Part shown: one piece after another, positions 1 through 48,187 of the stretch
Layout: each line of letters begins with the position of its first letter
How positions within the stretch are numbered: the stretch's first letter is position 1
Origin: a virus
Virus record (IMG/VR): IMGVR_UViG_3300032220_002269
Location: 1-48,187 of that record
Reading direction: 5' to 3' (one strand)
Length of the DNA stretch: 48,187 nt
The notes under the pieces: model-generated
Told to the model about the DNA's origin: nothing
Database searches by the model: none
Seen by the model: only the letters and a program-made list of their open reading frames with translations
Translations under genes and position numbers: made by a program

Positions 1-243
1 ATGCAGAAGTTGATCAAAGAAGCGCTTGAGCAAAAGCGCGAAGCCCTGCTCCGTAAGCGCGAGGTGCTGCGCTTGCTGGGCATTTCTAACAGCTCGTTCT
101 ACGCCTTCATTAAGGCAGGTAAGCTTCCGCCCGGGGTTCCGATTGGTCCGCGTATGAAAGGCTGGCCTGCAAGCGAAATCGATGCCTACATCCAATCTTG
201 CATCGCGAAGCGTGACGTTAAGCAAGAAGGCGGTGCGGCATGA
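1..243 (+). CDS. AlpA-like small DNA-binding regulator
   Basis: An 80-residue protein with a winged helix-turn-helix of the AlpA/excisionase type: a helical segment around residues 15-45 (LRKREVLRLLGISNSSFYAF), a conserved wing with a Gly-Trp-Pro turn, and a closing E-I-D-A-Y-I helix. AlpA-family proteins act as transcriptional regulators or recombination directionality factors of integrated elements. The stop overlaps the next start (ATGA at 240-243), so the two genes are translationally coupled. The gene begins at the first base of the window, so an upstream extension or promoter cannot be judged. The family is well supported; the regulatory target is unknown. Confidence 0.7.
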   Translation: MQKLIKEALEQKREALLRKREVLRLLGISNSSFYAFIKAGKLPPGVPIGPRMKGWPASEIDAYIQSCIAKRDVKQEGGAA

Positions 244-1268
244 AGCGCGCCCTCCGCAGCGAGAACACCAGCACTGAAATGTTGCCTTCGCTGACAGCTG
301 ATGTCTCTGCGATTTACCCCGGAGTGACGTTGGTGGCAGGACCTTATGGCGCATTGAGTATCTATTTCCAGCACGTGCTGCTCTTGGCGCTGGCAACTGC
401 ATCGACGGAACTGCCGGTTCCTATGCCGAGTTGTGATCTGATCACATCCATTCACAGTGGAACACGTCGCCAACTTGAGATGATCAAGTGGAGTCATGCA
501 CGGACAGGTATCGCGGCATATGCCAATAGCGCATTCAAATTTGAGTATTTGCAAGCATCCCATGCATTGAATCTAACAAGCCTGGAGATGGTTTCGCGGT
601 TTGCTTGCAAGCGCAAAAGTGCATTGGAAAAATCCTGCTTTTTGCTTGTGCTGGCAGATGGGATGCTGCCCATTGATGCGGGTTTGATAGAGCTCCGTCG
701 CTTGGGGGAGGCAAACAATGCCTACTTCATTGTTATTTGCCCTAGTATGACTCTCCATGCCAAATACCAGGCCATTGTTACCGAGTTGCTCGTTGTGAGT
801 CAGGGGGAGCCTGACCCAGGGTACGAAGAGGCGTTCACCATTGCCAGCCCTGATCTCTTCAGCTCTTTTCAGCCTTCGCTCGGCAAGGTGGTCTGCAACA
901 CACGTATGAGTGATTCTGGCCTTGAAACTTCAATCACTCCTTATGTTTCTGATGACCTCAAGACCCGTCTGATGGCAATTCAGAAGTTGAGTGGCTGGAG
1001 CATGCAAAAGATTGGCGACTTGTTTGAGATGGATAAGTCCAATGTCAGCCGCAGGCTCCGCAACGTGGTTGCCACCATCCCCGATGGTTGGGACGACGAC
1101 ATGTTTGTGCAGTGGCTGAATGCCTGCGGAATTGATCCCGCAAAACGACATGGCGGTAAAAATGCTCATGATCGTAGGACCGTGAAATCTTCTCAAACCG
1201 TTGCACCGGATGATCGCAACGAGCGCAACACGCGCAACGACGCCAAGCCCAAAAAGAAGCAGCGCTAG
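240..1268 (+). CDS. Island protein of unknown function with C-terminal HTH
   Basis: I do not recognise the 342-residue protein as a whole. The middle region (about residues 130-170) has an alternating hydrophobic pattern like a Rossmann or P-loop-like beta-alpha fold but shows no Walker motif. Around residues 245-275 there is a clear helix-turn-helix (WSMQKIGDLFEMDKSNVSRR) of the type found in ParB-like or sigma-like DNA-binding proteins. The last 40 residues are very basic (ends KPKKKQR), consistent with nucleic-acid contact. It is coupled to the AlpA-like gene and precedes a replication-initiator-like gene, so a role in maintenance or replication control of the element is plausible but unproven. 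Confidence 0.55.
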   Translation: MKRALRSENTSTEMLPSLTADVSAIYPGVTLVAGPYGALSIYFQHVLLLALATASTELPVPMPSCDLITSIHSGTRRQLEMIKWSHARTGIAAYANSAFKFEYLQASHALNLTSLEMVSRFACKRKSALEKSCFLLVLADGMLPIDAGLIELRRLGEANNAYFIVICPSMTLHAKYQAIVTELLVVSQGEPDPGYEEAFTIASPDLFSSFQPSLGKVVCNTRMSDSGLETSITPYVSDDLKTRLMAIQKLSGWSMQKIGDLFEMDKSNVSRRLRNVVATIPDGWDDDMFVQWLNACGIDPAKRHGGKNAHDRRTVKSSQTVAPDDRNERNTRNDAKPKKKQR

Positions 1269-1363
1269 CAGTTTTGTGTTGGGGCTCCGAGTGCAAATGA
1301 GGCTTCAATACTTTCAGATCGGCCGCGCTTCTGGTAGCTCTAATAAGTATGCAATCAATAGCT

Positions 1364-1522
1364 GTAGCTATGTAGATATGCACCAGTACTGATCTATAGC
1401 TGACATAGAGCTACACATCACCGCCGTCACAGCAGCTCAGCAAAAAGGCGCTTGCGCCATCGGGCTAGGGAAGCTGTGGTCGGTGCAACAAATCTGCTCA
1501 GTGCTCATCTGCACTCAGAGCA
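1364..1522. repeat. Cluster of inverted repeats upstream of the replication gene
   Basis: The gap 1269-1642 has no convincing gene but holds several dyads. GTAGCTATG (1364-1372) pairs with CATAGAGCTAC (1404-1414) with a two-base bulge. GGCGC (1447-1451) pairs with GCGCC (1454-1458). TGCTCAGTGC (1495-1504) pairs with GCACTCAGAGCA (1511-1522), also with a two-base bulge. Such a cluster directly before a Rep_trans-like initiator could be its double-strand origin or a control region. This is inference from position; no nick site is assigned. Confidence 0.4.
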
Positions 1523-1642
1523 AATCAAAACTGTAAATAACTTGAGCATCGACGGCATGGTGCTCTGTGCCTCTCCACGCCTGAAAACCACGACGGCGGG
1601 CACGCCTGCGACATAGCGCTCGAACTGGCGGAGATCAGGCCA

Positions 1643-2752
1643 TTGCTCCATGCACCAGATGCAACCGATGTGCGCGACAGCCATCGAGTTCGTCCACCAA
1701 GTGCAAAAAGCAATGGTATGAAATTACGTCCTAAACCCCTGATGCCTGTTGTAGATCGTCTGGCATGGAAGCTGAAGTGGAGTTGCCACAATGATCGCAA
1801 CCACCCCGACTATCAAGACGTGCTCAGTATCGTCAAAAACGAAATCGCAGTCGGGAATTGTGAGTGGGCCTATCTCAATGGCCCCAAGTACTGCATCAAC
1901 TTCAACATTCTGTTTAACGGAGAAAGAATTGCTCTTGTTCAGTTAGTTGCCGTTAACCCGAAAAAACAGAAGTGCGGGCTGCGTATTGATTGCAACCCTG
2001 CAAAATTGAAGCCCCCAGATGTTGCGACGATCCACACCATCATGCGCCGCATCATCGGTCATCGTCAGTACAACTGCTTGATGCGCGCGCCGTTGCTCCA
2101 AGTCTTTCACGTTGCTGTGGACATTCTGCACCTGGCCTTGAGCAACGTGCTGGTGCAGTACAAAAACGGCCAACTGATGACTGTGATGGCCAAGCGCGTG
2201 AACTCCAAGGGCATCGTTGAAGGCTACAACTTTGGCAGCGTCAAGAGCAATTACCAAACCACAGTCTATGACAAGCGCCTAGAGCGCGTACATGCTGCGG
2301 CTTTGGAGATCGCAAGAACAGGCAGCGCAGGCACCGACGCCGATCCGCTGACTGCCAACCGGATCAGGCAGCTTAAGAAAGCCGTCAACGGCTGCGAGAC
2401 CACACGTGTTGAAGTGCGCGGCAAGAAGATGCTCGGTCTGCCATTGTGGAAGCTGCCTCAGCAAACTAACCGCTTCAAGCGCTTCAGCTTTGCCGATCTC
2501 ACTGGTGCTGGCACCGAGTTGCCTCCACTCATCGAGAAAGCGTTCCTGGCCATGTGCCGCCAAGACGGCGTTAAAGCCGCTCTAGCTGCGTTCAAGTACA
2601 CGGAGTATGCCCACAGCGTTCCCAAGTACTGGCGCAGCCACCAAGCCACATGGTGGCAACCGGAGCAACTGTGGGAGCAGGCTTGTGCCGCGTTGCGTGA
2701 GTCCGGAATCTTTCCGGATTCTGCGTTTGAGCCTCCCCACAAGCGCAAGTAG
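1643..2752 (+). CDS. Rep_trans-like replication initiation protein
   Basis: The 369-residue protein resembles the replication initiation factor (Rep_trans) family of rolling-circle initiators in integrative elements and plasmids. A VDRLAWKLKW-type opening strand lies near residue 36, a TTVYDKRLE segment (Y-x-K-x-x-E pattern with a candidate catalytic tyrosine) lies near residue 210, and a following ETTRVEVRGKK strand fits the R-x-E signature after it. Expected role: nick the element's origin and prime rolling-circle replication. The start is uncertain: residues 1-25 look non-coding and no ribosome site precedes the ATG at 1643, so ATG 1718 or 1741 may be the true start. A terminator follows at once. 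Confidence 0.55.
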   Translation: MLHAPDATDVRDSHRVRPPSAKSNGMKLRPKPLMPVVDRLAWKLKWSCHNDRNHPDYQDVLSIVKNEIAVGNCEWAYLNGPKYCINFNILFNGERIALVQLVAVNPKKQKCGLRIDCNPAKLKPPDVATIHTIMRRIIGHRQYNCLMRAPLLQVFHVAVDILHLALSNVLVQYKNGQLMTVMAKRVNSKGIVEGYNFGSVKSNYQTTVYDKRLERVHAAALEIARTGSAGTDADPLTANRIRQLKKAVNGCETTRVEVRGKKMLGLPLWKLPQQTNRFKRFSFADLTGAGTELPPLIEKAFLAMCRQDGVKAALAAFKYTEYAHSVPKYWRSHQATWWQPEQLWEQACAALRESGIFPDSAFEPPHKRK

Positions 2753-2796
2753 AAACTCAGCGCTACGCAACTGGATGGTTGCGGCTCGGAATCAAC

Positions 2797-2829
2797 GGCC
2801 GGATGGCATGCGCCGTCTGGCCTTTTTTT
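2797..2829 (+). terminator. Rho-independent terminator of the rep gene
   Basis: An 11-bp stem (2797-2807 with 2812-2822, including two G-T pairs), loop ATGC and a run of seven T (2823-2829). It lies 45 bp after the rep stop. Confidence 0.85.
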
Positions 2830-3320
2830 GCTAGCTGAGCGCGTTTTTACTGTGCATGGCGGAGCGCTATTGCCGAGAGCAGAAAACCGCGCCACGACTG
2901 TTCTAGCAGCTTCATGCGCCGACGAAGACTGGTTTGAGCGTTGGTCCTTCCTATCAGTCCATGGTAGCCATCTTGCTTGCCATTAGTGACTGTCGACCGA
3001 AACCAAAAGACCTATCTGTTTTTTGAAAGCCATGCCGAATACGACAGTGCAGCTACGGAGGTGTGTACTCCAGCTGACCGGACCATCTGCGCTTGCTCTG
3101 GCTTGTGGGCCACTGCGTTCGGCCAGGAGAAGTGAGCCAGTGTTTTTTGTGGCTGACTGCTTCGGGCTGAGATCAATTGACTGCTCTCAGCCCGCCATCC
3201 TTCCGCTCCTTCCGAAAACTAACATTGCCCACCGCCGTTATAGATTGGGGCATGGTCCATAGATCATCAAGATGACTAGGGACGGCCCTTTGGGGGAAAC
3301 TGGGACGGGCAGCAAGCTCG
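2830..3320. other. Intergenic gap with one hairpin
   Basis: There is no credible gene in this 490-bp stretch between the convergent rep gene and protease operon. The only structure I see is a perfect 9-bp inverted repeat GGGCTGAGA (3164-3172) / TCTCAGCCC (3185-3193). It lies about 130 bp past the protease stop and lacks a T tract on either strand, so it is at best a weak terminator. Confidence 0.5.
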
Positions 3321-5840
3321 TTACGTTTCAACAACAGCGGCATTAGAAACTTGGATTTTTTGGGCTACGGCGGCGTACAGGTCGACGTCTGTCTGCTGCG
3401 TTTGAATGGACACCACAAGGCTATACCGTGCTGGAAGTCCATATCGTTCCAGAGCAGGCCGCGTCCGCCACCATCCCATAGCCGGATAGACCGCGATGAA
3501 TCCACGGCTGGCCAAATCAGCCGCGGTGCCTTTCCAGACATCCTGATGCAATGAACCACGATGCCGTTGCAACTCACCCAGCACCCAGTTGGGATCAGAG
3601 GGATTCACTGGATCACCCTCATCCTCGCTCTGTGCTGCGGCATTGACACGTGCGACAAAGTTATCGGTGGAGGCATCCAGTGGACGCTGCACATCGAATC
3701 GTAGGCGATGCGACGGGTAGTGATACTTCGATGCGACACCGCGCGCTGATGGATTAGGTTCTATGAAATAGGAGAGTGTGACGCGCATCTCTACAGGCGT
3801 GTCCTGCAATGCTTCCAACTCATCCTTCGGCCAAGGCAAGGAATGCAGATTCATGTCGCGTGTCACGACTCCCTTTACCGGAACCTTCGCATACGGATGA
3901 ACCTGGTCTTCGACCAGCAAAGTCAACGAGTCTCCCGCGCTCCAAAGTGCCCGATTCAAGTCCGGGGTGCCCCATCCACAGTGACGAATCAAGTGAACGT
4001 AGTCACCTTTGTTCGGCATCCGATCTGCAGGTAGAAACATTCCACGCATGGAATCACTCCATTGCGCCGAATGCACCAACAACGCACGCACGGTCTCCGG
4101 TCGGAGGTGAGGATAGGCCGCCATGATCTGCGCAGCCATCCCCGCGCACAATGCCGACGCTGCGCTGGTAGCGTTGCTGGTGGTGAACAATCGATTCAGC
4201 GGTTGATTGTGGGTCGTCAGCAAGTTAAGGCTGGGCATGCCGACCGCGCCGAGATTATCCTTGGCCGCATTGCCACCTTCGAGCACTACTTCAGGTTTCA
4301 ATGGCCATGCTCGATCCCACGTTCTGGTTGTCGTTGTAAAAGGGCTGAGGCCACCAGCTTCAGCGACCGGATTCAAGGAAGCATGTCCTTCCGTGTCGAT
4401 CTTGTCAGTACAAGCGCCCACTGTGATCGCGTTCCATGCTTGGCCGGGGTCATGCACAAGATTGGTGGAAAGGCTCTCGGGATACCCAACCCAAGCATTG
4501 GGGTCGCGCGTGTTGCCAGCGGACAGTACAAACAGACGCGGACTTTCGGCTGCCCCAGCGGTATCCGCAGCAAGGCCATCGACAGCCGCAGACCATGCCG
4601 ACGGACGCCCACGATCACGATAGTCCGAAGCTGTTACAGCCGACGTGAACACGCGCTTCCGATTTGGAGCGGAGATTTCAGGGCGCGAGACGCCTTCGGT
4701 AAAAAGATAGGCATGGTGCCGCGCATCACCTTCGTTGGCGCCTTCTGCAGGCACCAGTTTGACCGACTCCAGCCGGTTAGAAATCTTGATTGGCTCAGCA
4801 GAGGACAAGGCATCGGTAAGATCGCCATAGGCCGCTAACCCGGCCAGGCCCGTGCCGTGATCCGCTTCGTCATCCACGCCCCACACCGGCTCCACCGTAT
4901 GCAGGTCTCCTGCATCCATTAAGGGTTCCAGCAACGGATGTGCTCGCGTCACACCGGAATCCAATAGACAGACGCGGGGTACGGTATCGTCCGGCGGCGG
5001 CAATTGAACACGTAGTTGCAAATCGACCGCCCATTCCCGTTGCTCACCAACATCCATGCCATCGAAGAATTCGGCAGTTTCTTTGGCATAACGGAGCTCG
5101 GCAACACAGTTTAGTGTCATCACCGATCGTGAAAGTTGCTGCTGTGACCCATACATCAGCAAAACCGTGCGCTCGGGGAAGTTGACTTGTTTGTCGCTGA
5201 CGACACATTCCGCCAAGCGAGCTAGCTTCTTGAAGTCTTCCACGACAACCTGCCGTTGCCCTTGCCCTCGAATAGGCAGCCATACCTCCCACCAAAAGGC
5301 AACTGTCAAATCAGTGGGCAAGAGGGCGGGATCGTCAGTCCACAAGGCTCGGACTCCTGCGGCCCGAATTGACTCAATGGCATCCAGTAGTTTCCGGTGG
5401 TCACGCGCCTGACCACGGCTATCTTTCTTCTCCGCCAAATATTCGGAGACGTATTTCTCAAAATGCACGAGGCCCCCATCAGGGACAAAGACATTAGCGA
5501 AAGTCCGATTACCTTCGTGGCGCACACTGAGGAGTTCGATTTTCTTGGTCTCGTTCGCCAAGCTCTCAAATGCAAGCTCTACATCTGGCTGGCTAATGAA
5601 CTGGATTTGCAAACCCAGCCCGCTTTCCAGTTCTAGTTCTCGTTGAGCCTGCGCAGCTTGTGTTGCTGCGGGCTTCAGGTTATTAATCTGACTACCAAGG
5701 AGCGCACCGTGCTGCTGCCGGGGCAGCACTGGTACATCGCGCGTTGATCTACCTCCAGCAGAGTGCGCCTTAAATTCGACAGCTTGTGATGTGTCTCGAA
5801 GAATGAAATGTGGACGTTTAGCTTGTTGTTGATCCGACAT
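3321..5840 (-). CDS. Subtilisin-like (S8) serine protease partnered with AAA+ ATPase
   Basis: An 839-residue cytoplasmic subtilase with no signal peptide. The catalytic triad occurs in S8 order: Asp about residue 294 (CLLDSG), His about 328 (ADHGTG) and Ser about 559 (NATSAASA). An oxyanion Asn sits in LSAGNTRD near 445. About 290 residues precede the triad, without a typical propeptide or export signal. The His-Ser spacing is longer than in classical subtilisins. The start overlaps the upstream AAA+ ATPase by 23 bp, so the two are translationally coupled, and the ATPase probably regulates or feeds the protease. AAA+/subtilase pairs recur in mobile islands and are suspected conflict or defence systems (recollection). 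The substrate is unknown. Confidence 0.85.
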   Translation of the reverse strand: MSDQQQAKRPHFILRDTSQAVEFKAHSAGGRSTRDVPVLPRQQHGALLGSQINNLKPAATQAAQAQRELELESGLGLQIQFISQPDVELAFESLANETKKIELLSVRHEGNRTFANVFVPDGGLVHFEKYVSEYLAEKKDSRGQARDHRKLLDAIESIRAAGVRALWTDDPALLPTDLTVAFWWEVWLPIRGQGQRQVVVEDFKKLARLAECVVSDKQVNFPERTVLLMYGSQQQLSRSVMTLNCVAELRYAKETAEFFDGMDVGEQREWAVDLQLRVQLPPPDDTVPRVCLLDSGVTRAHPLLEPLMDAGDLHTVEPVWGVDDEADHGTGLAGLAAYGDLTDALSSAEPIKISNRLESVKLVPAEGANEGDARHHAYLFTEGVSRPEISAPNRKRVFTSAVTASDYRDRGRPSAWSAAVDGLAADTAGAAESPRLFVLSAGNTRDPNAWVGYPESLSTNLVHDPGQAWNAITVGACTDKIDTEGHASLNPVAEAGGLSPFTTTTRTWDRAWPLKPEVVLEGGNAAKDNLGAVGMPSLNLLTTHNQPLNRLFTTSNATSAASALCAGMAAQIMAAYPHLRPETVRALLVHSAQWSDSMRGMFLPADRMPNKGDYVHLIRHCGWGTPDLNRALWSAGDSLTLLVEDQVHPYAKVPVKGVVTRDMNLHSLPWPKDELEALQDTPVEMRVTLSYFIEPNPSARGVASKYHYPSHRLRFDVQRPLDASTDNFVARVNAAAQSEDEGDPVNPSDPNWVLGELQRHRGSLHQDVWKGTAADLASRGFIAVYPAMGWWRTRPALERYGLPARYSLVVSIQTQQTDVDLYAAVAQKIQVSNAAVVET

Positions 5841-6849
5841 GGCTCGACACTACCCTCTTATTGTTCATTCTGAAGCTAAATTTACGGCGCTCATCAAAAG
5901 CTCGGGTAAGCACATCTGCTTTCACGCGCTCCTCGTCGTGCATTACCGCATCCTTGATGGATTCATCTACTGCGCGTTTGATCTCTGCGTAACTCAGGCC
6001 TTCCGCCTTGGCCGTGATAGCCTTGAGCGGAAAAGGCTTGGGCGCGAATTTGCCCAATCGAGACTGGAGCAACTTGGCAGCCTGCGGCGCGGTCGGAAGC
6101 CGATACTCAATCACATCGTCGAATCGACGAAAAAGGGCGTAATCAAGAATCTCCACATGGTTGGTCGCCGCGACGATCAAGCTATGAGACTGGTCACTCT
6201 CGATCATCTGCAGAAAGCTGTTTAGCACACGCCGAATCTCCCCCACATCGTTGGCCAGTCCTCTCTGCGAACCAATGGCATCGAATTCGTCGAAGAAGTA
6301 AACGCCCCGCACCTCGTTGATGGCATCGAAAATCTGGCGCAGCTTGGCGGCAGTCTCCCCCATGAACTTGGTAATGAGGGCATCAAGTCGAACAGCAAAC
6401 AGCGGGATGCCAAGTTCACCGGCCAGCACAGAGGCGGTCATCGTCTTACCAGTACCTGGCGGGCCGACCAACAGTAGTTTGCGTCTTGGCGACAGGCCAT
6501 GTTCGCGGATACGCGAGTGGTGCTTCTGCTCTTTCATGATGCGGTCAAGCTGTTCAGCCATTTCCGCATCAAGCACCATATCTGCCAGACGATTCTTCGG
6601 ATAGGAAACTGTCAACAGGTTCGCAAGCTCACCACGCGGACGGGCTAACGGCACCAGTTTGCCCTCGGAGTTATCCGGCGAGACACGGGCTTTCGCCGCG
6701 TCGATCATGTCGCGCAGTTCTTCGGCGAGCTTGCCATGGCCCACCTTCGCTTCACGGGCAGCGACCTGCATAGCGACAGAATAGAAGTGTCGGTCATCCC
6801 GCTCGATATGGGATTTCACCAACGCCTTGAGTTGTTCGGCATTAGCCAT
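5818..6849 (-). CDS. Classical AAA+ ATPase of protease module
   Basis: A 343-residue ATPase with one classical AAA domain. Walker A GPPGTGKT lies near residues 129-136, a FMGETAAKL pore-loop/helix region near 160, Walker B VYFFDEFDAIG near 185, sensor 1 VAATNH near 225 and an RRFDD arginine-finger segment near 240. The first 100 residues are helical and probably recognise a substrate or partner. It has the spastin/FtsH-like layout but no membrane segment and no protease domain of its own; the protease is the next gene. It overlaps the upstream XRE gene by 8 bp and the protease by 23 bp, so all three form one operon. Confidence 0.85.
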   Translation of the reverse strand: MANAEQLKALVKSHIERDDRHFYSVAMQVAAREAKVGHGKLAEELRDMIDAAKARVSPDNSEGKLVPLARPRGELANLLTVSYPKNRLADMVLDAEMAEQLDRIMKEQKHHSRIREHGLSPRRKLLLVGPPGTGKTMTASVLAGELGIPLFAVRLDALITKFMGETAAKLRQIFDAINEVRGVYFFDEFDAIGSQRGLANDVGEIRRVLNSFLQMIESDQSHSLIVAATNHVEILDYALFRRFDDVIEYRLPTAPQAAKLLQSRLGKFAPKPFPLKAITAKAEGLSYAEIKRAVDESIKDAVMHDEERVKADVLTRAFDERRKFSFRMNNKRVVSSHVGSTTS

Positions 6850-7159
6850 TGTGGTCTCCCATATGCGCTGTCAAGGGGGTCGATGTTCCCAGTGATGCCA
6901 GCGCAGACTGCATCAACTGATCGGTGAGGCGCTCATTGATTGCCCCTAGCTCATCCTGATCAGCAGCCAGAACAAACAGCAGACCGACAGGCACATGCAA
7001 CGCTTCGGCAATCTTGGTGATCGTCGAAAGTGTCGGGTCGCGCTTATTATTCTCAAGCATCGACAGGTAGGATACGGAGCATTTGGCGCTGTTCGCTATC
7101 GCACTTTGAGAGGCTCCCCGTTGCGTTCGGCAGAGTCGAATGGCTTGCCCTACGTTCAT
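6842..7159 (-). CDS. XRE-family regulator of protease operon
   Basis: A 105-residue protein with an N-terminal XRE/Cro helix-turn-helix: IRLCRTQRGASQSAIANSAK, then CSVSYLSMLENNKRDPTLST, about residues 8-50. A helical C-terminal tail probably dimerises. It is first in the leftward operon and its start lies 16 bp from a perfect 14-bp palindrome overlapping the promoter region, so autorepression is likely. Regulators of this kind keep toxic effector operons silent. It could instead respond to a signal through the tail; no ligand domain is visible. Confidence 0.8.
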   Translation of the reverse strand: MNVGQAIRLCRTQRGASQSAIANSAKCSVSYLSMLENNKRDPTLSTITKIAEALHVPVGLLFVLAADQDELGAINERLTDQLMQSALASLGTSTPLTAHMGDHNG

Positions 7160-7174
7160 GGTATTCGTTTCCCT

Positions 7175-7220
7175 CTAGTTGCAACTAGGACTTATAAGAT
7201 CAAATTTTACTACCAGTGAA
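7175..7220 (-). promoter_or_regulatory. Promoter and palindromic operator of XRE-AAA-S8 operon
   Basis: Reading leftward, a -35-like TTCACT (7215-7220), an 18-bp spacer and -10 TATAAG (7191-7196) are followed by the perfect 14-bp palindrome CTAGTTGCAACTAG (7175-7188), which would cover the transcription start. The operon's first start codon is at 7159. The operator assignment is inferred from symmetry and position. Confidence 0.55.
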
Positions 7221-7550
7221 CTCCATTTGAGCAAAACGTTGCCAACAGATCACGGCATTGACAATGCCTCGGACGGCCAGTTTCGGGAGGCGACGTGAGG
7301 CCCGTGCTCTGGCGACAGGGCCACCTTCGAGATGTAGCCCCTGTTACCCTCTAGGATCAGGGTTCAAGTATGTCCGCATCGCGCCACCTACTGCTCAGTC
7401 GTGTGCTAGCAACGAAGGATCACAACCGCTGCACTACCGACATTGGTCCATGGCGCTATAACACCAGCCATCAGCCTGCTGCATGAGTTCGTTGCTTGCA
7501 AAATTCTTGATCGCCCCTGGATGGCTATCCAAGATGACAAGAGCTAACAG
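7221..7550. other. Intergenic gap, nothing recognised
   Basis: This stretch lies between the XRE operon promoter and the end of the integrase gene. I see no coherent reading frame, terminator or repeat; short open frames lack ribosome sites and protein-like composition. Confidence 0.4.
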
Positions 7551-8543
7551 TCAAAGCAAGCTCGGAGTGGTCTTTCGAGAAGTACTGCGGATGTACTTTG
7601 CCAGTGTTGTGTCTGATCTATGTCCGGTCTGTTCACGTATCTGCCAGGTCGGTTGACCTTGCTCCGCTGCACTGGTGCAATAGCCAGCGCGCATGCTGTG
7701 GCCACTGAAGTTATATGCATCGGCTCCAGTTTGCACCATGGCGGCTTTCACAATGAGTGCTACTGACTGCGGCGTCAGACCTTGCTTGGCAATGCCGTCA
7801 TAGCGGTTGACAGACCTAAAAACATGCCCCGTTCTAATGCCCGCGCTCTTGATCCAGTGCATCAGTGCTTGGACGGGACAGTGACCGCCCCTGCCTCGGG
7901 GAATGAAAACGATTCGGCCATGCTTTTCCTGGTCGGTCTTGCTGGCGGGCAATTCAATATCCAGCCCCGATGGTGAGAAGGTCAGATGTTCCATGCGCAC
8001 GCCAACGAGTTCGGATCGCCGCATTGCCGATGCAAAGCCTACCAACAGAAGGGCGCGGTCACGCGCTGCCCTGACAGGCATGTGGATTTTTTCAATGGTT
8101 TCCAACGCGGCTAGCAGATCCTCTTTCATCAATGGCTTCACTTGTCGCTGCTTGGTGCCGAGTGTGCGGCGTATGCCCTGCATGATTTGTCTGACGATTT
8201 CGCTGTGAGCTGGCGATGTGTGTTTTTGATCGACATGCGCTTTGTGGATCGCTGTGATGCGGCGCTCCAGCGTGGCAACAGCCAAACCATCGTTGGCGGA
8301 CTCAGCCAGGTACTTGGCCAGTCGCTTGGGTGTACAGGGAATGATGCCACCATGCGCCTGAAAGTGCCGCAAGTCTGAGGCGTAGGCTCGCTTTGTGGCA
8401 CTCGCTTGGCTGGCGTCCATATATTCTTGAACTGAGCCACCTTTAATTATCTGGTGCAGATTATTCTGATTTTTGAATTTTTTCTCTGTTTTTTGAGGAC
8501 GATATTTACCAGTGACTGAAATAGTCGAGTGTTTATTGCTCAT
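7551..8543 (-). CDS. Tyrosine recombinase / integrase
   Basis: A 330-residue phage-integrase-family recombinase. An N-terminal SAM-like core-binding domain (about residues 35-130, YMDASQASATKRAYASDLRHF) precedes the catalytic domain. The active-site set is visible: Arg in SAMRRSELV near 174, Lys in PASKTDQEKHGR, the H-x-x-R of SGHSMRAGY near 283-286, His of TGHRSD near 307 and the nucleophile Tyr in AKYIRS near 315. It catalyses site-specific strand exchange at an att site. A 9-bp inverted repeat with 7-bp spacer lies 18 bp upstream of its start. It belongs to the host element, not to the transposable prophage. Confidence 0.9.
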   Translation of the reverse strand: MSNKHSTISVTGKYRPQKTEKKFKNQNNLHQIIKGGSVQEYMDASQASATKRAYASDLRHFQAHGGIIPCTPKRLAKYLAESANDGLAVATLERRITAIHKAHVDQKHTSPAHSEIVRQIMQGIRRTLGTKQRQVKPLMKEDLLAALETIEKIHMPVRAARDRALLLVGFASAMRRSELVGVRMEHLTFSPSGLDIELPASKTDQEKHGRIVFIPRGRGGHCPVQALMHWIKSAGIRTGHVFRSVNRYDGIAKQGLTPQSVALIVKAAMVQTGADAYNFSGHSMRAGYCTSAAEQGQPTWQIREQTGHRSDTTLAKYIRSTSRKTTPSLL

Positions 8544-8560
8544 AAAATCTCCGGTTTAAA

Positions 8561-8585
8561 TATCGATAACGGTTGATTATCGATA
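8561..8585. repeat. 9-7-9 inverted repeat next to integrase (candidate att core or operator)
   Basis: The arms TATCGATAA (8561-8569) and TTATCGATA (8577-8585) are perfect inverted copies separated by 7 bp. Paired arms of this size around a 6-8 bp spacer are the usual crossover layout for tyrosine recombinases. The position upstream of int also suits an integrase operator. Confidence 0.5.
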
Positions 8586-8890
8586 GTCAGGATTTGAATG
8601 GGATTCAGCCGCACTCAATGCACACACAGATGGGGCACGCCATTGCTATAGGCGCGTCTAATGCTGCTATTGAGGGATGGCTGGGAATTTGAGTCGTTGT
8701 GATGAACGACTTGTAATTCAGCGTTTTTTTACTGAATATATGCTGTTATTATGGATATATGGCTTAAACAGCCATAAAGCCGCTAAAAATACGGAATTTT
8801 CTTATATTATTGATATAATACCATCATGCACCGATAAATATGCACTATTTATAGTGCAATGCAACATTAATAGATATTGATGGTTTTAAT
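8586..8890. other. AT-rich intergenic region with operator-like hairpin
   Basis: Bases 8700-8880 are much richer in A and T than the rest of the window. They contain the perfect 7-bp inverted repeat TGCACTA (8841-8847) / TAGTGCA (8852-8858), 33 bp before the start of the next gene. A promoter and operator region is likely. A 67-codon frame here (8677-8880) has no gene-like features. Confidence 0.45.
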
Positions 8891-9577
8891 ATGAGCGTGC
8901 AGAGTTTTAACCCCAACCCCTGCTTTCTCATTGAATTGAACACGCCAAGCAATCTGGCGTTTCGCCGCCATCACCGCATTCAGATGCTGCAGCGTTTGTT
9001 GCCAGTGCTGATGGATGTGCTCGATGCACAGCAACTGGCGGATGTGTCACGCGATCTGGAGTTGCTGTACTGGCCGGTGCTGGGCCATACGCAAAGTCCA
9101 TGCTTCTTTGAAGTGCCTGCCTTCCTTGGTTCGGCGACGCCAGATCAGCCAATGGAGCCTGTGCAGGTTGTGGAGCGTTTGATGGCCGCACCGTGCCCAC
9201 CACTACCGATGGACATGGCACCAGCAGCTCGCAATCTGGAGCGGCTGCGTAAGCACTTGGACTTGCCCTTGGCGCAGTGGCTGCGGCTGCTGTGTGCGTA
9301 TCTGGACTATGGCGGTGCAGCGTGGCCGTGTTTTGAGCTACCAGCCTCATCCCTACGTGCACTGCTGGCTGCATGGTGGCGCGTTGATCTGGCCGCTGTT
9401 GATGTGGCACTGGATGACCAGCGGAGCCTGCTTGGCTTGTTGGATCGGTATGAGCCGATTGATGCCAAGACTGATTTGAAGTCGTTGCTGGGCATATGGC
9501 CTGCAACGGTTCAAACGCTGAGTCTCAGCTATGCAAAAAACGCTGAGTTTTTCGCTGCGCCGGGACTGTCTGTGTAG
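8891..9577 (+). CDS. Island protein of unknown function
   Basis: I do not recognise this 228-residue protein. It is largely alpha-helical with many Leu, Ala and Trp. The segment at about residues 115-140 (NLERLRKHLDLPLAQWLRLL) resembles the helical N-terminal part of some large AAA+ proteins, but no ATPase motif follows, so it could be a shortened relative. No signal peptide or membrane span is convincing. It is followed by a strong terminator and lies upstream of the interrupted island gene. Confidence 0.5.
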   Translation: MSVQSFNPNPCFLIELNTPSNLAFRRHHRIQMLQRLLPVLMDVLDAQQLADVSRDLELLYWPVLGHTQSPCFFEVPAFLGSATPDQPMEPVQVVERLMAAPCPPLPMDMAPAARNLERLRKHLDLPLAQWLRLLCAYLDYGGAAWPCFELPASSLRALLAAWWRVDLAAVDVALDDQRSLLGLLDRYEPIDAKTDLKSLLGIWPATVQTLSLSYAKNAEFFAAPGLSV

Positions 9578-9646
9578 CTCCGCGTCTGTGCTTTGGCCTG
9601 TACTAGTGATGTGACGTCACCGCCACTCTGATTTCTGTATCTCTGG

Positions 9647-9675
9647 ATGGACCGCTTTGACGGTCCATTTTTTTT
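9647..9675 (+). terminator. Rho-independent terminator
   Basis: A perfect 8-bp stem ATGGACCG (9647-9654) / CGGTCCAT (9661-9668), a 6-base loop and a run of eight T ending at 9675. It lies 70 bp after the preceding stop. Confidence 0.85.
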
Positions 9676-9782
9676 ATCCGTTTCCACGCATGCGGAGGAC
9701 GTTGCTCGCCCATGTGGGGCAGCGGTGTCGGTGATTCGCACGTGGAGTTCTTGTGTCTGACGTTTAACCAAGGAGTACTTCC

Positions 9783-10139
9783 ATGTCAGCAAATTTTTCT
9801 CGTTCTGCTGCGGCACGCCGCATGACTTTGATGAGCAATGCGCCGCGCTTTGCACTCGGCCAGTTGGCGGCAACACCTGGCGCAATGGAGCTGCTAGAAC
9901 AAACCAGCTTCAGTGCATTGGCATTGGTGTCACGCCACGTGCATGGCGATTGGGGTGACTGCTGTGATGAAGACAAAGCCACCAACGAGACAGCCGTTCG
10001 GCAGCGCATGCGTGTGATGAGCGTTTACCGACTGGTGGATGCAGAAACACTGCTGCAGACGCCGCTGGGCAAGAGAAGCAGCTTGCCCACCCTGTGGATC
10101 ATCACGGAGGCTGACCGTTCAGTGACCACACTATTGTGA
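9783..10139 (+). CDS. Conserved island protein, 3' end interrupted by the prophage
   Basis: As it stands the frame encodes 118 residues ending SVTTLL, preceded by a good ribosome site (AAGGAG). The stop TGA at 10137-10139 is made by the first bases of the prophage. Joined to the right flank, the frame continues LPSEY and stops at 47444, giving 123 residues. The protein belongs to a family common in conjugative elements, often misnamed as a type I restriction subunit. Its typical signatures are visible: GDWGDCCDEDKATNE (about residues 59-73) and LWIITEADRSVTT near the end. The function is unknown. Only five residues are lost, so the product may still work. Confidence 0.8.
   Translation: MSANFSRSAAARRMTLMSNAPRFALGQLAATPGAMELLEQTSFSALALVSRHVHGDWGDCCDEDKATNETAVRQRMRVMSVYRLVDAETLLQTPLGKRSSLPTLWIITEADRSVTTLL
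10131..10136. repeat. Left target-site duplication (CTATTG)
   Basis: The six bases directly before the prophage terminus TGAA recur directly after its other terminus at 47421-47426. The copy encodes Leu-Leu in the interrupted host gene. Confidence 0.9.
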
Positions 10140-10247
10140 ACGGGAGTGAGATAAAGAAAGAGGGAGAGATGAGATAAATCGGGATGTGGTGGGACTTGCC
10201 GGGCCATGGTGGGATAGGAACCTGCAATTAGCTTTCGCCACAGAAAA
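10137..10247. repeat. Left end of prophage: transposase-binding-type repeats
   Basis: GAGATAAA occurs at 10148-10155 and 10171-10178, which is 11 and 34 bp from the terminus and 23 bp apart. TTTCGCCACAG lies at 10233-10243, 96 bp in. The same motifs recur in inverted orientation at the right end with the same first two offsets, as expected for the L sites bound by a MuA-type transposase. Confidence 0.8.
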
Positions 10248-10253
10248 CACCGA

Positions 10254-10889
10254 CTACTGACCGAACGCACCTCGTAGAAATCGGTCCACCACATCCATGA
10301 TGGAGGTCTCGGCCTCGGGTTGCAGTATAGGAGCCTCGGGCGGGCCGCTAAATGGCAAATATGGCCGCGCTGGGATCTTGATGGTGAACTCGCCGACCTC
10401 ATGCCAACTCTCACGCGCCTGCTTGTGGCTATCGCGGGCAAACACAGCCAGGTTGGGGTTGCCGGCCTGGCGCAGCAGATTGCCCTTGGCATCCGTGCGC
10501 AGCCGTACCTTGGTCGAATAGGCCGCGCGCTTGATCTCGCCACCAAACTGCTGGATGGCCGCATAGTCTGAGGCCGCGCCGCCGGCTGCAATCAAGGCAA
10601 AGTCGGCGCCAAAGTCGGACGTGACGCTGGCGGCCAAAATGCCGCTGTCCTGCAGCATCATCAGCGTGGAGCTGCCCTTGTTACGGCGCGTGCGTTCCTG
10701 AATAGTGGACTTGGCCAGTGGGGCCCAATGCGGCCGACCTTGGGCCTCGAAGTTGCCCTCTGTCACGCTCTCCAGGCTCTGCGCAATGCCCCGGTAAAGA
10801 TCCGTCGGGTTGTCCAGGATCGCTGCAGCACGATCCAGCCGGCGAACGACATCGCCAATATCAATGATGATGTCGATCAGGCCACTCAT
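10254..10889 (-). CDS. Phage virion morphogenesis protein (Mu gpG-like)
   Basis: The 211-residue protein matches the phage virion morphogenesis / tail completion family (Mu gpG, P2 gpS). It has an N-terminal helix (DIGDVVRRLDRAAAI), the core NFEAQGRPHWAPLAKSTIQ near residues 48-66, and the typical C-terminal IPARPYLPFS segment near 175. In Mu, gpG is needed to finish heads or join them to tails. It overlaps the gpF-like gene by 4 bp and is the last gene of the leftward packaging operon, 117 bp from the prophage's left end. An inserted stretch between the core and the IPARPYLPFS motif makes it longer than the shortest relatives. Confidence 0.85.
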   Translation of the reverse strand: MSGLIDIIIDIGDVVRRLDRAAAILDNPTDLYRGIAQSLESVTEGNFEAQGRPHWAPLAKSTIQERTRRNKGSSTLMMLQDSGILAASVTSDFGADFALIAAGGAASDYAAIQQFGGEIKRAAYSTKVRLRTDAKGNLLRQAGNPNLAVFARDSHKQARESWHEVGEFTIKIPARPYLPFSGPPEAPILQPEAETSIMDVVDRFLRGAFGQ

Positions 10890-12079
10890 AGCGCTGCTGC
10901 GATATCGGCGTCGGCCATGGCCTGCTCCAAGGTGAGCCGCTCCACACTGACCACCGCCAGGCTGTCGCCAGATGTCTGGGCCCGAACCACCGAAACCATC
11001 TCACCCTGGCGCAGCACATAGATCAGCTGGCCAGCGCTGCGCACCAAAGTGCCTTGCTCGACCACCAGTTGCGCGCCTGCATAGTCGGCCGTAGCAGACC
11101 CTGCGGCTCGCACCACGGTGCCGGCCAGAGTGCCAATGCGTGAGGCGGCGCCAATGGACTGTGCATCTGCCGGTGGGACCGACACAAGCGGCCAGGCCCC
11201 CGTGGGTGCCTGCAACCATTGACCAAACTGCGGCTGGCCCGCCATGTCACGGACTGCAGCCTGGCTGATGGCTGGCGCCGCCTGCTCCAGCTTGCCGGCC
11301 ATGACCCGGTCCAGATTGGCTTGAGATGCCACGCCTGGGTTGTAGTCCCAGCCAGGATCTGGCCGGAATGTACGCGGCTGGCCACGCTCGTCCATGTAGC
11401 GCACGACTTGCACATCCATCGTGTCGCCGTCCTTATTGACCGGCACTCGGATCGTGCTGATTGCCTCGCTGCCATCTTCAAGAGGCACACCAAGCGCGCG
11501 GAACTCGGCTTCTGTCAGTGCCTGGATACGGCACCGGCATCCCCAGCCATTGGGCGGCCAGATCACCTGCCATATCGGGTCATCCCAGCGCCACACCTTG
11601 CCATGCAGGGCACGATGGGCAGGCCGCGTGCGACCGTCCAGGATGGCCACATAGCGCCAGTACGGCCTGTTTTCCACATCGGCTAGGTAGCGCTTGTAGC
11701 GTCCGGCCATATAGGCCGTCTGCACGTTGGTCTGGAAAATGGTACGCAGGCGCCGGTTGCTGCCCAACTGTGCCGTGGTCAGCTCGCCAGTCTCAGCGTC
11801 CAGCACTTCCTGGCGTCCCCACCAGCCCAAATCCTGCAGCCTCGGGCGTAAAGTTTTCTTGAAGGACTCGAAGGTCTGACCTTCGCCAATGGCCTTCTTG
11901 ATCTCAGCGTGAATCGCAGACAGTACATCCAGCGTAGTGGCCTTGGCGACCGTGAACTCTGCAGCATGTGCCTCTCGCGTCATATCCGTCCAGGACCAAG
12001 TCACCTGCAGACCTTTGGCACGGAAGTACTCCGTTGCGTCGGCCGGCTGCAGCTTCAGATTGGCAGCGATGGTCGTCAT
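10886..12079 (-). CDS. Phage head morphogenesis protein (Mu gpF-like) with C-terminal nuclease-like domain
   Basis: A 397-residue protein. The first 240 residues match the SPP1 gp7 / Mu gpF minor head family: TNVQTAYMAGRYKRY near 115-130, the cluster YVAILDGRTRPAHRALHGK near 143-162 and the metal-binding-like NGWGCRCRIQAL near 178-190. The last 100 residues (VPPADAQSIGAASRIG through VVSVERLT) have the beta-rich pattern of the PBECR domains often fused to such proteins in phages and thought to be BECR-fold nucleases or polyvalent proteins. gpF normally acts at the portal during head assembly and may be ejected with DNA. It overlaps the gpG-like gene by 4 bp. The C-terminal call is less sure. 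Confidence 0.85.
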   Translation of the reverse strand: MTTIAANLKLQPADATEYFRAKGLQVTWSWTDMTREAHAAEFTVAKATTLDVLSAIHAEIKKAIGEGQTFESFKKTLRPRLQDLGWWGRQEVLDAETGELTTAQLGSNRRLRTIFQTNVQTAYMAGRYKRYLADVENRPYWRYVAILDGRTRPAHRALHGKVWRWDDPIWQVIWPPNGWGCRCRIQALTEAEFRALGVPLEDGSEAISTIRVPVNKDGDTMDVQVVRYMDERGQPRTFRPDPGWDYNPGVASQANLDRVMAGKLEQAAPAISQAAVRDMAGQPQFGQWLQAPTGAWPLVSVPPADAQSIGAASRIGTLAGTVVRAAGSATADYAGAQLVVEQGTLVRSAGQLIYVLRQGEMVSVVRAQTSGDSLAVVSVERLTLEQAMADADIAAAL

Positions 12080-12087
12080 GGCGTCTC

Positions 12088-13629
12088 CTATGCCTCGACG
12101 GCACGGCCATAGGCCTGTCCGCCAAAGATCGCCGAGGCGACCAGCGATTGCAGCTTGGCGCTGTCCATCTTCGGAAAAGCCTGCTGCACCACGGCCAGGG
12201 CATCCTCGAAGTTATCGGTCGCCTCGATGGCCTCAAACAGCGGCTCCAGCAGGCCGCGCATGGCGTCCTGCAGCTCGGCATCACCGATGGATGCCAGCGC
12301 CTGGTCGATGGCGTCCTGGCCCTGCACACCGCTGGCTTCGGCAAAGCTGGGACCCACAGGGCTGACGTTGGGCGCTGCCGGATCTGAAGCAGCCACGCTT
12401 TGCTTCTTGGTCCAGCCATCGCCATAGCGTTCCTTGATGTATGCCTCGGAGGGCTCGAAACCAAGGTCCGCAACGTTCTTATCAGTTTCCGACTGCGCCT
12501 TGGTGTCCTCATCGGCTTTGATCTGGCGATAGACTTTGCAGGGCTCCAGCCCGTTGAAATAGCAGATGTGGTCGAGCAGCTGCTCCTTGAGCGTTTCTGT
12601 CAGCAGATCGCTGTCGCCCTTGGTCAGGCCCAAGCGCACCGACTCACGCTCCTTTGCAGCAGCTGCCACGGCGCCGCCGGCTTTGCCGCGCGGGGACTCT
12701 CCGGTCCAGACAGCCGCAATCCAGTCGTCCATGTACTCGGCCAGCTCACGTTCGGAGCTGATGCTGCCGCTGCCTGCCATCTTGCTTTCCAGTAGCGAGA
12801 TATCCATGCCCTGCGGCGTCATCAGCACGCCGTCGTTGCTCATGGCACGCAGTGCACGGAACAGTGTGTCCTTTTCCTTCGGACCGGCACCATTCGGATA
12901 TTTGCCCCAAGGCATGGGTGAGCCAGTGCGTGCCAGGCGCTTGTTCCAGGCCACGATGCCGGCGCGCTTGAAGAACACTGGCCAGTAGGTTTGCAGGCCC
13001 AGGCCCATGCCATAGGGGTTGTCATCTTGCGGATTGACCCGATGCACGATGAATTTGCGCTCAGGGAGTGCACGACCGCGCAGCATGTCTTCGCGGGTAA
13101 GCATACGCAGCTCTGGTGGGCGCTCGGCTGTGTCTTGAATGAATGTGAAGCGTTTCTGAGCCCGCTGAGCAAAGCGCTTGGGTACCCACATGCCATCCGA
13201 TACCGTCCACATGGTCTCGACGACTTCAATGCCGGTGAGCAATGCATCCATTAGCTGCTTGCACAGGTTATCGAAGCCGCAGCTATCCAGGATGTCATGC
13301 ATCGTTTTGGCATCTTCATCCGCCTTTGTGGACGACGTGATGGGCGTCACGGTCCAGTCATAGCCGACGAGGGCCAACTGCCGCTTTTGCAGCGAAGAGA
13401 ACACCTTGCCGTCGCGTTTCAGGTCGCGGTAAATCTCGATACCGCCCTGGCCTCGCTCAAGCAGAAGTGGATCATTGGTGCGCAACACACCCAGGTAGCT
13501 GGACTCAAAAGGATCAACCAGGCGGCTGGCGATCTCTGTCTCCAGCTCCTCGCGTGTCACATAGTTGCTCAAGTCCGGCGCTTGCCGGCTGCGCTGAGCG
13601 CGACGGTTATTAGCCATAGAGGAATCCAT
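12088..13629 (-). CDS. DUF935 portal protein (Mu gp29-like)
   Basis: A 513-residue portal of the Mu gp29 / DUF935 family. The N-terminal region is basic, then come the family core LERGQGGIEIYRDLKRDGKV near 57-76, WTVTPI near 92 and the KRFTFIQD and KFIVHRVNPQDDNPYG stretches in the first half. EWTGESPRGKAGG-like residues (VWTGESPRGKAGG) fall near 310, and the C-terminal third is alanine-rich. It forms the dodecameric channel at the head vertex through which DNA is packaged. The gene overlaps the terminase gene by 20 bp. A second ATG at 13617 is an equally good start. Confidence 0.9.
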   Translation of the reverse strand: MDSSMANNRRAQRSRQAPDLSNYVTREELETEIASRLVDPFESSYLGVLRTNDPLLLERGQGGIEIYRDLKRDGKVFSSLQKRQLALVGYDWTVTPITSSTKADEDAKTMHDILDSCGFDNLCKQLMDALLTGIEVVETMWTVSDGMWVPKRFAQRAQKRFTFIQDTAERPPELRMLTREDMLRGRALPERKFIVHRVNPQDDNPYGMGLGLQTYWPVFFKRAGIVAWNKRLARTGSPMPWGKYPNGAGPKEKDTLFRALRAMSNDGVLMTPQGMDISLLESKMAGSGSISSERELAEYMDDWIAAVWTGESPRGKAGGAVAAAAKERESVRLGLTKGDSDLLTETLKEQLLDHICYFNGLEPCKVYRQIKADEDTKAQSETDKNVADLGFEPSEAYIKERYGDGWTKKQSVAASDPAAPNVSPVGPSFAEASGVQGQDAIDQALASIGDAELQDAMRGLLEPLFEAIEATDNFEDALAVVQQAFPKMDSAKLQSLVASAIFGGQAYGRAVEA

Positions 13630-15139
13630 TCATTTCATAAGCATCCTGAATAGGCCCGCTGCTGGTGAACTCCATCGGGGCCCCGGCGTTGCGGGATGCG
13701 TGCCAGGCCAAGGCAGCTGCCACGGCTACGTCGCCATGTCGCTTGCCCTTATCGGTACCAGTGCTGCGGACATCTGGAATCCGCGGCACACCACGGATCA
13801 CCTGGACCAAGCGCAAGTCGGCAAGGGTGTCCGCATCCATGGGCAGGCCATCCAGGGTGCCGTCTTCAAGCGCAGCTTTCAGAGGAGGCATGTTTTCCCG
13901 GTACCAGGTCTCGGAAAGCATGACCTGGTGGATGCGATCCACGCCGTAGCGCTGCATTGCAACCTCTGCCAGGTACTGGCCATTGCCTCGCGCATCGAAG
14001 GAGCCTCCGCTGAAACGAGGCAGGCGATCCAGCAGATAGAACGCGACTTGCTCCTGCTGCTTGAAGGGAACGTTGCGCAGCTCCACCGTGAAGGGCGGGC
14101 GCCGCACCAGGTTGGGGTATTGGATGAGCGGCACATGCACCGACAAGTCGCCTGTGCGCCCGAAGTCCTCACCGTCGAAGCTGAGCACATCCTGCGGCAA
14201 GGCCTCCAGAATGGGCTCCATCTCAGCCTGCAGCCAATCGCGGCATTCGGCTATGCGGATGTGCTCGGGCAGCACCTCGAAACCGGCCTTGCACTCCCAC
14301 CGCAGCACAGGCGTGTCCTTGGACATGCGCGATTCGATCAATGCGCGCGTCAGCCATGAGCCGCTGCTGTTAGCGGGGATGCAATCCAGCTCTTCCGAGG
14401 CGCCATCGCCGTAGAAGGCATAGACCCCCGCCATCCATTCGGCCTCATCCTCAGCCGTCCAGACCTTGCCCAAGCGCATGCACACGCGCTTGTACAGCCC
14501 TTCAGCCACGGCCTCCTGGAACGTGATGCGATGCACCGTTCCCTTGCGACGGCCCGCGCGGATATCGGTCACCAGTTCGTTGAACGGGTTGTCCGTGCCG
14601 TTGTGCGTGCTGATCACGCGCACCTTGCCGCCCCAGATCAGCATGGCCAGAGCTGCCTTGAGCAACTCGGCCAGCTGGTCGTGGAACGCTGCCTCGTCAA
14701 TCACGATGGTGCCTTGACGGCCGCGCAGGTTGGACGGCCGGCTGGACAAGGCAACGATGCGAAAACCGGAGGCCGGAAACTTGATCGTGTAGGTCTTGAT
14801 ATTGCGGTCGGCTTCGTCCTCGCCATCCCACATGCCTTCCTCAATCTCCCCGGCCGCGTAGTTGAACACCCGAGCCCACATCGCGCAGGCCTGGATGTAC
14901 TCGATGGTCATGTCCTGGTTGTAGGCGATGTAGTAGACGTTCTGGCCGCCCGCGCTGCGCGCTGATGCGGCCGATAGCACGTTGTCCGAAGCCTCACCCC
15001 AGGTCAAACCTGTTCGGCGGGACTTCTCGATCACCTTCAAGGGCGATGGATCAGCCACCCAGCGCTGCTGGTAGCCCATCAGGGCCGCAGGCACCGCGCT
15101 GGTGGCCGTGTTGGGCGTCACAAAGGGAATGGAGGTCAT
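13610..15139 (-). CDS. Terminase large subunit (Mu gp28-like)
   Basis: A 509-residue packaging motor. An ATPase domain has the Walker A variant EKSRRTGLTWG (about residues 38-48), Walker B GTIVIDEAAF near 143-152 and coupling motif STHNG near 178. A C-terminal RNase-H-like nuclease domain shows acidic residues in SFDGEDFGRTGDLSVHVPL near 325-343 and KRHGDVAVAAALAW near 470. It pumps DNA into the prohead and makes the headful cut. It sits between the small subunit (4-bp overlap) and the portal in the normal Mu order. Nothing suggests inactivation. Confidence 0.95.
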   Translation of the reverse strand: MTSIPFVTPNTATSAVPAALMGYQQRWVADPSPLKVIEKSRRTGLTWGEASDNVLSAASARSAGGQNVYYIAYNQDMTIEYIQACAMWARVFNYAAGEIEEGMWDGEDEADRNIKTYTIKFPASGFRIVALSSRPSNLRGRQGTIVIDEAAFHDQLAELLKAALAMLIWGGKVRVISTHNGTDNPFNELVTDIRAGRRKGTVHRITFQEAVAEGLYKRVCMRLGKVWTAEDEAEWMAGVYAFYGDGASEELDCIPANSSGSWLTRALIESRMSKDTPVLRWECKAGFEVLPEHIRIAECRDWLQAEMEPILEALPQDVLSFDGEDFGRTGDLSVHVPLIQYPNLVRRPPFTVELRNVPFKQQEQVAFYLLDRLPRFSGGSFDARGNGQYLAEVAMQRYGVDRIHQVMLSETWYRENMPPLKAALEDGTLDGLPMDADTLADLRLVQVIRGVPRIPDVRSTGTDKGKRHGDVAVAAALAWHASRNAGAPMEFTSSGPIQDAYEMNGFLYG

Positions 15140-15699
15140 GCGGCGATCCCCAGGATCTCGCGACGCAGCTGCTCCACCGATTCGGCCGAGAGGCCGCCTT
15201 TCTTGGCGATCTTCTCGACGTTGGCTGCAGCTGCTTCGGCACGATCACGCACCTCGCTCTGAAACTTCTTCAGGCTCACACTGGAGCGCGTGAGCGTGGC
15301 AATGTTCTTGGCCGCTTTGGAGAGTAGCTCGACTCGCTTGACCGGATCCACATCCTGTTCGCTGGCATCCTGCAACTGCATGATGTACTCAAACAGCTCG
15401 GTTTGAACCAATGCAGTGAGCGCACCGCTGCGTGCATCTTCATCGTCGCCGGCATGCTCTTGAATCAGTCGTGCGGCTTCGGTGCTGGCTCGGATGGCTT
15501 CCAGACGGCGCTCCAGCTTCTGGCCGAAGCGACCAACAGCCGAGCGGCTGGGCAGTTCGCCAGCACCAGCTGCAGCCGGGAAGCGCCCCTGCAGATCCTT
15601 GATCAGCTCGTCCAGCGTCATGCTGCCGGTTGCCAGCATTGCCGTGATGTATGCCTTGATCTCCGGGTCTAGCCGGTCGATGCTGCTTTTGCGGGCCAT
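15136..15699 (-). CDS. Terminase small subunit (Mu gp27-like, DUF3486)
   Basis: The 187-residue DUF3486 protein begins RKSSIDRLDPEIKAYI, the hallmark start of the family, followed by an HTH-like segment (TLDELIKDLQGRF ... SRSAVGRFGQKLERRLEAI) up to about residue 70. The rest is a helical region with coiled-coil pattern. DUF3486 proteins are the DNA-recognition subunit of Mu-type terminases and select phage ends for packaging. It overlaps the large subunit by 4 bp and follows the gp26-like gene after 3 bp. Confidence 0.9.
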   Translation of the reverse strand: MARKSSIDRLDPEIKAYITAMLATGSMTLDELIKDLQGRFPAAAGAGELPSRSAVGRFGQKLERRLEAIRASTEAARLIQEHAGDDEDARSGALTALVQTELFEYIMQLQDASEQDVDPVKRVELLSKAAKNIATLTRSSVSLKKFQSEVRDRAEAAAANVEKIAKKGGLSAESVEQLRREILGIAA

Positions 15700-15702
15700 G
15701 GC

Positions 15703-16011
15703 TTACCAGTACTTCTGTGGGCGAGCGATGCCAGGCTCGCAGTCCACGGTGTACTCGGCCACATCGACGCCGTACCGGGTCAGCTCGGCATGCCAAACAC
15801 CATTGGGCGCACGGTCCACCTTGACCAGCTCGCGGTCATGCAGGTAGTCCAACTCGCGGCGCAGCTCCAGCGGGCTGGCATCGGGATACAGGGACTGGGC
15901 CACCGACAAGATCGGACCTTCCTGTGCACCCATCGGCCGGGCATTGTTGAGCGTGAGCAAAATCAGCCAGCGCATGGATTCGCGGCGTACCTTTGCGTGA
16001 TCAATCTGCAT
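15703..16011 (-). CDS. Small winged-helix-like phage protein (Mu gp26 position)
   Basis: A 102-residue protein starting MQIDHAKVRRESMRW. The pattern resembles a winged helix: MRWLILLTLNNARPMGAQEG, then SVAQSLYPDASPLELRRELDYLHDRELVKV. The gene lies where Mu-type phages have gp26 between gp25 and the terminase genes. I chose the internal ATG at 16011, since the longer frame from 16077 has a non-protein-like leader. The chosen start overlaps the preceding gene by 11 bp. Its exact job in packaging or its regulation is unknown. Confidence 0.7.
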   Translation of the reverse strand: MQIDHAKVRRESMRWLILLTLNNARPMGAQEGPILSVAQSLYPDASPLELRRELDYLHDRELVKVDRAPNGVWHAELTRYGVDVAEYTVDCEPGIARPQKYW

Positions 16012-16351
16012 GATTCTGGTTTCCTCTCTTTGGCGCGGTACCGAGCATGGATGCCATGGCGTCCAGCTTGGCTTCAATCACTGTCTGGTTGCGGATGTAG
16101 TCGTCGCGCCGCACGTACTGCAGCGGTAGATCCGCCTTCCACTTCATCAGCTCTCTCTCCAGCTCCTGCGTGGCACTGGCGTTGTTCTCTTGGGCCTTGA
16201 CGATGGTTTGCATCGACCGGCCCAGCTCATCGAACCGATCCGAAAGCCGGCGCTCCTGTTGACCGCTGATCACCTTCACCAGTGCCCACAGCGAAGCAAT
16301 AAACAAGGCCGCAACTGTGATCACGTTGGCCAGCGTCATCTCAATAACCAT
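16001..16351 (-). CDS. DUF2730 membrane-anchored protein (Mu gp25-like)
   Basis: A 116-residue DUF2730 protein. One membrane helix lies near residues 8-27 (VITVAALFIASLWALVKVIS), then there is a long helical region with coiled-coil character and a late RRDDYIRNQTVIEAKLDAM segment. Genes of this family stand between the lysis genes and terminase in Mu-like phages; their role is not established. The start overlaps the end of the spanin gene by 11 bp. A holin-like or accessory lysis role is possible but not supported by topology alone. Confidence 0.8.
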   Translation of the reverse strand: MVIEMTLANVITVAALFIASLWALVKVISGQQERRLSDRFDELGRSMQTIVKAQENNASATQELERELMKWKADLPLQYVRRDDYIRNQTVIEAKLDAMASMLGTAPKRGNQNHAD

Positions 16352-16886
16352 CGGCCAGCTCCTTTTGCGTGGACACGAAACGGATGTAGTCCTGCAGGCC
16401 AGTTACCTGGCCGGAGAGCTTGTCAGCGATGCCTCCCAGCGCTGTGTATCTGCTGCTGCACTCCCCGAGTGCATTGCGGGCGGCGGTGGCTCCATCAACG
16501 TCGGCGGTGGAGCAGGATTGCGGGCCGGGGCCGGACAGCTTTGCAGCGGCTGCATTTGCGTTGAGCTGGGCGATAGTGGTGAGCAAGCTGCGATTGCGAG
16601 AAGTGGCAGTGTCAAGAGCAGCGCGCGAAGCCTGCTCACGTTGAGCCTGTTCATGGGCGATCCTTTCGGTTTCCTTTTGTTTGGCCGTCTCGGCCTTGCG
16701 CTGCGCGAGTTCGGCCTCTGCGCGTTGCTGAGACTCTGTGGCCTTGCGTTTGTCGTCGGCCTGGTCCCAGGCTTGCTGCACGCGTGCGGCACCCTGGGCG
16801 TCGCCTTGGGCTACTAGATGGCCATTCCAGGCACGCAGGCCAAGCACTGCAGCAAGCGTTGCAATCACAATGAGCACGGCTTTCAT
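16341..16886 (-). CDS. Rz-like inner-membrane spanin
   Basis: A 181-residue type II membrane protein. An N-terminal membrane helix (VLIVIATLAAVLGLRAW, residues 4-20) is followed by a long charged coiled coil (about 35-100, rich in Ala, Glu, Gln, Lys and Arg) and a C-terminal domain with two cysteines. This is the layout of Rz-type i-spanins, which pair with a small outer-membrane lipoprotein to fuse the inner and outer membranes at the end of lysis. That partner is encoded inside this gene in another frame (16403-16654). The gene overlaps DUF2730 by 11 bp and the upstream small gene by 4 bp. Confidence 0.8.
   Translation of the reverse strand: MKAVLIVIATLAAVLGLRAWNGHLVAQGDAQGAARVQQAWDQADDKRKATESQQRAEAELAQRKAETAKQKETERIAHEQAQREQASRAALDTATSRNRSLLTTIAQLNANAAAAKLSGPGPQSCSTADVDGATAARNALGECSSRYTALGGIADKLSGQVTGLQDYIRFVSTQKELADGY
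16403..16654 (-). CDS. Rz1-like outer-membrane spanin nested in Rz
   Basis: An 83-residue lipoprotein wholly inside the Rz-like gene, in a different frame. It starts with a basic n-region (MNRLNVSRLR), then a hydrophobic stretch LLLTLPLLAIAAC whose IAAC forms a lipobox with the lipidated Cys at residue 23. The mature part is rich in proline and serine (NPAPPPTLMEPPPP), as in Rz1. An internal ribosome site AAAGGA stands 6 bases before the ATG at 16654. The nested arrangement is the same as lambda Rz/Rz1. It is normally overlooked by gene callers. Confidence 0.85.
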   Translation of the reverse strand: MNRLNVSRLRALLLTLPLLAIAACSPLSPSSTQMQPLQSCPAPARNPAPPPTLMEPPPPAMHSGSAAADTQRWEASLTSSPAR

Positions 16887-17107
16887 GGCGTGCCCCCTAT
16901 CTCGCGCACGCCGCCCAAATAAACCAGGTTGCGCCAGTACGGCAGCTTGCTTCGGCCGGGTGCATAGAACTCATAACGGTGGCCAGCGCGCACCCAGATG
17001 CAATGCCAACGGCCCGCCCGCGTGCGCACAAAGGAAATGCGTGTTTGAGCTGGGTTCAGTACCCAGGCCACCAGCGCGGCAACGATGCAGTTGCAGGGGA
17101 ATTTCAT
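16883..17107 (-). CDS. Small lysis-region protein of unknown function
   Basis: A 74-residue protein (MKFPCNCIVAALVAWVLNPA...) with a short hydrophobic N-terminus (residues 5-18), then a basic, aromatic-rich region (RWHCIWVRAGHRYEFYAPG). The start at 17107 overlaps the lysozyme stop by 4 bp and the end overlaps the Rz start by 4 bp, so it is translated within the lysis operon. It may be exported or membrane-bound and could act as a small holin-like accessory protein, but there is no family I recognise. The longer frame from 17128 is less likely. Confidence 0.6.
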   Translation of the reverse strand: MKFPCNCIVAALVAWVLNPAQTRISFVRTRAGRWHCIWVRAGHRYEFYAPGRSKLPYWRNLVYLGGVREIGGTP

Positions 17108-17646
17108 GGCATGGGCTCCCCAAGGCACATCGAACGCAGCGCCTTGCGGTCTTTCCAGACGCCCCTGCAGGTACGGTTGTCAGGATGGCTACACCGGTCG
17201 CTCGGCTTGTTGACTGGGCCTGCGCGGTCGTAAAGCAGGATGGCTTCACAGGCTCCGGCATAGTTCTCGGCCTGCAGGCGCAGCTTGATGGTGCTGGGGC
17301 CTGTGCGGTCGTTGTTAAAGCAGACCGGCGTGACGCCTGTGTTGTAGGCCAGGCCCACGTAAGCATCCCATTCGCGTTGGAGCAGCTTGATGTCGCCGAG
17401 GCAGCGCCGAAGGGCTATCTCTTTTTCATTGGCATCAGAGCGAAGCCTGACCAATGCACGTACAGGGTCAGTCTTGTCGCCCATCTTTACGCCTGCCGTG
17501 GTACCGAAACCATTGGTTGGTACCTTTGTGCCGTGCACAGGGTCAGCGTAGGCTTGATCGCTGTAGCCCTCGCGCTGAGCTATGTAGACCAGTCCAGTTG
17601 CAGATAGCGCAAGGGCCAGAATTGTGTGACGAATTTCAAACGCCAT
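17104..17646 (-). CDS. SAR-type phage lysozyme (GH24 endolysin)
   Basis: A 180-residue muramidase of the P21/lambdoid GH24 family. Residues 8-23 (TILALALSATGLVYIA) form a weakly hydrophobic, Ala/Gly-containing signal-anchor-release segment, so it is exported by Sec and held inactive in the membrane. The active site follows: Glu26 (QREGYSD), Asp35 (YADPVHG) and Thr44 (KVPTNGFGTT), with three extra residues between Asp and Thr compared with the usual spacing. It cleaves the glycan strands of peptidoglycan. Several cysteines in the C-terminal half may form disulfides. It is the first gene of the leftward lysis and packaging operon. Its ribosome site lies inside a hairpin (17649-17672). Confidence 0.9.
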   Translation of the reverse strand: MAFEIRHTILALALSATGLVYIAQREGYSDQAYADPVHGTKVPTNGFGTTAGVKMGDKTDPVRALVRLRSDANEKEIALRRCLGDIKLLQREWDAYVGLAYNTGVTPVCFNNDRTGPSTIKLRLQAENYAGACEAILLYDRAGPVNKPSDRCSHPDNRTCRGVWKDRKALRSMCLGEPMP

Positions 17647-17648
17647 AC

Positions 17649-17672
17649 AGCCCCCCTTGCGCCTGGGGGGCT
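17649..17672 (-). promoter_or_regulatory. Hairpin over the lysozyme ribosome-binding site
   Basis: In the leftward RNA an 8-bp stem, AGCCCCCC with GGGGGGCT, closes an 8-base loop. The only Shine-Dalgarno-like bases (AGGGGG) lie in the 3' arm, ending about 4 bases before the ATG at 17646. This should hold back lysozyme translation unless the stem is opened. Confidence 0.55.
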
Positions 17673-17697
17673 ATCGTCTGAGGTGTAGGTGATTTCA

Positions 17698-17718
17698 TGC
17701 ACGGCAGGATGCCGTGCA
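17698..17718. repeat. Perfect 9-bp hairpin in lysis leader
   Basis: TGCACGGCA (17698-17706) and TGCCGTGCA (17710-17718) form a stem with a 3-base loop. There is no T tract on either side, so it is not a standard terminator. It lies between the late palindrome and the lysozyme gene. The whole gap 17647-17789 holds only this, the second hairpin and the palindrome. Confidence 0.6.
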
Positions 17719-17734
17719 GGTCGCTTTTGAGTTG

Positions 17735-17750
17735 AGTAAAGCGCTTTACT
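17735..17750. promoter_or_regulatory. Late-control palindrome, copy 1 (lysis region)
   Basis: The perfect 16-bp palindrome AGTAAAGCGCTTTACT is identical to the copy at 29629-29644 and close to 38761-38776. It lies 89 bp upstream of the leftward lysis operon, like Mu Plys. The non-palindromic flank shared with the other copies (TTTACTTATT, then a GGGCCG block) points rightward, so divergent action is possible. Confidence 0.65.
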
Positions 17751-17789
17751 TATTACTGCTTCGGGCCGAGCGCATCATTGCTTGCAGAT

Positions 17790-18422
17790 TCAATGCTGAT
17801 GTCGGGTTGGCTGATTCAAGGGGGGGCCTTCTACCCAGCCACTACCTCTCAGCGTTCCGGCTCCAGCACGCATCTCTTCCAACAACCGTTCCCGTTCGCG
17901 TCGCTGTTTCTCGAGCAAGCGTTGCCGGCCCTTGTGGGCACGAATTTGGTTTTCCCAATAATTGGCCAGCAGGTAAGCGTAAGTCGAGCAGCCTATTGCA
18001 GCACCACTGACAAGCACCATGCCGTGCCAGATCGGGCCAATGAGCTGGTTGGAAACAGCAGGCCCAGAGGCCAATAGTGCCATCACCGCAGTGACTGCAG
18101 CCCACGACGAAGACCTCGTTCGATGCGTACTCACCAGTTGCTCGAACTGCCGGTATTCACTTGCTGACATCAACTCGGTGTCTACGGCATCGTCAATGCG
18201 ATCCCGCATCGCCCAAACCGCCGTGGCGCAAAGCATGCAAAACGGCGAAGCCATCCCTGATGCCCATGCCAGAATTTTGACGCTATCGACAAAGTGCCAT
18301 GCAAGCTGCGCGAGTCCTAGACCTAGAGCAATCAGAATAGGGAAAGTAACGACGCGAGGAACAGCCAGCCAGCCGATTAGGCGACTGACAGCTCTTGCTC
18401 CGAAACCTTCTGTAGCAGCCAT
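17790..18422 (-). CDS. Four-helix membrane protein, RexB-like by position and topology
   Basis: A 210-residue integral membrane protein. Hydrophobic spans lie near residues 26-46 (VTFPILIALGLGLAQLAWHF), 50-70, 105-125 (AAVTAVMALLASG) and 130-150 (HGMVLVSGAAIGCSTYAYLL). A strongly charged C-terminal tail (about 152-185, RQRLLEKQRRERERLLEEM) probably forms a cytoplasmic coiled coil. It overlaps the upstream 346-residue gene by 46 bp, so they act as a pair. A soluble protein plus a four-span membrane protein in the lysogenic operon is the design of lambda RexA/RexB, in which RexB depolarises the membrane on superinfection. No clear sequence match to RexB is claimed. A holin is less likely because the gene is in the repressor-side block. 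Confidence 0.65.
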   Translation of the reverse strand: MAATEGFGARAVSRLIGWLAVPRVVTFPILIALGLGLAQLAWHFVDSVKILAWASGMASPFCMLCATAVWAMRDRIDDAVDTELMSASEYRQFEQLVSTHRTRSSSWAAVTAVMALLASGPAVSNQLIGPIWHGMVLVSGAAIGCSTYAYLLANYWENQIRAHKGRQRLLEKQRRERERLLEEMRAGAGTLRGSGWVEGPPLNQPTRHQH

Positions 18423-19417
18423 TGCCGCAATCCTTCATATACCTCTGAGGCATTAAGTTGACCATCGTATGACATGACGCCGATGGACCCTGTCAGCTTC
18501 AAATCCGAGCCCTTGATACTTCCGCCCCCTATGAGCTGGAGTTCCGTCTCAACATCATCCGTGTTTCTGAGCGCCGCTCCCAGAGAGTCCATCAGCTTCT
18601 GTCCATCTTCTGTGGTCTTTCGGCTGTAGCGCAGCGTCACACTCAATTCGATGTTGGAGCCAGCGAGTTTCTCAAAATCGATCTTGGCGGCCTGAGAGGG
18701 CTTCATGAGCTTCTTCAGCGCAGCCAGCACACCAAAGTCATCCTGAGTCGCAGTTGCCATCGCTGTCGTTTGAACCGCAACCTCTTTGGTCTTTTGGGAA
18801 CTCTCTGCACCCTGTGGCACTTGAGGCACGATCACCGACGGTGGGAGTACCTCACCACCAAGTTTGATGGTGCGCACGCCCTTGGCTTGATTCATCTTCC
18901 TCTTCACCGCCTCGCTTGGGGTATCAATCAGTTGCAGTGTGTTCGTCCCTTCCAAGACCCCGCTGGCATGCAAATACCACTGGAGATAGGCCTCAAAATG
19001 CGCAGACTTTAGTGCTTGCGATTGCATGAGCACCATGTGGTTGCCAATCACGGCGAAGAACATGAGTGAAGCCAGAAACTCCCGCCGTTTTCCATCATCC
19101 GTGGCAGGCGCGGATACCTTTTCCAGCACAACGTCCACTGCTTCCGCATCATCAATGATGCACAGCGGGTCTGTGTCTGGGGTGTAGGTCATCAAGGCCC
19201 CGAAGACAAACCCTGGGTTCTCGCATTTGGTCGAGCCAATAGCGTGATAAATCGGATCCTCTGCCCCGGCCACATTTTGTCGACGCTCCCCAAGCTTCTG
19301 GCGCTTGCTCAAAGCTGACTCCAATAATGTCTTTAGGGTCTGGCCATTGGTATCTGCGTGGAAATTTACGCGCTTATAGATGATGGTCTTCTGAACCTTT
19401 TTTCCCTTGGTGCTCAT
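18377..19417 (-). CDS. RexA-like soluble sensor (remote similarity), partner of membrane protein
   Basis: A 346-residue soluble protein. Its central stretch (about residues 110-180: FLASLMFFAVIGNHMVLMQ, then a helix, VLEGTNTLQL, EAVKRKMNQAKGVRTIKL) follows the same strand-helix order as my recollection of lambda RexA residues 90-160. The C-terminal end (DLKLTGSIGVMSYDGQ, then a last helix) also resembles RexA's end. The basic N-terminus (STKGKKVQKTIIYKR) could bind nucleic acid. A Q/T/A-rich linker near 200-225 separates two domains. RexA senses phage DNA-protein complexes and triggers RexB. Here the gene overlaps the four-span membrane gene by 46 bp and has its own dyad-bearing upstream region. 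The homology call is tentative. Confidence 0.6.
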   Translation of the reverse strand: MSTKGKKVQKTIIYKRVNFHADTNGQTLKTLLESALSKRQKLGERRQNVAGAEDPIYHAIGSTKCENPGFVFGALMTYTPDTDPLCIIDDAEAVDVVLEKVSAPATDDGKRREFLASLMFFAVIGNHMVLMQSQALKSAHFEAYLQWYLHASGVLEGTNTLQLIDTPSEAVKRKMNQAKGVRTIKLGGEVLPPSVIVPQVPQGAESSQKTKEVAVQTTAMATATQDDFGVLAALKKLMKPSQAAKIDFEKLAGSNIELSVTLRYSRKTTEDGQKLMDSLGAALRNTDDVETELQLIGGGSIKGSDLKLTGSIGVMSYDGQLNASEVYEGLRQWLLQKVSEQELSVA

Positions 19418-19481
19418 GAGTCTCCCTCTATTGCCTGTGACTGTTACTAACTGGCACGCGACGCTTGGATATTCGTCCAGT

Positions 19482-19495
19482 CGCTATCTATAGCG
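19482..19495 (-). promoter_or_regulatory. Dyad in the promoter region of the Rex-like pair
   Basis: CGCTAT-CT-ATAGCG is a perfect 6-bp inverted repeat with a 2-bp centre, 65 bp before the start of the 346-residue gene. On the leftward strand it contains a TATAGA -10-like box. An operator or promoter for the accessory pair is likely; the -35 is not clear. Confidence 0.4.
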
Positions 19496-19501
19496 TTAGA
19501 C

Positions 19502-19729
19502 CTACATATCCGTTTTCATTGCCCCCTCCAGCCGCTGCGCGGCCTGGCGGTCACTCGCTGCCTGTTGGTAGCCTGCGCAGTAGGCCGCCCACAGGCTAGT
19601 CTCCAACGCACCCATGGCCGCTGGCATCTTTCGGTGTAGCACGGTATCGGGGCCATTCAGCCAACTGGTGAATAGTGCGAACAGCGACGCTTCGCTAGCC
19701 TGGTGTAACGGTTCAGGAGTGTCTGGCAT
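19502..19729 (-). CDS. Small hypothetical phage protein
   Basis: A 75-residue acidic-to-neutral helical protein (MPDTPEPLHQASEASLFALF...) with no motif I know. It ends 85 bp before the 346-residue gene and begins 15 bp after the superinfection-immunity-type gene, in the same direction, with an AGGAG-type ribosome site (AAGGAGCACC before the ATG). It is probably part of the lysogenic transcript. Small proteins of this composition are common in prophage early and accessory regions; no role is assigned. Confidence 0.55.
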   Translation of the reverse strand: MPDTPEPLHQASEASLFALFTSWLNGPDTVLHRKMPAAMGALETSLWAAYCAGYQQAASDRQAAQRLEGAMKTDM

Positions 19730-19743
19730 TGGTGCTCCTTGTT

Positions 19744-20157
19744 CTACATCGTCGGCAACTCGCTGCGGCAGTGCTTACATAGTTTGGCCTCGGCCTTGAC
19801 TGTTTCTGCACAAAACGGACAAGTACGGGTGTCACCAATCACAGAAGGCTCAGCAAGGGCTGCTTGCTGCACCATGATTTCTGTAGTCTGCTTTTCGGTT
19901 ATTGCCCAAACCAGTGCAATAACCCAAGGAATCAGCGCCCACCCCAAAAGAAAATTCAACACCAGGATGGCTGATGCGTTCGCATGATCTTTCTCGTAGG
20001 CGACAAACGCGGGAATGAAGTAGATCATCCCACCGAGAAATCCCAAAAGTCCAAGAATGAACGAGCCAGCACCGCCGCCATTGGCCACCGCTATAAGCGC
20101 GAACAGACCAGAGATTCCGGCGATACCAATTAATAAATTTTTACTGCGTTCGTTCAC
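19744..20157 (-). CDS. Superinfection-immunity-type membrane protein with C-terminal zinc ribbon
   Basis: A 137-residue membrane protein with a GTG start at 20157, set by the ribosome site AGGAG just upstream. Hydrophobic spans lie at about 8-26, 30-50 and 64-86. The part YFIPAFVAYEKDHANASAIL followed by LNFLLGWALIPWVIALVWA (about residues 45-86) carries the LLGW-x-W-x-A-L signature of the superinfection immunity (T4 Imm-like, PF14373) family, which blocks DNA entry of related phages. A C-terminal zinc ribbon follows (CPFCAETVKAEAKLCKHC, Cys near 113, 116, 128 and 131). Fusion of the two parts is notable. It lies in the repressor-side operon, so it should be expressed in the lysogen. Confidence 0.8.
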   Translation of the reverse strand: MNERSKNLLIGIAGISGLFALIAVANGGGAGSFILGLLGFLGGMIYFIPAFVAYEKDHANASAILVLNFLLGWALIPWVIALVWAITEKQTTEIMVQQAALAEPSVIGDTRTCPFCAETVKAEAKLCKHCRSELPTM

Positions 20158-20193
20158 TTTTTCTCCTCTCTGTGCATATTTTCTCCTCTACTT

Positions 20194-20637
20194 TTAAGCT
20201 CTTTTTTGTGCTGTCCGCTCCGATTTGAGCGCATGTGGATTGCGCATGACCGCATCTAAATAGAGGTTCAAGCGCTTGAGCTGCTCCGGTCGAAGGTGAA
20301 TCACCATTCGCGTGCCGAACTCGCGCTCCATGAAATTCAGAACGGTGATTCGATTGCGCAATTGACCCATGCGCCTCAAAGTGGAGGATTGCTCGGCAGA
20401 CTCCGGCATGGCTCTTGCCTGAACAGCTTGCACTTGTTCCTTATCGGGCTCCACAGTCTTGGTCGACTCGTGAGCCCGCACACCATCGCTGGCCATCATG
20501 AAGATGTTGTAGACCGCATGGATGTGGTGCAGATCGCCATCAATGCGCCCAGCCTGCAGGTTGCCGCTTCCGTTGTCATGCATCTTCTGTTTAGGCAGCA
20601 GCTTCAGCAGCCACTGCATCATCTTCTGCAACTTCAC
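20194..20637 (-). CDS. Hypothetical protein downstream of repressor
   Basis: A 147-residue protein with no family I recognise. The N-terminus is a basic amphipathic helix (MKLQKMMQWLLKLLPKQKM), followed by DNGSGNLQAGRIDGDLHHIH near residues 21-40. That motif resembles the GDGNVQIGSIGG segment of the neighbouring repressor and the repeated-glycine oligomerisation strands of some phage proteins. The C-terminal 60 residues are charged and helical (LRRMGQLRNRITVLNFMEREF). It is 22 bp downstream of the repressor stop, in the same operon, so a role in lysogeny or exclusion is plausible. Confidence 0.55.
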   Translation of the reverse strand: MKLQKMMQWLLKLLPKQKMHDNGSGNLQAGRIDGDLHHIHAVYNIFMMASDGVRAHESTKTVEPDKEQVQAVQARAMPESAEQSSTLRRMGQLRNRITVLNFMEREFGTRMVIHLRPEQLKRLNLYLDAVMRNPHALKSERTAQKRA

Positions 20638-20659
20638 CGCGCCTCCGTCTCATTCCCGT

Positions 20660-21103
20660 CTATTTCGTCTTCTTGCGGGGCGATGGCTTGGGCGGAGCAG
20701 CCGAATAGCTGCCGCCAATAGAGCCGATCTGCACGTTGCCATCGCCCAGGTTGGACATATTCATCCCACCTGACGCAGCACTGGTTGGTACTGCAGACAG
20801 CAAGGCCCCCATGGCGGCACGTCGGACAGCTGGCTCAGCAGCACGGAAGTACTTGAGCATCGCTGCCTCCTCTGAGGTTTGTACGGCCTCATCTCGGTCT
20901 ACAGGCAACTGACCAGTGAGGATGTAGAGCACATCTACACCAATTGTCGCGAGCACAGCAAGGTAGTCCGCATCTGGGCGTCTGGCATCAGTTTCGTAGT
21001 TGAACTGCGTTTTACGCGTAGTGCCAGCGCGCTCAGCGAAATCCGACTGGTTGTACCCAAGTCGCTCTCTTTGATCTCGCAGCCTGCTACCAATCGAACT
21101 CAT
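20660..21103 (-). CDS. XRE-type prophage repressor (functional Mu c analogue)
   Basis: A 147-residue repressor. The XRE helix-turn-helix occupies about residues 5-65 (GSRLRDQRERLGYNQSDFAE, RAGTTRKTQFNYETDARRPD, ATIGVDVLYILTGQLP). The C-terminus has a glycine-rich strand (GDGNVQIGSIGGSYS) and a basic proline-rich tail (PPKPSPRKKTK). There is no LexA-type peptidase domain, so induction should not go through RecA self-cleavage. Its start lies 15 bp from the perfect dyad at 21118-21137, which fills the spacer of the divergent early promoter, so it should repress transposition genes and probably itself. This replaces the Mu-type c repressor. Confidence 0.85.
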   Translation of the reverse strand: MSSIGSRLRDQRERLGYNQSDFAERAGTTRKTQFNYETDARRPDADYLAVLATIGVDVLYILTGQLPVDRDEAVQTSEEAAMLKYFRAAEPAVRRAAMGALLSAVPTSAASGGMNMSNLGDGNVQIGSIGGSYSAAPPKPSPRKKTK

Positions 21104-21111
21104 AAATAGCC

Positions 21112-21140
21112 TTGCAAATGGGTACGTTTGTACCCATAAT
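21112..21140 (+). promoter_or_regulatory. Early promoter with repressor operator in its spacer
   Basis: -35 TTGCAA (21112-21117), a 17-bp spacer, and -10 CATAAT (21135-21140). The perfect dyad ATGGGTAC-gttt-GTACCCAT (21118-21137) fills the spacer. Bound repressor would block RNA polymerase from the transposition operon that starts at 21177. Confidence 0.75.
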
Positions 21141-21176
21141 CACACCTATCAACAGTCAACCACAGCGAATCACGCC

Positions 21177-21365
21177 ATGAAAGACGCCACCCCCAACGAG
21201 ATCAAGCACAACCTGCGCAAACAGGGCACCACGCTCAAGCAATGGGCTGAAGCCAACGGCTTCAAGTACCGCACTGTCAGCGAAACCGTTCGCGGCTTGC
21301 GCAAGGGCAACTACGGCGAAGGCCGTGAGGTGCGCCTGAAGCTTGGTCTCCCCGTCAGCGATTGA
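21177..21365 (+). CDS. BcepMu gp16-family DNA-binding protein (Ner-like)
   Basis: A 62-residue protein of the BcepMu gp16 family: NEIKHNLRKQGTTLKQWAEANG, then FKYRTVSETVRGLRKGNYGEG, a compact helix-turn-helix, ending with a short VRLKLGL strand. It is the first gene of the rightward early operon, directly after the operator, where Mu has Ner. Such small proteins turn down the early and repressor promoters after the lytic decision. Assignment to the family is good; the Ner-like job is inferred from position and size. Confidence 0.8.
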   Translation: MKDATPNEIKHNLRKQGTTLKQWAEANGFKYRTVSETVRGLRKGNYGEGREVRLKLGLPVSD

Positions 21366-21433
21366 CGCATTTTCACACTGTTTCACGCAGATAAGGGCAT
21401 GAAACCCGAATTTCGTGCAAGGAGCCGTCGCCA

Positions 21434-21742
21434 ATGAGTCGAACAACAAACTACACCAATGCCGCCCAGCAGCGCCTGCTGCAGCTCGTCGACCTGCTTG
21501 CCGGGCATGAACTGCAGGGCCTGGCACCCACAGCAATTGCCCGCGCCCTGAACTGTTCCGGGACGGTGATTACTCGTGACCTGGACAACCTGCGCACCGC
21601 AGGCTGGGCCGAACGCACGCCCGACCAGGAGCGCTGGCGCCTGAGCCCCCACGTCGTGCAGATCTCCCTCAAGCACGCGGCAGGCATCCAGGCAGGCCAG
21701 CAAAACATCAATGACGTGGTGCAGCGCTTCAGCCGCACTTGA
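21434..21742 (+). CDS. Small winged-helix early phage regulator
   Basis: A 102-residue protein with a winged helix-turn-helix (QQRLLQLVDLLAGHELQGLA, PTAIARALNCSGTVITRDLD, NLRTAGWAERTPDQERWRLS), similar to IclR/MarR-type N-terminal domains, about residues 12-72. A short helical tail follows. This family is regularly found in early operons of BcepMu-like phages ahead of the transposase. It probably binds DNA as a dimer; its target is not known. A GAGCCG-type weak ribosome site precedes the ATG. Confidence 0.7.
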   Translation: MSRTTNYTNAAQQRLLQLVDLLAGHELQGLAPTAIARALNCSGTVITRDLDNLRTAGWAERTPDQERWRLSPHVVQISLKHAAGIQAGQQNINDVVQRFSRT

Positions 21743-21769
21743 CCAATAGACCCATAGGAAGAAATCAAT

Positions 21770-22771
21770 ATGAGCAACGCAGGACGCAAGCCCATCGCCG
21801 CAGCCACCACTGTGGAATCCAATGCAGACCATCAAGCCATTGCAACAGCCGCTACGGCTGCTGACCAGATGTCAGTACTGCAAGCCAGCTATGGTCAGGA
21901 GCGTGACCTGGCCAATCAGCTACTTGGTCAGATTCAAATGAGCCGCGCTATCTCCAAATTTACCGACGTCGTGAGTTTGCAGAAGCTCAAGTACATCAAG
22001 GAAAACAAGTCCTACCGGGCACTTAGCGGTCAAAAAGGGGTTGATCGCCACGGCAATGAAATTCCCGACGTCGGAACTTTTGACGGTTTTTGCCGCGCAC
22101 TCGGAACAAGTGCCAGCAAGGTGGATGAAGACTTAACGAACCTTCAAGCCTTCGGAGAGGATGCCCTGGCACAACTGACGCAAGCGGGCGCGGGCTATCG
22201 CGAACTGCGCCAGTACCGCAAGCTGCCCGAAGACCAGAAGCTGGCCCTGATCGAGGTGGCCCAGGCCGGCGACAAGGAGAGCTTTGTCGAGCTGGCCGAG
22301 GAAATCATCGCCAAGCATGCCAAGGAAAAAGAAGCCTTGAGCGCCCAGGTGCAGGAGCATCAGGAAACCATCGAAGCCAAGGACCGCGTCCTGGCCAGCA
22401 ACAGCGAGCGCATTACCAGCCTCGAAGAGAAAACCGCCAGGGTTTTCAAGCCACGCCCAGGCAGCGAAGCTCGCACGGCTGATGAAGAGCTGCTGCTGGA
22501 TGAAATCCAAGAAGCCACGGCTGCATCCCTGCATGGCTTGCGCCGCCTTTTCACTGCAGCCGATGCCGCAATCATCGGCAGCGAGCGCGATGCTATTCAA
22601 TTGGCCGCTCGTCAGGGCGTGGAATACCTTTGCCAGCAACTGGTCGATATCGCTGCCGAGTTCAACATCTCGGTTGACCTGGAAGAGCGCTTGCAGCCGT
22701 CCTGGATGTCGCCCGAGGCCTTGGCCGCTATGGAACAGCGCCAGGCCGAGCGTGACGCGGCTGAGAAATAA
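21770..22771 (+). CDS. Early phage protein with coiled coil, upstream of transposase
   Basis: A 333-residue protein preceded by AGGAAG. About residues 60-130 form a conserved-looking core (SRAISKFTDVVSLQKLKYIK, with GTFDGFCRALGTSASKVDED as in phage HTH/early proteins). Residues 185-235 form a long coiled coil (KHAKEKEALSAQVQEHQETI). The C-terminal 90 residues are helical with an ESPxx-like acidic start. I recall similar proteins ahead of the transposase in BcepMu-type phages, where their function is unknown. A role in transposition or replication control is inferred from the operon only: the transposase starts 9 bp after its stop. Confidence 0.65.
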   Translation: MSNAGRKPIAAATTVESNADHQAIATAATAADQMSVLQASYGQERDLANQLLGQIQMSRAISKFTDVVSLQKLKYIKENKSYRALSGQKGVDRHGNEIPDVGTFDGFCRALGTSASKVDEDLTNLQAFGEDALAQLTQAGAGYRELRQYRKLPEDQKLALIEVAQAGDKESFVELAEEIIAKHAKEKEALSAQVQEHQETIEAKDRVLASNSERITSLEEKTARVFKPRPGSEARTADEELLLDEIQEATAASLHGLRRLFTAADAAIIGSERDAIQLAARQGVEYLCQQLVDIAAEFNISVDLEERLQPSWMSPEALAAMEQRQAERDAAEK

Positions 22772-22780
22772 GGCCAAGCC

Positions 22781-24586
22781 ATGGATGCCATCCGCATGGA
22801 AGTCATCAACCAGGCAGCGCGCGAATGCGCCGAGGCTCCATGGGGCCAGACGGGCGCCATCGTGCAGCGTGCTGCCAATGTGCTGAACCTCTCGGTGCAG
22901 CGTACTACCACCTTGATCTCCAAGGCCTCGCGCGATCTGGGCCTGAGTGAGAGCCGCAAGCGCCGCAGCGATGCGGGCCAGTCTGCGATCAGCGACTCCG
23001 ATCTGCTGCTCATCAGCGGCACGATGACGCATGACCGCCGCGCAGGCAAATGGATGCTGTCCTGCCAGGATGCGATCGACATGCTGTTTGAGGGCGGAAA
23101 GCTGGGCTTACGTCTCTCGGCCAGTCATGTGAATCGGCTCCTGCGCGAGCGCGGTATGCATCCCGAGCAGATCAGCCGTCCAACACCGTCCACCCGTATG
23201 CGCACCGAGCACATCAATGCGATGTGGCAGATCGATGCCTCGGTGTGCGTGCTCTACAAGACGCCCAAGGGCGAGCTGGTGCTGCTGGAAGAGGACGGCG
23301 TGCACTACAAGAACAAGCTGCACAACTACACACGGGTCATGAACGACCTGCTGGTGCGCTATGTGGGGGCTGAGCACGCGAGCGGCGCTATCGGCACGCG
23401 CTTCTACCTGGGCGGCGAAACCACCGAGAACGCGCTCGACTTCCTGATGTGGCTGATGACACAGCGGCAGGATGTCGGAGGGCAGCCCATGCCTTTCCAC
23501 GGCGTGCCCTACATGCTCTATACCGACCAGGGCAGCGCGTTCAAGTCCGGGCCGTTCGCCAACTTCTGCCGCGCCATGGAGATTGACCTGCAGCACCACA
23601 AGCCTCGCAACAGCCGGGCGACTGGTCTGGTCGAGAACGCGCAGAACCTGGTTGAGCGTGGCCTGGAATCCCGCCTGCGCTTCCTCGACCCCGAAAGCAT
23701 CACCGTGGCACGGCTCAATGCCCTGGCTGAGTTGTGGATGCATGCGTACAACGGCACGCGAAAGCACAGCCGCCACGGCATGACCCGGTATGCGGCCTGG
23801 GCCACCATCGGCTCCCAGCATCTGCGCTTGGCTCCATCGATGGAGATCATGCGCGCGCTGCCCGCCAGCATGGCGAAGACTCGCACGGTCACCAGTGACA
23901 TGCGCGTCACATACGCCCTCAAGGGCCAGGGCAGCCAGGACTATGACCTGCGCTATGTGCCTGGTCTGTCGGCGGGCGACAAGGTGTTCGTGACGGTCAA
24001 CCCCTTTGACGCACCCAATGTGCGTGTGGGCGTGACAGACCGCGAAACCGGCGAGATCGTCTGGCACCAGGTGGAGCCCACGGCCAAGGGCTTCATGGGC
24101 TACGACGCATCGGCCCCCGTGGCTGGCAAGGAATTCAAGTCCATGCCAACCACCCCGGCGCAGCAGCTGCGCCAGGCGGTCGATGCGCAGGCCTACGCCA
24201 AGGACGGCAAGGCCGCGACAGCCGCCGAGGTGGAAGCAGCCCAGCGCGACAAGGTTGCTCCATATCTGGGCCAGTTCGACCCCCTGGCCGATATCAAGGC
24301 CAAGGCCGCCAGCCTGCCCACCTACATGCAGCGTCCTGGCACTGCCCATGAAGCTGCAGCGCCGAGCGTGGAGGCCGCACGCCTGTCCGTGGCAGAGGCC
24401 TGCAAGCGCATCAAGCAGGCCTTGGGCGAGCTTTACGACGCTGGCACCTATGCCTGGCTCACCGAGCGCTATGGCGCTGCAGGCGTGCCCGAGGACGTTG
24501 TCAAACAGATGATCTCGGCCCGCCGCGATCAGCAGAACACCACACCAGGCACCACCGGCCTGCGTGCTGTGGGAGGCACCCGATGA
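22781..24586 (+). CDS. MuA-like DDE transposase
   Basis: A 601-residue transposase. The N-terminal part (residues 1-130) contains HTH-type end-binding domains. The RNase-H-fold catalytic core has Asp152 (MWQIDAS), Asp249 (LYTDQGSAFKS) and Glu285 (TGLVENAQNLVERGLE), so Asp249 and Glu285 have the classical 35-residue DD(35)E spacing. A beta-barrel domain follows (about 380-440), then a helical C-terminal region that probably contacts the MuB-like ATPase and host ClpX. It cuts and joins the prophage ends whose repeat ladders lie at 10137 and 47420, with 6-bp stagger judging by the duplication. Its stop overlaps the MuB-like start. Confidence 0.95.
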   Translation: MDAIRMEVINQAARECAEAPWGQTGAIVQRAANVLNLSVQRTTTLISKASRDLGLSESRKRRSDAGQSAISDSDLLLISGTMTHDRRAGKWMLSCQDAIDMLFEGGKLGLRLSASHVNRLLRERGMHPEQISRPTPSTRMRTEHINAMWQIDASVCVLYKTPKGELVLLEEDGVHYKNKLHNYTRVMNDLLVRYVGAEHASGAIGTRFYLGGETTENALDFLMWLMTQRQDVGGQPMPFHGVPYMLYTDQGSAFKSGPFANFCRAMEIDLQHHKPRNSRATGLVENAQNLVERGLESRLRFLDPESITVARLNALAELWMHAYNGTRKHSRHGMTRYAAWATIGSQHLRLAPSMEIMRALPASMAKTRTVTSDMRVTYALKGQGSQDYDLRYVPGLSAGDKVFVTVNPFDAPNVRVGVTDRETGEIVWHQVEPTAKGFMGYDASAPVAGKEFKSMPTTPAQQLRQAVDAQAYAKDGKAATAAEVEAAQRDKVAPYLGQFDPLADIKAKAASLPTYMQRPGTAHEAAAPSVEAARLSVAEACKRIKQALGELYDAGTYAWLTERYGAAGVPEDVVKQMISARRDQQNTTPGTTGLRAVGGTR

Positions 24587-25773
24587 GCACTCAAACCATC
24601 TTTGCAGAGCTGTCCCAGACCCTGGGTCTGAGCCAGCGGGCCATCAGCCGCGAGTGCCGCATCAGCGCGGCCGGCCTGAATCGCATCGTGAACCAGGGCA
24701 TCTGGCCCAAGTTCGACGCACGCGCACTGCGCAACCGTATTTGGGCATTCCTGGTCAGGCGTGGCGCCACCCAAGACCAGGCCGAGGCGGCGCTGCCGCC
24801 CTTGTCCAAAAAGTTGGCCCCGGTCGTTGGAGCGACCGAGGCCGTCCCCGAAGAACCGAAACCACTCAAGAACCCCGAGGAGGATGTAATGCTACTACCC
24901 AAGCAATCCCTGACTGAAAACGCCCGCAAGGCCTTTAGCCTGTTCACAGACCCCTTTGCCTCCGAAGTCACCCGCGACGAAGAAATGTTCGTCAACGGCG
25001 AGATTCGCTTTGTGCAGGAGGCTGCTTGGCAGGCAGCGCTGGGCGGCCGCATGGTGGCCGTCATTGGCGAATCCGGCGCGGGCAAGTCCACGCTGCTGGG
25101 CGATCTGAAGGAAAAGATCACCCGCCAGCACAAGCCTGTGGTGCTCGTCGAGCCCAGCGTCGAGGGTATGGAGGACACCGACAACAAGGGCGAGACGATG
25201 CGCTCGGCGGATATCCACGCCGCCATCATCTACACCCTGAACGCCAAGGCCACGGTGGCGCGCGGCAAAGAAAAGCGCTCGCGCCAGGTGCAGTCCTTGC
25301 TGGAAGAGTCCACCACCTCGGGCCGCAGCCATCTGCTGGTGATCGAGGAGGCCCACGCGCTGCCCATCCCCACGCTCAACCATCTGAAGCGCCTGCACGA
25401 AAAGATGCGCCTGGGCCGCCGCCCCATGCTGGGCATCCTGCTCATGGGCCACCCCGAGCTGGAAGACAAGCTCAATCGCCACGACGTGCGCGAAGTGATG
25501 CAGCGCACCGAGATCGTTCGCCTGCGCCCCCTGGGCTCCGACCTGGCTGGTTATCTCAAGGTTCGGGCCGAGGCCTGCAACCGCAAGCTGGACGAGCTGA
25601 TCACCGTGGATGGCGTCGACGAGCTGCGCAGCCGCCTCACGGTGAACGCAGGCAAGGACCATGTCAGCCTGCTGTACCCGCTCAACGTCAACAACTGGAT
25701 GGTGGCTGCACTCAACGCAGCTGCAGAGATCGGCGCCCCCGTGGTCAATCGTGACGTCATCGCCGCAATGTGA
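24583..25773 (+). CDS. MuB-like transposition ATPase
   Basis: A 396-residue AAA+ ATPase. An N-terminal HTH (about 10-45, LSQTLGLSQRAISRECRIS) precedes a linker rich in Pro, Glu and Lys. The P-loop GESGAGKS lies near 162-169, Walker B LLVIEEAH near 248-255 and sensor region GILLMGHPELEDKL near 285-298. MuB-type proteins coat target DNA, choose the target and activate MuA. The start ATGA overlaps the transposase stop. Domain order equals that of Mu MuB, although the protein is longer than MuB (about 312 residues). Confidence 0.92.
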   Translation: MSTQTIFAELSQTLGLSQRAISRECRISAAGLNRIVNQGIWPKFDARALRNRIWAFLVRRGATQDQAEAALPPLSKKLAPVVGATEAVPEEPKPLKNPEEDVMLLPKQSLTENARKAFSLFTDPFASEVTRDEEMFVNGEIRFVQEAAWQAALGGRMVAVIGESGAGKSTLLGDLKEKITRQHKPVVLVEPSVEGMEDTDNKGETMRSADIHAAIIYTLNAKATVARGKEKRSRQVQSLLEESTTSGRSHLLVIEEAHALPIPTLNHLKRLHEKMRLGRRPMLGILLMGHPELEDKLNRHDVREVMQRTEIVRLRPLGSDLAGYLKVRAEACNRKLDELITVDGVDELRSRLTVNAGKDHVSLLYPLNVNNWMVAALNAAAEIGAPVVNRDVIAAM

Positions 25774-25785
25774 TGGAGGTTCGAC

Positions 25786-25956
25786 ATGCACACCTACTGC
25801 ATCACGGTCACCCAATGCGCTGGGCGCAAGCCCAGCGTGGTGATTCTGGATTTTCTCAACATGACGGATGCCTTCGCATACGCGAACCAGAAATGGCCGA
25901 CGGCCAGCAGCATCCACATCACGCCCATGCAGGCCTGCAAGAAGGAGCCCGTCTGA
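25786..25956 (+). CDS. Small early phage protein, 56 residues
   Basis: The frame begins at 25786 after a strong GGAGG ribosome site and encodes MHTYCITVTQCAGRKPSVVI and so on, ending ACKKEPV. Its stop overlaps the next ATG (TGATG at 25954-25958). The short alpha/beta pattern with three Cys is not a family I know. It sits among small genes after the MuB-like gene, where transposable phages carry variable, mostly uncharacterised replication-control genes. Confidence 0.65.
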   Translation: MHTYCITVTQCAGRKPSVVILDFLNMTDAFAYANQKWPTASSIHITPMQACKKEPV

Positions 25957-26123
25957 TGCGCCGCCATATCCCTATCGAAATGGAGTGCCATCAACGCGCG
26001 CCCAGCCGCTTCGAGCGCTTCGCCCTGGTTCTGCTGATCGCCTGCTGCATCTTCGGAGTCGGCGCAGCAGGCGCCATGGCCCTGGGCTACATCAAATACA
26101 ACTTTGGAGTCTGGCCGCTATGA
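25956..26123 (+). CDS. Small single-span membrane protein
   Basis: A 55-residue protein: a basic and polar N-terminus (MRRHIPIEMECHQRAPSRFERF), then one membrane helix (ALVLLIACCIFGVGAAGAMALGY, split here by residue numbering 22-44). Start and stop are both coupled to neighbours by 1- and 4-base overlaps. The N-in topology is predicted from the positive residues. The function is unknown; small early membrane proteins in phages sometimes alter the host envelope. Confidence 0.6.
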   Translation: MRRHIPIEMECHQRAPSRFERFALVLLIACCIFGVGAAGAMALGYIKYNFGVWPL

Positions 26124-26218
26124 GCATCGGAATTGGAATCCTGATTTTTCTGGCGGGCGTGCTGATCGGTGGCGTCCTGGCCACTGTCGGAGCCATCACC
26201 GCCATGGAGGGCTACTGA
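26120..26218 (+). CDS. Very small membrane protein, 32 residues
   Basis: The frame starts with ATGA overlapping the previous stop and encodes almost only a membrane helix (GIGILIFLAGVLIGGVLATV) with a short acidic end (EGY). The tight overlaps on both sides suggest it is translated. Size and composition resemble small phage membrane peptides; no function is assigned. Confidence 0.5.
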   Translation: MSIGIGILIFLAGVLIGGVLATVGAITAMEGY

Positions 26219-26219
26219 G

Positions 26220-26453
26220 ATGCAAAAGCTCAACCTCACCCCTCGCCAGTACCCAGGCCTGCCCGGCGATAGCCGCCGCACCAAGGCTCGCAAGCGCGCG
26301 GTCGCCACTGCACCCCAACGCGCCGAGGGCGTGGTGGAGCCCGCCCGCTATGACCGCATGCGCGCCCCCGTTTGGGAGCCCGCCGCATCCACCCCCACAC
26401 GCCCCGGCGCACATGACTTTCAGCGCGTCGAGAGCCGTGGGCTGAGCTGCTGA
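26220..26453 (+). CDS. Small basic early phage protein
   Basis: A 77-residue Arg/Pro-rich protein starting MQKLNLTPRQYPGLPGDSRR. The sequence looks largely disordered and basic in its first half, with RYDRMRAPVWEPA in the middle. The ATG follows the previous stop after 1 bp. I chose the start at 26220 because GGAG (GGAGGGCTACTGAG) precedes it; an upstream ATG in the same frame lies inside the previous gene. The role is unknown; RNA or DNA binding is possible. Confidence 0.55.
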   Translation: MQKLNLTPRQYPGLPGDSRRTKARKRAVATAPQRAEGVVEPARYDRMRAPVWEPAASTPTRPGAHDFQRVESRGLSC

Positions 26454-26483
26454 AACCAAAGCCAACTGAAAGAGCACCAAATC

Positions 26484-27101
26484 ATGACTACTGAAAACAC
26501 CATCCCTCCCGGCTACTGGAAGAATGCCCGTGGCGACCTCGTTCCCGAATCCCGCGTGACCGATATCGACAAGCTGCGCGACCAGGTCGTGCGTGATCTG
26601 TGCGTGATGGCCAAGGAGCGCAGTGTCGGCCTGCGTGACTTCAAGCTCAACAGCATGCAGAACGTGGCCACGCTGGTCACCATCAGCATGGAGCAGTACG
26701 GCGTCAAGAGCGGCGGCGACAAGGGCAATGTGACATTGACCACCTATGACGGCGGCTTCAAGATCGTGCGCCAAATGGCCGATCACCTAGTCTTCGGCGA
26801 GCAGCTCCAGGCCGCCAAGGAGTTGATCGACCAGTGCGTGATTCGCTGGGCCAAGGATGCTGACGACAACATCAAGGCTCTGGTCACCCATGCCTTCCAG
26901 ACCGACAAGGAAGGAAAGATCAACACGGGCCGTGTGCTGGGCCTGCGTCAGCTCAAGATCACTGACGAAGACTGGCTGAAGGCCATGCAGGCCATCACTG
27001 ACAGCATCAAGGTGGCCAGTACCAAGCCCTACATCCGCTTCTATGAGCGCAATGCCCAGGGCGGCTATGACCCGATCAACCTGGACTTGGCGGCGGTATG
27101 A
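26484..27101 (+). CDS. DUF3164 family phage protein
   Basis: A 205-residue DUF3164 protein, recognisable from the opening PPGYWKNARGDLVPES, the core KLNSMQNVATLVTISMEQYG, LTTYDGGFKIVRQ near residues 90-102 and the end KPYIRFYERNAQGGYDPI. The family is widespread in Mu-like phages within the early region. Its function is unresolved but its association with transposition and recombination genes suggests a role in DNA handling. The stop overlaps the next start by 4 bp. Confidence 0.9.
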   Translation: MTTENTIPPGYWKNARGDLVPESRVTDIDKLRDQVVRDLCVMAKERSVGLRDFKLNSMQNVATLVTISMEQYGVKSGGDKGNVTLTTYDGGFKIVRQMADHLVFGEQLQAAKELIDQCVIRWAKDADDNIKALVTHAFQTDKEGKINTGRVLGLRQLKITDEDWLKAMQAITDSIKVASTKPYIRFYERNAQGGYDPINLDLAAV

Positions 27102-27406
27102 GCGAATCAATGAAGCGCAAGGTGCGCGTCACCATCACCAAGGAAATCGAGATCGAGCTGACTCCAGCTGTATTTGGCGGACTCAGCCAGGAACAGTACC
27201 TGGAAGAGTTTCGCAAGAGTCTCTGGCAGATCGAAGGTATAGACGACGTATTCACCTACGCCGCAGAAATGGCGGCTCACCACGGCGGGGGCTACCAGCA
27301 TGACGGTCTGGGCCTTCTGAGCGAGCACTTCAGCACCCACCCACGCGTTCCGGATGTGAAGTTCAACGTGTTGGAAGAAGACACTGAATCGGAGTTCATC
27401 GAATGA
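27098..27406 (+). CDS. Hypothetical early phage protein
   Basis: A 102-residue acidic protein: an opening beta-strand pattern (KRKVRVTITKEIEIELTPAV) like a small single-domain alpha/beta protein, a middle LEEFRKSLWQIEGIDDVFTYAAEM and an acidic tail (EEDTESEFIE). The start and stop both overlap neighbours (ATGA at each junction), linking DUF3164 with RdgC. No family is recognised with certainty. The acidic tail could act on a DNA-binding partner, but this is only suggestive. Confidence 0.6.
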   Translation: MSESMKRKVRVTITKEIEIELTPAVFGGLSQEQYLEEFRKSLWQIEGIDDVFTYAAEMAAHHGGGYQHDGLGLLSEHFSTHPRVPDVKFNVLEEDTESEFIE

Positions 27407-28389
27407 TCAAGAACGCCATCTCCTACCGCATTGCCCCAACATGGGTGCCTGACCTGCAGGCCCTGGAGGCTGCTCTGCAAAAGACCCCGTTTGCCGAGTG
27501 TGGCGCAACCCAGGAGCGCTCGGTCGGCTGGGTGCCACCTCGTGGCGACCAGCATGGCCTGCTGGCTGAATCGGTCGCAGGTCAGTGGATGTTGCGCTTT
27601 ATGACCGAAGCCAAGCTGATTCCCGCCAGCGTGCTCAACCGCAAGGTCAACGAGAAGGCCGAGCACATCGAAAAGACCGAAGGCCGCAAGCCCGGCAAGA
27701 AGGAAAAGCGCGATCTCAAGGACGAGGCCAAGCTGGACCTGCTGCCCATGGCATTCACCAAACAGGGTGCGATGTGGGTCTGGATCGACCCCCAGGCTCG
27801 CTTGCTGTTACTCGATACCAGCGCCCAAGGCCGTGCCGATGAAATCGTGACCCTCCTGGTGGAGGGCCTGCCAGGCTTTGCGCTCGCCCTGGTCGACACA
27901 CAGACCAGCCCGCAAGCCGCCATGGCCCACTGGCTGGTCACGCAGGAGCCACCTGCAGGATTTTCGATTGACCGCCAGTGCGAGCTGGTCGCTGCTGACC
28001 AGTCCAAGGCCGTGGTGCGCTATGCACGCCATCCCCTGGATATCGACGAGGTACGCAAGCACATCGAGCACGGCAAGCTGCCGACCAAGTTGGCCATGAC
28101 CTGGGACGACCGCGTGAGCTTTGTGCTTACCGACAACCTGCAAGTGCATGGCATCACGCTGCTGGATGCGGTAATGGATGGACAGTCCCAGGACGACGGC
28201 GGCTTCGACACCGATGTGACCATCACCACGGGCGAGTTGTCGCGCATGCTCCCGGATCTCATCGAAGCGCTGGGCGGCGAAGGCCGCACCGGCCTCGGCG
28301 AGCTGCCCGCCTCACTGCCCAAACAGGCGACGACAACCGGCCCCGCCGCTGCTCCTGCAGATACAGAACCGGATGCCGCTCCGTTCTAG
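27403..28389 (+). CDS. rdgC: RdgC-like recombination-associated protein
   Basis: A 328-residue RdgC homologue. Family landmarks: the opening KNAISYRI, the QERSVGWVPPRGDQHG segment near 45-60, RKVNEKAEHIEKTEGRKPGK near 88-107, KAVVRYARHPLD near 205-216 and the LPTKLAMTWDDRVSFVLTD strand near 227-245. RdgC binds double-stranded DNA as a ring and restrains RecA. In phages it may protect replicating DNA from host recombination. A 30-residue Ala/Pro/Thr-rich tail follows the core. It is coupled to the preceding gene by a 4-base overlap. Confidence 0.92.
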   Translation: MIKNAISYRIAPTWVPDLQALEAALQKTPFAECGATQERSVGWVPPRGDQHGLLAESVAGQWMLRFMTEAKLIPASVLNRKVNEKAEHIEKTEGRKPGKKEKRDLKDEAKLDLLPMAFTKQGAMWVWIDPQARLLLLDTSAQGRADEIVTLLVEGLPGFALALVDTQTSPQAAMAHWLVTQEPPAGFSIDRQCELVAADQSKAVVRYARHPLDIDEVRKHIEHGKLPTKLAMTWDDRVSFVLTDNLQVHGITLLDAVMDGQSQDDGGFDTDVTITTGELSRMLPDLIEALGGEGRTGLGELPASLPKQATTTGPAAAPADTEPDAAPF

Positions 28390-28492
28390 CGCCACGAGGC
28401 CCGGAAACCCGTTCAAAAACGTTCCAGAAGAAAAATCCAGGGGGATGCCGCAGCAAAGGCTGCGAGCCCCTCAGAAGCCCGGAAATCAACAC

Positions 28493-28774
28493 ATGCCGTC
28501 AGAACTGGAAAAGCACTGCAACCACTGCGACGAAGACTGGCCCGCAGACCTGGAGTTTTTCTACAGCGATTCACGCGGGAAGTACGGGCTGCACTGCTAC
28601 TGCAAAGCCTGTTACGCAGAACTGATACGCCCACCAGCATCCCGTCGTAAAACCCCACTCCCGCCGCAAGTCCGCCTCTCCGACTCTTTCGCCCATCTCC
28701 TGCTCAATCCTTCCTATGACCAACAACATTGCCGCAATCCACACCCTCAAGAGCAAGCTGCAGCTCTCGGATGA
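28493..28774 (+). CDS. Small zinc-finger-like phage protein
   Basis: A 93-residue protein beginning MPSELEKHCNHCDEDWPADL. Two Cys pairs, CNHC (residues 9-12 region) and CYCKAC (about 40-45), with FFYSDSRGKYGLHC between, form a small zinc-ribbon-like fold seen in many phage early proteins. The second half is Pro/Ser/Gln-rich and overlaps the GemA-like gene by 59 bp in another frame, so its C-terminus may be of little importance. The start at 28493 is preferred over an upstream ATG at 28373 because that leader lies within RdgC and is not protein-like. Confidence 0.6.
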   Translation: MPSELEKHCNHCDEDWPADLEFFYSDSRGKYGLHCYCKACYAELIRPPASRRKTPLPPQVRLSDSFAHLLLNPSYDQQHCRNPHPQEQAAALG

Positions 28775-29138
28775 CGACTATCGCGCGTTGCTGATGAACC
28801 TGACGGGCAAGTCCAGCAGCAAAGATATGACGCCTGTACAGCAGGACGCTGTGCGTGACCACATGCAGCAGTTGGCGGTCAAGCTCGGTCTGGCCAAACC
28901 CACACGCAGCCGCCGCAACACATTCGCACAGTCCAAGCAGTCCGCCAGCCCCAAGGAGCGAAAAGTCTGGGCACTGTGGAACCAGCTGTATCGCGACGGG
29001 AAGCTGCGCGACAACAGCGCTGCATCGCTCAATGCCTGGGTGCAGCGCACGGTAGGTGCTGCCGCGCTGCGTTTTGCCAATGGTGCACAGCTCGACACGT
29101 TGATCGAAGGTCTGAAATCCTGGGGAGAAAGGGAATAA
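28716..29138 (+). CDS. GemA-like regulator (Mu gp16, DUF1018)
   Basis: The 140-residue protein is a clear member of the Mu GemA / gp16 family: IAAIHTLKSKLQLSDDDYRA near residues 5-24, LMNLTGKSSSKDMT after it, PKERKVWALWNQLYRDGKLR near 77-96, and the end TLIEGLKSWGERE. In Mu, GemA affects host gene expression and DNA supercoiling, and its gene lies next to mor. The same order holds here, with the Mor-like gene starting 2 bp after its stop. Confidence 0.92.
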   Translation: MTNNIAAIHTLKSKLQLSDDDYRALLMNLTGKSSSKDMTPVQQDAVRDHMQQLAVKLGLAKPTRSRRNTFAQSKQSASPKERKVWALWNQLYRDGKLRDNSAASLNAWVQRTVGAAALRFANGAQLDTLIEGLKSWGERE

Positions 29139-29140
29139 CC

Positions 29141-29569
29141 ATGGCTCGCACTTTTCTGACCGCCGCCGAGGCCGTTGTGCTCACCACTGTCCTGCCGCCT
29201 GGTATGACCGACGAAATGCGCGATGTTGCTCACTGTCTGTTTGAGGCGCTCGCACTGATGGACGGGCGCGTCGGTCAGGCCAAGCCAGACCAGGCCTGGA
29301 CGCAGAAGCTGCAGGCCTTTGCCAATATGTCGGTGGTGCAACTGCAGCACTTGGCTCGTGAAAAAGGTGGCCGTACCATCTACCTGTCGCGCGGCCTGGC
29401 AATGCAGCTCAGCGCCCGCGACCGAGAGATGTGCGCAAAGTTTCGAGGCAACTACGACGAGCTGGCCGACGAGTACGATCTCACTCCAATGCGTGTTCGC
29501 CAGATCGTGGACACCTACCAACGAGAGATGTTTTTAAGCCGTCAGCAGCAACTGCCCGGTTTGGACTGA
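29141..29569 (+). CDS. Mor-family transcription activator
   Basis: A 142-residue member of the Mor/C activator family (PF08765). It has an N-terminal dimerisation part, then ARDREMCAKFRGNYDELADEYDL (about 98-120) and a C-terminal helix-turn-helix TPMRVRQIVDTYQRE (about 121-135). Mor turns on the middle promoter of Mu and C the late ones; this phage has only one such gene, so it may do both jobs. The closest candidate target, the palindrome AGTAAAGCGCTTTACT, begins 60 bp after its stop and recurs at two other late units. Confidence 0.88.
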   Translation: MARTFLTAAEAVVLTTVLPPGMTDEMRDVAHCLFEALALMDGRVGQAKPDQAWTQKLQAFANMSVVQLQHLAREKGGRTIYLSRGLAMQLSARDREMCAKFRGNYDELADEYDLTPMRVRQIVDTYQREMFLSRQQQLPGLD

Positions 29570-29628
29570 CCCCAAGGGCGGCGCGCAACGCGCCAGCCCA
29601 TCGCCCGGTGCAATGCCTGGTGAAATTT

Positions 29629-29644
29629 AGTAAAGCGCTTTACT
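29629..29644 (+). promoter_or_regulatory. Late-control palindrome, copy 2 (before protease/scaffold)
   Basis: A perfect AGTAAAGCGCTTTACT, followed at once by TATAGC, a possible -10. The start codon of the protease gene lies 28 bp after the palindrome. The flank from the palindrome through the start codon resembles that of copy 3 (shared AGACCATGCGG). It corresponds to Mu PI. Confidence 0.7.
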
Positions 29645-29671
29645 TATAGCGAAAGCCCCGTCCGCAAGACC

Positions 29672-30703
29672 ATGCGGGACATGGGCAACAAAACCACCCC
29701 CTCGCAATTTCCTGATGGCCTGGAGATCTTCCAAGCCGGGGCCCGCACGGCCACCAACGGCCAGGTCTATGTGATCACCGAGGCCGATGTCGCTGCCACG
29801 GCCGCTGCTTACGACCCCGCCGTCCACGAAGCGCCCCTGGTCATTGGCCATCCCGCAGATGACCACCCCGCCTGGGGTTGGGTCACCAAGCTGTCGGCCG
29901 AAGGCGGGACGCTCAAGTCCAGCCACCAGCAGATAGACCCCTCATTCGCCGAGTACTACGGCGCCGGCCGCGTCAAAAAGCGCAGCGCCGCCTTCTACCA
30001 CCCCGAAGACCCAGCCAATCCGAAGCCTGGCGTCTATTACCTGCGTCACGTCGGCTTCCTGGGTGCCGAGCCTCCAGCCGTCAAAGGCCTGCGTGATCCC
30101 AAGTTCGCCGAAGGCGGAAACGACACCGATTTCGGACTCATCTTTTTTTCCGAGCAACCCACCCCCAACCAGGAGCACCCATCCATGACCGAAGCCGAAC
30201 GAATCGAAGCCGAGCGCAAAGCCAGGGAAGAAGCCGAGCGCAAGGCTGCCGAGGAAGCGCAGAAGACAGCCGCAGCTGTCGCCGAACGCGACCAGGCACG
30301 CGCCCAGCTGGCTCAGTTTTCTGAGCAGCAAAAGCGTGATCGCCACACCGCCAACGTCTCGTTCGCGGAAAGCCAAGTCAAGGCCGGCCGCTTGATGCCC
30401 AAGGACAAAGACATGGCTGTCGCCACGTTGGACCGCCTGGCCGAGGCCGAACCAGTGGAGTTTTCCGAAGGTGACACCAAACGCAAGGTCAGCCCCTCTG
30501 CCTGGCTGCAGGAGCTGATCGCCGGCAGCAAGCCATCGGTCGATTTCAGTGAGCACGGCGGTGGTCAAGTACCCGAAGGCGAGCAAGGCAGCGCCAAGGG
30601 CAAGAGCGACGCCGAGATCGACAAGGCCGCCAAGGCCTACGCCAACAAGCACAACGTGAGCTACGCCGAGGCGGTGAGCAAGGTTGTGTCGTTCGAGGGC
30701 TGA
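29672..30703 (+). CDS. Prohead protease with C-terminal scaffold (Mu gpI/Z-like)
   Basis: The 343-residue protein combines a head maturation protease (residues 1-165) with a scaffold part (about 172-343), as in the Mu I gene. The protease half contains PLVIGHPADDHPAWGWV near 51-67, SFAEYYGAGRVKKRSAAFY near 92-110 and PGVYYLRHVGFLGAEPPAVKG near 119-140. These carry the His and Ser expected for this serine protease family. The scaffold half begins with an Ala/Glu/Arg coiled coil (MTEAERIEAERKAREEAERK). It guides capsid assembly and is later degraded. Two ATGs (29672, 29681) are possible starts. Confidence 0.88.
   Translation: MRDMGNKTTPSQFPDGLEIFQAGARTATNGQVYVITEADVAATAAAYDPAVHEAPLVIGHPADDHPAWGWVTKLSAEGGTLKSSHQQIDPSFAEYYGAGRVKKRSAAFYHPEDPANPKPGVYYLRHVGFLGAEPPAVKGLRDPKFAEGGNDTDFGLIFFSEQPTPNQEHPSMTEAERIEAERKAREEAERKAAEEAQKTAAAVAERDQARAQLAQFSEQQKRDRHTANVSFAESQVKAGRLMPKDKDMAVATLDRLAEAEPVEFSEGDTKRKVSPSAWLQELIAGSKPSVDFSEHGGGQVPEGEQGSAKGKSDAEIDKAAKAYANKHNVSYAEAVSKVVSFEG
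30185..30703 (+). CDS. Internal in-frame start giving free scaffold protein (Mu gpZ-like)
   Basis: An in-frame ATG at 30185 has a ribosome site (AGGAG) 8 bases upstream and marks the exact border between the protease domain and the coiled-coil scaffold. The 172-residue product would be the free scaffold, as Mu gpZ is made from an internal start in gene I. Expression is predicted, not shown. Confidence 0.65.
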   Translation: MTEAERIEAERKAREEAERKAAEEAQKTAAAVAERDQARAQLAQFSEQQKRDRHTANVSFAESQVKAGRLMPKDKDMAVATLDRLAEAEPVEFSEGDTKRKVSPSAWLQELIAGSKPSVDFSEHGGGQVPEGEQGSAKGKSDAEIDKAAKAYANKHNVSYAEAVSKVVSFEG

Positions 30704-30734
30704 TTCCCCCAACTCCCCAGAAGGAAACCACAAC

Positions 30735-31691
30735 ATGATGACGCTCGACGAAATCCGTCTCAAAGCCAACCCGGTCCTCACCAACCTGCTGCTCGGCCGT
30801 GGCCAGGGCACTATGGTGGCAGACCGCCTGTTCCCCCGACTGCCGCAGTCGCTGAGCACGGTGACCATTGCCAAGATGGGCGATGCCGCTCGCCGCCGCT
30901 ACAACCTGCGCCGCGCGCCTGGTACAGCGACCAAGCAGATCACCATCAACTTCGAGGGGAAGCTCTACACCGTCAAGCAGCACGCGGTAGAAGTTCCCAT
31001 CCCCCGCGAGCTGATCCGCGAGTCCGACGAAGCCAAGAAGCTCAATCTCGCGCCCAACATCGGCATCTCCACCGTGGCTATGACCACGGCGCGCGATGTC
31101 CTGAACCTGGATTACGAGATCGAGGCGGCCGAGTTTGCCACCGACCCCAGCAGCTTCGCGCCCGGCCATTCCAAGGCCCTGGCTGGTGCTGAGAAGTGGT
31201 CGGCGACCACTGGCATGCCTGTGACAGACATCCTGGCGGCTTCCAATGTGATCCGCAAGAAAGTCGGCCGCCGCCCCAACAAGCTGATTCTCTCGGCTGA
31301 TGCAGAAACCGCTCTGATCTCCAATGCTGAGGTCAAGAGCTACCTGCCATCCACGCAGATGGGCCCGGCGACACTGGAGCAGCTCAAGACGATCCTGAAG
31401 GTCAAGGAGATCGTTGTAGGCGATGCCTCCTATACGGATGAAGACGACGAAGGTCATGACGTGTGGGGCAACGCGGCCGTGCTGGCTTACGCGCCCGACA
31501 TCCCGGCTTCCGGCGAATTCAGCCTGGCAGAGCCCGCTTTCGGCTTTACCAACGTCATCGAAGGCCATCCCTTCAGCGAGACGCCCGTGTACCGCGAAAC
31601 GCAAAAGAGCTGGATCTATGGCGGCACCTTCGAGCGCGCGCCCAACATCGCTTACCCCGATGCCGGCTTCCTGTTCCTGAACCCGAACTAA
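30735..31691 (+). CDS. Major capsid protein
   Basis: A 318-residue HK97-fold-like major head protein. Landmarks are the N-terminal NPVLTNLLLGRGQGTMVADR, the RRYNLRRAPGTATKQI segment, ATILAASNVIRKKVGRRPNK-type spine helix (TDILAASNVIRKKVGRRPNK) near 175-195, then LILSADAETALISNAEVKSY and the C-terminal WIYGGTFERAPNIAYPDAGF. The ATG at 30735 follows AAGGAAACCACAAC and is chosen over an upstream start within the preceding gene. It lies directly after the protease/scaffold gene as in other phages. No cleavage-directing delta domain is visible at its N-terminus. Confidence 0.88.
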   Translation: MMTLDEIRLKANPVLTNLLLGRGQGTMVADRLFPRLPQSLSTVTIAKMGDAARRRYNLRRAPGTATKQITINFEGKLYTVKQHAVEVPIPRELIRESDEAKKLNLAPNIGISTVAMTTARDVLNLDYEIEAAEFATDPSSFAPGHSKALAGAEKWSATTGMPVTDILAASNVIRKKVGRRPNKLILSADAETALISNAEVKSYLPSTQMGPATLEQLKTILKVKEIVVGDASYTDEDDEGHDVWGNAAVLAYAPDIPASGEFSLAEPAFGFTNVIEGHPFSETPVYRETQKSWIYGGTFERAPNIAYPDAGFLFLNPN

Positions 31692-31703
31692 GGAGCCGCC
31701 ACC

Positions 31704-32357
31704 ATGACTTTGATCGCAAAGATCCTCATCGTGGCCAGCACCGTGGGTGCTGACGGCAAAACGGTGCGCAAAGAGTTCAAGCCCGGTGCAGCAGTGACGG
31801 GCCTGAGCGACCACGACGAGCGCGAGCTGCTGAAGATGAAGGCGCTGGCTGACACGGACCGAGAAGAAGCCAGCGACCAGTACGACGCCATGCGTGCTGA
31901 GCATGCGCAACGCGAATTCGAGCGCGAGCGCCAGGCTGTCCTGCAGAAGCGTGGATCCACCGAGCCTCCAGCCGGGCTCTTCGCCAGCACTGACGGCACC
32001 GGCCAGACCTCTGGCTTGATTGATGGCGCCGGTGGCAATGCTGCTGCTGGCGACGGCCAAGGCGGTCAGGGCAGCAACGCTGGCGATGCTCAGGGAACCC
32101 AGGCCAGCAGCAGTGTTAGCCAGGCCGCCTCCTTGGTTGATGCAGCCGGTGGCAATGCTGCTGCTGGCGACGGTCAAGGTGATCAGGGCAGCAGCAATGC
32201 TGGCGATGGTCAGGGAGCCCAGGACAGCAGCAACGCTGGCGAGTCCGCAGCACCCGCGCCCGACACATCTACAGCTTCCGCTCCCACACCGGCACCCGCA
32301 GCTGCTCCCTCGGAGAAGCCCAAGAGTACGGGCAAGGGCGCCCCGAAGCGCAACTGA
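31704..32357 (+). CDS. Head-region protein with Gly/Ala/Gln repeat tail
   Basis: A 217-residue protein. Residues 1-95 are a structured, charged part (MTLIAKILIVASTVGADGKT, DHDERELLKMKALADTDREE) like small phage head proteins located after the capsid gene. Residues 105-217 are a disordered tail of Gly, Ala, Ser, Gln and Pro with two near-identical 25-residue repeats, encoded by 32028-32103 and 32145-32223. The AAGGAG ribosome site is strong. The tail may be an exposed linker or decoration; no family with a known job is recognised. Confidence 0.65.
   Translation: MTLIAKILIVASTVGADGKTVRKEFKPGAAVTGLSDHDERELLKMKALADTDREEASDQYDAMRAEHAQREFERERQAVLQKRGSTEPPAGLFASTDGTGQTSGLIDGAGGNAAAGDGQGGQGSNAGDAQGTQASSSVSQAASLVDAAGGNAAAGDGQGDQGSSNAGDGQGAQDSSNAGESAAPAPDTSTASAPTPAPAAAPSEKPKSTGKGAPKRN
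32028..32223 (+). repeat. Two tandem-type coding repeats in the head-region gene
   Basis: Copies at 32028-32103 and 32145-32223 (start-to-start 117 bp) are almost identical at DNA level, beginning GCCGGTGGCAATGCTGCTGC. The second copy has one extra codon. The high identity suggests recent duplication and possible copy-number change between strains. Confidence 0.8.
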
Positions 32358-32456
32358 CAACCACCCCGAGCGAGAAGCTGCCCCCGGTCCAGGTCATGAG
32401 CACCTGGCCGGGTTGGGCCAGTAGGAAACCCTTTCACATCGACCTGGAGCGAAACC

Positions 32457-32849
32457 ATGGCATCTCAGAACAACCCCGGCCGCCAGTTTGACAAGCAGCA
32501 CGCGGTCACCATCGTGGCCACGGCCATCATCGAGAAATACCGCTTTGTCGGCTACAACGGCCAACACGCAACCAGCGCAGGCGGCGTGCATGACTCTCAG
32601 GGCACCAGCGAGTACGGCGCCGCTGTGGGCGCTGCCTTCTCGGCCATCACCAGCTATTCCGGCCTGGTGGAAATTGCGGCTGGCCAGACCATTGCCTTCG
32701 GCGATCCGGTCAAACCTGCGGCCGACGGCAGCGGCAAGGCAGCGCTGGGTGACTCCGATGACAACTGCGGCCGCGCCCTGGGCGCCGGTACCGAAGGCCA
32801 CATCATCGAAGTCCAGATCCAGCGCCACGTTCACCCTGCAACGCCTTGA
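32457..32849 (+). CDS. Capsid cement protein (DUF2190)
   Basis: A 130-residue DUF2190 protein: a beta-rich repeat pattern with EKYRFVGYNGQHATSAGG near 28-45, GLVEIAAGQTIAFGDPVKPA near 69-88 and GRALGAGTEGHIIEVQIQRH at the end. DUF2190 proteins trimerise on the outside of the head and stabilise it. It follows the capsid gene and its partner at the usual place, after an about 100-bp gap without a gene. GGAG precedes its ATG. Confidence 0.85.
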   Translation: MASQNNPGRQFDKQHAVTIVATAIIEKYRFVGYNGQHATSAGGVHDSQGTSEYGAAVGAAFSAITSYSGLVEIAAGQTIAFGDPVKPAADGSGKAALGDSDDNCGRALGAGTEGHIIEVQIQRHVHPATP

Positions 32850-32869
32850 TCTGACGGCAGGCCAATCGC

Positions 32870-33364
32870 ATGAGCTACGCCACCGTCGCCGACATGGTTG
32901 CCCGTTTTGGTGCTCTGGAGCTGATCCAGCTCACCGACGTGGACAACATACCGCCCAGCACCATCGACGAAGCCCGTGTCGGGCTGAAGCTGGAAGACGC
33001 CTCGTCTTTCATCGACGGCTATGTGGGCCAGGTCTACCGCCTGCCGCTGCAGGGTTGCCGCAAGCCCCTGATCCCCGGCCAGCCCGTGGAATACGCCATG
33101 CCGCCCGTCCTGGTGCGAATGGCCTGCGATGTGGCGCGCTACTACCTGCACGACGACCTGGCCCCCGAAAACGAGGTGTACCGCCGCTACAAGGCGGTCA
33201 TTGCCGAGCTGGATGCCATCGCCATGGGTAAGTCCATGTTGTCCTGCCCCTGGGGCGGGTCGCCTGGCTCGCTGGTGGCGGCCGACGCCCAGCAAGGCAC
33301 TGACGTGCATTTCGATTTCAGCCCACGCGCTGTGACAGACGACACCCTGCGGGGGTTCGGCTGA
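32870..33364 (+). CDS. DUF1320 head-tail connector protein (Mu gp36-like)
   Basis: The 164-residue protein has the DUF1320 signature: MSYATVADMVARFGALELIQ, the AxxxIDGYVGQVYRLPL region (SSFIDGYVGQVYRLPL) near 45-60, PPVLVRMACDVARYYL near 80-95 and DEVYRRYKAVIAEL-type helix (ENEVYRRYKAVIAEL) near 101-115. These proteins form an adaptor ring below the portal. The gene overlaps the next by 1 base at TGATG. Confidence 0.88.
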   Translation: MSYATVADMVARFGALELIQLTDVDNIPPSTIDEARVGLKLEDASSFIDGYVGQVYRLPLQGCRKPLIPGQPVEYAMPPVLVRMACDVARYYLHDDLAPENEVYRRYKAVIAELDAIAMGKSMLSCPWGGSPGSLVAADAQQGTDVHFDFSPRAVTDDTLRGFG

Positions 33365-33819
33365 TGCAAACGACCTGGAATTTTCTCGACGCTCAGACCG
33401 GCATCGTCGACCGCCTCAAGGCAAAGACGCAGCCGGCCGATGGCAGCGGCTGGGCCCGCCTGGTCGGCACCCGCAAGGAGCTGGCGGCCGTGGCCGAGGA
33501 AATGCAGGTCACGCCTGCTGTCTATGTCGTTTACGACGGCTTTGCCGTCCTGCCTGGATCGGACGAGTACTCGCTGCAGCTGAGCCATCGCTGGTTGGTC
33601 GTCCTGGCCATCGGCAATGCGGCCAGCCAACGCGAGGCTGCCGCCCTCGACCAGGAAGCAGGTCCGCACCTGGGCGAACTCATCAAGGCCTTGCATGGCT
33701 ACACGCCGCCGCAATGCAACAGCCCCCTGGTGATGTCCACACCGCCGAGGCCTTTCTATAGCCCGGCCAAGTTTGCCTATTACCCGCTGCTGTTCACCGT
33801 CAGCAGCATCCATTGCTAG
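33364..33819 (+). CDS. Tail terminator-type protein (Mu gp37-like)
   Basis: A 151-residue protein with the beta-alpha-beta pattern of phage tail terminators: VDRLKAKTQP helix, then TPAVYVVYDGFAVLPG and LQLSHRWLVVLAIGNA strands (about 57-95), followed by LDQEAGPHLGELIKALHGYT helix and a final strand. The position between the DUF1320 adaptor and the tail tube gene suits the ring that caps the tail and joins it to the head. The start is set by the TGATG overlap. Confidence 0.75.
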   Translation: MQTTWNFLDAQTGIVDRLKAKTQPADGSGWARLVGTRKELAAVAEEMQVTPAVYVVYDGFAVLPGSDEYSLQLSHRWLVVLAIGNAASQREAAALDQEAGPHLGELIKALHGYTPPQCNSPLVMSTPPRPFYSPAKFAYYPLLFTVSSIHC

Positions 33820-33837
33820 TTTTTTTAGGAGAGAGAA

Positions 33838-34641
33838 ATGGCTGAACGCAAATTCTGCTGCTTCAAGGGCCGGGGTGAAATCAGCCTGGTCGATTACCTG
33901 GCCCGCCTGGCGCGCACCGCAGGCTTCATTCCTGTAGGCAACGCGCCCAGCTTTGTGCTCAACGCGACCGAGACCACGGAAAACGTGAAGGACTTCACTA
34001 CGCCTGGCGGTGGTACTGCTTGCGCGTTCCGTGAAATCGACGCCGTCAACGTCTCCCTGCAACTGCGCTGCCACTCCCCACGCAATTGGTCCATTGCTAC
34101 TGGGGGCAGCGGTGAAGGTGCCGAGGTGGCAACAGCCGCCGTCGCCAGCGAGGAGCATGTGCTGTGGCCTGGCACCGTGGAGCCGCTCGACCACCTGGCC
34201 GACGACACCGTGGCCATCGTGGTCAAGAGCGCAGACGGTCAAACGACCTATGACGTTGGCACCGACTACGAGATCACGCCGGCAGGCTCCATCAAGCTGG
34301 TCGAAGGCACCACCATCCCCGCGCCGACAGTAGCGCAGGGCAAGGGACAGCCCAACATCACGGTCAGCTACACGCGACGCGAGCAGCGCCTGATCCAGCT
34401 GTACTCGCAGCCTCCCAAGCCTGTGGCACTCCACTTCGATGGCTACAACGTGGCCGAAAGCCCCGTCCAGCCCATCCACTTTGACCTCTTCAAGGTGGTC
34501 TTTGGCCCGGCCGCGTCCGTGAACGTCATCAGCGACAACCTGGCCCAGCTGGAGCTGACCGGTACCGTCGAGCGTGATTCCTCGCGCCCCCTGGGCACCT
34601 TGGCCAACCCCTTCAGCCAGTACGGCACGCTGAAGATCTGA
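33838..34641 (+). CDS. Major tail tube protein
   Basis: A 267-residue protein following AGGAGAGAGAAATG. The pattern is mostly beta with a fold typical of siphovirus tail tube proteins: KFCCFKGRGEISLVDYL at the start, AFREIDAVNVSLQLRCHSPR near 60-79, a central Ig-like insertion (about 100-185, ending VSYTRREQRLIQLYSQ) and the C-terminal KVVFGPAASVNVISDN and LELTGTVERDSSRP strands. There is no tail sheath gene beside it, which indicates a non-contractile tail. Confidence 0.82.
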   Translation: MAERKFCCFKGRGEISLVDYLARLARTAGFIPVGNAPSFVLNATETTENVKDFTTPGGGTACAFREIDAVNVSLQLRCHSPRNWSIATGGSGEGAEVATAAVASEEHVLWPGTVEPLDHLADDTVAIVVKSADGQTTYDVGTDYEITPAGSIKLVEGTTIPAPTVAQGKGQPNITVSYTRREQRLIQLYSQPPKPVALHFDGYNVAESPVQPIHFDLFKVVFGPAASVNVISDNLAQLELTGTVERDSSRPLGTLANPFSQYGTLKI

Positions 34642-34653
34642 CGGGCAGGCGCA

Positions 34654-35502
34654 ATGTATCTGGGCCAGTATGAAGACGCGCGCAACCCTCACCATGTGGG
34701 GCGTGGCCGCGTGTTCTTCACTCCACCGCTACTGCCGACAGGCGGCGTGAATATGGACGCCTACGGCCGGCGCTGGGGCAACAACTGGCCCAGCTCTCCT
34801 GACATCCCCGGCGATCCACGTATGGCACCCGGCCGATTTGTAGGCAACGCCCGTGGTCTGGTCGTGCGGCCGTCTCTGCGGCGCTTGCGTACCTCTCCCT
34901 GGGATACCAGAGGCAATGCGGTCATCGACAGCATCGCGGCTTCTCTGACGCTTTATGGCCATGGCGCAGCAAACCTGTCTGACGCTTTGCACGGTCTACG
35001 TCTGCAGCATGCCGCACACGAAACCACAGAACAGGTGCGCACAGGCGCGGCCACCATCGAAGCGGGCAGCATGCTTTTCACGCGCCACCTGGTCGATATG
35101 AGCAAGCCCGTCGAGGTGACACCGTCCTGGTCGACCTGGACTGAGGGCGTGCACTGGCGCCGTGAAGCATTCGGCGTGCTTTTGCTGGCTGGCATGTCCG
35201 CCCCAGAGAGCGCCCGCATTGATATCCGCTACACGCCAGAAGGCAGCAGCGACGAGCTGCAGGTCTTCGGCAATCTGGGCCTTGAGCTGGGCCTGGTCTA
35301 CGTGGGCCCCAACGTCATCGACGGGCGCATGACCAGGCTGGAGCTGTTCCGCGCTCGGCCTGAGCTGGGTGATGGCCTCCAGCCCCTTGGCGATGGCGTC
35401 AGCACCCTGACCCTGAATTTCAACCTGCAACCCGTGTCCAGCGCTGCTGGCCGCCCGGCCGAATGGCTGCGCACGACACGCGGTGCATACACAGCAAACT
35501 GA
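34654..35502 (+). CDS. Tail-associated protein of unknown function
   Basis: A 282-residue, beta-rich protein located between the tail tube and tail spike genes. It begins MYLGQYEDARNPHHVGRGRV and ends with STLTLNFNLQPVSSA, strand-like. The pattern alternates short strands, with VDMSKPVEVTPSWSTWTEGV and LQVFGNLGLELGLVYVGPN recognisable as sheets. No family is recalled with confidence. Position suggests a minor tail or tail-decoration protein. Its stop is followed 1 bp later by the spike gene start. Confidence 0.6.
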   Translation: MYLGQYEDARNPHHVGRGRVFFTPPLLPTGGVNMDAYGRRWGNNWPSSPDIPGDPRMAPGRFVGNARGLVVRPSLRRLRTSPWDTRGNAVIDSIAASLTLYGHGAANLSDALHGLRLQHAAHETTEQVRTGAATIEAGSMLFTRHLVDMSKPVEVTPSWSTWTEGVHWRREAFGVLLLAGMSAPESARIDIRYTPEGSSDELQVFGNLGLELGLVYVGPNVIDGRMTRLELFRARPELGDGLQPLGDGVSTLTLNFNLQPVSSAAGRPAEWLRTTRGAYTAN

Positions 35503-35503
35503 T

Positions 35504-38182
35504 ATGGCAGTCGAACAACTGGCACGCGGGCTTTGGACTGGCTGGGCGCCGACGGAGAACCCTTTCAACACGCCCAATGGCATGGATGCGAATCTGCGCA
35601 CATTGGACGACCACATGGCGCTCTACACGCTTCAGCCGCCTATTGCCGTGGGGACACCACTGCCTGTAACAGCAGGCAATGGTGACGGACAGATCTTCAT
35701 CAACGGCTCCTACGCAATCTTCAATGCAGGCAGTTGGCAGATTTATGGACCACGCAAGGGCATCATGTTCATGTCCACGGACGCATCCGAATCCTGGCAA
35801 TGCAACGGGACCGGATGGACGAAGGCCTCTGTCCTGGACGTCCAACCTGCAATTGCGGCGGCACGGGCAACGGTAGAGCCTTTGGTGCAGCGGGCCGAGG
35901 ATGCGGCACAGGTCGCCACCTCCCAGAGCAACCCGTTTCCCACGATTGCTGCAGGTATTGCTGGCACCGCCAACGGCCAGTTTTTCACCGTCTATACGGG
36001 CGGTACAGACAACCTCAAGCGGTCCACCATCTTCAAGAACAATGCCGGCGTCGCCAAGCTCATTCAGGAGCTTATCCCTGGCACTGAGTTCGACGGCCTA
36101 TCGTCTGAGCTGGCGGACTTCTCCCGCGTCGTGGGCTATGCATCGGCTTTGCCATTTCCACCCGCGTCTGCCGCTGTGACCGGCGGCACTTTCGTCTTTG
36201 CTCAGCAAGTCGCTCAAAGCCTCACCCTTTCACGCCTGACCATGAGCGCTGCAATTGCTGGCGTCATCACGCTGAGTGCGTGGACCCGCGCCGGCGACAC
36301 CTTTACGCGGACTCGCAGCGTAGATGTTCAGGTGGGCGCTGGGCAGCAGACCCTGCAGATCAACTTTCCGGTGATGGCCGGCGAGTATGTGGGCGTGTTT
36401 GGTCCCAACATCATTCATTACGGCCTGGGCGGCGCGGAAGGCTGGTACAACGGCGTGGGCAACCAGTTTGTCGACTCCTCTAGTGAGAGCAATTCCCGCC
36501 TTTTTGTTCTGCTGGAGACCTCCACCCCGAGCAGAATCGGAAAGCTGGAGGGACAAATAGCGAATGCGGTTACCACGCAAGACCTGGATGAACTGACCAC
36601 CAAGGTAGGAATACAGATTGGTCAACAGGCGCCGATACCCGATGGCAACTGGGATGTGTCTTGGGGCTCGATGTTTGCCATGGAGCAGGCTGCCCCCTGG
36701 CGCGGTACTGTGTCCCGAGTGGCATTCCGCACTTCTGCGGCCGGTGATTTCCGAGCGATGGTCTTCAAGCGCACAGGAAATCTATTCGAGGTCGTTCAAG
36801 AGGTGGTGTTGCACGCTCCTGCGGCTGGCCCCCACGAGTTTGAGACGAACCTGCCTATCGAAGAAGGCCAGCATGTAGGCTTTCGGACTGCTGTGGGCCG
36901 CTATCAGACTGGCACTACCGAGCAGTACGGTTGGTTCGGCGGGTCTGGTACGACATCGTTCGTTGACGACACCGTCTCTCGCAATTCTCGCCTGCTGGTG
37001 GGTTTCAGATTGGAGCATCGCCGGCTCGCCGCCGTTGCCGGCATGTCTCGGCATGAAGGGCTGCCGTTTGAGAGTGCCTTGATCATTGGCATGGGCCAAA
37101 GTCTGATGGAAGGCTCCCAGACACCAACCAGCGGCACAAGCCCAATCACCACTGTCCAAGAGTACGACAGCGTCGGCTTTCCCGCTTATCCAGCCGCCCC
37201 TACATCGATAGCCCCAGCGACCGTAGCAAACACCCAGCGCTCCGGCAGTCGTGGTGAATGGCCAGGCTTGGGCGCCGCTGCATCGGTACGTCAGCGACTC
37301 CTGGCAAACAACAACATTTCCTACAGGGACGTCAAAAGCACTCTGGTCATTGCCAACAATGCGGTCGGTGGCTCGCCAATCGCCAACATCTCCAAAGGCA
37401 CTGCGCCCTACAACTCGGCCGTTGCGCAAGCCACTGCGCTGGCGGGTCTGACTGGCGACAAGTCTGGTGTTATGGCTGTCATCTACGGCCAAGGGGAGAG
37501 CGACGGCGTGCTGACCCGTGAGCAATACCGAGAGGCCTTGATCAAGCTGGCCACGGACTTGGATGCGGATCTGCGAGCCGCTACAGGCCAAGCCAAGCAG
37601 GTTCCCCTGATCGCCTATCAGCTTGCCACTGCCCGCCGTGATATCTCTCTGGCTCAGCTCGATGCGGCCCGCAAGAGCCCTTTGGTGAGCATTGCATGCG
37701 CCATGTACCCGTTCACGTACTACGACACACAGCACGTCGACAGTATTTCGTCGCGTCGTATGGGGGGCTACTACGGTGCGGCCGTCAAGCGCATTGCGGT
37801 GGATGGCGGGCGCTGGGAGGCCTTGTGGCCGATTGATTGCCGGGTTGATGGAAATTTCATCACACTCACATTCAATAAGTCGGGGCTGCAGTTCGACGTG
37901 AACCTGGTACCGGTCCAATCCAACTATGGCTTCTGGGTCTCCTCGGGATCTGGGCCTGTGCAGACGATCAATAGCATCGTTGTGCTGAACTCCAACCAGG
38001 TGCGCATCGAATGCGCACAGGCACCGCAGCCAGGCTGGACGGTGAACTACGGCATCAACGCTGTGAACATGGCTCCCTTTACCGGACGGGCCGGCAACTT
38101 GAGAGACTGCGCAGGCGATGTGCTGCAGTTCGACAACTACCCATTGCACAACTGGTGCCTTGGATTCGACTGGACTATCTGA
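35504..38182 (+). CDS. Tail spike/fibre with duplicated beta modules and SGNH-type esterase domain
   Basis: An 892-residue receptor-binding protein. The N-terminal 150 residues look like a virion-attachment part. Two related beta-sandwich modules follow (about 208-345 and 380-505), each ending in a G-W-x-G ... F-V-D-[SD] ... N-S-R-L block. A SGNH-hydrolase-like domain starts near 525, with GMGQSLMEGS (nucleophile Ser about 533), YGQGESDG near 661-667 and a D-x-x-H (DTQHVD) near 740, followed by a C-terminal beta region. SGNH esterases in spikes deacetylate surface polysaccharide. The start is at 35504 just after the previous stop; an upstream ATG lies inside that gene. Its stop overlaps the next start. 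Confidence 0.8.
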   Translation: MAVEQLARGLWTGWAPTENPFNTPNGMDANLRTLDDHMALYTLQPPIAVGTPLPVTAGNGDGQIFINGSYAIFNAGSWQIYGPRKGIMFMSTDASESWQCNGTGWTKASVLDVQPAIAAARATVEPLVQRAEDAAQVATSQSNPFPTIAAGIAGTANGQFFTVYTGGTDNLKRSTIFKNNAGVAKLIQELIPGTEFDGLSSELADFSRVVGYASALPFPPASAAVTGGTFVFAQQVAQSLTLSRLTMSAAIAGVITLSAWTRAGDTFTRTRSVDVQVGAGQQTLQINFPVMAGEYVGVFGPNIIHYGLGGAEGWYNGVGNQFVDSSSESNSRLFVLLETSTPSRIGKLEGQIANAVTTQDLDELTTKVGIQIGQQAPIPDGNWDVSWGSMFAMEQAAPWRGTVSRVAFRTSAAGDFRAMVFKRTGNLFEVVQEVVLHAPAAGPHEFETNLPIEEGQHVGFRTAVGRYQTGTTEQYGWFGGSGTTSFVDDTVSRNSRLLVGFRLEHRRLAAVAGMSRHEGLPFESALIIGMGQSLMEGSQTPTSGTSPITTVQEYDSVGFPAYPAAPTSIAPATVANTQRSGSRGEWPGLGAAASVRQRLLANNNISYRDVKSTLVIANNAVGGSPIANISKGTAPYNSAVAQATALAGLTGDKSGVMAVIYGQGESDGVLTREQYREALIKLATDLDADLRAATGQAKQVPLIAYQLATARRDISLAQLDAARKSPLVSIACAMYPFTYYDTQHVDSISSRRMGGYYGAAVKRIAVDGGRWEALWPIDCRVDGNFITLTFNKSGLQFDVNLVPVQSNYGFWVSSGSGPVQTINSIVVLNSNQVRIECAQAPQPGWTVNYGINAVNMAPFTGRAGNLRDCAGDVLQFDNYPLHNWCLGFDWTI

Positions 38183-38643
38183 TGAGCAAGCTGTTTCACA
38201 ACCCGGCCACAAAAAGCATCGCTGGCCACGATTTCCAGGTCAGCCAGGTGCCTTTTGAGGTCTTCACCGAGGCATTCGAGTTTGGCGACTGGCTGATCAG
38301 CATGCAGGGCGGCAAATTCGATCTGGCCAGCCTCAAGGTGCTGCAAGGCGAATCGACCTTGCGCCTGGCGCTGGAAAAGTTGCTGGCAGCGTGCCTGGCG
38401 CCAGTGCAGGATGGCCAGGCCAAGCCCATGTCGGTGGCTGATGTGCGTGCGATGCCGATAGCCATGGTGCTCGAAGCAGTCTATGTGGTGCTGGAGGAAA
38501 ACCTCAGTTTTTTTACCCAGCGCCTGCAGGCGATCAAGGTGATCCAGGCGAAACTGATGTCGATTGGTTCGCCGTTGCTCAGCAGCTCATCGCCGCAGGC
38601 CACGACCGACAGCAGCTTCGGCGCTACAGCATCGACGAGCTGA
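38182..38643 (+). CDS. Tail assembly chaperone (gpG-type)
   Basis: A 153-residue protein starting at the TGATG junction with the spike gene: KSIAGHDFQVSQVPFEVFTE, then a helical core (LASLKVLQGESTLRLALEKL, AMVLEAVYVVLEENL) of the tail assembly chaperone type that precedes the tape measure in long-tailed phages. A run of seven T at 38508-38514 within codons Ser-Phe-Phe allows a -1 frameshift that makes the longer product described separately. The residues after the slip site (TQRLQAIKVIQAKLMSIG...) are the unshifted tail of the short form. Confidence 0.8.
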   Translation: MSKLFHNPATKSIAGHDFQVSQVPFEVFTEAFEFGDWLISMQGGKFDLASLKVLQGESTLRLALEKLLAACLAPVQDGQAKPMSVADVRAMPIAMVLEAVYVVLEENLSFFTQRLQAIKVIQAKLMSIGSPLLSSSSPQATTDSSFGATASTS

Positions 38644-38738
38644 AAGGCTATCTGCAGGCCATCGGCGACCAGGCCGAACGTCATGCACAACACCAGGCGG
38701 TCCACACAGCCGTCGCACTCGCAGGGGGCTCAATCTGA
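38182..38738 (+). CDS. Frameshifted tail chaperone (gpGT-type), -1 slip at 38508-38514
   Basis: The heptamer T-TTT-TTT (38508-38514) lies in frame for a -1 slip. The -1 frame is open from there to TGA at 38736-38738 and encodes a clearly protein-like extension (DVDWFAVAQQLIAAGHDRQQ, LRRYSIDELKGYLQAIGDQA) with no start codon of its own suited to independent expression. The joined product is 185 residues (111 before and 74 after the slip). The gpG/gpGT pair is the rule for lambda-like tails, in which the long form binds the tape measure. The extension ends in the terminator hairpin. Confidence 0.75.
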
Positions 38739-38749
38739 GCCCCTTTTTT
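38725..38749 (+). terminator. Rho-independent terminator after tail chaperone
   Basis: A perfect 8-bp stem GGGGCTCA (38725-38732) / TGAGCCCC (38736-38743), a 3-base loop and six T. The stop codon of the frameshifted chaperone lies in the stem. It separates the first late unit from the tape-measure unit. Confidence 0.88.
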
Positions 38750-38760
38750 CATGGGCAAAC

Positions 38761-38776
38761 TCTAAAGCGTTTTACT
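38761..38776 (+). promoter_or_regulatory. Late-control palindrome, copy 3 (before tape measure)
   Basis: TCTAAAGCGTTTTACT is a diverged copy of the palindrome at 17735 and 29629 (13 of 16 bases kept), followed by TTATTGC as possible -10. It stands between a terminator and the tape-measure start, so it should begin a new late transcript, like Mu PP. Confidence 0.65.
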
Positions 38777-38803
38777 TATTGCTGAGGGCCGTGGCGGGAG
38801 ACC

Positions 38804-41800
38804 ATGCGGTCCATGGCAAACAACCTCGAAATCGGACTGCGGGTCCAGGCCGCACTGGACGAAGCGCGCAAAGAAGTCCGCGCGTTCACTGCCGAAGTCC
38901 AAGAGCTGGGTGCAGCCGGCAAAAAAGCTTCGTCAGAAATGTCGACCGTGCCGGCGCCCGCGTCTGGCTCGGCTCCGTCGGCTCCCGGCTCCGACCAGGC
39001 CGCTACAGCCAGGCAGGCGGCCACGGCCACTCAAGAGCAAGCCACAGCCACGGCCACGCTGTCAGCAGCCCAGAAGGAACAGGCCGAAGCCTCTGATCGC
39101 TCAGCCAAGTCCGAGCAGGAGCTGACCAAGCAGCGGGAATCCCAGGGGCAGCAAAGCAGGAAGAACGAGGAGCAGCAACAGCGCCAGGCTAAAGGCTCCG
39201 ACGAAGCCGCCAAGGCTACCGACCGTGAAAAGCTGGCCATTGACCGCCTGATTGCCAGCCTGGACCCCGCCGCCACTGAGGCCTTCCGCCTAGCGCAAGC
39301 TCAGAACGAACTGAATACTGCCCTGGCCCGTGGCCTCATCACACAGGACCAGCACACGCGCCTCATGGGCCTGGCTCAGCAGCGCTTTGCCGGCCTTGGT
39401 GTTTCTGCAGGGCAAACAGCAGCGGCAATGCGCATGCTGCCGGCGCAGATCACCGATATCACCACCAGCATCGCCAGCGGCATGCCCATCTGGCTTGTGG
39501 CGATCCAACAAGGTGGGCAGATCAAGGATTCGTTCGGTGGTGTGGCTCCTGCCTTCAACGCCATCACCTCGGCAATCTCCCCGGCCAAGGCGGCCGTCGG
39601 CGGTCTGGCCTTGGGTGTTGGAGCCTTGGCACTGCTGTTCCTCGAAGCCGAGAAAAAGGCCTATGCCTTCAATGTGGCTGTGCAGACCACCGGGAATGCG
39701 GCCGGCGCGACGCATGGGCGCATCGAAGCCCTGGCCGAGGCGGCCAACAAAGTCAGCGGCATCAGCAAGAGCGCAGCCGAGTCCGCGGCCGTGGCCATGG
39801 TGCAGTCCGGTCGCCTTGGCATCGACGTCATCGGCAACCTGACCAAGGCCATCAACGGCTATGCGACCGCCACCGGGCAGTCCACCGATGCGGCGGCCAG
39901 CTCCCTTGCCAAGCTGTTTGCGGAGCCTGCCAAGGCCGCCAAGCAGCTGGATGATCAGTTCAACTTCCTCTCGGCAACGCAGCGCCGGCACATCGCCGAC
40001 CTGGTCGAGCAAGGCCGGGTCGAGGAAGCCCAGCTGGAGCTGAGCCGGCAGACCGCCGACCACTTCGGCCGCGTGGTGCCGGAAAACCTCGGCTATCTGA
40101 TGAAGGCCCTGAACACTGCGGCCGAGGTGGCCCGTAAATTCTGGGGCGCAATCATGAACACGGGCAAGCAGCAGACTCCAGAGGACTTGATCAATGAACA
40201 GGAGGCCCGCGTCACTCAGCTAGCAGCAGACCTCAAGCGTCGCGGGAGCAATTTGGCGGGCAATCAGCAGATGCCAGCAATGCTCGTCGCAGAGATGAAC
40301 AAGCTCAGCGATATGTACCGAGAAAGAGATGCTAAAGACAAGGCTGCTGATGATGAGGCTGCAAAACAATCTAAGGATCGCGAGGTCAAAGCGATCCATG
40401 AAAAATATGCTGCGGCCATAAAGGCTACAGAGACCGAAGAAAAAAGGCTGGCAGAGAGCAAGAAGCTCTGGCAAAGCTGGCGTGACAAAGGTGCTATCAC
40501 TCAAGATGAGCTGGACACACTGATCAAGCAGGCTGACGACAAGGCAGCGAAGAAGACACGCACGACGAAGGCCAACACGCCTGAGCAGGAGGCTATCCAG
40601 CAGATCCGCTCAAATCTGCGCACCCTGCAAGCCTCAATCAAGAGCAGTGATGCCTTCCTGGTCAACCAGCTGGAAGAAGGCCGTGTCAACATTGAGGAGG
40701 CCTACCAAAAGCGCCTGGCTGGCATCAATGAAGACTACGAGGCCCAGCGTGAGGCTCTAGAAAAAGAGCTGAATGCCAAGGGCACGACAAAGACTCGGGC
40801 TGTGGAGCTGAAGGCATCGCTCAAGGTCTTGGAGCAATCGAAGGCAGATTCCACGCGCGAGTTGGACAAATGGCGGCGCTCTGAAGAGTTGAAGCTGGCA
40901 AACCTCGTCGTGAGACTGCGTGTAGATACAGCTGCATTGACTGGGCAGTTTGACCGTGAGGCCATCCGAAAGCAGTTGGAGCTGCAATATGCGGAGGAGC
41001 TGCGCGCCGCTGGCCGCCAGTCGAATCCTGCGGATGCCGAAAAGTCTCGCCAGCAGGTCCAATTATTGATAGAGGCTGGTGCTGCTCAGGCCGAATTCAA
41101 CAATAAGCTGGCAGAGGCGCAGCGCCTTCAGAGCCAGCTCGGCGTCATCGAGCAGGCCGTGCAGACCCAAGCCACACAGGGCACGATCAGCCAGATCGAG
41201 GCCGAAGCACGCATCAGACAGGCCCGCGCATCCCAGGTGCCGTTGCTGCAAGCCATCGTCCAGGAGCTTGAGCGGGTGCGCGACAGCCTGCCGCCAGAGG
41301 CTCAGGTCGCCATAGACAACATGAGCACCAGCATCGGCCAGCTCAAAAATGAAGTGGCCGGCGCTACGCCTGTGGTCGTCAACCTTGGAACGCGCCTGCG
41401 CAATACCGTCATCGACGGCGTGGCGGATGCAGCGGCCAATGCCGTGACTAATTTCAAGAGCCTGAGTGAGGTCGCTAGCGCGACCCTGCGCCAGATTGCC
41501 GGTGACATCGTGCGCAGTGACATCAAGCGGTTGCTGACCAATATGTTTACGCCTGATGTGAGCGGCGGCGGTACTGTCATCGGCGGTATTTTCGGAAGCA
41601 TCGGCAAGATTTTCGGGTTCGCCGAGGGCGGGTCTCCCTCATCGGGCGGCGGCCGCATCGTGGGCCCTGGCACGGGCACCAGCGACAGCATTGCCGCTCT
41701 GGTCGACGGCAAACGTCCCATTGCCGTCAGCAATAACGAGTTCATCCAGCCCGAAAAGGCGGTGAATCACTACGGCCTGCCGTTCATGGAAGCAGTGCGT

Positions 41801-42088
41801 ACTCTGCGCCTGCCAAAGCCTCGCTTCGCTCTGGGCGGTCTGATATCAGCCAGCCAGCGCGTGAGCTTCGCCACAGGGGGCTCTGTATCGTCCGCCGGCG
41901 GTGCCATGCCTGGCCAGACTCAGCCTGTGGAGGTCCGCTTCAACAACCAGGGCACTCCCAAACAGCAGGTCGGCCAGCCAATAACCAAACAGGAATTGGG
42001 CCGCCTGGTCGTAGAAATCATGATCGCAGATGCAAGCAATGGCGGGAAAGCCTCAAGCGCAATCAACGCGGCAGGGAGGCGCAACTGA
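38804..42088 (+). CDS. Tape measure protein
   Basis: A 1094-residue tape measure of the lambda-gpH-like type. An Ala/Glu/Lys coiled coil occupies about residues 15-150. The conserved TMP core lies about 220-420, with a hydrophobic segment (AAVGGLALGVGALALLFLEA) and KVSGISKSAAESAAVAMVQS. A second long charged helical region lies about 470-850. The C-terminal motif FAEGGSPSSGGGRIVGPGTG then VDGKRPIAVSNNEFIQPEKA is common to this family. It sets tail length: about 0.15 nm per residue would suggest a tail near 160 nm, a general rule only. Two ATGs (38804, 38813) are possible starts. Confidence 0.92.
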   Translation: MRSMANNLEIGLRVQAALDEARKEVRAFTAEVQELGAAGKKASSEMSTVPAPASGSAPSAPGSDQAATARQAATATQEQATATATLSAAQKEQAEASDRSAKSEQELTKQRESQGQQSRKNEEQQQRQAKGSDEAAKATDREKLAIDRLIASLDPAATEAFRLAQAQNELNTALARGLITQDQHTRLMGLAQQRFAGLGVSAGQTAAAMRMLPAQITDITTSIASGMPIWLVAIQQGGQIKDSFGGVAPAFNAITSAISPAKAAVGGLALGVGALALLFLEAEKKAYAFNVAVQTTGNAAGATHGRIEALAEAANKVSGISKSAAESAAVAMVQSGRLGIDVIGNLTKAINGYATATGQSTDAAASSLAKLFAEPAKAAKQLDDQFNFLSATQRRHIADLVEQGRVEEAQLELSRQTADHFGRVVPENLGYLMKALNTAAEVARKFWGAIMNTGKQQTPEDLINEQEARVTQLAADLKRRGSNLAGNQQMPAMLVAEMNKLSDMYRERDAKDKAADDEAAKQSKDREVKAIHEKYAAAIKATETEEKRLAESKKLWQSWRDKGAITQDELDTLIKQADDKAAKKTRTTKANTPEQEAIQQIRSNLRTLQASIKSSDAFLVNQLEEGRVNIEEAYQKRLAGINEDYEAQREALEKELNAKGTTKTRAVELKASLKVLEQSKADSTRELDKWRRSEELKLANLVVRLRVDTAALTGQFDREAIRKQLELQYAEELRAAGRQSNPADAEKSRQQVQLLIEAGAAQAEFNNKLAEAQRLQSQLGVIEQAVQTQATQGTISQIEAEARIRQARASQVPLLQAIVQELERVRDSLPPEAQVAIDNMSTSIGQLKNEVAGATPVVVNLGTRLRNTVIDGVADAAANAVTNFKSLSEVASATLRQIAGDIVRSDIKRLLTNMFTPDVSGGGTVIGGIFGSIGKIFGFAEGGSPSSGGGRIVGPGTGTSDSIAALVDGKRPIAVSNNEFIQPEKAVNHYGLPFMEAVRTLRLPKPRFALGGLISASQRVSFATGGSVSSAGGAMPGQTQPVEVRFNNQGTPKQQVGQPITKQELGRLVVEIMIADASNGGKASSAINAAGRRN

Positions 42089-42462
42089 TGGCATACACCC
42101 GATTCCCCGATTACGCCCAGCTCGTATTCGAGACTGATTACACCCTGCGCCCCATGGGTGGTGTGGAGCGCACAGAGATGGAGGACGGCTTTATCGAGCA
42201 GGCTCCTGTGCAGTCTCTGGCCCGCTATGAGGTGCCGCTGACCTACCGCCTGGATAGCCTGGCGCACAAGCAGCAGTTCGAGGTCTGGCGCAAGACCGAA
42301 CTGGCCCTGGGCGCCAGGTTCTTCGCCTGGCCAGATGTCGAAGACCCCAGCGGCGCCACACTGCGCCGGGCCCGGATCGTGGGTGGTGCGGTCGATTACA
42401 AGGCGATCACCGACCGCCTGGACGAGTTCATGGTCTCTTTCACCCTGGAGTACTGGGCATGA
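42088..42462 (+). CDS. Minor tail protein
   Basis: A 124-residue protein (MAYTRFPDYAQLVFETDYTL...) with beta-strand pattern YEVPLTYRLDSLAHKQQFEV (about 49-68) and a terminal MVSFTLEYWA. In siphoviral Mu-like phages this position after the tape measure is taken by distal-tail-like minor proteins (lambda gpM-like role). The start overlaps the tape-measure stop by 1 base and the stop overlaps the next start by 4. The family match is moderate. Confidence 0.7.
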   Translation: MAYTRFPDYAQLVFETDYTLRPMGGVERTEMEDGFIEQAPVQSLARYEVPLTYRLDSLAHKQQFEVWRKTELALGARFFAWPDVEDPSGATLRRARIVGGAVDYKAITDRLDEFMVSFTLEYWA

Positions 42463-42935
42463 GCACGCGCAAGTCTTCCCGATACCGCCGTGCTGCCCAG
42501 CAACTGGCCCCAGCCGAGCGACCCCTGGTGCTGCTGGAGCTGGCCCATGCGCTGCTGCCCGAGCCCATGCGATTCGTCAATGACAACCAGGACGTGGTCT
42601 CTCGCACTCATCTATACGTGGCCACGACTTTCGAGTTCACCTGGCCAGACGACCAGGAAGGCCGCACGCCGGCAGCGGCACTGAGCATCGGCAACGTATC
42701 TGGCGGTGTGGGCGTCTTCTTCGAGCGCACCCATGGCGGCCGTGGTGCCGTCATCACGGCTCTGCAGATCATGCGCAGCGCCCCCGATTTCATCGAAGAC
42801 GAGCTGACGCTGGATCTGCGCAACGTCGAAGTCACCACCAAGGCCGTGACTGGACAGCTCGGCTATGACGACATCCTTAACAAAGCGGCCGTGGCGTACA
42901 CCTACCGGCCAGAAACCGCTCCGGGGCTTTTCTGA
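42459..42935 (+). CDS. DUF1833-type tail tip protein
   Basis: The 158-residue protein follows the DUF1833 pattern: LVLLELAHALLPEPMRFVND near 24-43 (usually LLEITHP...RVVND), FEFTWPDDQEGRTPAAALSI near 58-78, and MRSAPDFIEDELTLDLRNVE near 108-127. These proteins sit at the tail tip in place of lambda gpL. Junctions with both neighbours overlap, so the tail-tip genes are coupled. Confidence 0.78.
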   Translation: MSTRKSSRYRRAAQQLAPAERPLVLLELAHALLPEPMRFVNDNQDVVSRTHLYVATTFEFTWPDDQEGRTPAAALSIGNVSGGVGVFFERTHGGRGAVITALQIMRSAPDFIEDELTLDLRNVEVTTKAVTGQLGYDDILNKAAVAYTYRPETAPGLF

Positions 42936-43312
42936 TGCACTGGTCTGACTCTTATATAGACATCCCGCACGACGTGCTGGACTGCGCGCAACTGGTCGAA
43001 CGTGCTTTGCATGAGCAGTTCGGCCGCATAGACATCCACTTCCCGAGGCGCCAGGCAGACGACCTGGCCCACCGCTCGGCCTTGATCACGGCCAACCAGG
43101 CTGATTTCGCCAAGCGGATCGAGGAGCCCGTCGATGGATGTGGCGTGCTGATGCTGGCACGCGGCCGCCAGGCCCACATCGGGCTGTATTGCTTGATTCA
43201 GGGCGTGCCCTATGTGCTGCACAGCGATGCGCTGTTCGGGTCGAGCATGCGCCAGCCCCTGGCACGCTTGCCTCGGTGCTACCGTGTGGAGGGCTTTTAC
43301 CAATGGCTCTGA
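42935..43312 (+). CDS. NlpC/P60-like tail assembly peptidase
   Basis: A 125-residue protein with the NlpC/P60 papain-like pattern: DCAQLVERALHEQFG with the nucleophile Cys near residue 17, AHIGLYC with the His near 87 and VLHSDALFGSSM as the third site. It is shorter than lambda gpK and lacks its JAB domain. Such proteins at the tail tip cut cell-wall peptides or help tip assembly. The stop overlaps the next gene by 10 bp. Confidence 0.8.
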   Translation: MHWSDSYIDIPHDVLDCAQLVERALHEQFGRIDIHFPRRQADDLAHRSALITANQADFAKRIEEPVDGCGVLMLARGRQAHIGLYCLIQGVPYVLHSDALFGSSMRQPLARLPRCYRVEGFYQWL

Positions 43313-44166
43313 TGCCCACACTCTCAGTCATCTGGTGTCCAAACCCGTTGCGCCCAGCCAGTGACCGGAAGGTACTGCCCATTGCCCTGGCCGGTACCGA
43401 AACTCTGCAGGGCATCATCCAGCGTCTGGGCCTGGCTGAAACACCCCTAGCCGTCATGTTCAATGGCCTGCCCGTGGCGGCCGAGGATTGGGCCGCGACG
43501 CCCGTGACCGTATCTGACCTGATCGTCATCCACCAGGTAGCCAAGGGTATCGTCGAGGGCAGCACAGTCGCAGCCAAGCTGGTTATGTATGGCGAGATTG
43601 GCTGGACTGCTGCCTTCGCTCTGGGAACTGTGGCCGCGTTTGCTGCCAATGCCGTGATCGCCTTCGCCATTTCCGCCTTGGCCGGCAGCTTGTCCGCCCG
43701 GAGCGCTGCCTCTGCCCAGGGCGATGATGCGCCCACGGCGTACAGCATTGAGGGCGGCTCCAACTCGGCCCGCAACTATGAGCCGCTGCAACTGGTACTG
43801 GGCGAACACCGTGTATTCCCAGACTACGCTGGCCGTCCGTTTGGCGAATTCGTCCCGGACCCTAGCACGGCCACCGAGGTGATCAACAACACCCCGGTCT
43901 ATGAAACCCGTACCCATCCACCATTCGGCTTCGAGGGCACAGAAGTCATTGCTCCATGGGTGCTCATTCGTACAGATGTCTGGGAAAGCGGAACGATTGA
44001 GTACTACGGAGACCAGGCCAGCCGCACCTATACCAGCAGCAGCGGCGGAACGGTCACCCAGCCGCATACCTTTGTGATTAGCCACCAAGGGCTGTTCGAC
44101 TCGGTGACGACCTATGAGGACTACCTGGTGCAGATCACCCCACCAGAAAGTGGTGGAGGAGACTGA
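43303..44166 (+). CDS. Tail tip assembly protein with membrane-like hairpin (gpI-like)
   Basis: A 287-residue protein. The N-terminal 70 residues have a ubiquitin-like or gpI-like pattern (IWCPNPLRPASDRKVLPIAL). Residues 95-135 are strongly hydrophobic (WTAAFALGTVAAFAANAVIA, then FAISALAGSLSA), as in lambda gpI/gpJ-type tip proteins with a membrane-penetrating hairpin. A beta-rich region follows (NYEPLQLVLGEHRVFPDYAG), which resembles the start of gpJ. The start at 43303 lies inside the preceding stop region. The gpJ-like function seems split between this gene and the next. Confidence 0.72.
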   Translation: MALMPTLSVIWCPNPLRPASDRKVLPIALAGTETLQGIIQRLGLAETPLAVMFNGLPVAAEDWAATPVTVSDLIVIHQVAKGIVEGSTVAAKLVMYGEIGWTAAFALGTVAAFAANAVIAFAISALAGSLSARSAASAQGDDAPTAYSIEGGSNSARNYEPLQLVLGEHRVFPDYAGRPFGEFVPDPSTATEVINNTPVYETRTHPPFGFEGTEVIAPWVLIRTDVWESGTIEYYGDQASRTYTSSSGGTVTQPHTFVISHQGLFDSVTTYEDYLVQITPPESGGGD

Positions 44167-44167
44167 T

Positions 44168-46420
44168 ATGGCCTGGAATCCTTTGGGCACGCCGCTGCCA
44201 GTCCTGGTGCGCTACGGCTACACCATCATCTACAACACGGAGCGCGTCACGAGCGTCTTCAATTATGGGTTTGGCGACCTGGCCATCAGCGACGAACGCA
44301 TCGGTGCCAACGCTGTCAGCCAGTACAACGCCATCGAGCTGCACAGCAGTGCAACTCCGCCTGGCCAGGCCGACCGCACAGTGCTGCGTGGTTACGCAAG
44401 CGCTGGCTGGCCGACGGATATCTACCCTGGCAACGTGCAGACCGTCGATGGCGGCGCCCTGGAACAGCGGGCAAATGTCGAGAATGACGGCTGGATAGAA
44501 CGCCGAGGCTCTGTCGCCGGCAGATTCATACAGATGGATATTTCGGGTCGTCTGCTGCGGCAAGCAAGCGGCGGCTTCGAGAATCTGACCTGTCAGGTGG
44601 TGGCTGAGTATCAACTGCCAGGATCGAACGCCTGGCAACCGATGCCGTTTTCTCCCATGACTCTCAGCAATGGCAGCACCCGGCCGCTGCGTGAGACGTT
44701 TTCGGCCATGCTCCCCCAGGCTGCGGCCAAGTTCCGCGTGCGACGTGTCACCCCTGAGTACACCGATGCAAATAATGTGGCCGAGATCGAATGGACACGC
44801 CTCAAGGTCTTCCGCGATACCGATGCTCTCTACCCAGCGCAGTTGCGCCGGGGGATGATGGTCAAGGCGACAGGCCAGCTCAATGGCCGAATCGACCGCT
44901 ACTCGGCCCTGCTGCGCCATAAATGCTGGGTCTGGAATTCGTCGGCTCCCTGGGACGGCTCCATGCCGGCAGTAGGTGCCGGCGCCTGGCAGTGGACATA
45001 CAGCACGAATCCTGCCTGGCTGTTCCTCTACTTCTCGCGCGGCGGCTTCCTCAATTCCTATGCCGCGCCGGCCCACCTGGGCCAGGCTGGCTGGTTGGAT
45101 GAGCCATCAGCCAGCAATGGCGAGCGCCTCTTTGGCGCCGGCCTGCCCAATGCCCGCATCGACTACGGCACGTTGGTTGCCTGGGGGCAGTACTGCGCTG
45201 CAGCTCAGCTGACCTGCCGCATGCTGCTGAGCGGCGCGCGCAGTGCAGGCACCGTGCTCGATGACATCGCTGCAGCGGGCCGGGCCCGGAAAACCTGGGC
45301 GCCTGGCAAGCTGTCGGTTTGGTGGGAAAGAGATGGCCAGCCCTGGGTGGCGGCCTTCGGTGCGAGCAACATCATCGCGGGCACGTTCAAGATCGCCTAC
45401 ATCACGGACGACACGGTCGACGAGTTCGGGCTCTCATACAGCCAGTCCGATAACGACTATGAGGCTGACACCGTCTATGCCAAGGTGCCAGGCGTCACCC
45501 TGCCGGTCAATCAGCAGGTCAACCAGGCCACCTACAGCATGCCAAAGGCCCAGGCCCAGCGCCTGGTCAACCTGCTGGCTGCCTCGAAGTACTACCACCG
45601 CCGCACGATCACATGGGAGAGTTCCATCATGGGGCTGACCGTGGCAACGGGCGACATCATCCAGTTGGGCCACGATCTGACCCGCTGGGCCTTCAGCGGT
45701 CGCCTGATCGGGTTGGGCCTGACAGGCACCCGCGTGGCCTGGGTGGATTTGTCGGCCGAAGTGGAGCTGCCAGACGGTAATGACTTCTATCTGATGGTCA
45801 CACCGCCAGGCGGAGACCCATTCAGCGTGCGCTGCGCCAAGCCTGTCGGCCGCTCACGCCGGCTGACCCTGGTGGACAACTGGCCCGCCTCGGCAGCGCC
45901 AGGCTGGCTAGACGCCGGCACGCCTAATCCACAAACGTCTGCAGAGTGGGAGGACACTGCTCCCGAGGACTGGACATTCCTGGGAGGTCCGCAGCAGACG
46001 CCCGGTAAGCGCGTGCGCATCATCAGCATGGAGCCCAGCAGCTCCAGGCGTGTGCGCATGACGGTCCGTGATGAATATGAGCAGTACTACCCGCTGGAGT
46101 GGGGCCTGGGTGTTGTGCCCGAGGTGGCCAGCGGCGAGCGTCGCGTGGCCAGGGCCTTCAATCTGTCGGCTGCACCACTGCCCGATGGCGGGACACGCCT
46201 AGCCTGGGAGTTGGAAGCGGCCCATGGTGCCGATGTCCGCGTCTCAGTGAACAGCGGGCCCAGCCAGCAAGTCCCCGTCGCTGGCCACATCACCGTCCTC
46301 GGCCGTGAGCTGCTGCTGCCACCGTATCCAGCCGGCACCCGCCTGGCGGTTTCTCTGCTGCCGGTGACGGCCGGGGCGCCGGTAGGCGTCGAGGGAGACG
46401 CCCTGAATATCAATCTATGA
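44168..46420 (+). CDS. Tail tip / host-specificity protein (gpJ-like C-terminal part)
   Basis: A 750-residue beta-rich protein that continues the tip module. The start (MAWNPLGTPLPVLVRYGYTI) follows the previous stop after 1 bp. Middle regions have the hub-domain pattern of gpJ (WQYCAAAQLTC-like AWGQYCAAAQLTCRMLLSGA, near 330-350; KVPGVTLPVNQQVNQATYSM near 455). The end contains fibronectin-type strands (VARAFNLSAAPLPDGGTRLA). It should form the central tip that contacts the receptor. The stop overlaps the stop of the oppositely oriented DUF2971 gene by 6 bp. Confidence 0.8.
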   Translation: MAWNPLGTPLPVLVRYGYTIIYNTERVTSVFNYGFGDLAISDERIGANAVSQYNAIELHSSATPPGQADRTVLRGYASAGWPTDIYPGNVQTVDGGALEQRANVENDGWIERRGSVAGRFIQMDISGRLLRQASGGFENLTCQVVAEYQLPGSNAWQPMPFSPMTLSNGSTRPLRETFSAMLPQAAAKFRVRRVTPEYTDANNVAEIEWTRLKVFRDTDALYPAQLRRGMMVKATGQLNGRIDRYSALLRHKCWVWNSSAPWDGSMPAVGAGAWQWTYSTNPAWLFLYFSRGGFLNSYAAPAHLGQAGWLDEPSASNGERLFGAGLPNARIDYGTLVAWGQYCAAAQLTCRMLLSGARSAGTVLDDIAAAGRARKTWAPGKLSVWWERDGQPWVAAFGASNIIAGTFKIAYITDDTVDEFGLSYSQSDNDYEADTVYAKVPGVTLPVNQQVNQATYSMPKAQAQRLVNLLAASKYYHRRTITWESSIMGLTVATGDIIQLGHDLTRWAFSGRLIGLGLTGTRVAWVDLSAEVELPDGNDFYLMVTPPGGDPFSVRCAKPVGRSRRLTLVDNWPASAAPGWLDAGTPNPQTSAEWEDTAPEDWTFLGGPQQTPGKRVRIISMEPSSSRRVRMTVRDEYEQYYPLEWGLGVVPEVASGERRVARAFNLSAAPLPDGGTRLAWELEAAHGADVRVSVNSGPSQQVPVAGHITVLGRELLLPPYPAGTRLAVSLLPVTAGAPVGVEGDALNINL

Positions 46421-47281
46421 GTGCTTTTTCCAAGGGTTTCTATCAAGGACAGAACCGGAGAGAGGAACACGTAGCCCCTCTCTGTCCAGCATAGACCTGA
46501 CTAGGTGGAGGAGCCACGGCTTCGAGTCTGGAGATAGGCGGACACCCGTAATCAAGGTTGGCAGGTCTATGTCAATCAGACTGCCGAATGACTCTCTGCG
46601 TTCAGTGAACACACTGGCGGGCTTCCAAACGATGGCACGAACTTCTTTCTCAAACTCATAGGCATGCATCTTGTGCAGAACTGAGGCAAATGACGAACCT
46701 GTCTGAAAGGGGTCAATCTCATGATTGATGTAGTGCACTTTGGCAATGTGACACTTCATATCGTCAGCCAAGCGCAGAGCGCGTTTCAGTCGCCCCACAG
46801 TAGAGGTGATGCAAACAGCTTCGTTCGTGCGACCGTAGATCCTCCACATGGCTAGGCTTTCATCGACACTCTCATGCCAGCAAGCAACATCTATCCAGTC
46901 ACGAAGCTTGTGGAGAACTCCCTCGTAGCCAAGCGCTGGGGCTTTGTCTGTGTAGTCCCCAAACGGAGTCTCAAACGTCAAGGGCTTTTCCAGGTCCGCT
47001 TTGCGCGCCTTAGCCTCTAATGATTCAACAGTTTGCTTGGAGGACTTCCCAATGGTCCCTGGCCACAAAGAGTTAACCGCATAGTCAAGAAGCGCTGGGG
47101 TGTTGGAGTTGACTAGTGCATCAATTAAGGTTGCTGCACCCTCACTTTTGTCCTCGAATTGACTAACTGTGTTGAAGAACAGCTTCTTAGATAGCAACGT
47201 TGAGGCAAATGCCGCGAAGCTCATGTAGCGGCTGATCACCGCGTCATCATCCAAACCGTGCGAGATATCTATCGGTCCCAT
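46415..47281 (-). CDS. DUF2971 protein, end-of-phage accessory gene
   Basis: A 288-residue DUF2971 protein. Landmarks: ISRYMSFAAFASTLLSKKLF near 16-35 (the Y-x-S-F ... L-F start), DVACWHESVDESLAMWRIYG near 131-150, VCITSTVGRLKRAL near 156-169 and the YEFEKEVRAIVW strand near 211-222. The function is unknown; the family is frequent in mobile elements and phage accessory loci. It is the only leftward gene in the right arm, its base composition is visibly less GC-rich than the tail genes beside it, and it lies 139 bp from the right end, a usual spot for acquired morons. It is probably expressed in the lysogen from its own promoter. Confidence 0.8.
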   Translation of the reverse strand: MGPIDISHGLDDDAVISRYMSFAAFASTLLSKKLFFNTVSQFEDKSEGAATLIDALVNSNTPALLDYAVNSLWPGTIGKSSKQTVESLEAKARKADLEKPLTFETPFGDYTDKAPALGYEGVLHKLRDWIDVACWHESVDESLAMWRIYGRTNEAVCITSTVGRLKRALRLADDMKCHIAKVHYINHEIDPFQTGSSFASVLHKMHAYEFEKEVRAIVWKPASVFTERRESFGSLIDIDLPTLITGVRLSPDSKPWLLHLVRSMLDREGLRVPLSGSVLDRNPWKKHS

Positions 47282-47352
47282 TTCATCAGTGCAGAAGTTG
47301 TTTTGCCCATCCTAAGCTGGAACTACTGACTGTGATTCTGTAATTCTCTTTC

Positions 47353-47420
47353 CTGTGGCGAAATTGAATCTTCTCGCATTTATCTCATCTACGCGGCTGG
47401 ATTTATCGCGCCGCGCTTCA
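47353..47420. repeat. Right end of prophage: transposase-binding-type repeats
   Basis: Read inward from 47420: the terminus TGAA, then GCGATAAA (47402-47409) at offset 11, GAGATAAA (47379-47386) at offset 34 and TTTCGCCACAG (47353-47363) at offset 57. The three are exactly 23 bp apart. The first two offsets equal those at the left end. Confidence 0.8.
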
Positions 47421-47426
47421 CTATTG
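47421..47426. repeat. Right target-site duplication (CTATTG)
   Basis: Copy of 10131-10136, directly after the phage terminus TTCA. Confidence 0.9.
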
Positions 47427-47444
47427 CTTCCATCGGAGTATTGA
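47427..47444 (+). pseudogene. Severed last codons of the interrupted island gene
   Basis: CTT CCA TCG GAG TAT TGA encodes LPSEY and stop. With the left flank this restores the end TTLLLPSEY of the gene beginning at 9783. The stop overlaps the next start, showing that the two host genes were translationally coupled before the phage came in. Confidence 0.85.
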
Positions 47445-48187
47445 TGCGTTCAGGAACGTCTATCTCTGCACCACAGAGTTATGGATTTCAGCGTGTGCAT
47501 GCCGCATTGCAGACCGGCCATACGCTGACCGTGCAGCAGCAGCGCCAAGAGCCGGTGCGCTGCTTTATGCAGCAGTCCATGCTCGATGGTGCTTGTGGCA
47601 CGCATGTGTTGGCGATGCTCTTGGTGATCTTCGATTTGGCCAAGGCTTCGGCCATGTACGACATGAGCCAGCGCAAGTACGGCGTGGCCGCAGCGGTCTG
47701 GAATGCATTCGGCCCCAAATACTTCAGCGGTATCCATGCCAAAGAGTGGGTGGAGTTGGTCAAAAGCCTAGAGCTGCCCCTGAAGCTGACTGCCAAGTAC
47801 GGAGCCAAAGAGCATGTGGATAGACATGCGCTGGAATGGCTGATGCGGGGTGAGCTGGTGGCGCTGGCATTTGCGTCGGTCAAACACCAGCGCACCAAGC
47901 ACTGGGCACTGGCGGTCGGTGTGGAAGGCATGGCTTCTGGATCAAAGCATCAGCCGCAGCGCATCTTGCTGCTGGACCCAGGCGGTGGTGGTGAGCCATG
48001 CTTTAAAGCATTCAATGCACGGCTGCGATTGCCAACCACTGGCCTCGGTAGTCGCCGCGCCAAGCAACTGCATCTGCCTGCTGATGACGCCAAGCCATGG
48101 ACAGTGTTCTGGCACTACGAATCGGAGTCGTGGTCTGCGGAGCTGGTGCGGCTGCTGGCAGCGGTGCGCGTGCGTAAGCTGCAGTGA
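47444..48187 (+). CDS. Island protein with papain-like cysteine peptidase fold
   Basis: A 247-residue protein starting MRSGTSISAPQSYGF at the ATG overlapping the severed host stop. The active-site pattern of papain-like (C39/BtrH-like) enzymes is visible: Gln-x-Ser-Met-Leu-Asp-Gly-Ala-Cys (QQSMLDGACGTHVLAML, Cys near residue 51), His in KHWALAVGV near 154 and Asp in ILLLDPGG near 178. It could cleave or transfer peptides; the substrate is unknown. The gene reaches the last base of the window with its stop complete. Before the prophage entered it was in one operon with the gene at 9783; the phage now separates it from its upstream promoter. Confidence 0.65.
   Translation: MRSGTSISAPQSYGFQRVHAALQTGHTLTVQQQRQEPVRCFMQQSMLDGACGTHVLAMLLVIFDLAKASAMYDMSQRKYGVAAAVWNAFGPKYFSGIHAKEWVELVKSLELPLKLTAKYGAKEHVDRHALEWLMRGELVALAFASVKHQRTKHWALAVGVEGMASGSKHQPQRILLLDPGGGGEPCFKAFNARLRLPTTGLGSRRAKQLHLPADDAKPWTVFWHYESESWSAELVRLLAAVRVRKLQ

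Follow-up and report, generated by a model that had tools for sequence, protein, structure and literature searches.

A pair of overlapping genes in a Mu-like prophage forms a conserved two-gene unit and is best explained as an abortive-infection system of the RexAB type, a reading to which a probability of about 0.7 is assigned. The pair lies in a stretch of 48,187 nucleotides (hereafter the window), which corresponds to positions 1 to 48,187 of the IMG/VR virus record IMGVR_UViG_3300032220_002269. The interpretation as an abortive-infection system is favored because three published pairs of the same architecture, RexABpp, CarolAnn and Sbash, abort infection. Three features of the RexAB class are found in the window, namely a soluble protein of the RexA/RdgC fold, an adjacent and co-oriented four-span protein, and a location downstream of the repressor on the same strand, the fold and topology being predicted. 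The original prediction of a RexA/RexB-like pair thus gains support from the fold, from the gene order behind a repressor and from the four-span partner.

The gene pair and its surroundings

The coordinates of the pair and its neighbors are given in Table 1. Both reading frames (346 and 210 residues, with exactly 46 bp in common) are present as originally predicted, except that the outer end of the block had been placed at 19495, about 80 bp beyond the start of the soluble gene. The soluble protein shows a full-length HMM match to phrog_3482 (E 2.1e-48; protein residues 4-343, profile positions 3-342 of 344). In another phage, a relative shares 61% identity with the soluble protein, and the overlapping partner of this relative shows 50% identity across 210 aa. 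Both genes are under strong purifying selection; the dN/dS ratios, wherever they could be estimated across the family, are mostly 0.03-0.19 for both genes, with the exception of one nearly saturated pair (0.36). Because of the profile match, the 61%/50% relative and the low dN/dS, neither reading frame is regarded as a chance ORF. The 46-bp length of the overlap is common to the window and three other loci (L007, L008 and L088), and translational coupling of the two genes is likely.

Table 1. Positions of the gene pair and neighboring features in the window
Feature	Position	Strand	Basis or annotation
Iet defense pair (subtilase IetS, AAA ATPase IetA)	3321-6849	-	IetS E 4.5e-39; IetA E 2.5e-78
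HTH gene adjoining the Iet pair	6842-7159
Tyrosine recombinase adjoining the Iet pair	7551-8543	-	Phage_integrase E 3e-14
Endolysin	17104-17646	-	N-terminal hydrophobic segment of signal-arrest-release-like type
Two strong hairpins between the pair and the endolysin gene	17635-17727	-	both lack a minus-strand U-tract
RexB-like four-span membrane protein (predicted), 210 aa	17790-18422	-	ORF, model, conservation, charge
Overlap of the soluble and membrane genes, 46 bp	18377-18422	-
RexA-like soluble protein (predicted), 346 aa	18377-19417	-	ORF; phrog_3482; AlphaFold model; PDB match 8TWQ
Protein of unknown function, 75 aa	19502-19729	-	ORF
Imm_superinfect membrane segment with C-terminal zinc ribbon, 137 aa	19744-20157	-	PF14373 E 1.4e-14; phrog_1039 immunity to superinfection
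Protein of unknown function between repressor and pair, 147 aa	20194-20637	-
HTH phage repressor, 147 aa, presumed start of the lysogenic operon	20660-21103	-	HTH_31/HTH_3; phrog_8 transcriptional regulator

The assignment of the window to a Mu-like prophage stands, as Portal_Mu, Phage_Mu_F, a transposase with an rve core and an AAA protein in the MuB position are all present. On the minus strand, the HTH repressor gene is followed by the genes for the 147-aa, Imm_superinfect and 75-aa proteins, the pair, the two hairpins, the endolysin gene and the spanin gene. The pair had been placed in a repressor-side, lysogenic block. Its position on the minus strand downstream of the HTH repressor agrees with this placement, whereas strand does not separate the block from the late genes, because the endolysin and head genes downstream of the pair are co-oriented with it. 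The hairpins may mark a transcript boundary. A scan for consensus promoters gave nothing above chance, and the gene order points to lysogenic expression of the pair from the repressor operon.

Several other features of the window deserve mention. The RexAB-like block is immediately preceded by the gene for a fusion of an Imm_superinfect segment and a zinc ribbon, and one other family member likewise has an Imm_superinfect gene upstream. A Gly-rich tail containing a G-x-GNVQIG motif forms the end of the repressor; the motif is also seen in the repressor of L008, a related Mu-like prophage (1993-2433 of that locus), and in the window the product of the gene after the repressor carries a similar motif, GSGNLQAGRIDGDLH. 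The same record carries a second, known defense system, Iet. The adjoining tyrosine recombinase is unexpected in a transposing phage, and the left 8-9 kb of the window may belong to a neighboring element or to host DNA.

Regarding the gene order in relatives, several unrelated phages carry the pair behind their repressor. In Perceval, CI is followed by the pair and Kil; two Acinetobacter phages (phi1_092021 and Ab1656-2) have CI, a small gene and the pair; and a P2-like prophage (L011) has the repressor, a small gene and the pair. In L008, a stretch of which is also present in Allofranklinella (L087), the repressor is followed by an HSDR_N-type gene (2624-3805), the pair and lysis genes. Because the HSDR_N-type gene occupies this position, the interval from the repressor to the lysis genes appears to hold variable cargo. 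In many loci, the pair has no recognizable repressor alongside; HTH_3, the commonest repressor-type domain, occurs in 12 of 69 upstream genes from 38 loci, and in L007 the pair lies between integrase and terminase genes, away from any repressor seen in that locus.

The proximity to the endolysin gene raises the question of whether the membrane protein is a prophage holin or a lysis accessory. The membrane protein, endolysin and spanins are encoded in this order on one strand of the window, no other holin was recognized beside the endolysin, and the L007 partner has a weak match to a holin phrog (E 0.5). In contrast, the holin of SfIV is annotated separately on the opposite strand, the Perceval pair adjoins CI and Kil instead of lysis genes, the L007 pair has no adjoining lysis gene, and two hairpins separate the membrane gene from the endolysin gene in the window. 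On these grounds, the holin reading was rejected as the least probable of the explanations considered.

Predicted structures and relation to lambda Rex

An AlphaFold model of the soluble protein, built on an alignment of 75 members, reached a pLDDT of 72 and a pTM of 0.70. The N-terminal globular and C-terminal parts are modeled with high confidence, and residues 189-258 are disordered and of low confidence. According to domain limits inferred from the secondary structure of the model, the protein consists of a split globular domain (~1-190 and 320-346) and a dimerization-type insert (~245-317) preceded by a disordered linker. In a Foldseek search of the PDB, lambda RexA (8TWQ) was the sole match at E <= 0.001 (E 9.1e-5, probability 1.00). 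A VIA comparison with RexA gave a Z of 11.0 over 151 residues at 3.5 Å (model residues 10-346, RexA residues 1-269), followed by CENP-N (6.7), RdgC (6.1) and Iml3-Chl4 (5.6). RexA is therefore the best match by a wide margin, which is the opposite of the unrelated structure that would have spoken against the original prediction. This list of matches is coherent, since the report of the RexA crystal structure names RdgC, IML3 and CHL4 as structural relatives (PMC11077077). The appearance of the kinetochore proteins CENP-N/Chl4 and Iml3 directly after RexA is consistent with the relationship of RexA and RdgC to the inner kinetochore that has been described in the literature. In the model, the succession of a globular part, an inserted beta-alpha domain and a final helix returning to the globular part agrees with the split two-domain layout of RexA (PMC11077077). 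The global TM-score against RexA is low (0.31-0.37), and together with the low confidence of residues 189-258 it leaves the relative placement of the domains uncertain. Five more structure matches, all uncharacterized phage proteins, were found in BFVD. The soluble protein thus very probably has a RexA-type fold, and dimerization and non-specific DNA binding are predicted for it.

As RdgC belongs to the same fold group, the soluble protein could be imagined as an RdgC-like modulator of recombination or replication of the phage's own DNA, anchored to the membrane by its partner. This is highly improbable, as RdgC (Z 6.1) is far from the closest fold when compared with RexA (Z 11.0), and the pair is shared by Mu-like, lambdoid and P2-like phages, whose replication modes are unrelated.

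The model of the membrane protein (pLDDT 87) contains four helices of membrane length (26-44, 48-80, 87-118 and 130-193), the last of which extends into the cytoplasmic tail. The tail comprises 57 residues, including 12 K/R and 7 D/E, so that the predicted topology agrees with the initial description of a four-span protein with a charged C-terminal tail. Charged residues are absent or nearly absent from the short loops but occur in the central loop and the tail; by the positive-inside rule, the central loop and both termini are likely located in the cytoplasm. The best conserved positions among 67 members are 60 (P), 89 (E), 170, 92, 181, 93, 163 and 91, which fall in a proline of span 2 (60), the central loop (89, 91-93) and the tail. 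The model has no match in the PDB at E <= 0.001.

At the level of primary sequence, no similarity of the soluble protein to lambda RexA was found by BLASTP or by a PDB sequence search, and Pfam PF15969 (RexA) did not match it at E <= 10. Profile comparisons by hhalign using 6, 43 or 53 family members, as well as single domains, likewise revealed no similarity to a shallow five-sequence RexA profile; the score was reached by 5% of the column-shuffled controls for the full-length protein and by 87% for the C-terminal part. Pfam PF15968 (RexB) matched no member of the A5 alignment at E <= 0.01 and did not match the membrane protein of the window at E <= 1, and only hydrophobic stretches were aligned between the membrane family and the RexB profile by hhalign. 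The proven RexAB-like proteins gp44 and gp43 of CarolAnn also lack similarity to lambda RexA and RexB by the same tools and have no Pfam match. Because these proteins fail the same tests, the absence of sequence similarity is uninformative rather than negative, and RexAB-type systems should therefore be regarded as a class defined by fold and architecture that contains several sequence lineages.

Comparison with known systems and predicted function

RexAB-type systems had been described in the original prediction as hardly known outside lambdoid phages, a view that is out of date. Such systems have been published from the actinophages Sbash, CarolAnn and Butters and, in January 2026, from Pseudomonas putida as RexABpp (PMC6426596, PMC6426606, PMC7542560, PMC12894663). 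As in lambda, the window encodes a protein of the RexA fold and shows the order repressor, soluble protein and four-span protein in co-orientation. The two systems differ in that the soluble protein has 346 aa in the window and 279 aa in lambda, the membrane protein has 210 aa with a long charged cytoplasmic tail in the window and 144 aa in lambda, and the genes overlap by 46 bp in the window, whereas they are separated by a 15-bp gap in lambda. RexABpp (PP_5643/PP_5644 of the cryptic prophage P1) also resembles the window, with a soluble RexA-fold protein followed by a four-span protein, membrane-protein termini on the same side, and a location downstream of a CI-like repressor (PMC12894663). 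Its reported DALI Z for 8TWQ is 8.8 (PMC12894663), compared with the VIA Z of 11.0 for the window. CarolAnn gp44/gp43 (a Gordonia phage) and Sbash gp30/gp31 (a mycobacteriophage) are likewise soluble and four-span proteins that are both needed for exclusion, although their hosts differ, as these are actinophages. The CarolAnn genes lie behind a repressor and overlap by 26 bp, compared with 46 bp in the window. No similarity between the soluble proteins of the window family and those of CarolAnn and Sbash was detected by hhalign. The residues W25, F35, L55, T103, S145, G153 and Y181 of RexBpp were used as a fingerprint, and no match of five or more was found among the family membrane proteins compared. 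The window pair would represent one more sequence lineage of the RexAB type or the lineage of RexABpp itself, which was compared by description and residue fingerprint only.

Published work on these systems provides a basis for the predicted function. Both genes of RexABpp are needed for defense, and over-expression of RexApp causes growth arrest only with RexBpp, with dye entry in a subpopulation of cells (PMC12894663). The same topology is predicted for Sbash gp31, where the substitutions R70A and D73A, both located in the central cytoplasmic loop, abolish defense (PMC6426596). The conserved loop positions 89 and 91-93 of the window family fall in the corresponding region. From the genes, their pairing, the selection on them, the predicted fold and topology and the gene order, we infer expression, DNA binding, contact between the proteins, membrane damage and exclusion as follows. 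The lysogen would express both genes from the repressor operon. The RexA-like protein would close on DNA as a dimer and sense the replication or a protein of an invading phage. By analogy with the published relatives, the activated sensor would then engage the central cytoplasmic loop of the four-span protein, which would oligomerize and damage the inner membrane, so that growth would stop and the infection would be aborted. A literature search found no report of phage exclusion by any member of exactly this family.

Other divisions of labor between the two proteins should also be considered. The RexA-like protein may influence the lysogeny switch as well, as lambda RexA does. In a stronger form of this idea, tuning of lysis and lysogeny would be the main role of the pair: the RexA-like protein would bind DNA and the repressor and favor induction, the membrane protein would sequester it, and exclusion would be a by-product. 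Lambda RexA biases the CI-Cro switch and is antagonized by RexB (PMC11077077), and the recurrent position behind a repressor is in line with such a role. In contrast, the L007 pair resides away from any repressor seen, and the strongly conserved membrane partner and its loop argue for an effector role of its own, which makes switch tuning an unlikely main function. Less likely still is a reversal of roles in which the soluble DNA-binding protein would act as the toxic effector and be kept inactive by its membrane partner. This arrangement has been published for Butters gp30/gp31, as cited in the report on RexABpp (PMC12894663), and the near-obligatory pairing would also fit a sequestration partner, whereas the membrane protein is the effector in the best-studied RexA-fold systems, lambda and RexABpp. 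Within the RexAB-type reading, a tentative and rather doubtful extension is that the pair belongs to a large lineage of prophage exclusion systems separate from lambda Rex, in which a DNA clamp of the RexA fold drives a four-span effector, distinguished from RexB by a conserved central loop and a long charged cytoplasmic tail, in response to a trigger that is likely unlike that of lambda, because the sensor must distinguish the phage's own transposition intermediates from the replication of the invader.

Distribution and significance of the lineage

Profile searches with the soluble protein retrieved at least 171 relatives from viral contigs, of which 80 were kept, and 23 from genomes. Prophages of the lambdoid, P2-like and Mu-like types and those of Acinetobacter carry the lineage, and the relatives in SfIV, Perceval and the Acinetobacter phages show 26-31% identity. 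A partner reading frame lies directly downstream of the soluble gene in 106 of the 108 loci examined, and both loci without a partner are near contig edges. Among 43 representatives sharing less than 80% identity, 42 have a full partner, which overlaps the soluble gene or lies within 30 bp of it in 41 cases; in SfIV, the partner is shortened and adjoins an IS1 transposase gene. The protein distances of the two partners are correlated (r = 0.90; the highest value under permutation was 0.28), with a contribution from shared host-phage ancestry. The soluble and membrane genes evolve together.

These proteins have escaped functional annotation. The soluble proteins belong to phrog_3482 and phrog_33638 and the membrane proteins to phrog_4510 (Acinetobacter partner) and phrog_16807 (Perceval partner), all four without an assigned function, and the membrane protein of the window has no supported PHROG match. 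No supported match for either protein was found in PADLOC or NCBIfam, and the lineage is absent from the Pfam, NCBIfam and PADLOC models. No close relative of the membrane protein was confirmed by a sequence search in viral contigs, as patterns derived from a single sequence have a narrow reach. In complete genomes of E. coli, a relative was detected by DNA similarity in 44 of 5426, and the copies among the matches listed are annotated as hypothetical.

Although the RexAB-type class itself is known, the large size of this lineage, its occurrence in a Mu-like phage and its absence from the Pfam, NCBIfam and PADLOC models are new; no report of a RexAB-type pair in a Mu-like phage was found in the literature. 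The authors of the RexABpp study counted five RexAB-like systems in all, including lambda (PMC12894663), and this count of early 2026 contrasts with the at least 171 loci of the lineage in viral contigs. If the predicted function holds, RexAB-type exclusion would be a common cargo of proteobacterial prophages that is missed by defense libraries based on sequence models, such as PADLOC. The lineage also offers many natural variants for addressing the old open question of the Rex trigger.

The depositors of the phi1_092021 genome named its soluble protein a 'DefenseFinder protein'. In addition, a second and distant subfamily of the pair (L145-L153; ~20% identity) was found in Pseudomonas-type prophages, where a membrane partner is again present. 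These loci share at most three of the seven RexBpp fingerprint residues, too few to claim identity with RexBpp, and in one of them (L145) a CI-type repressor gene lies upstream of the pair.
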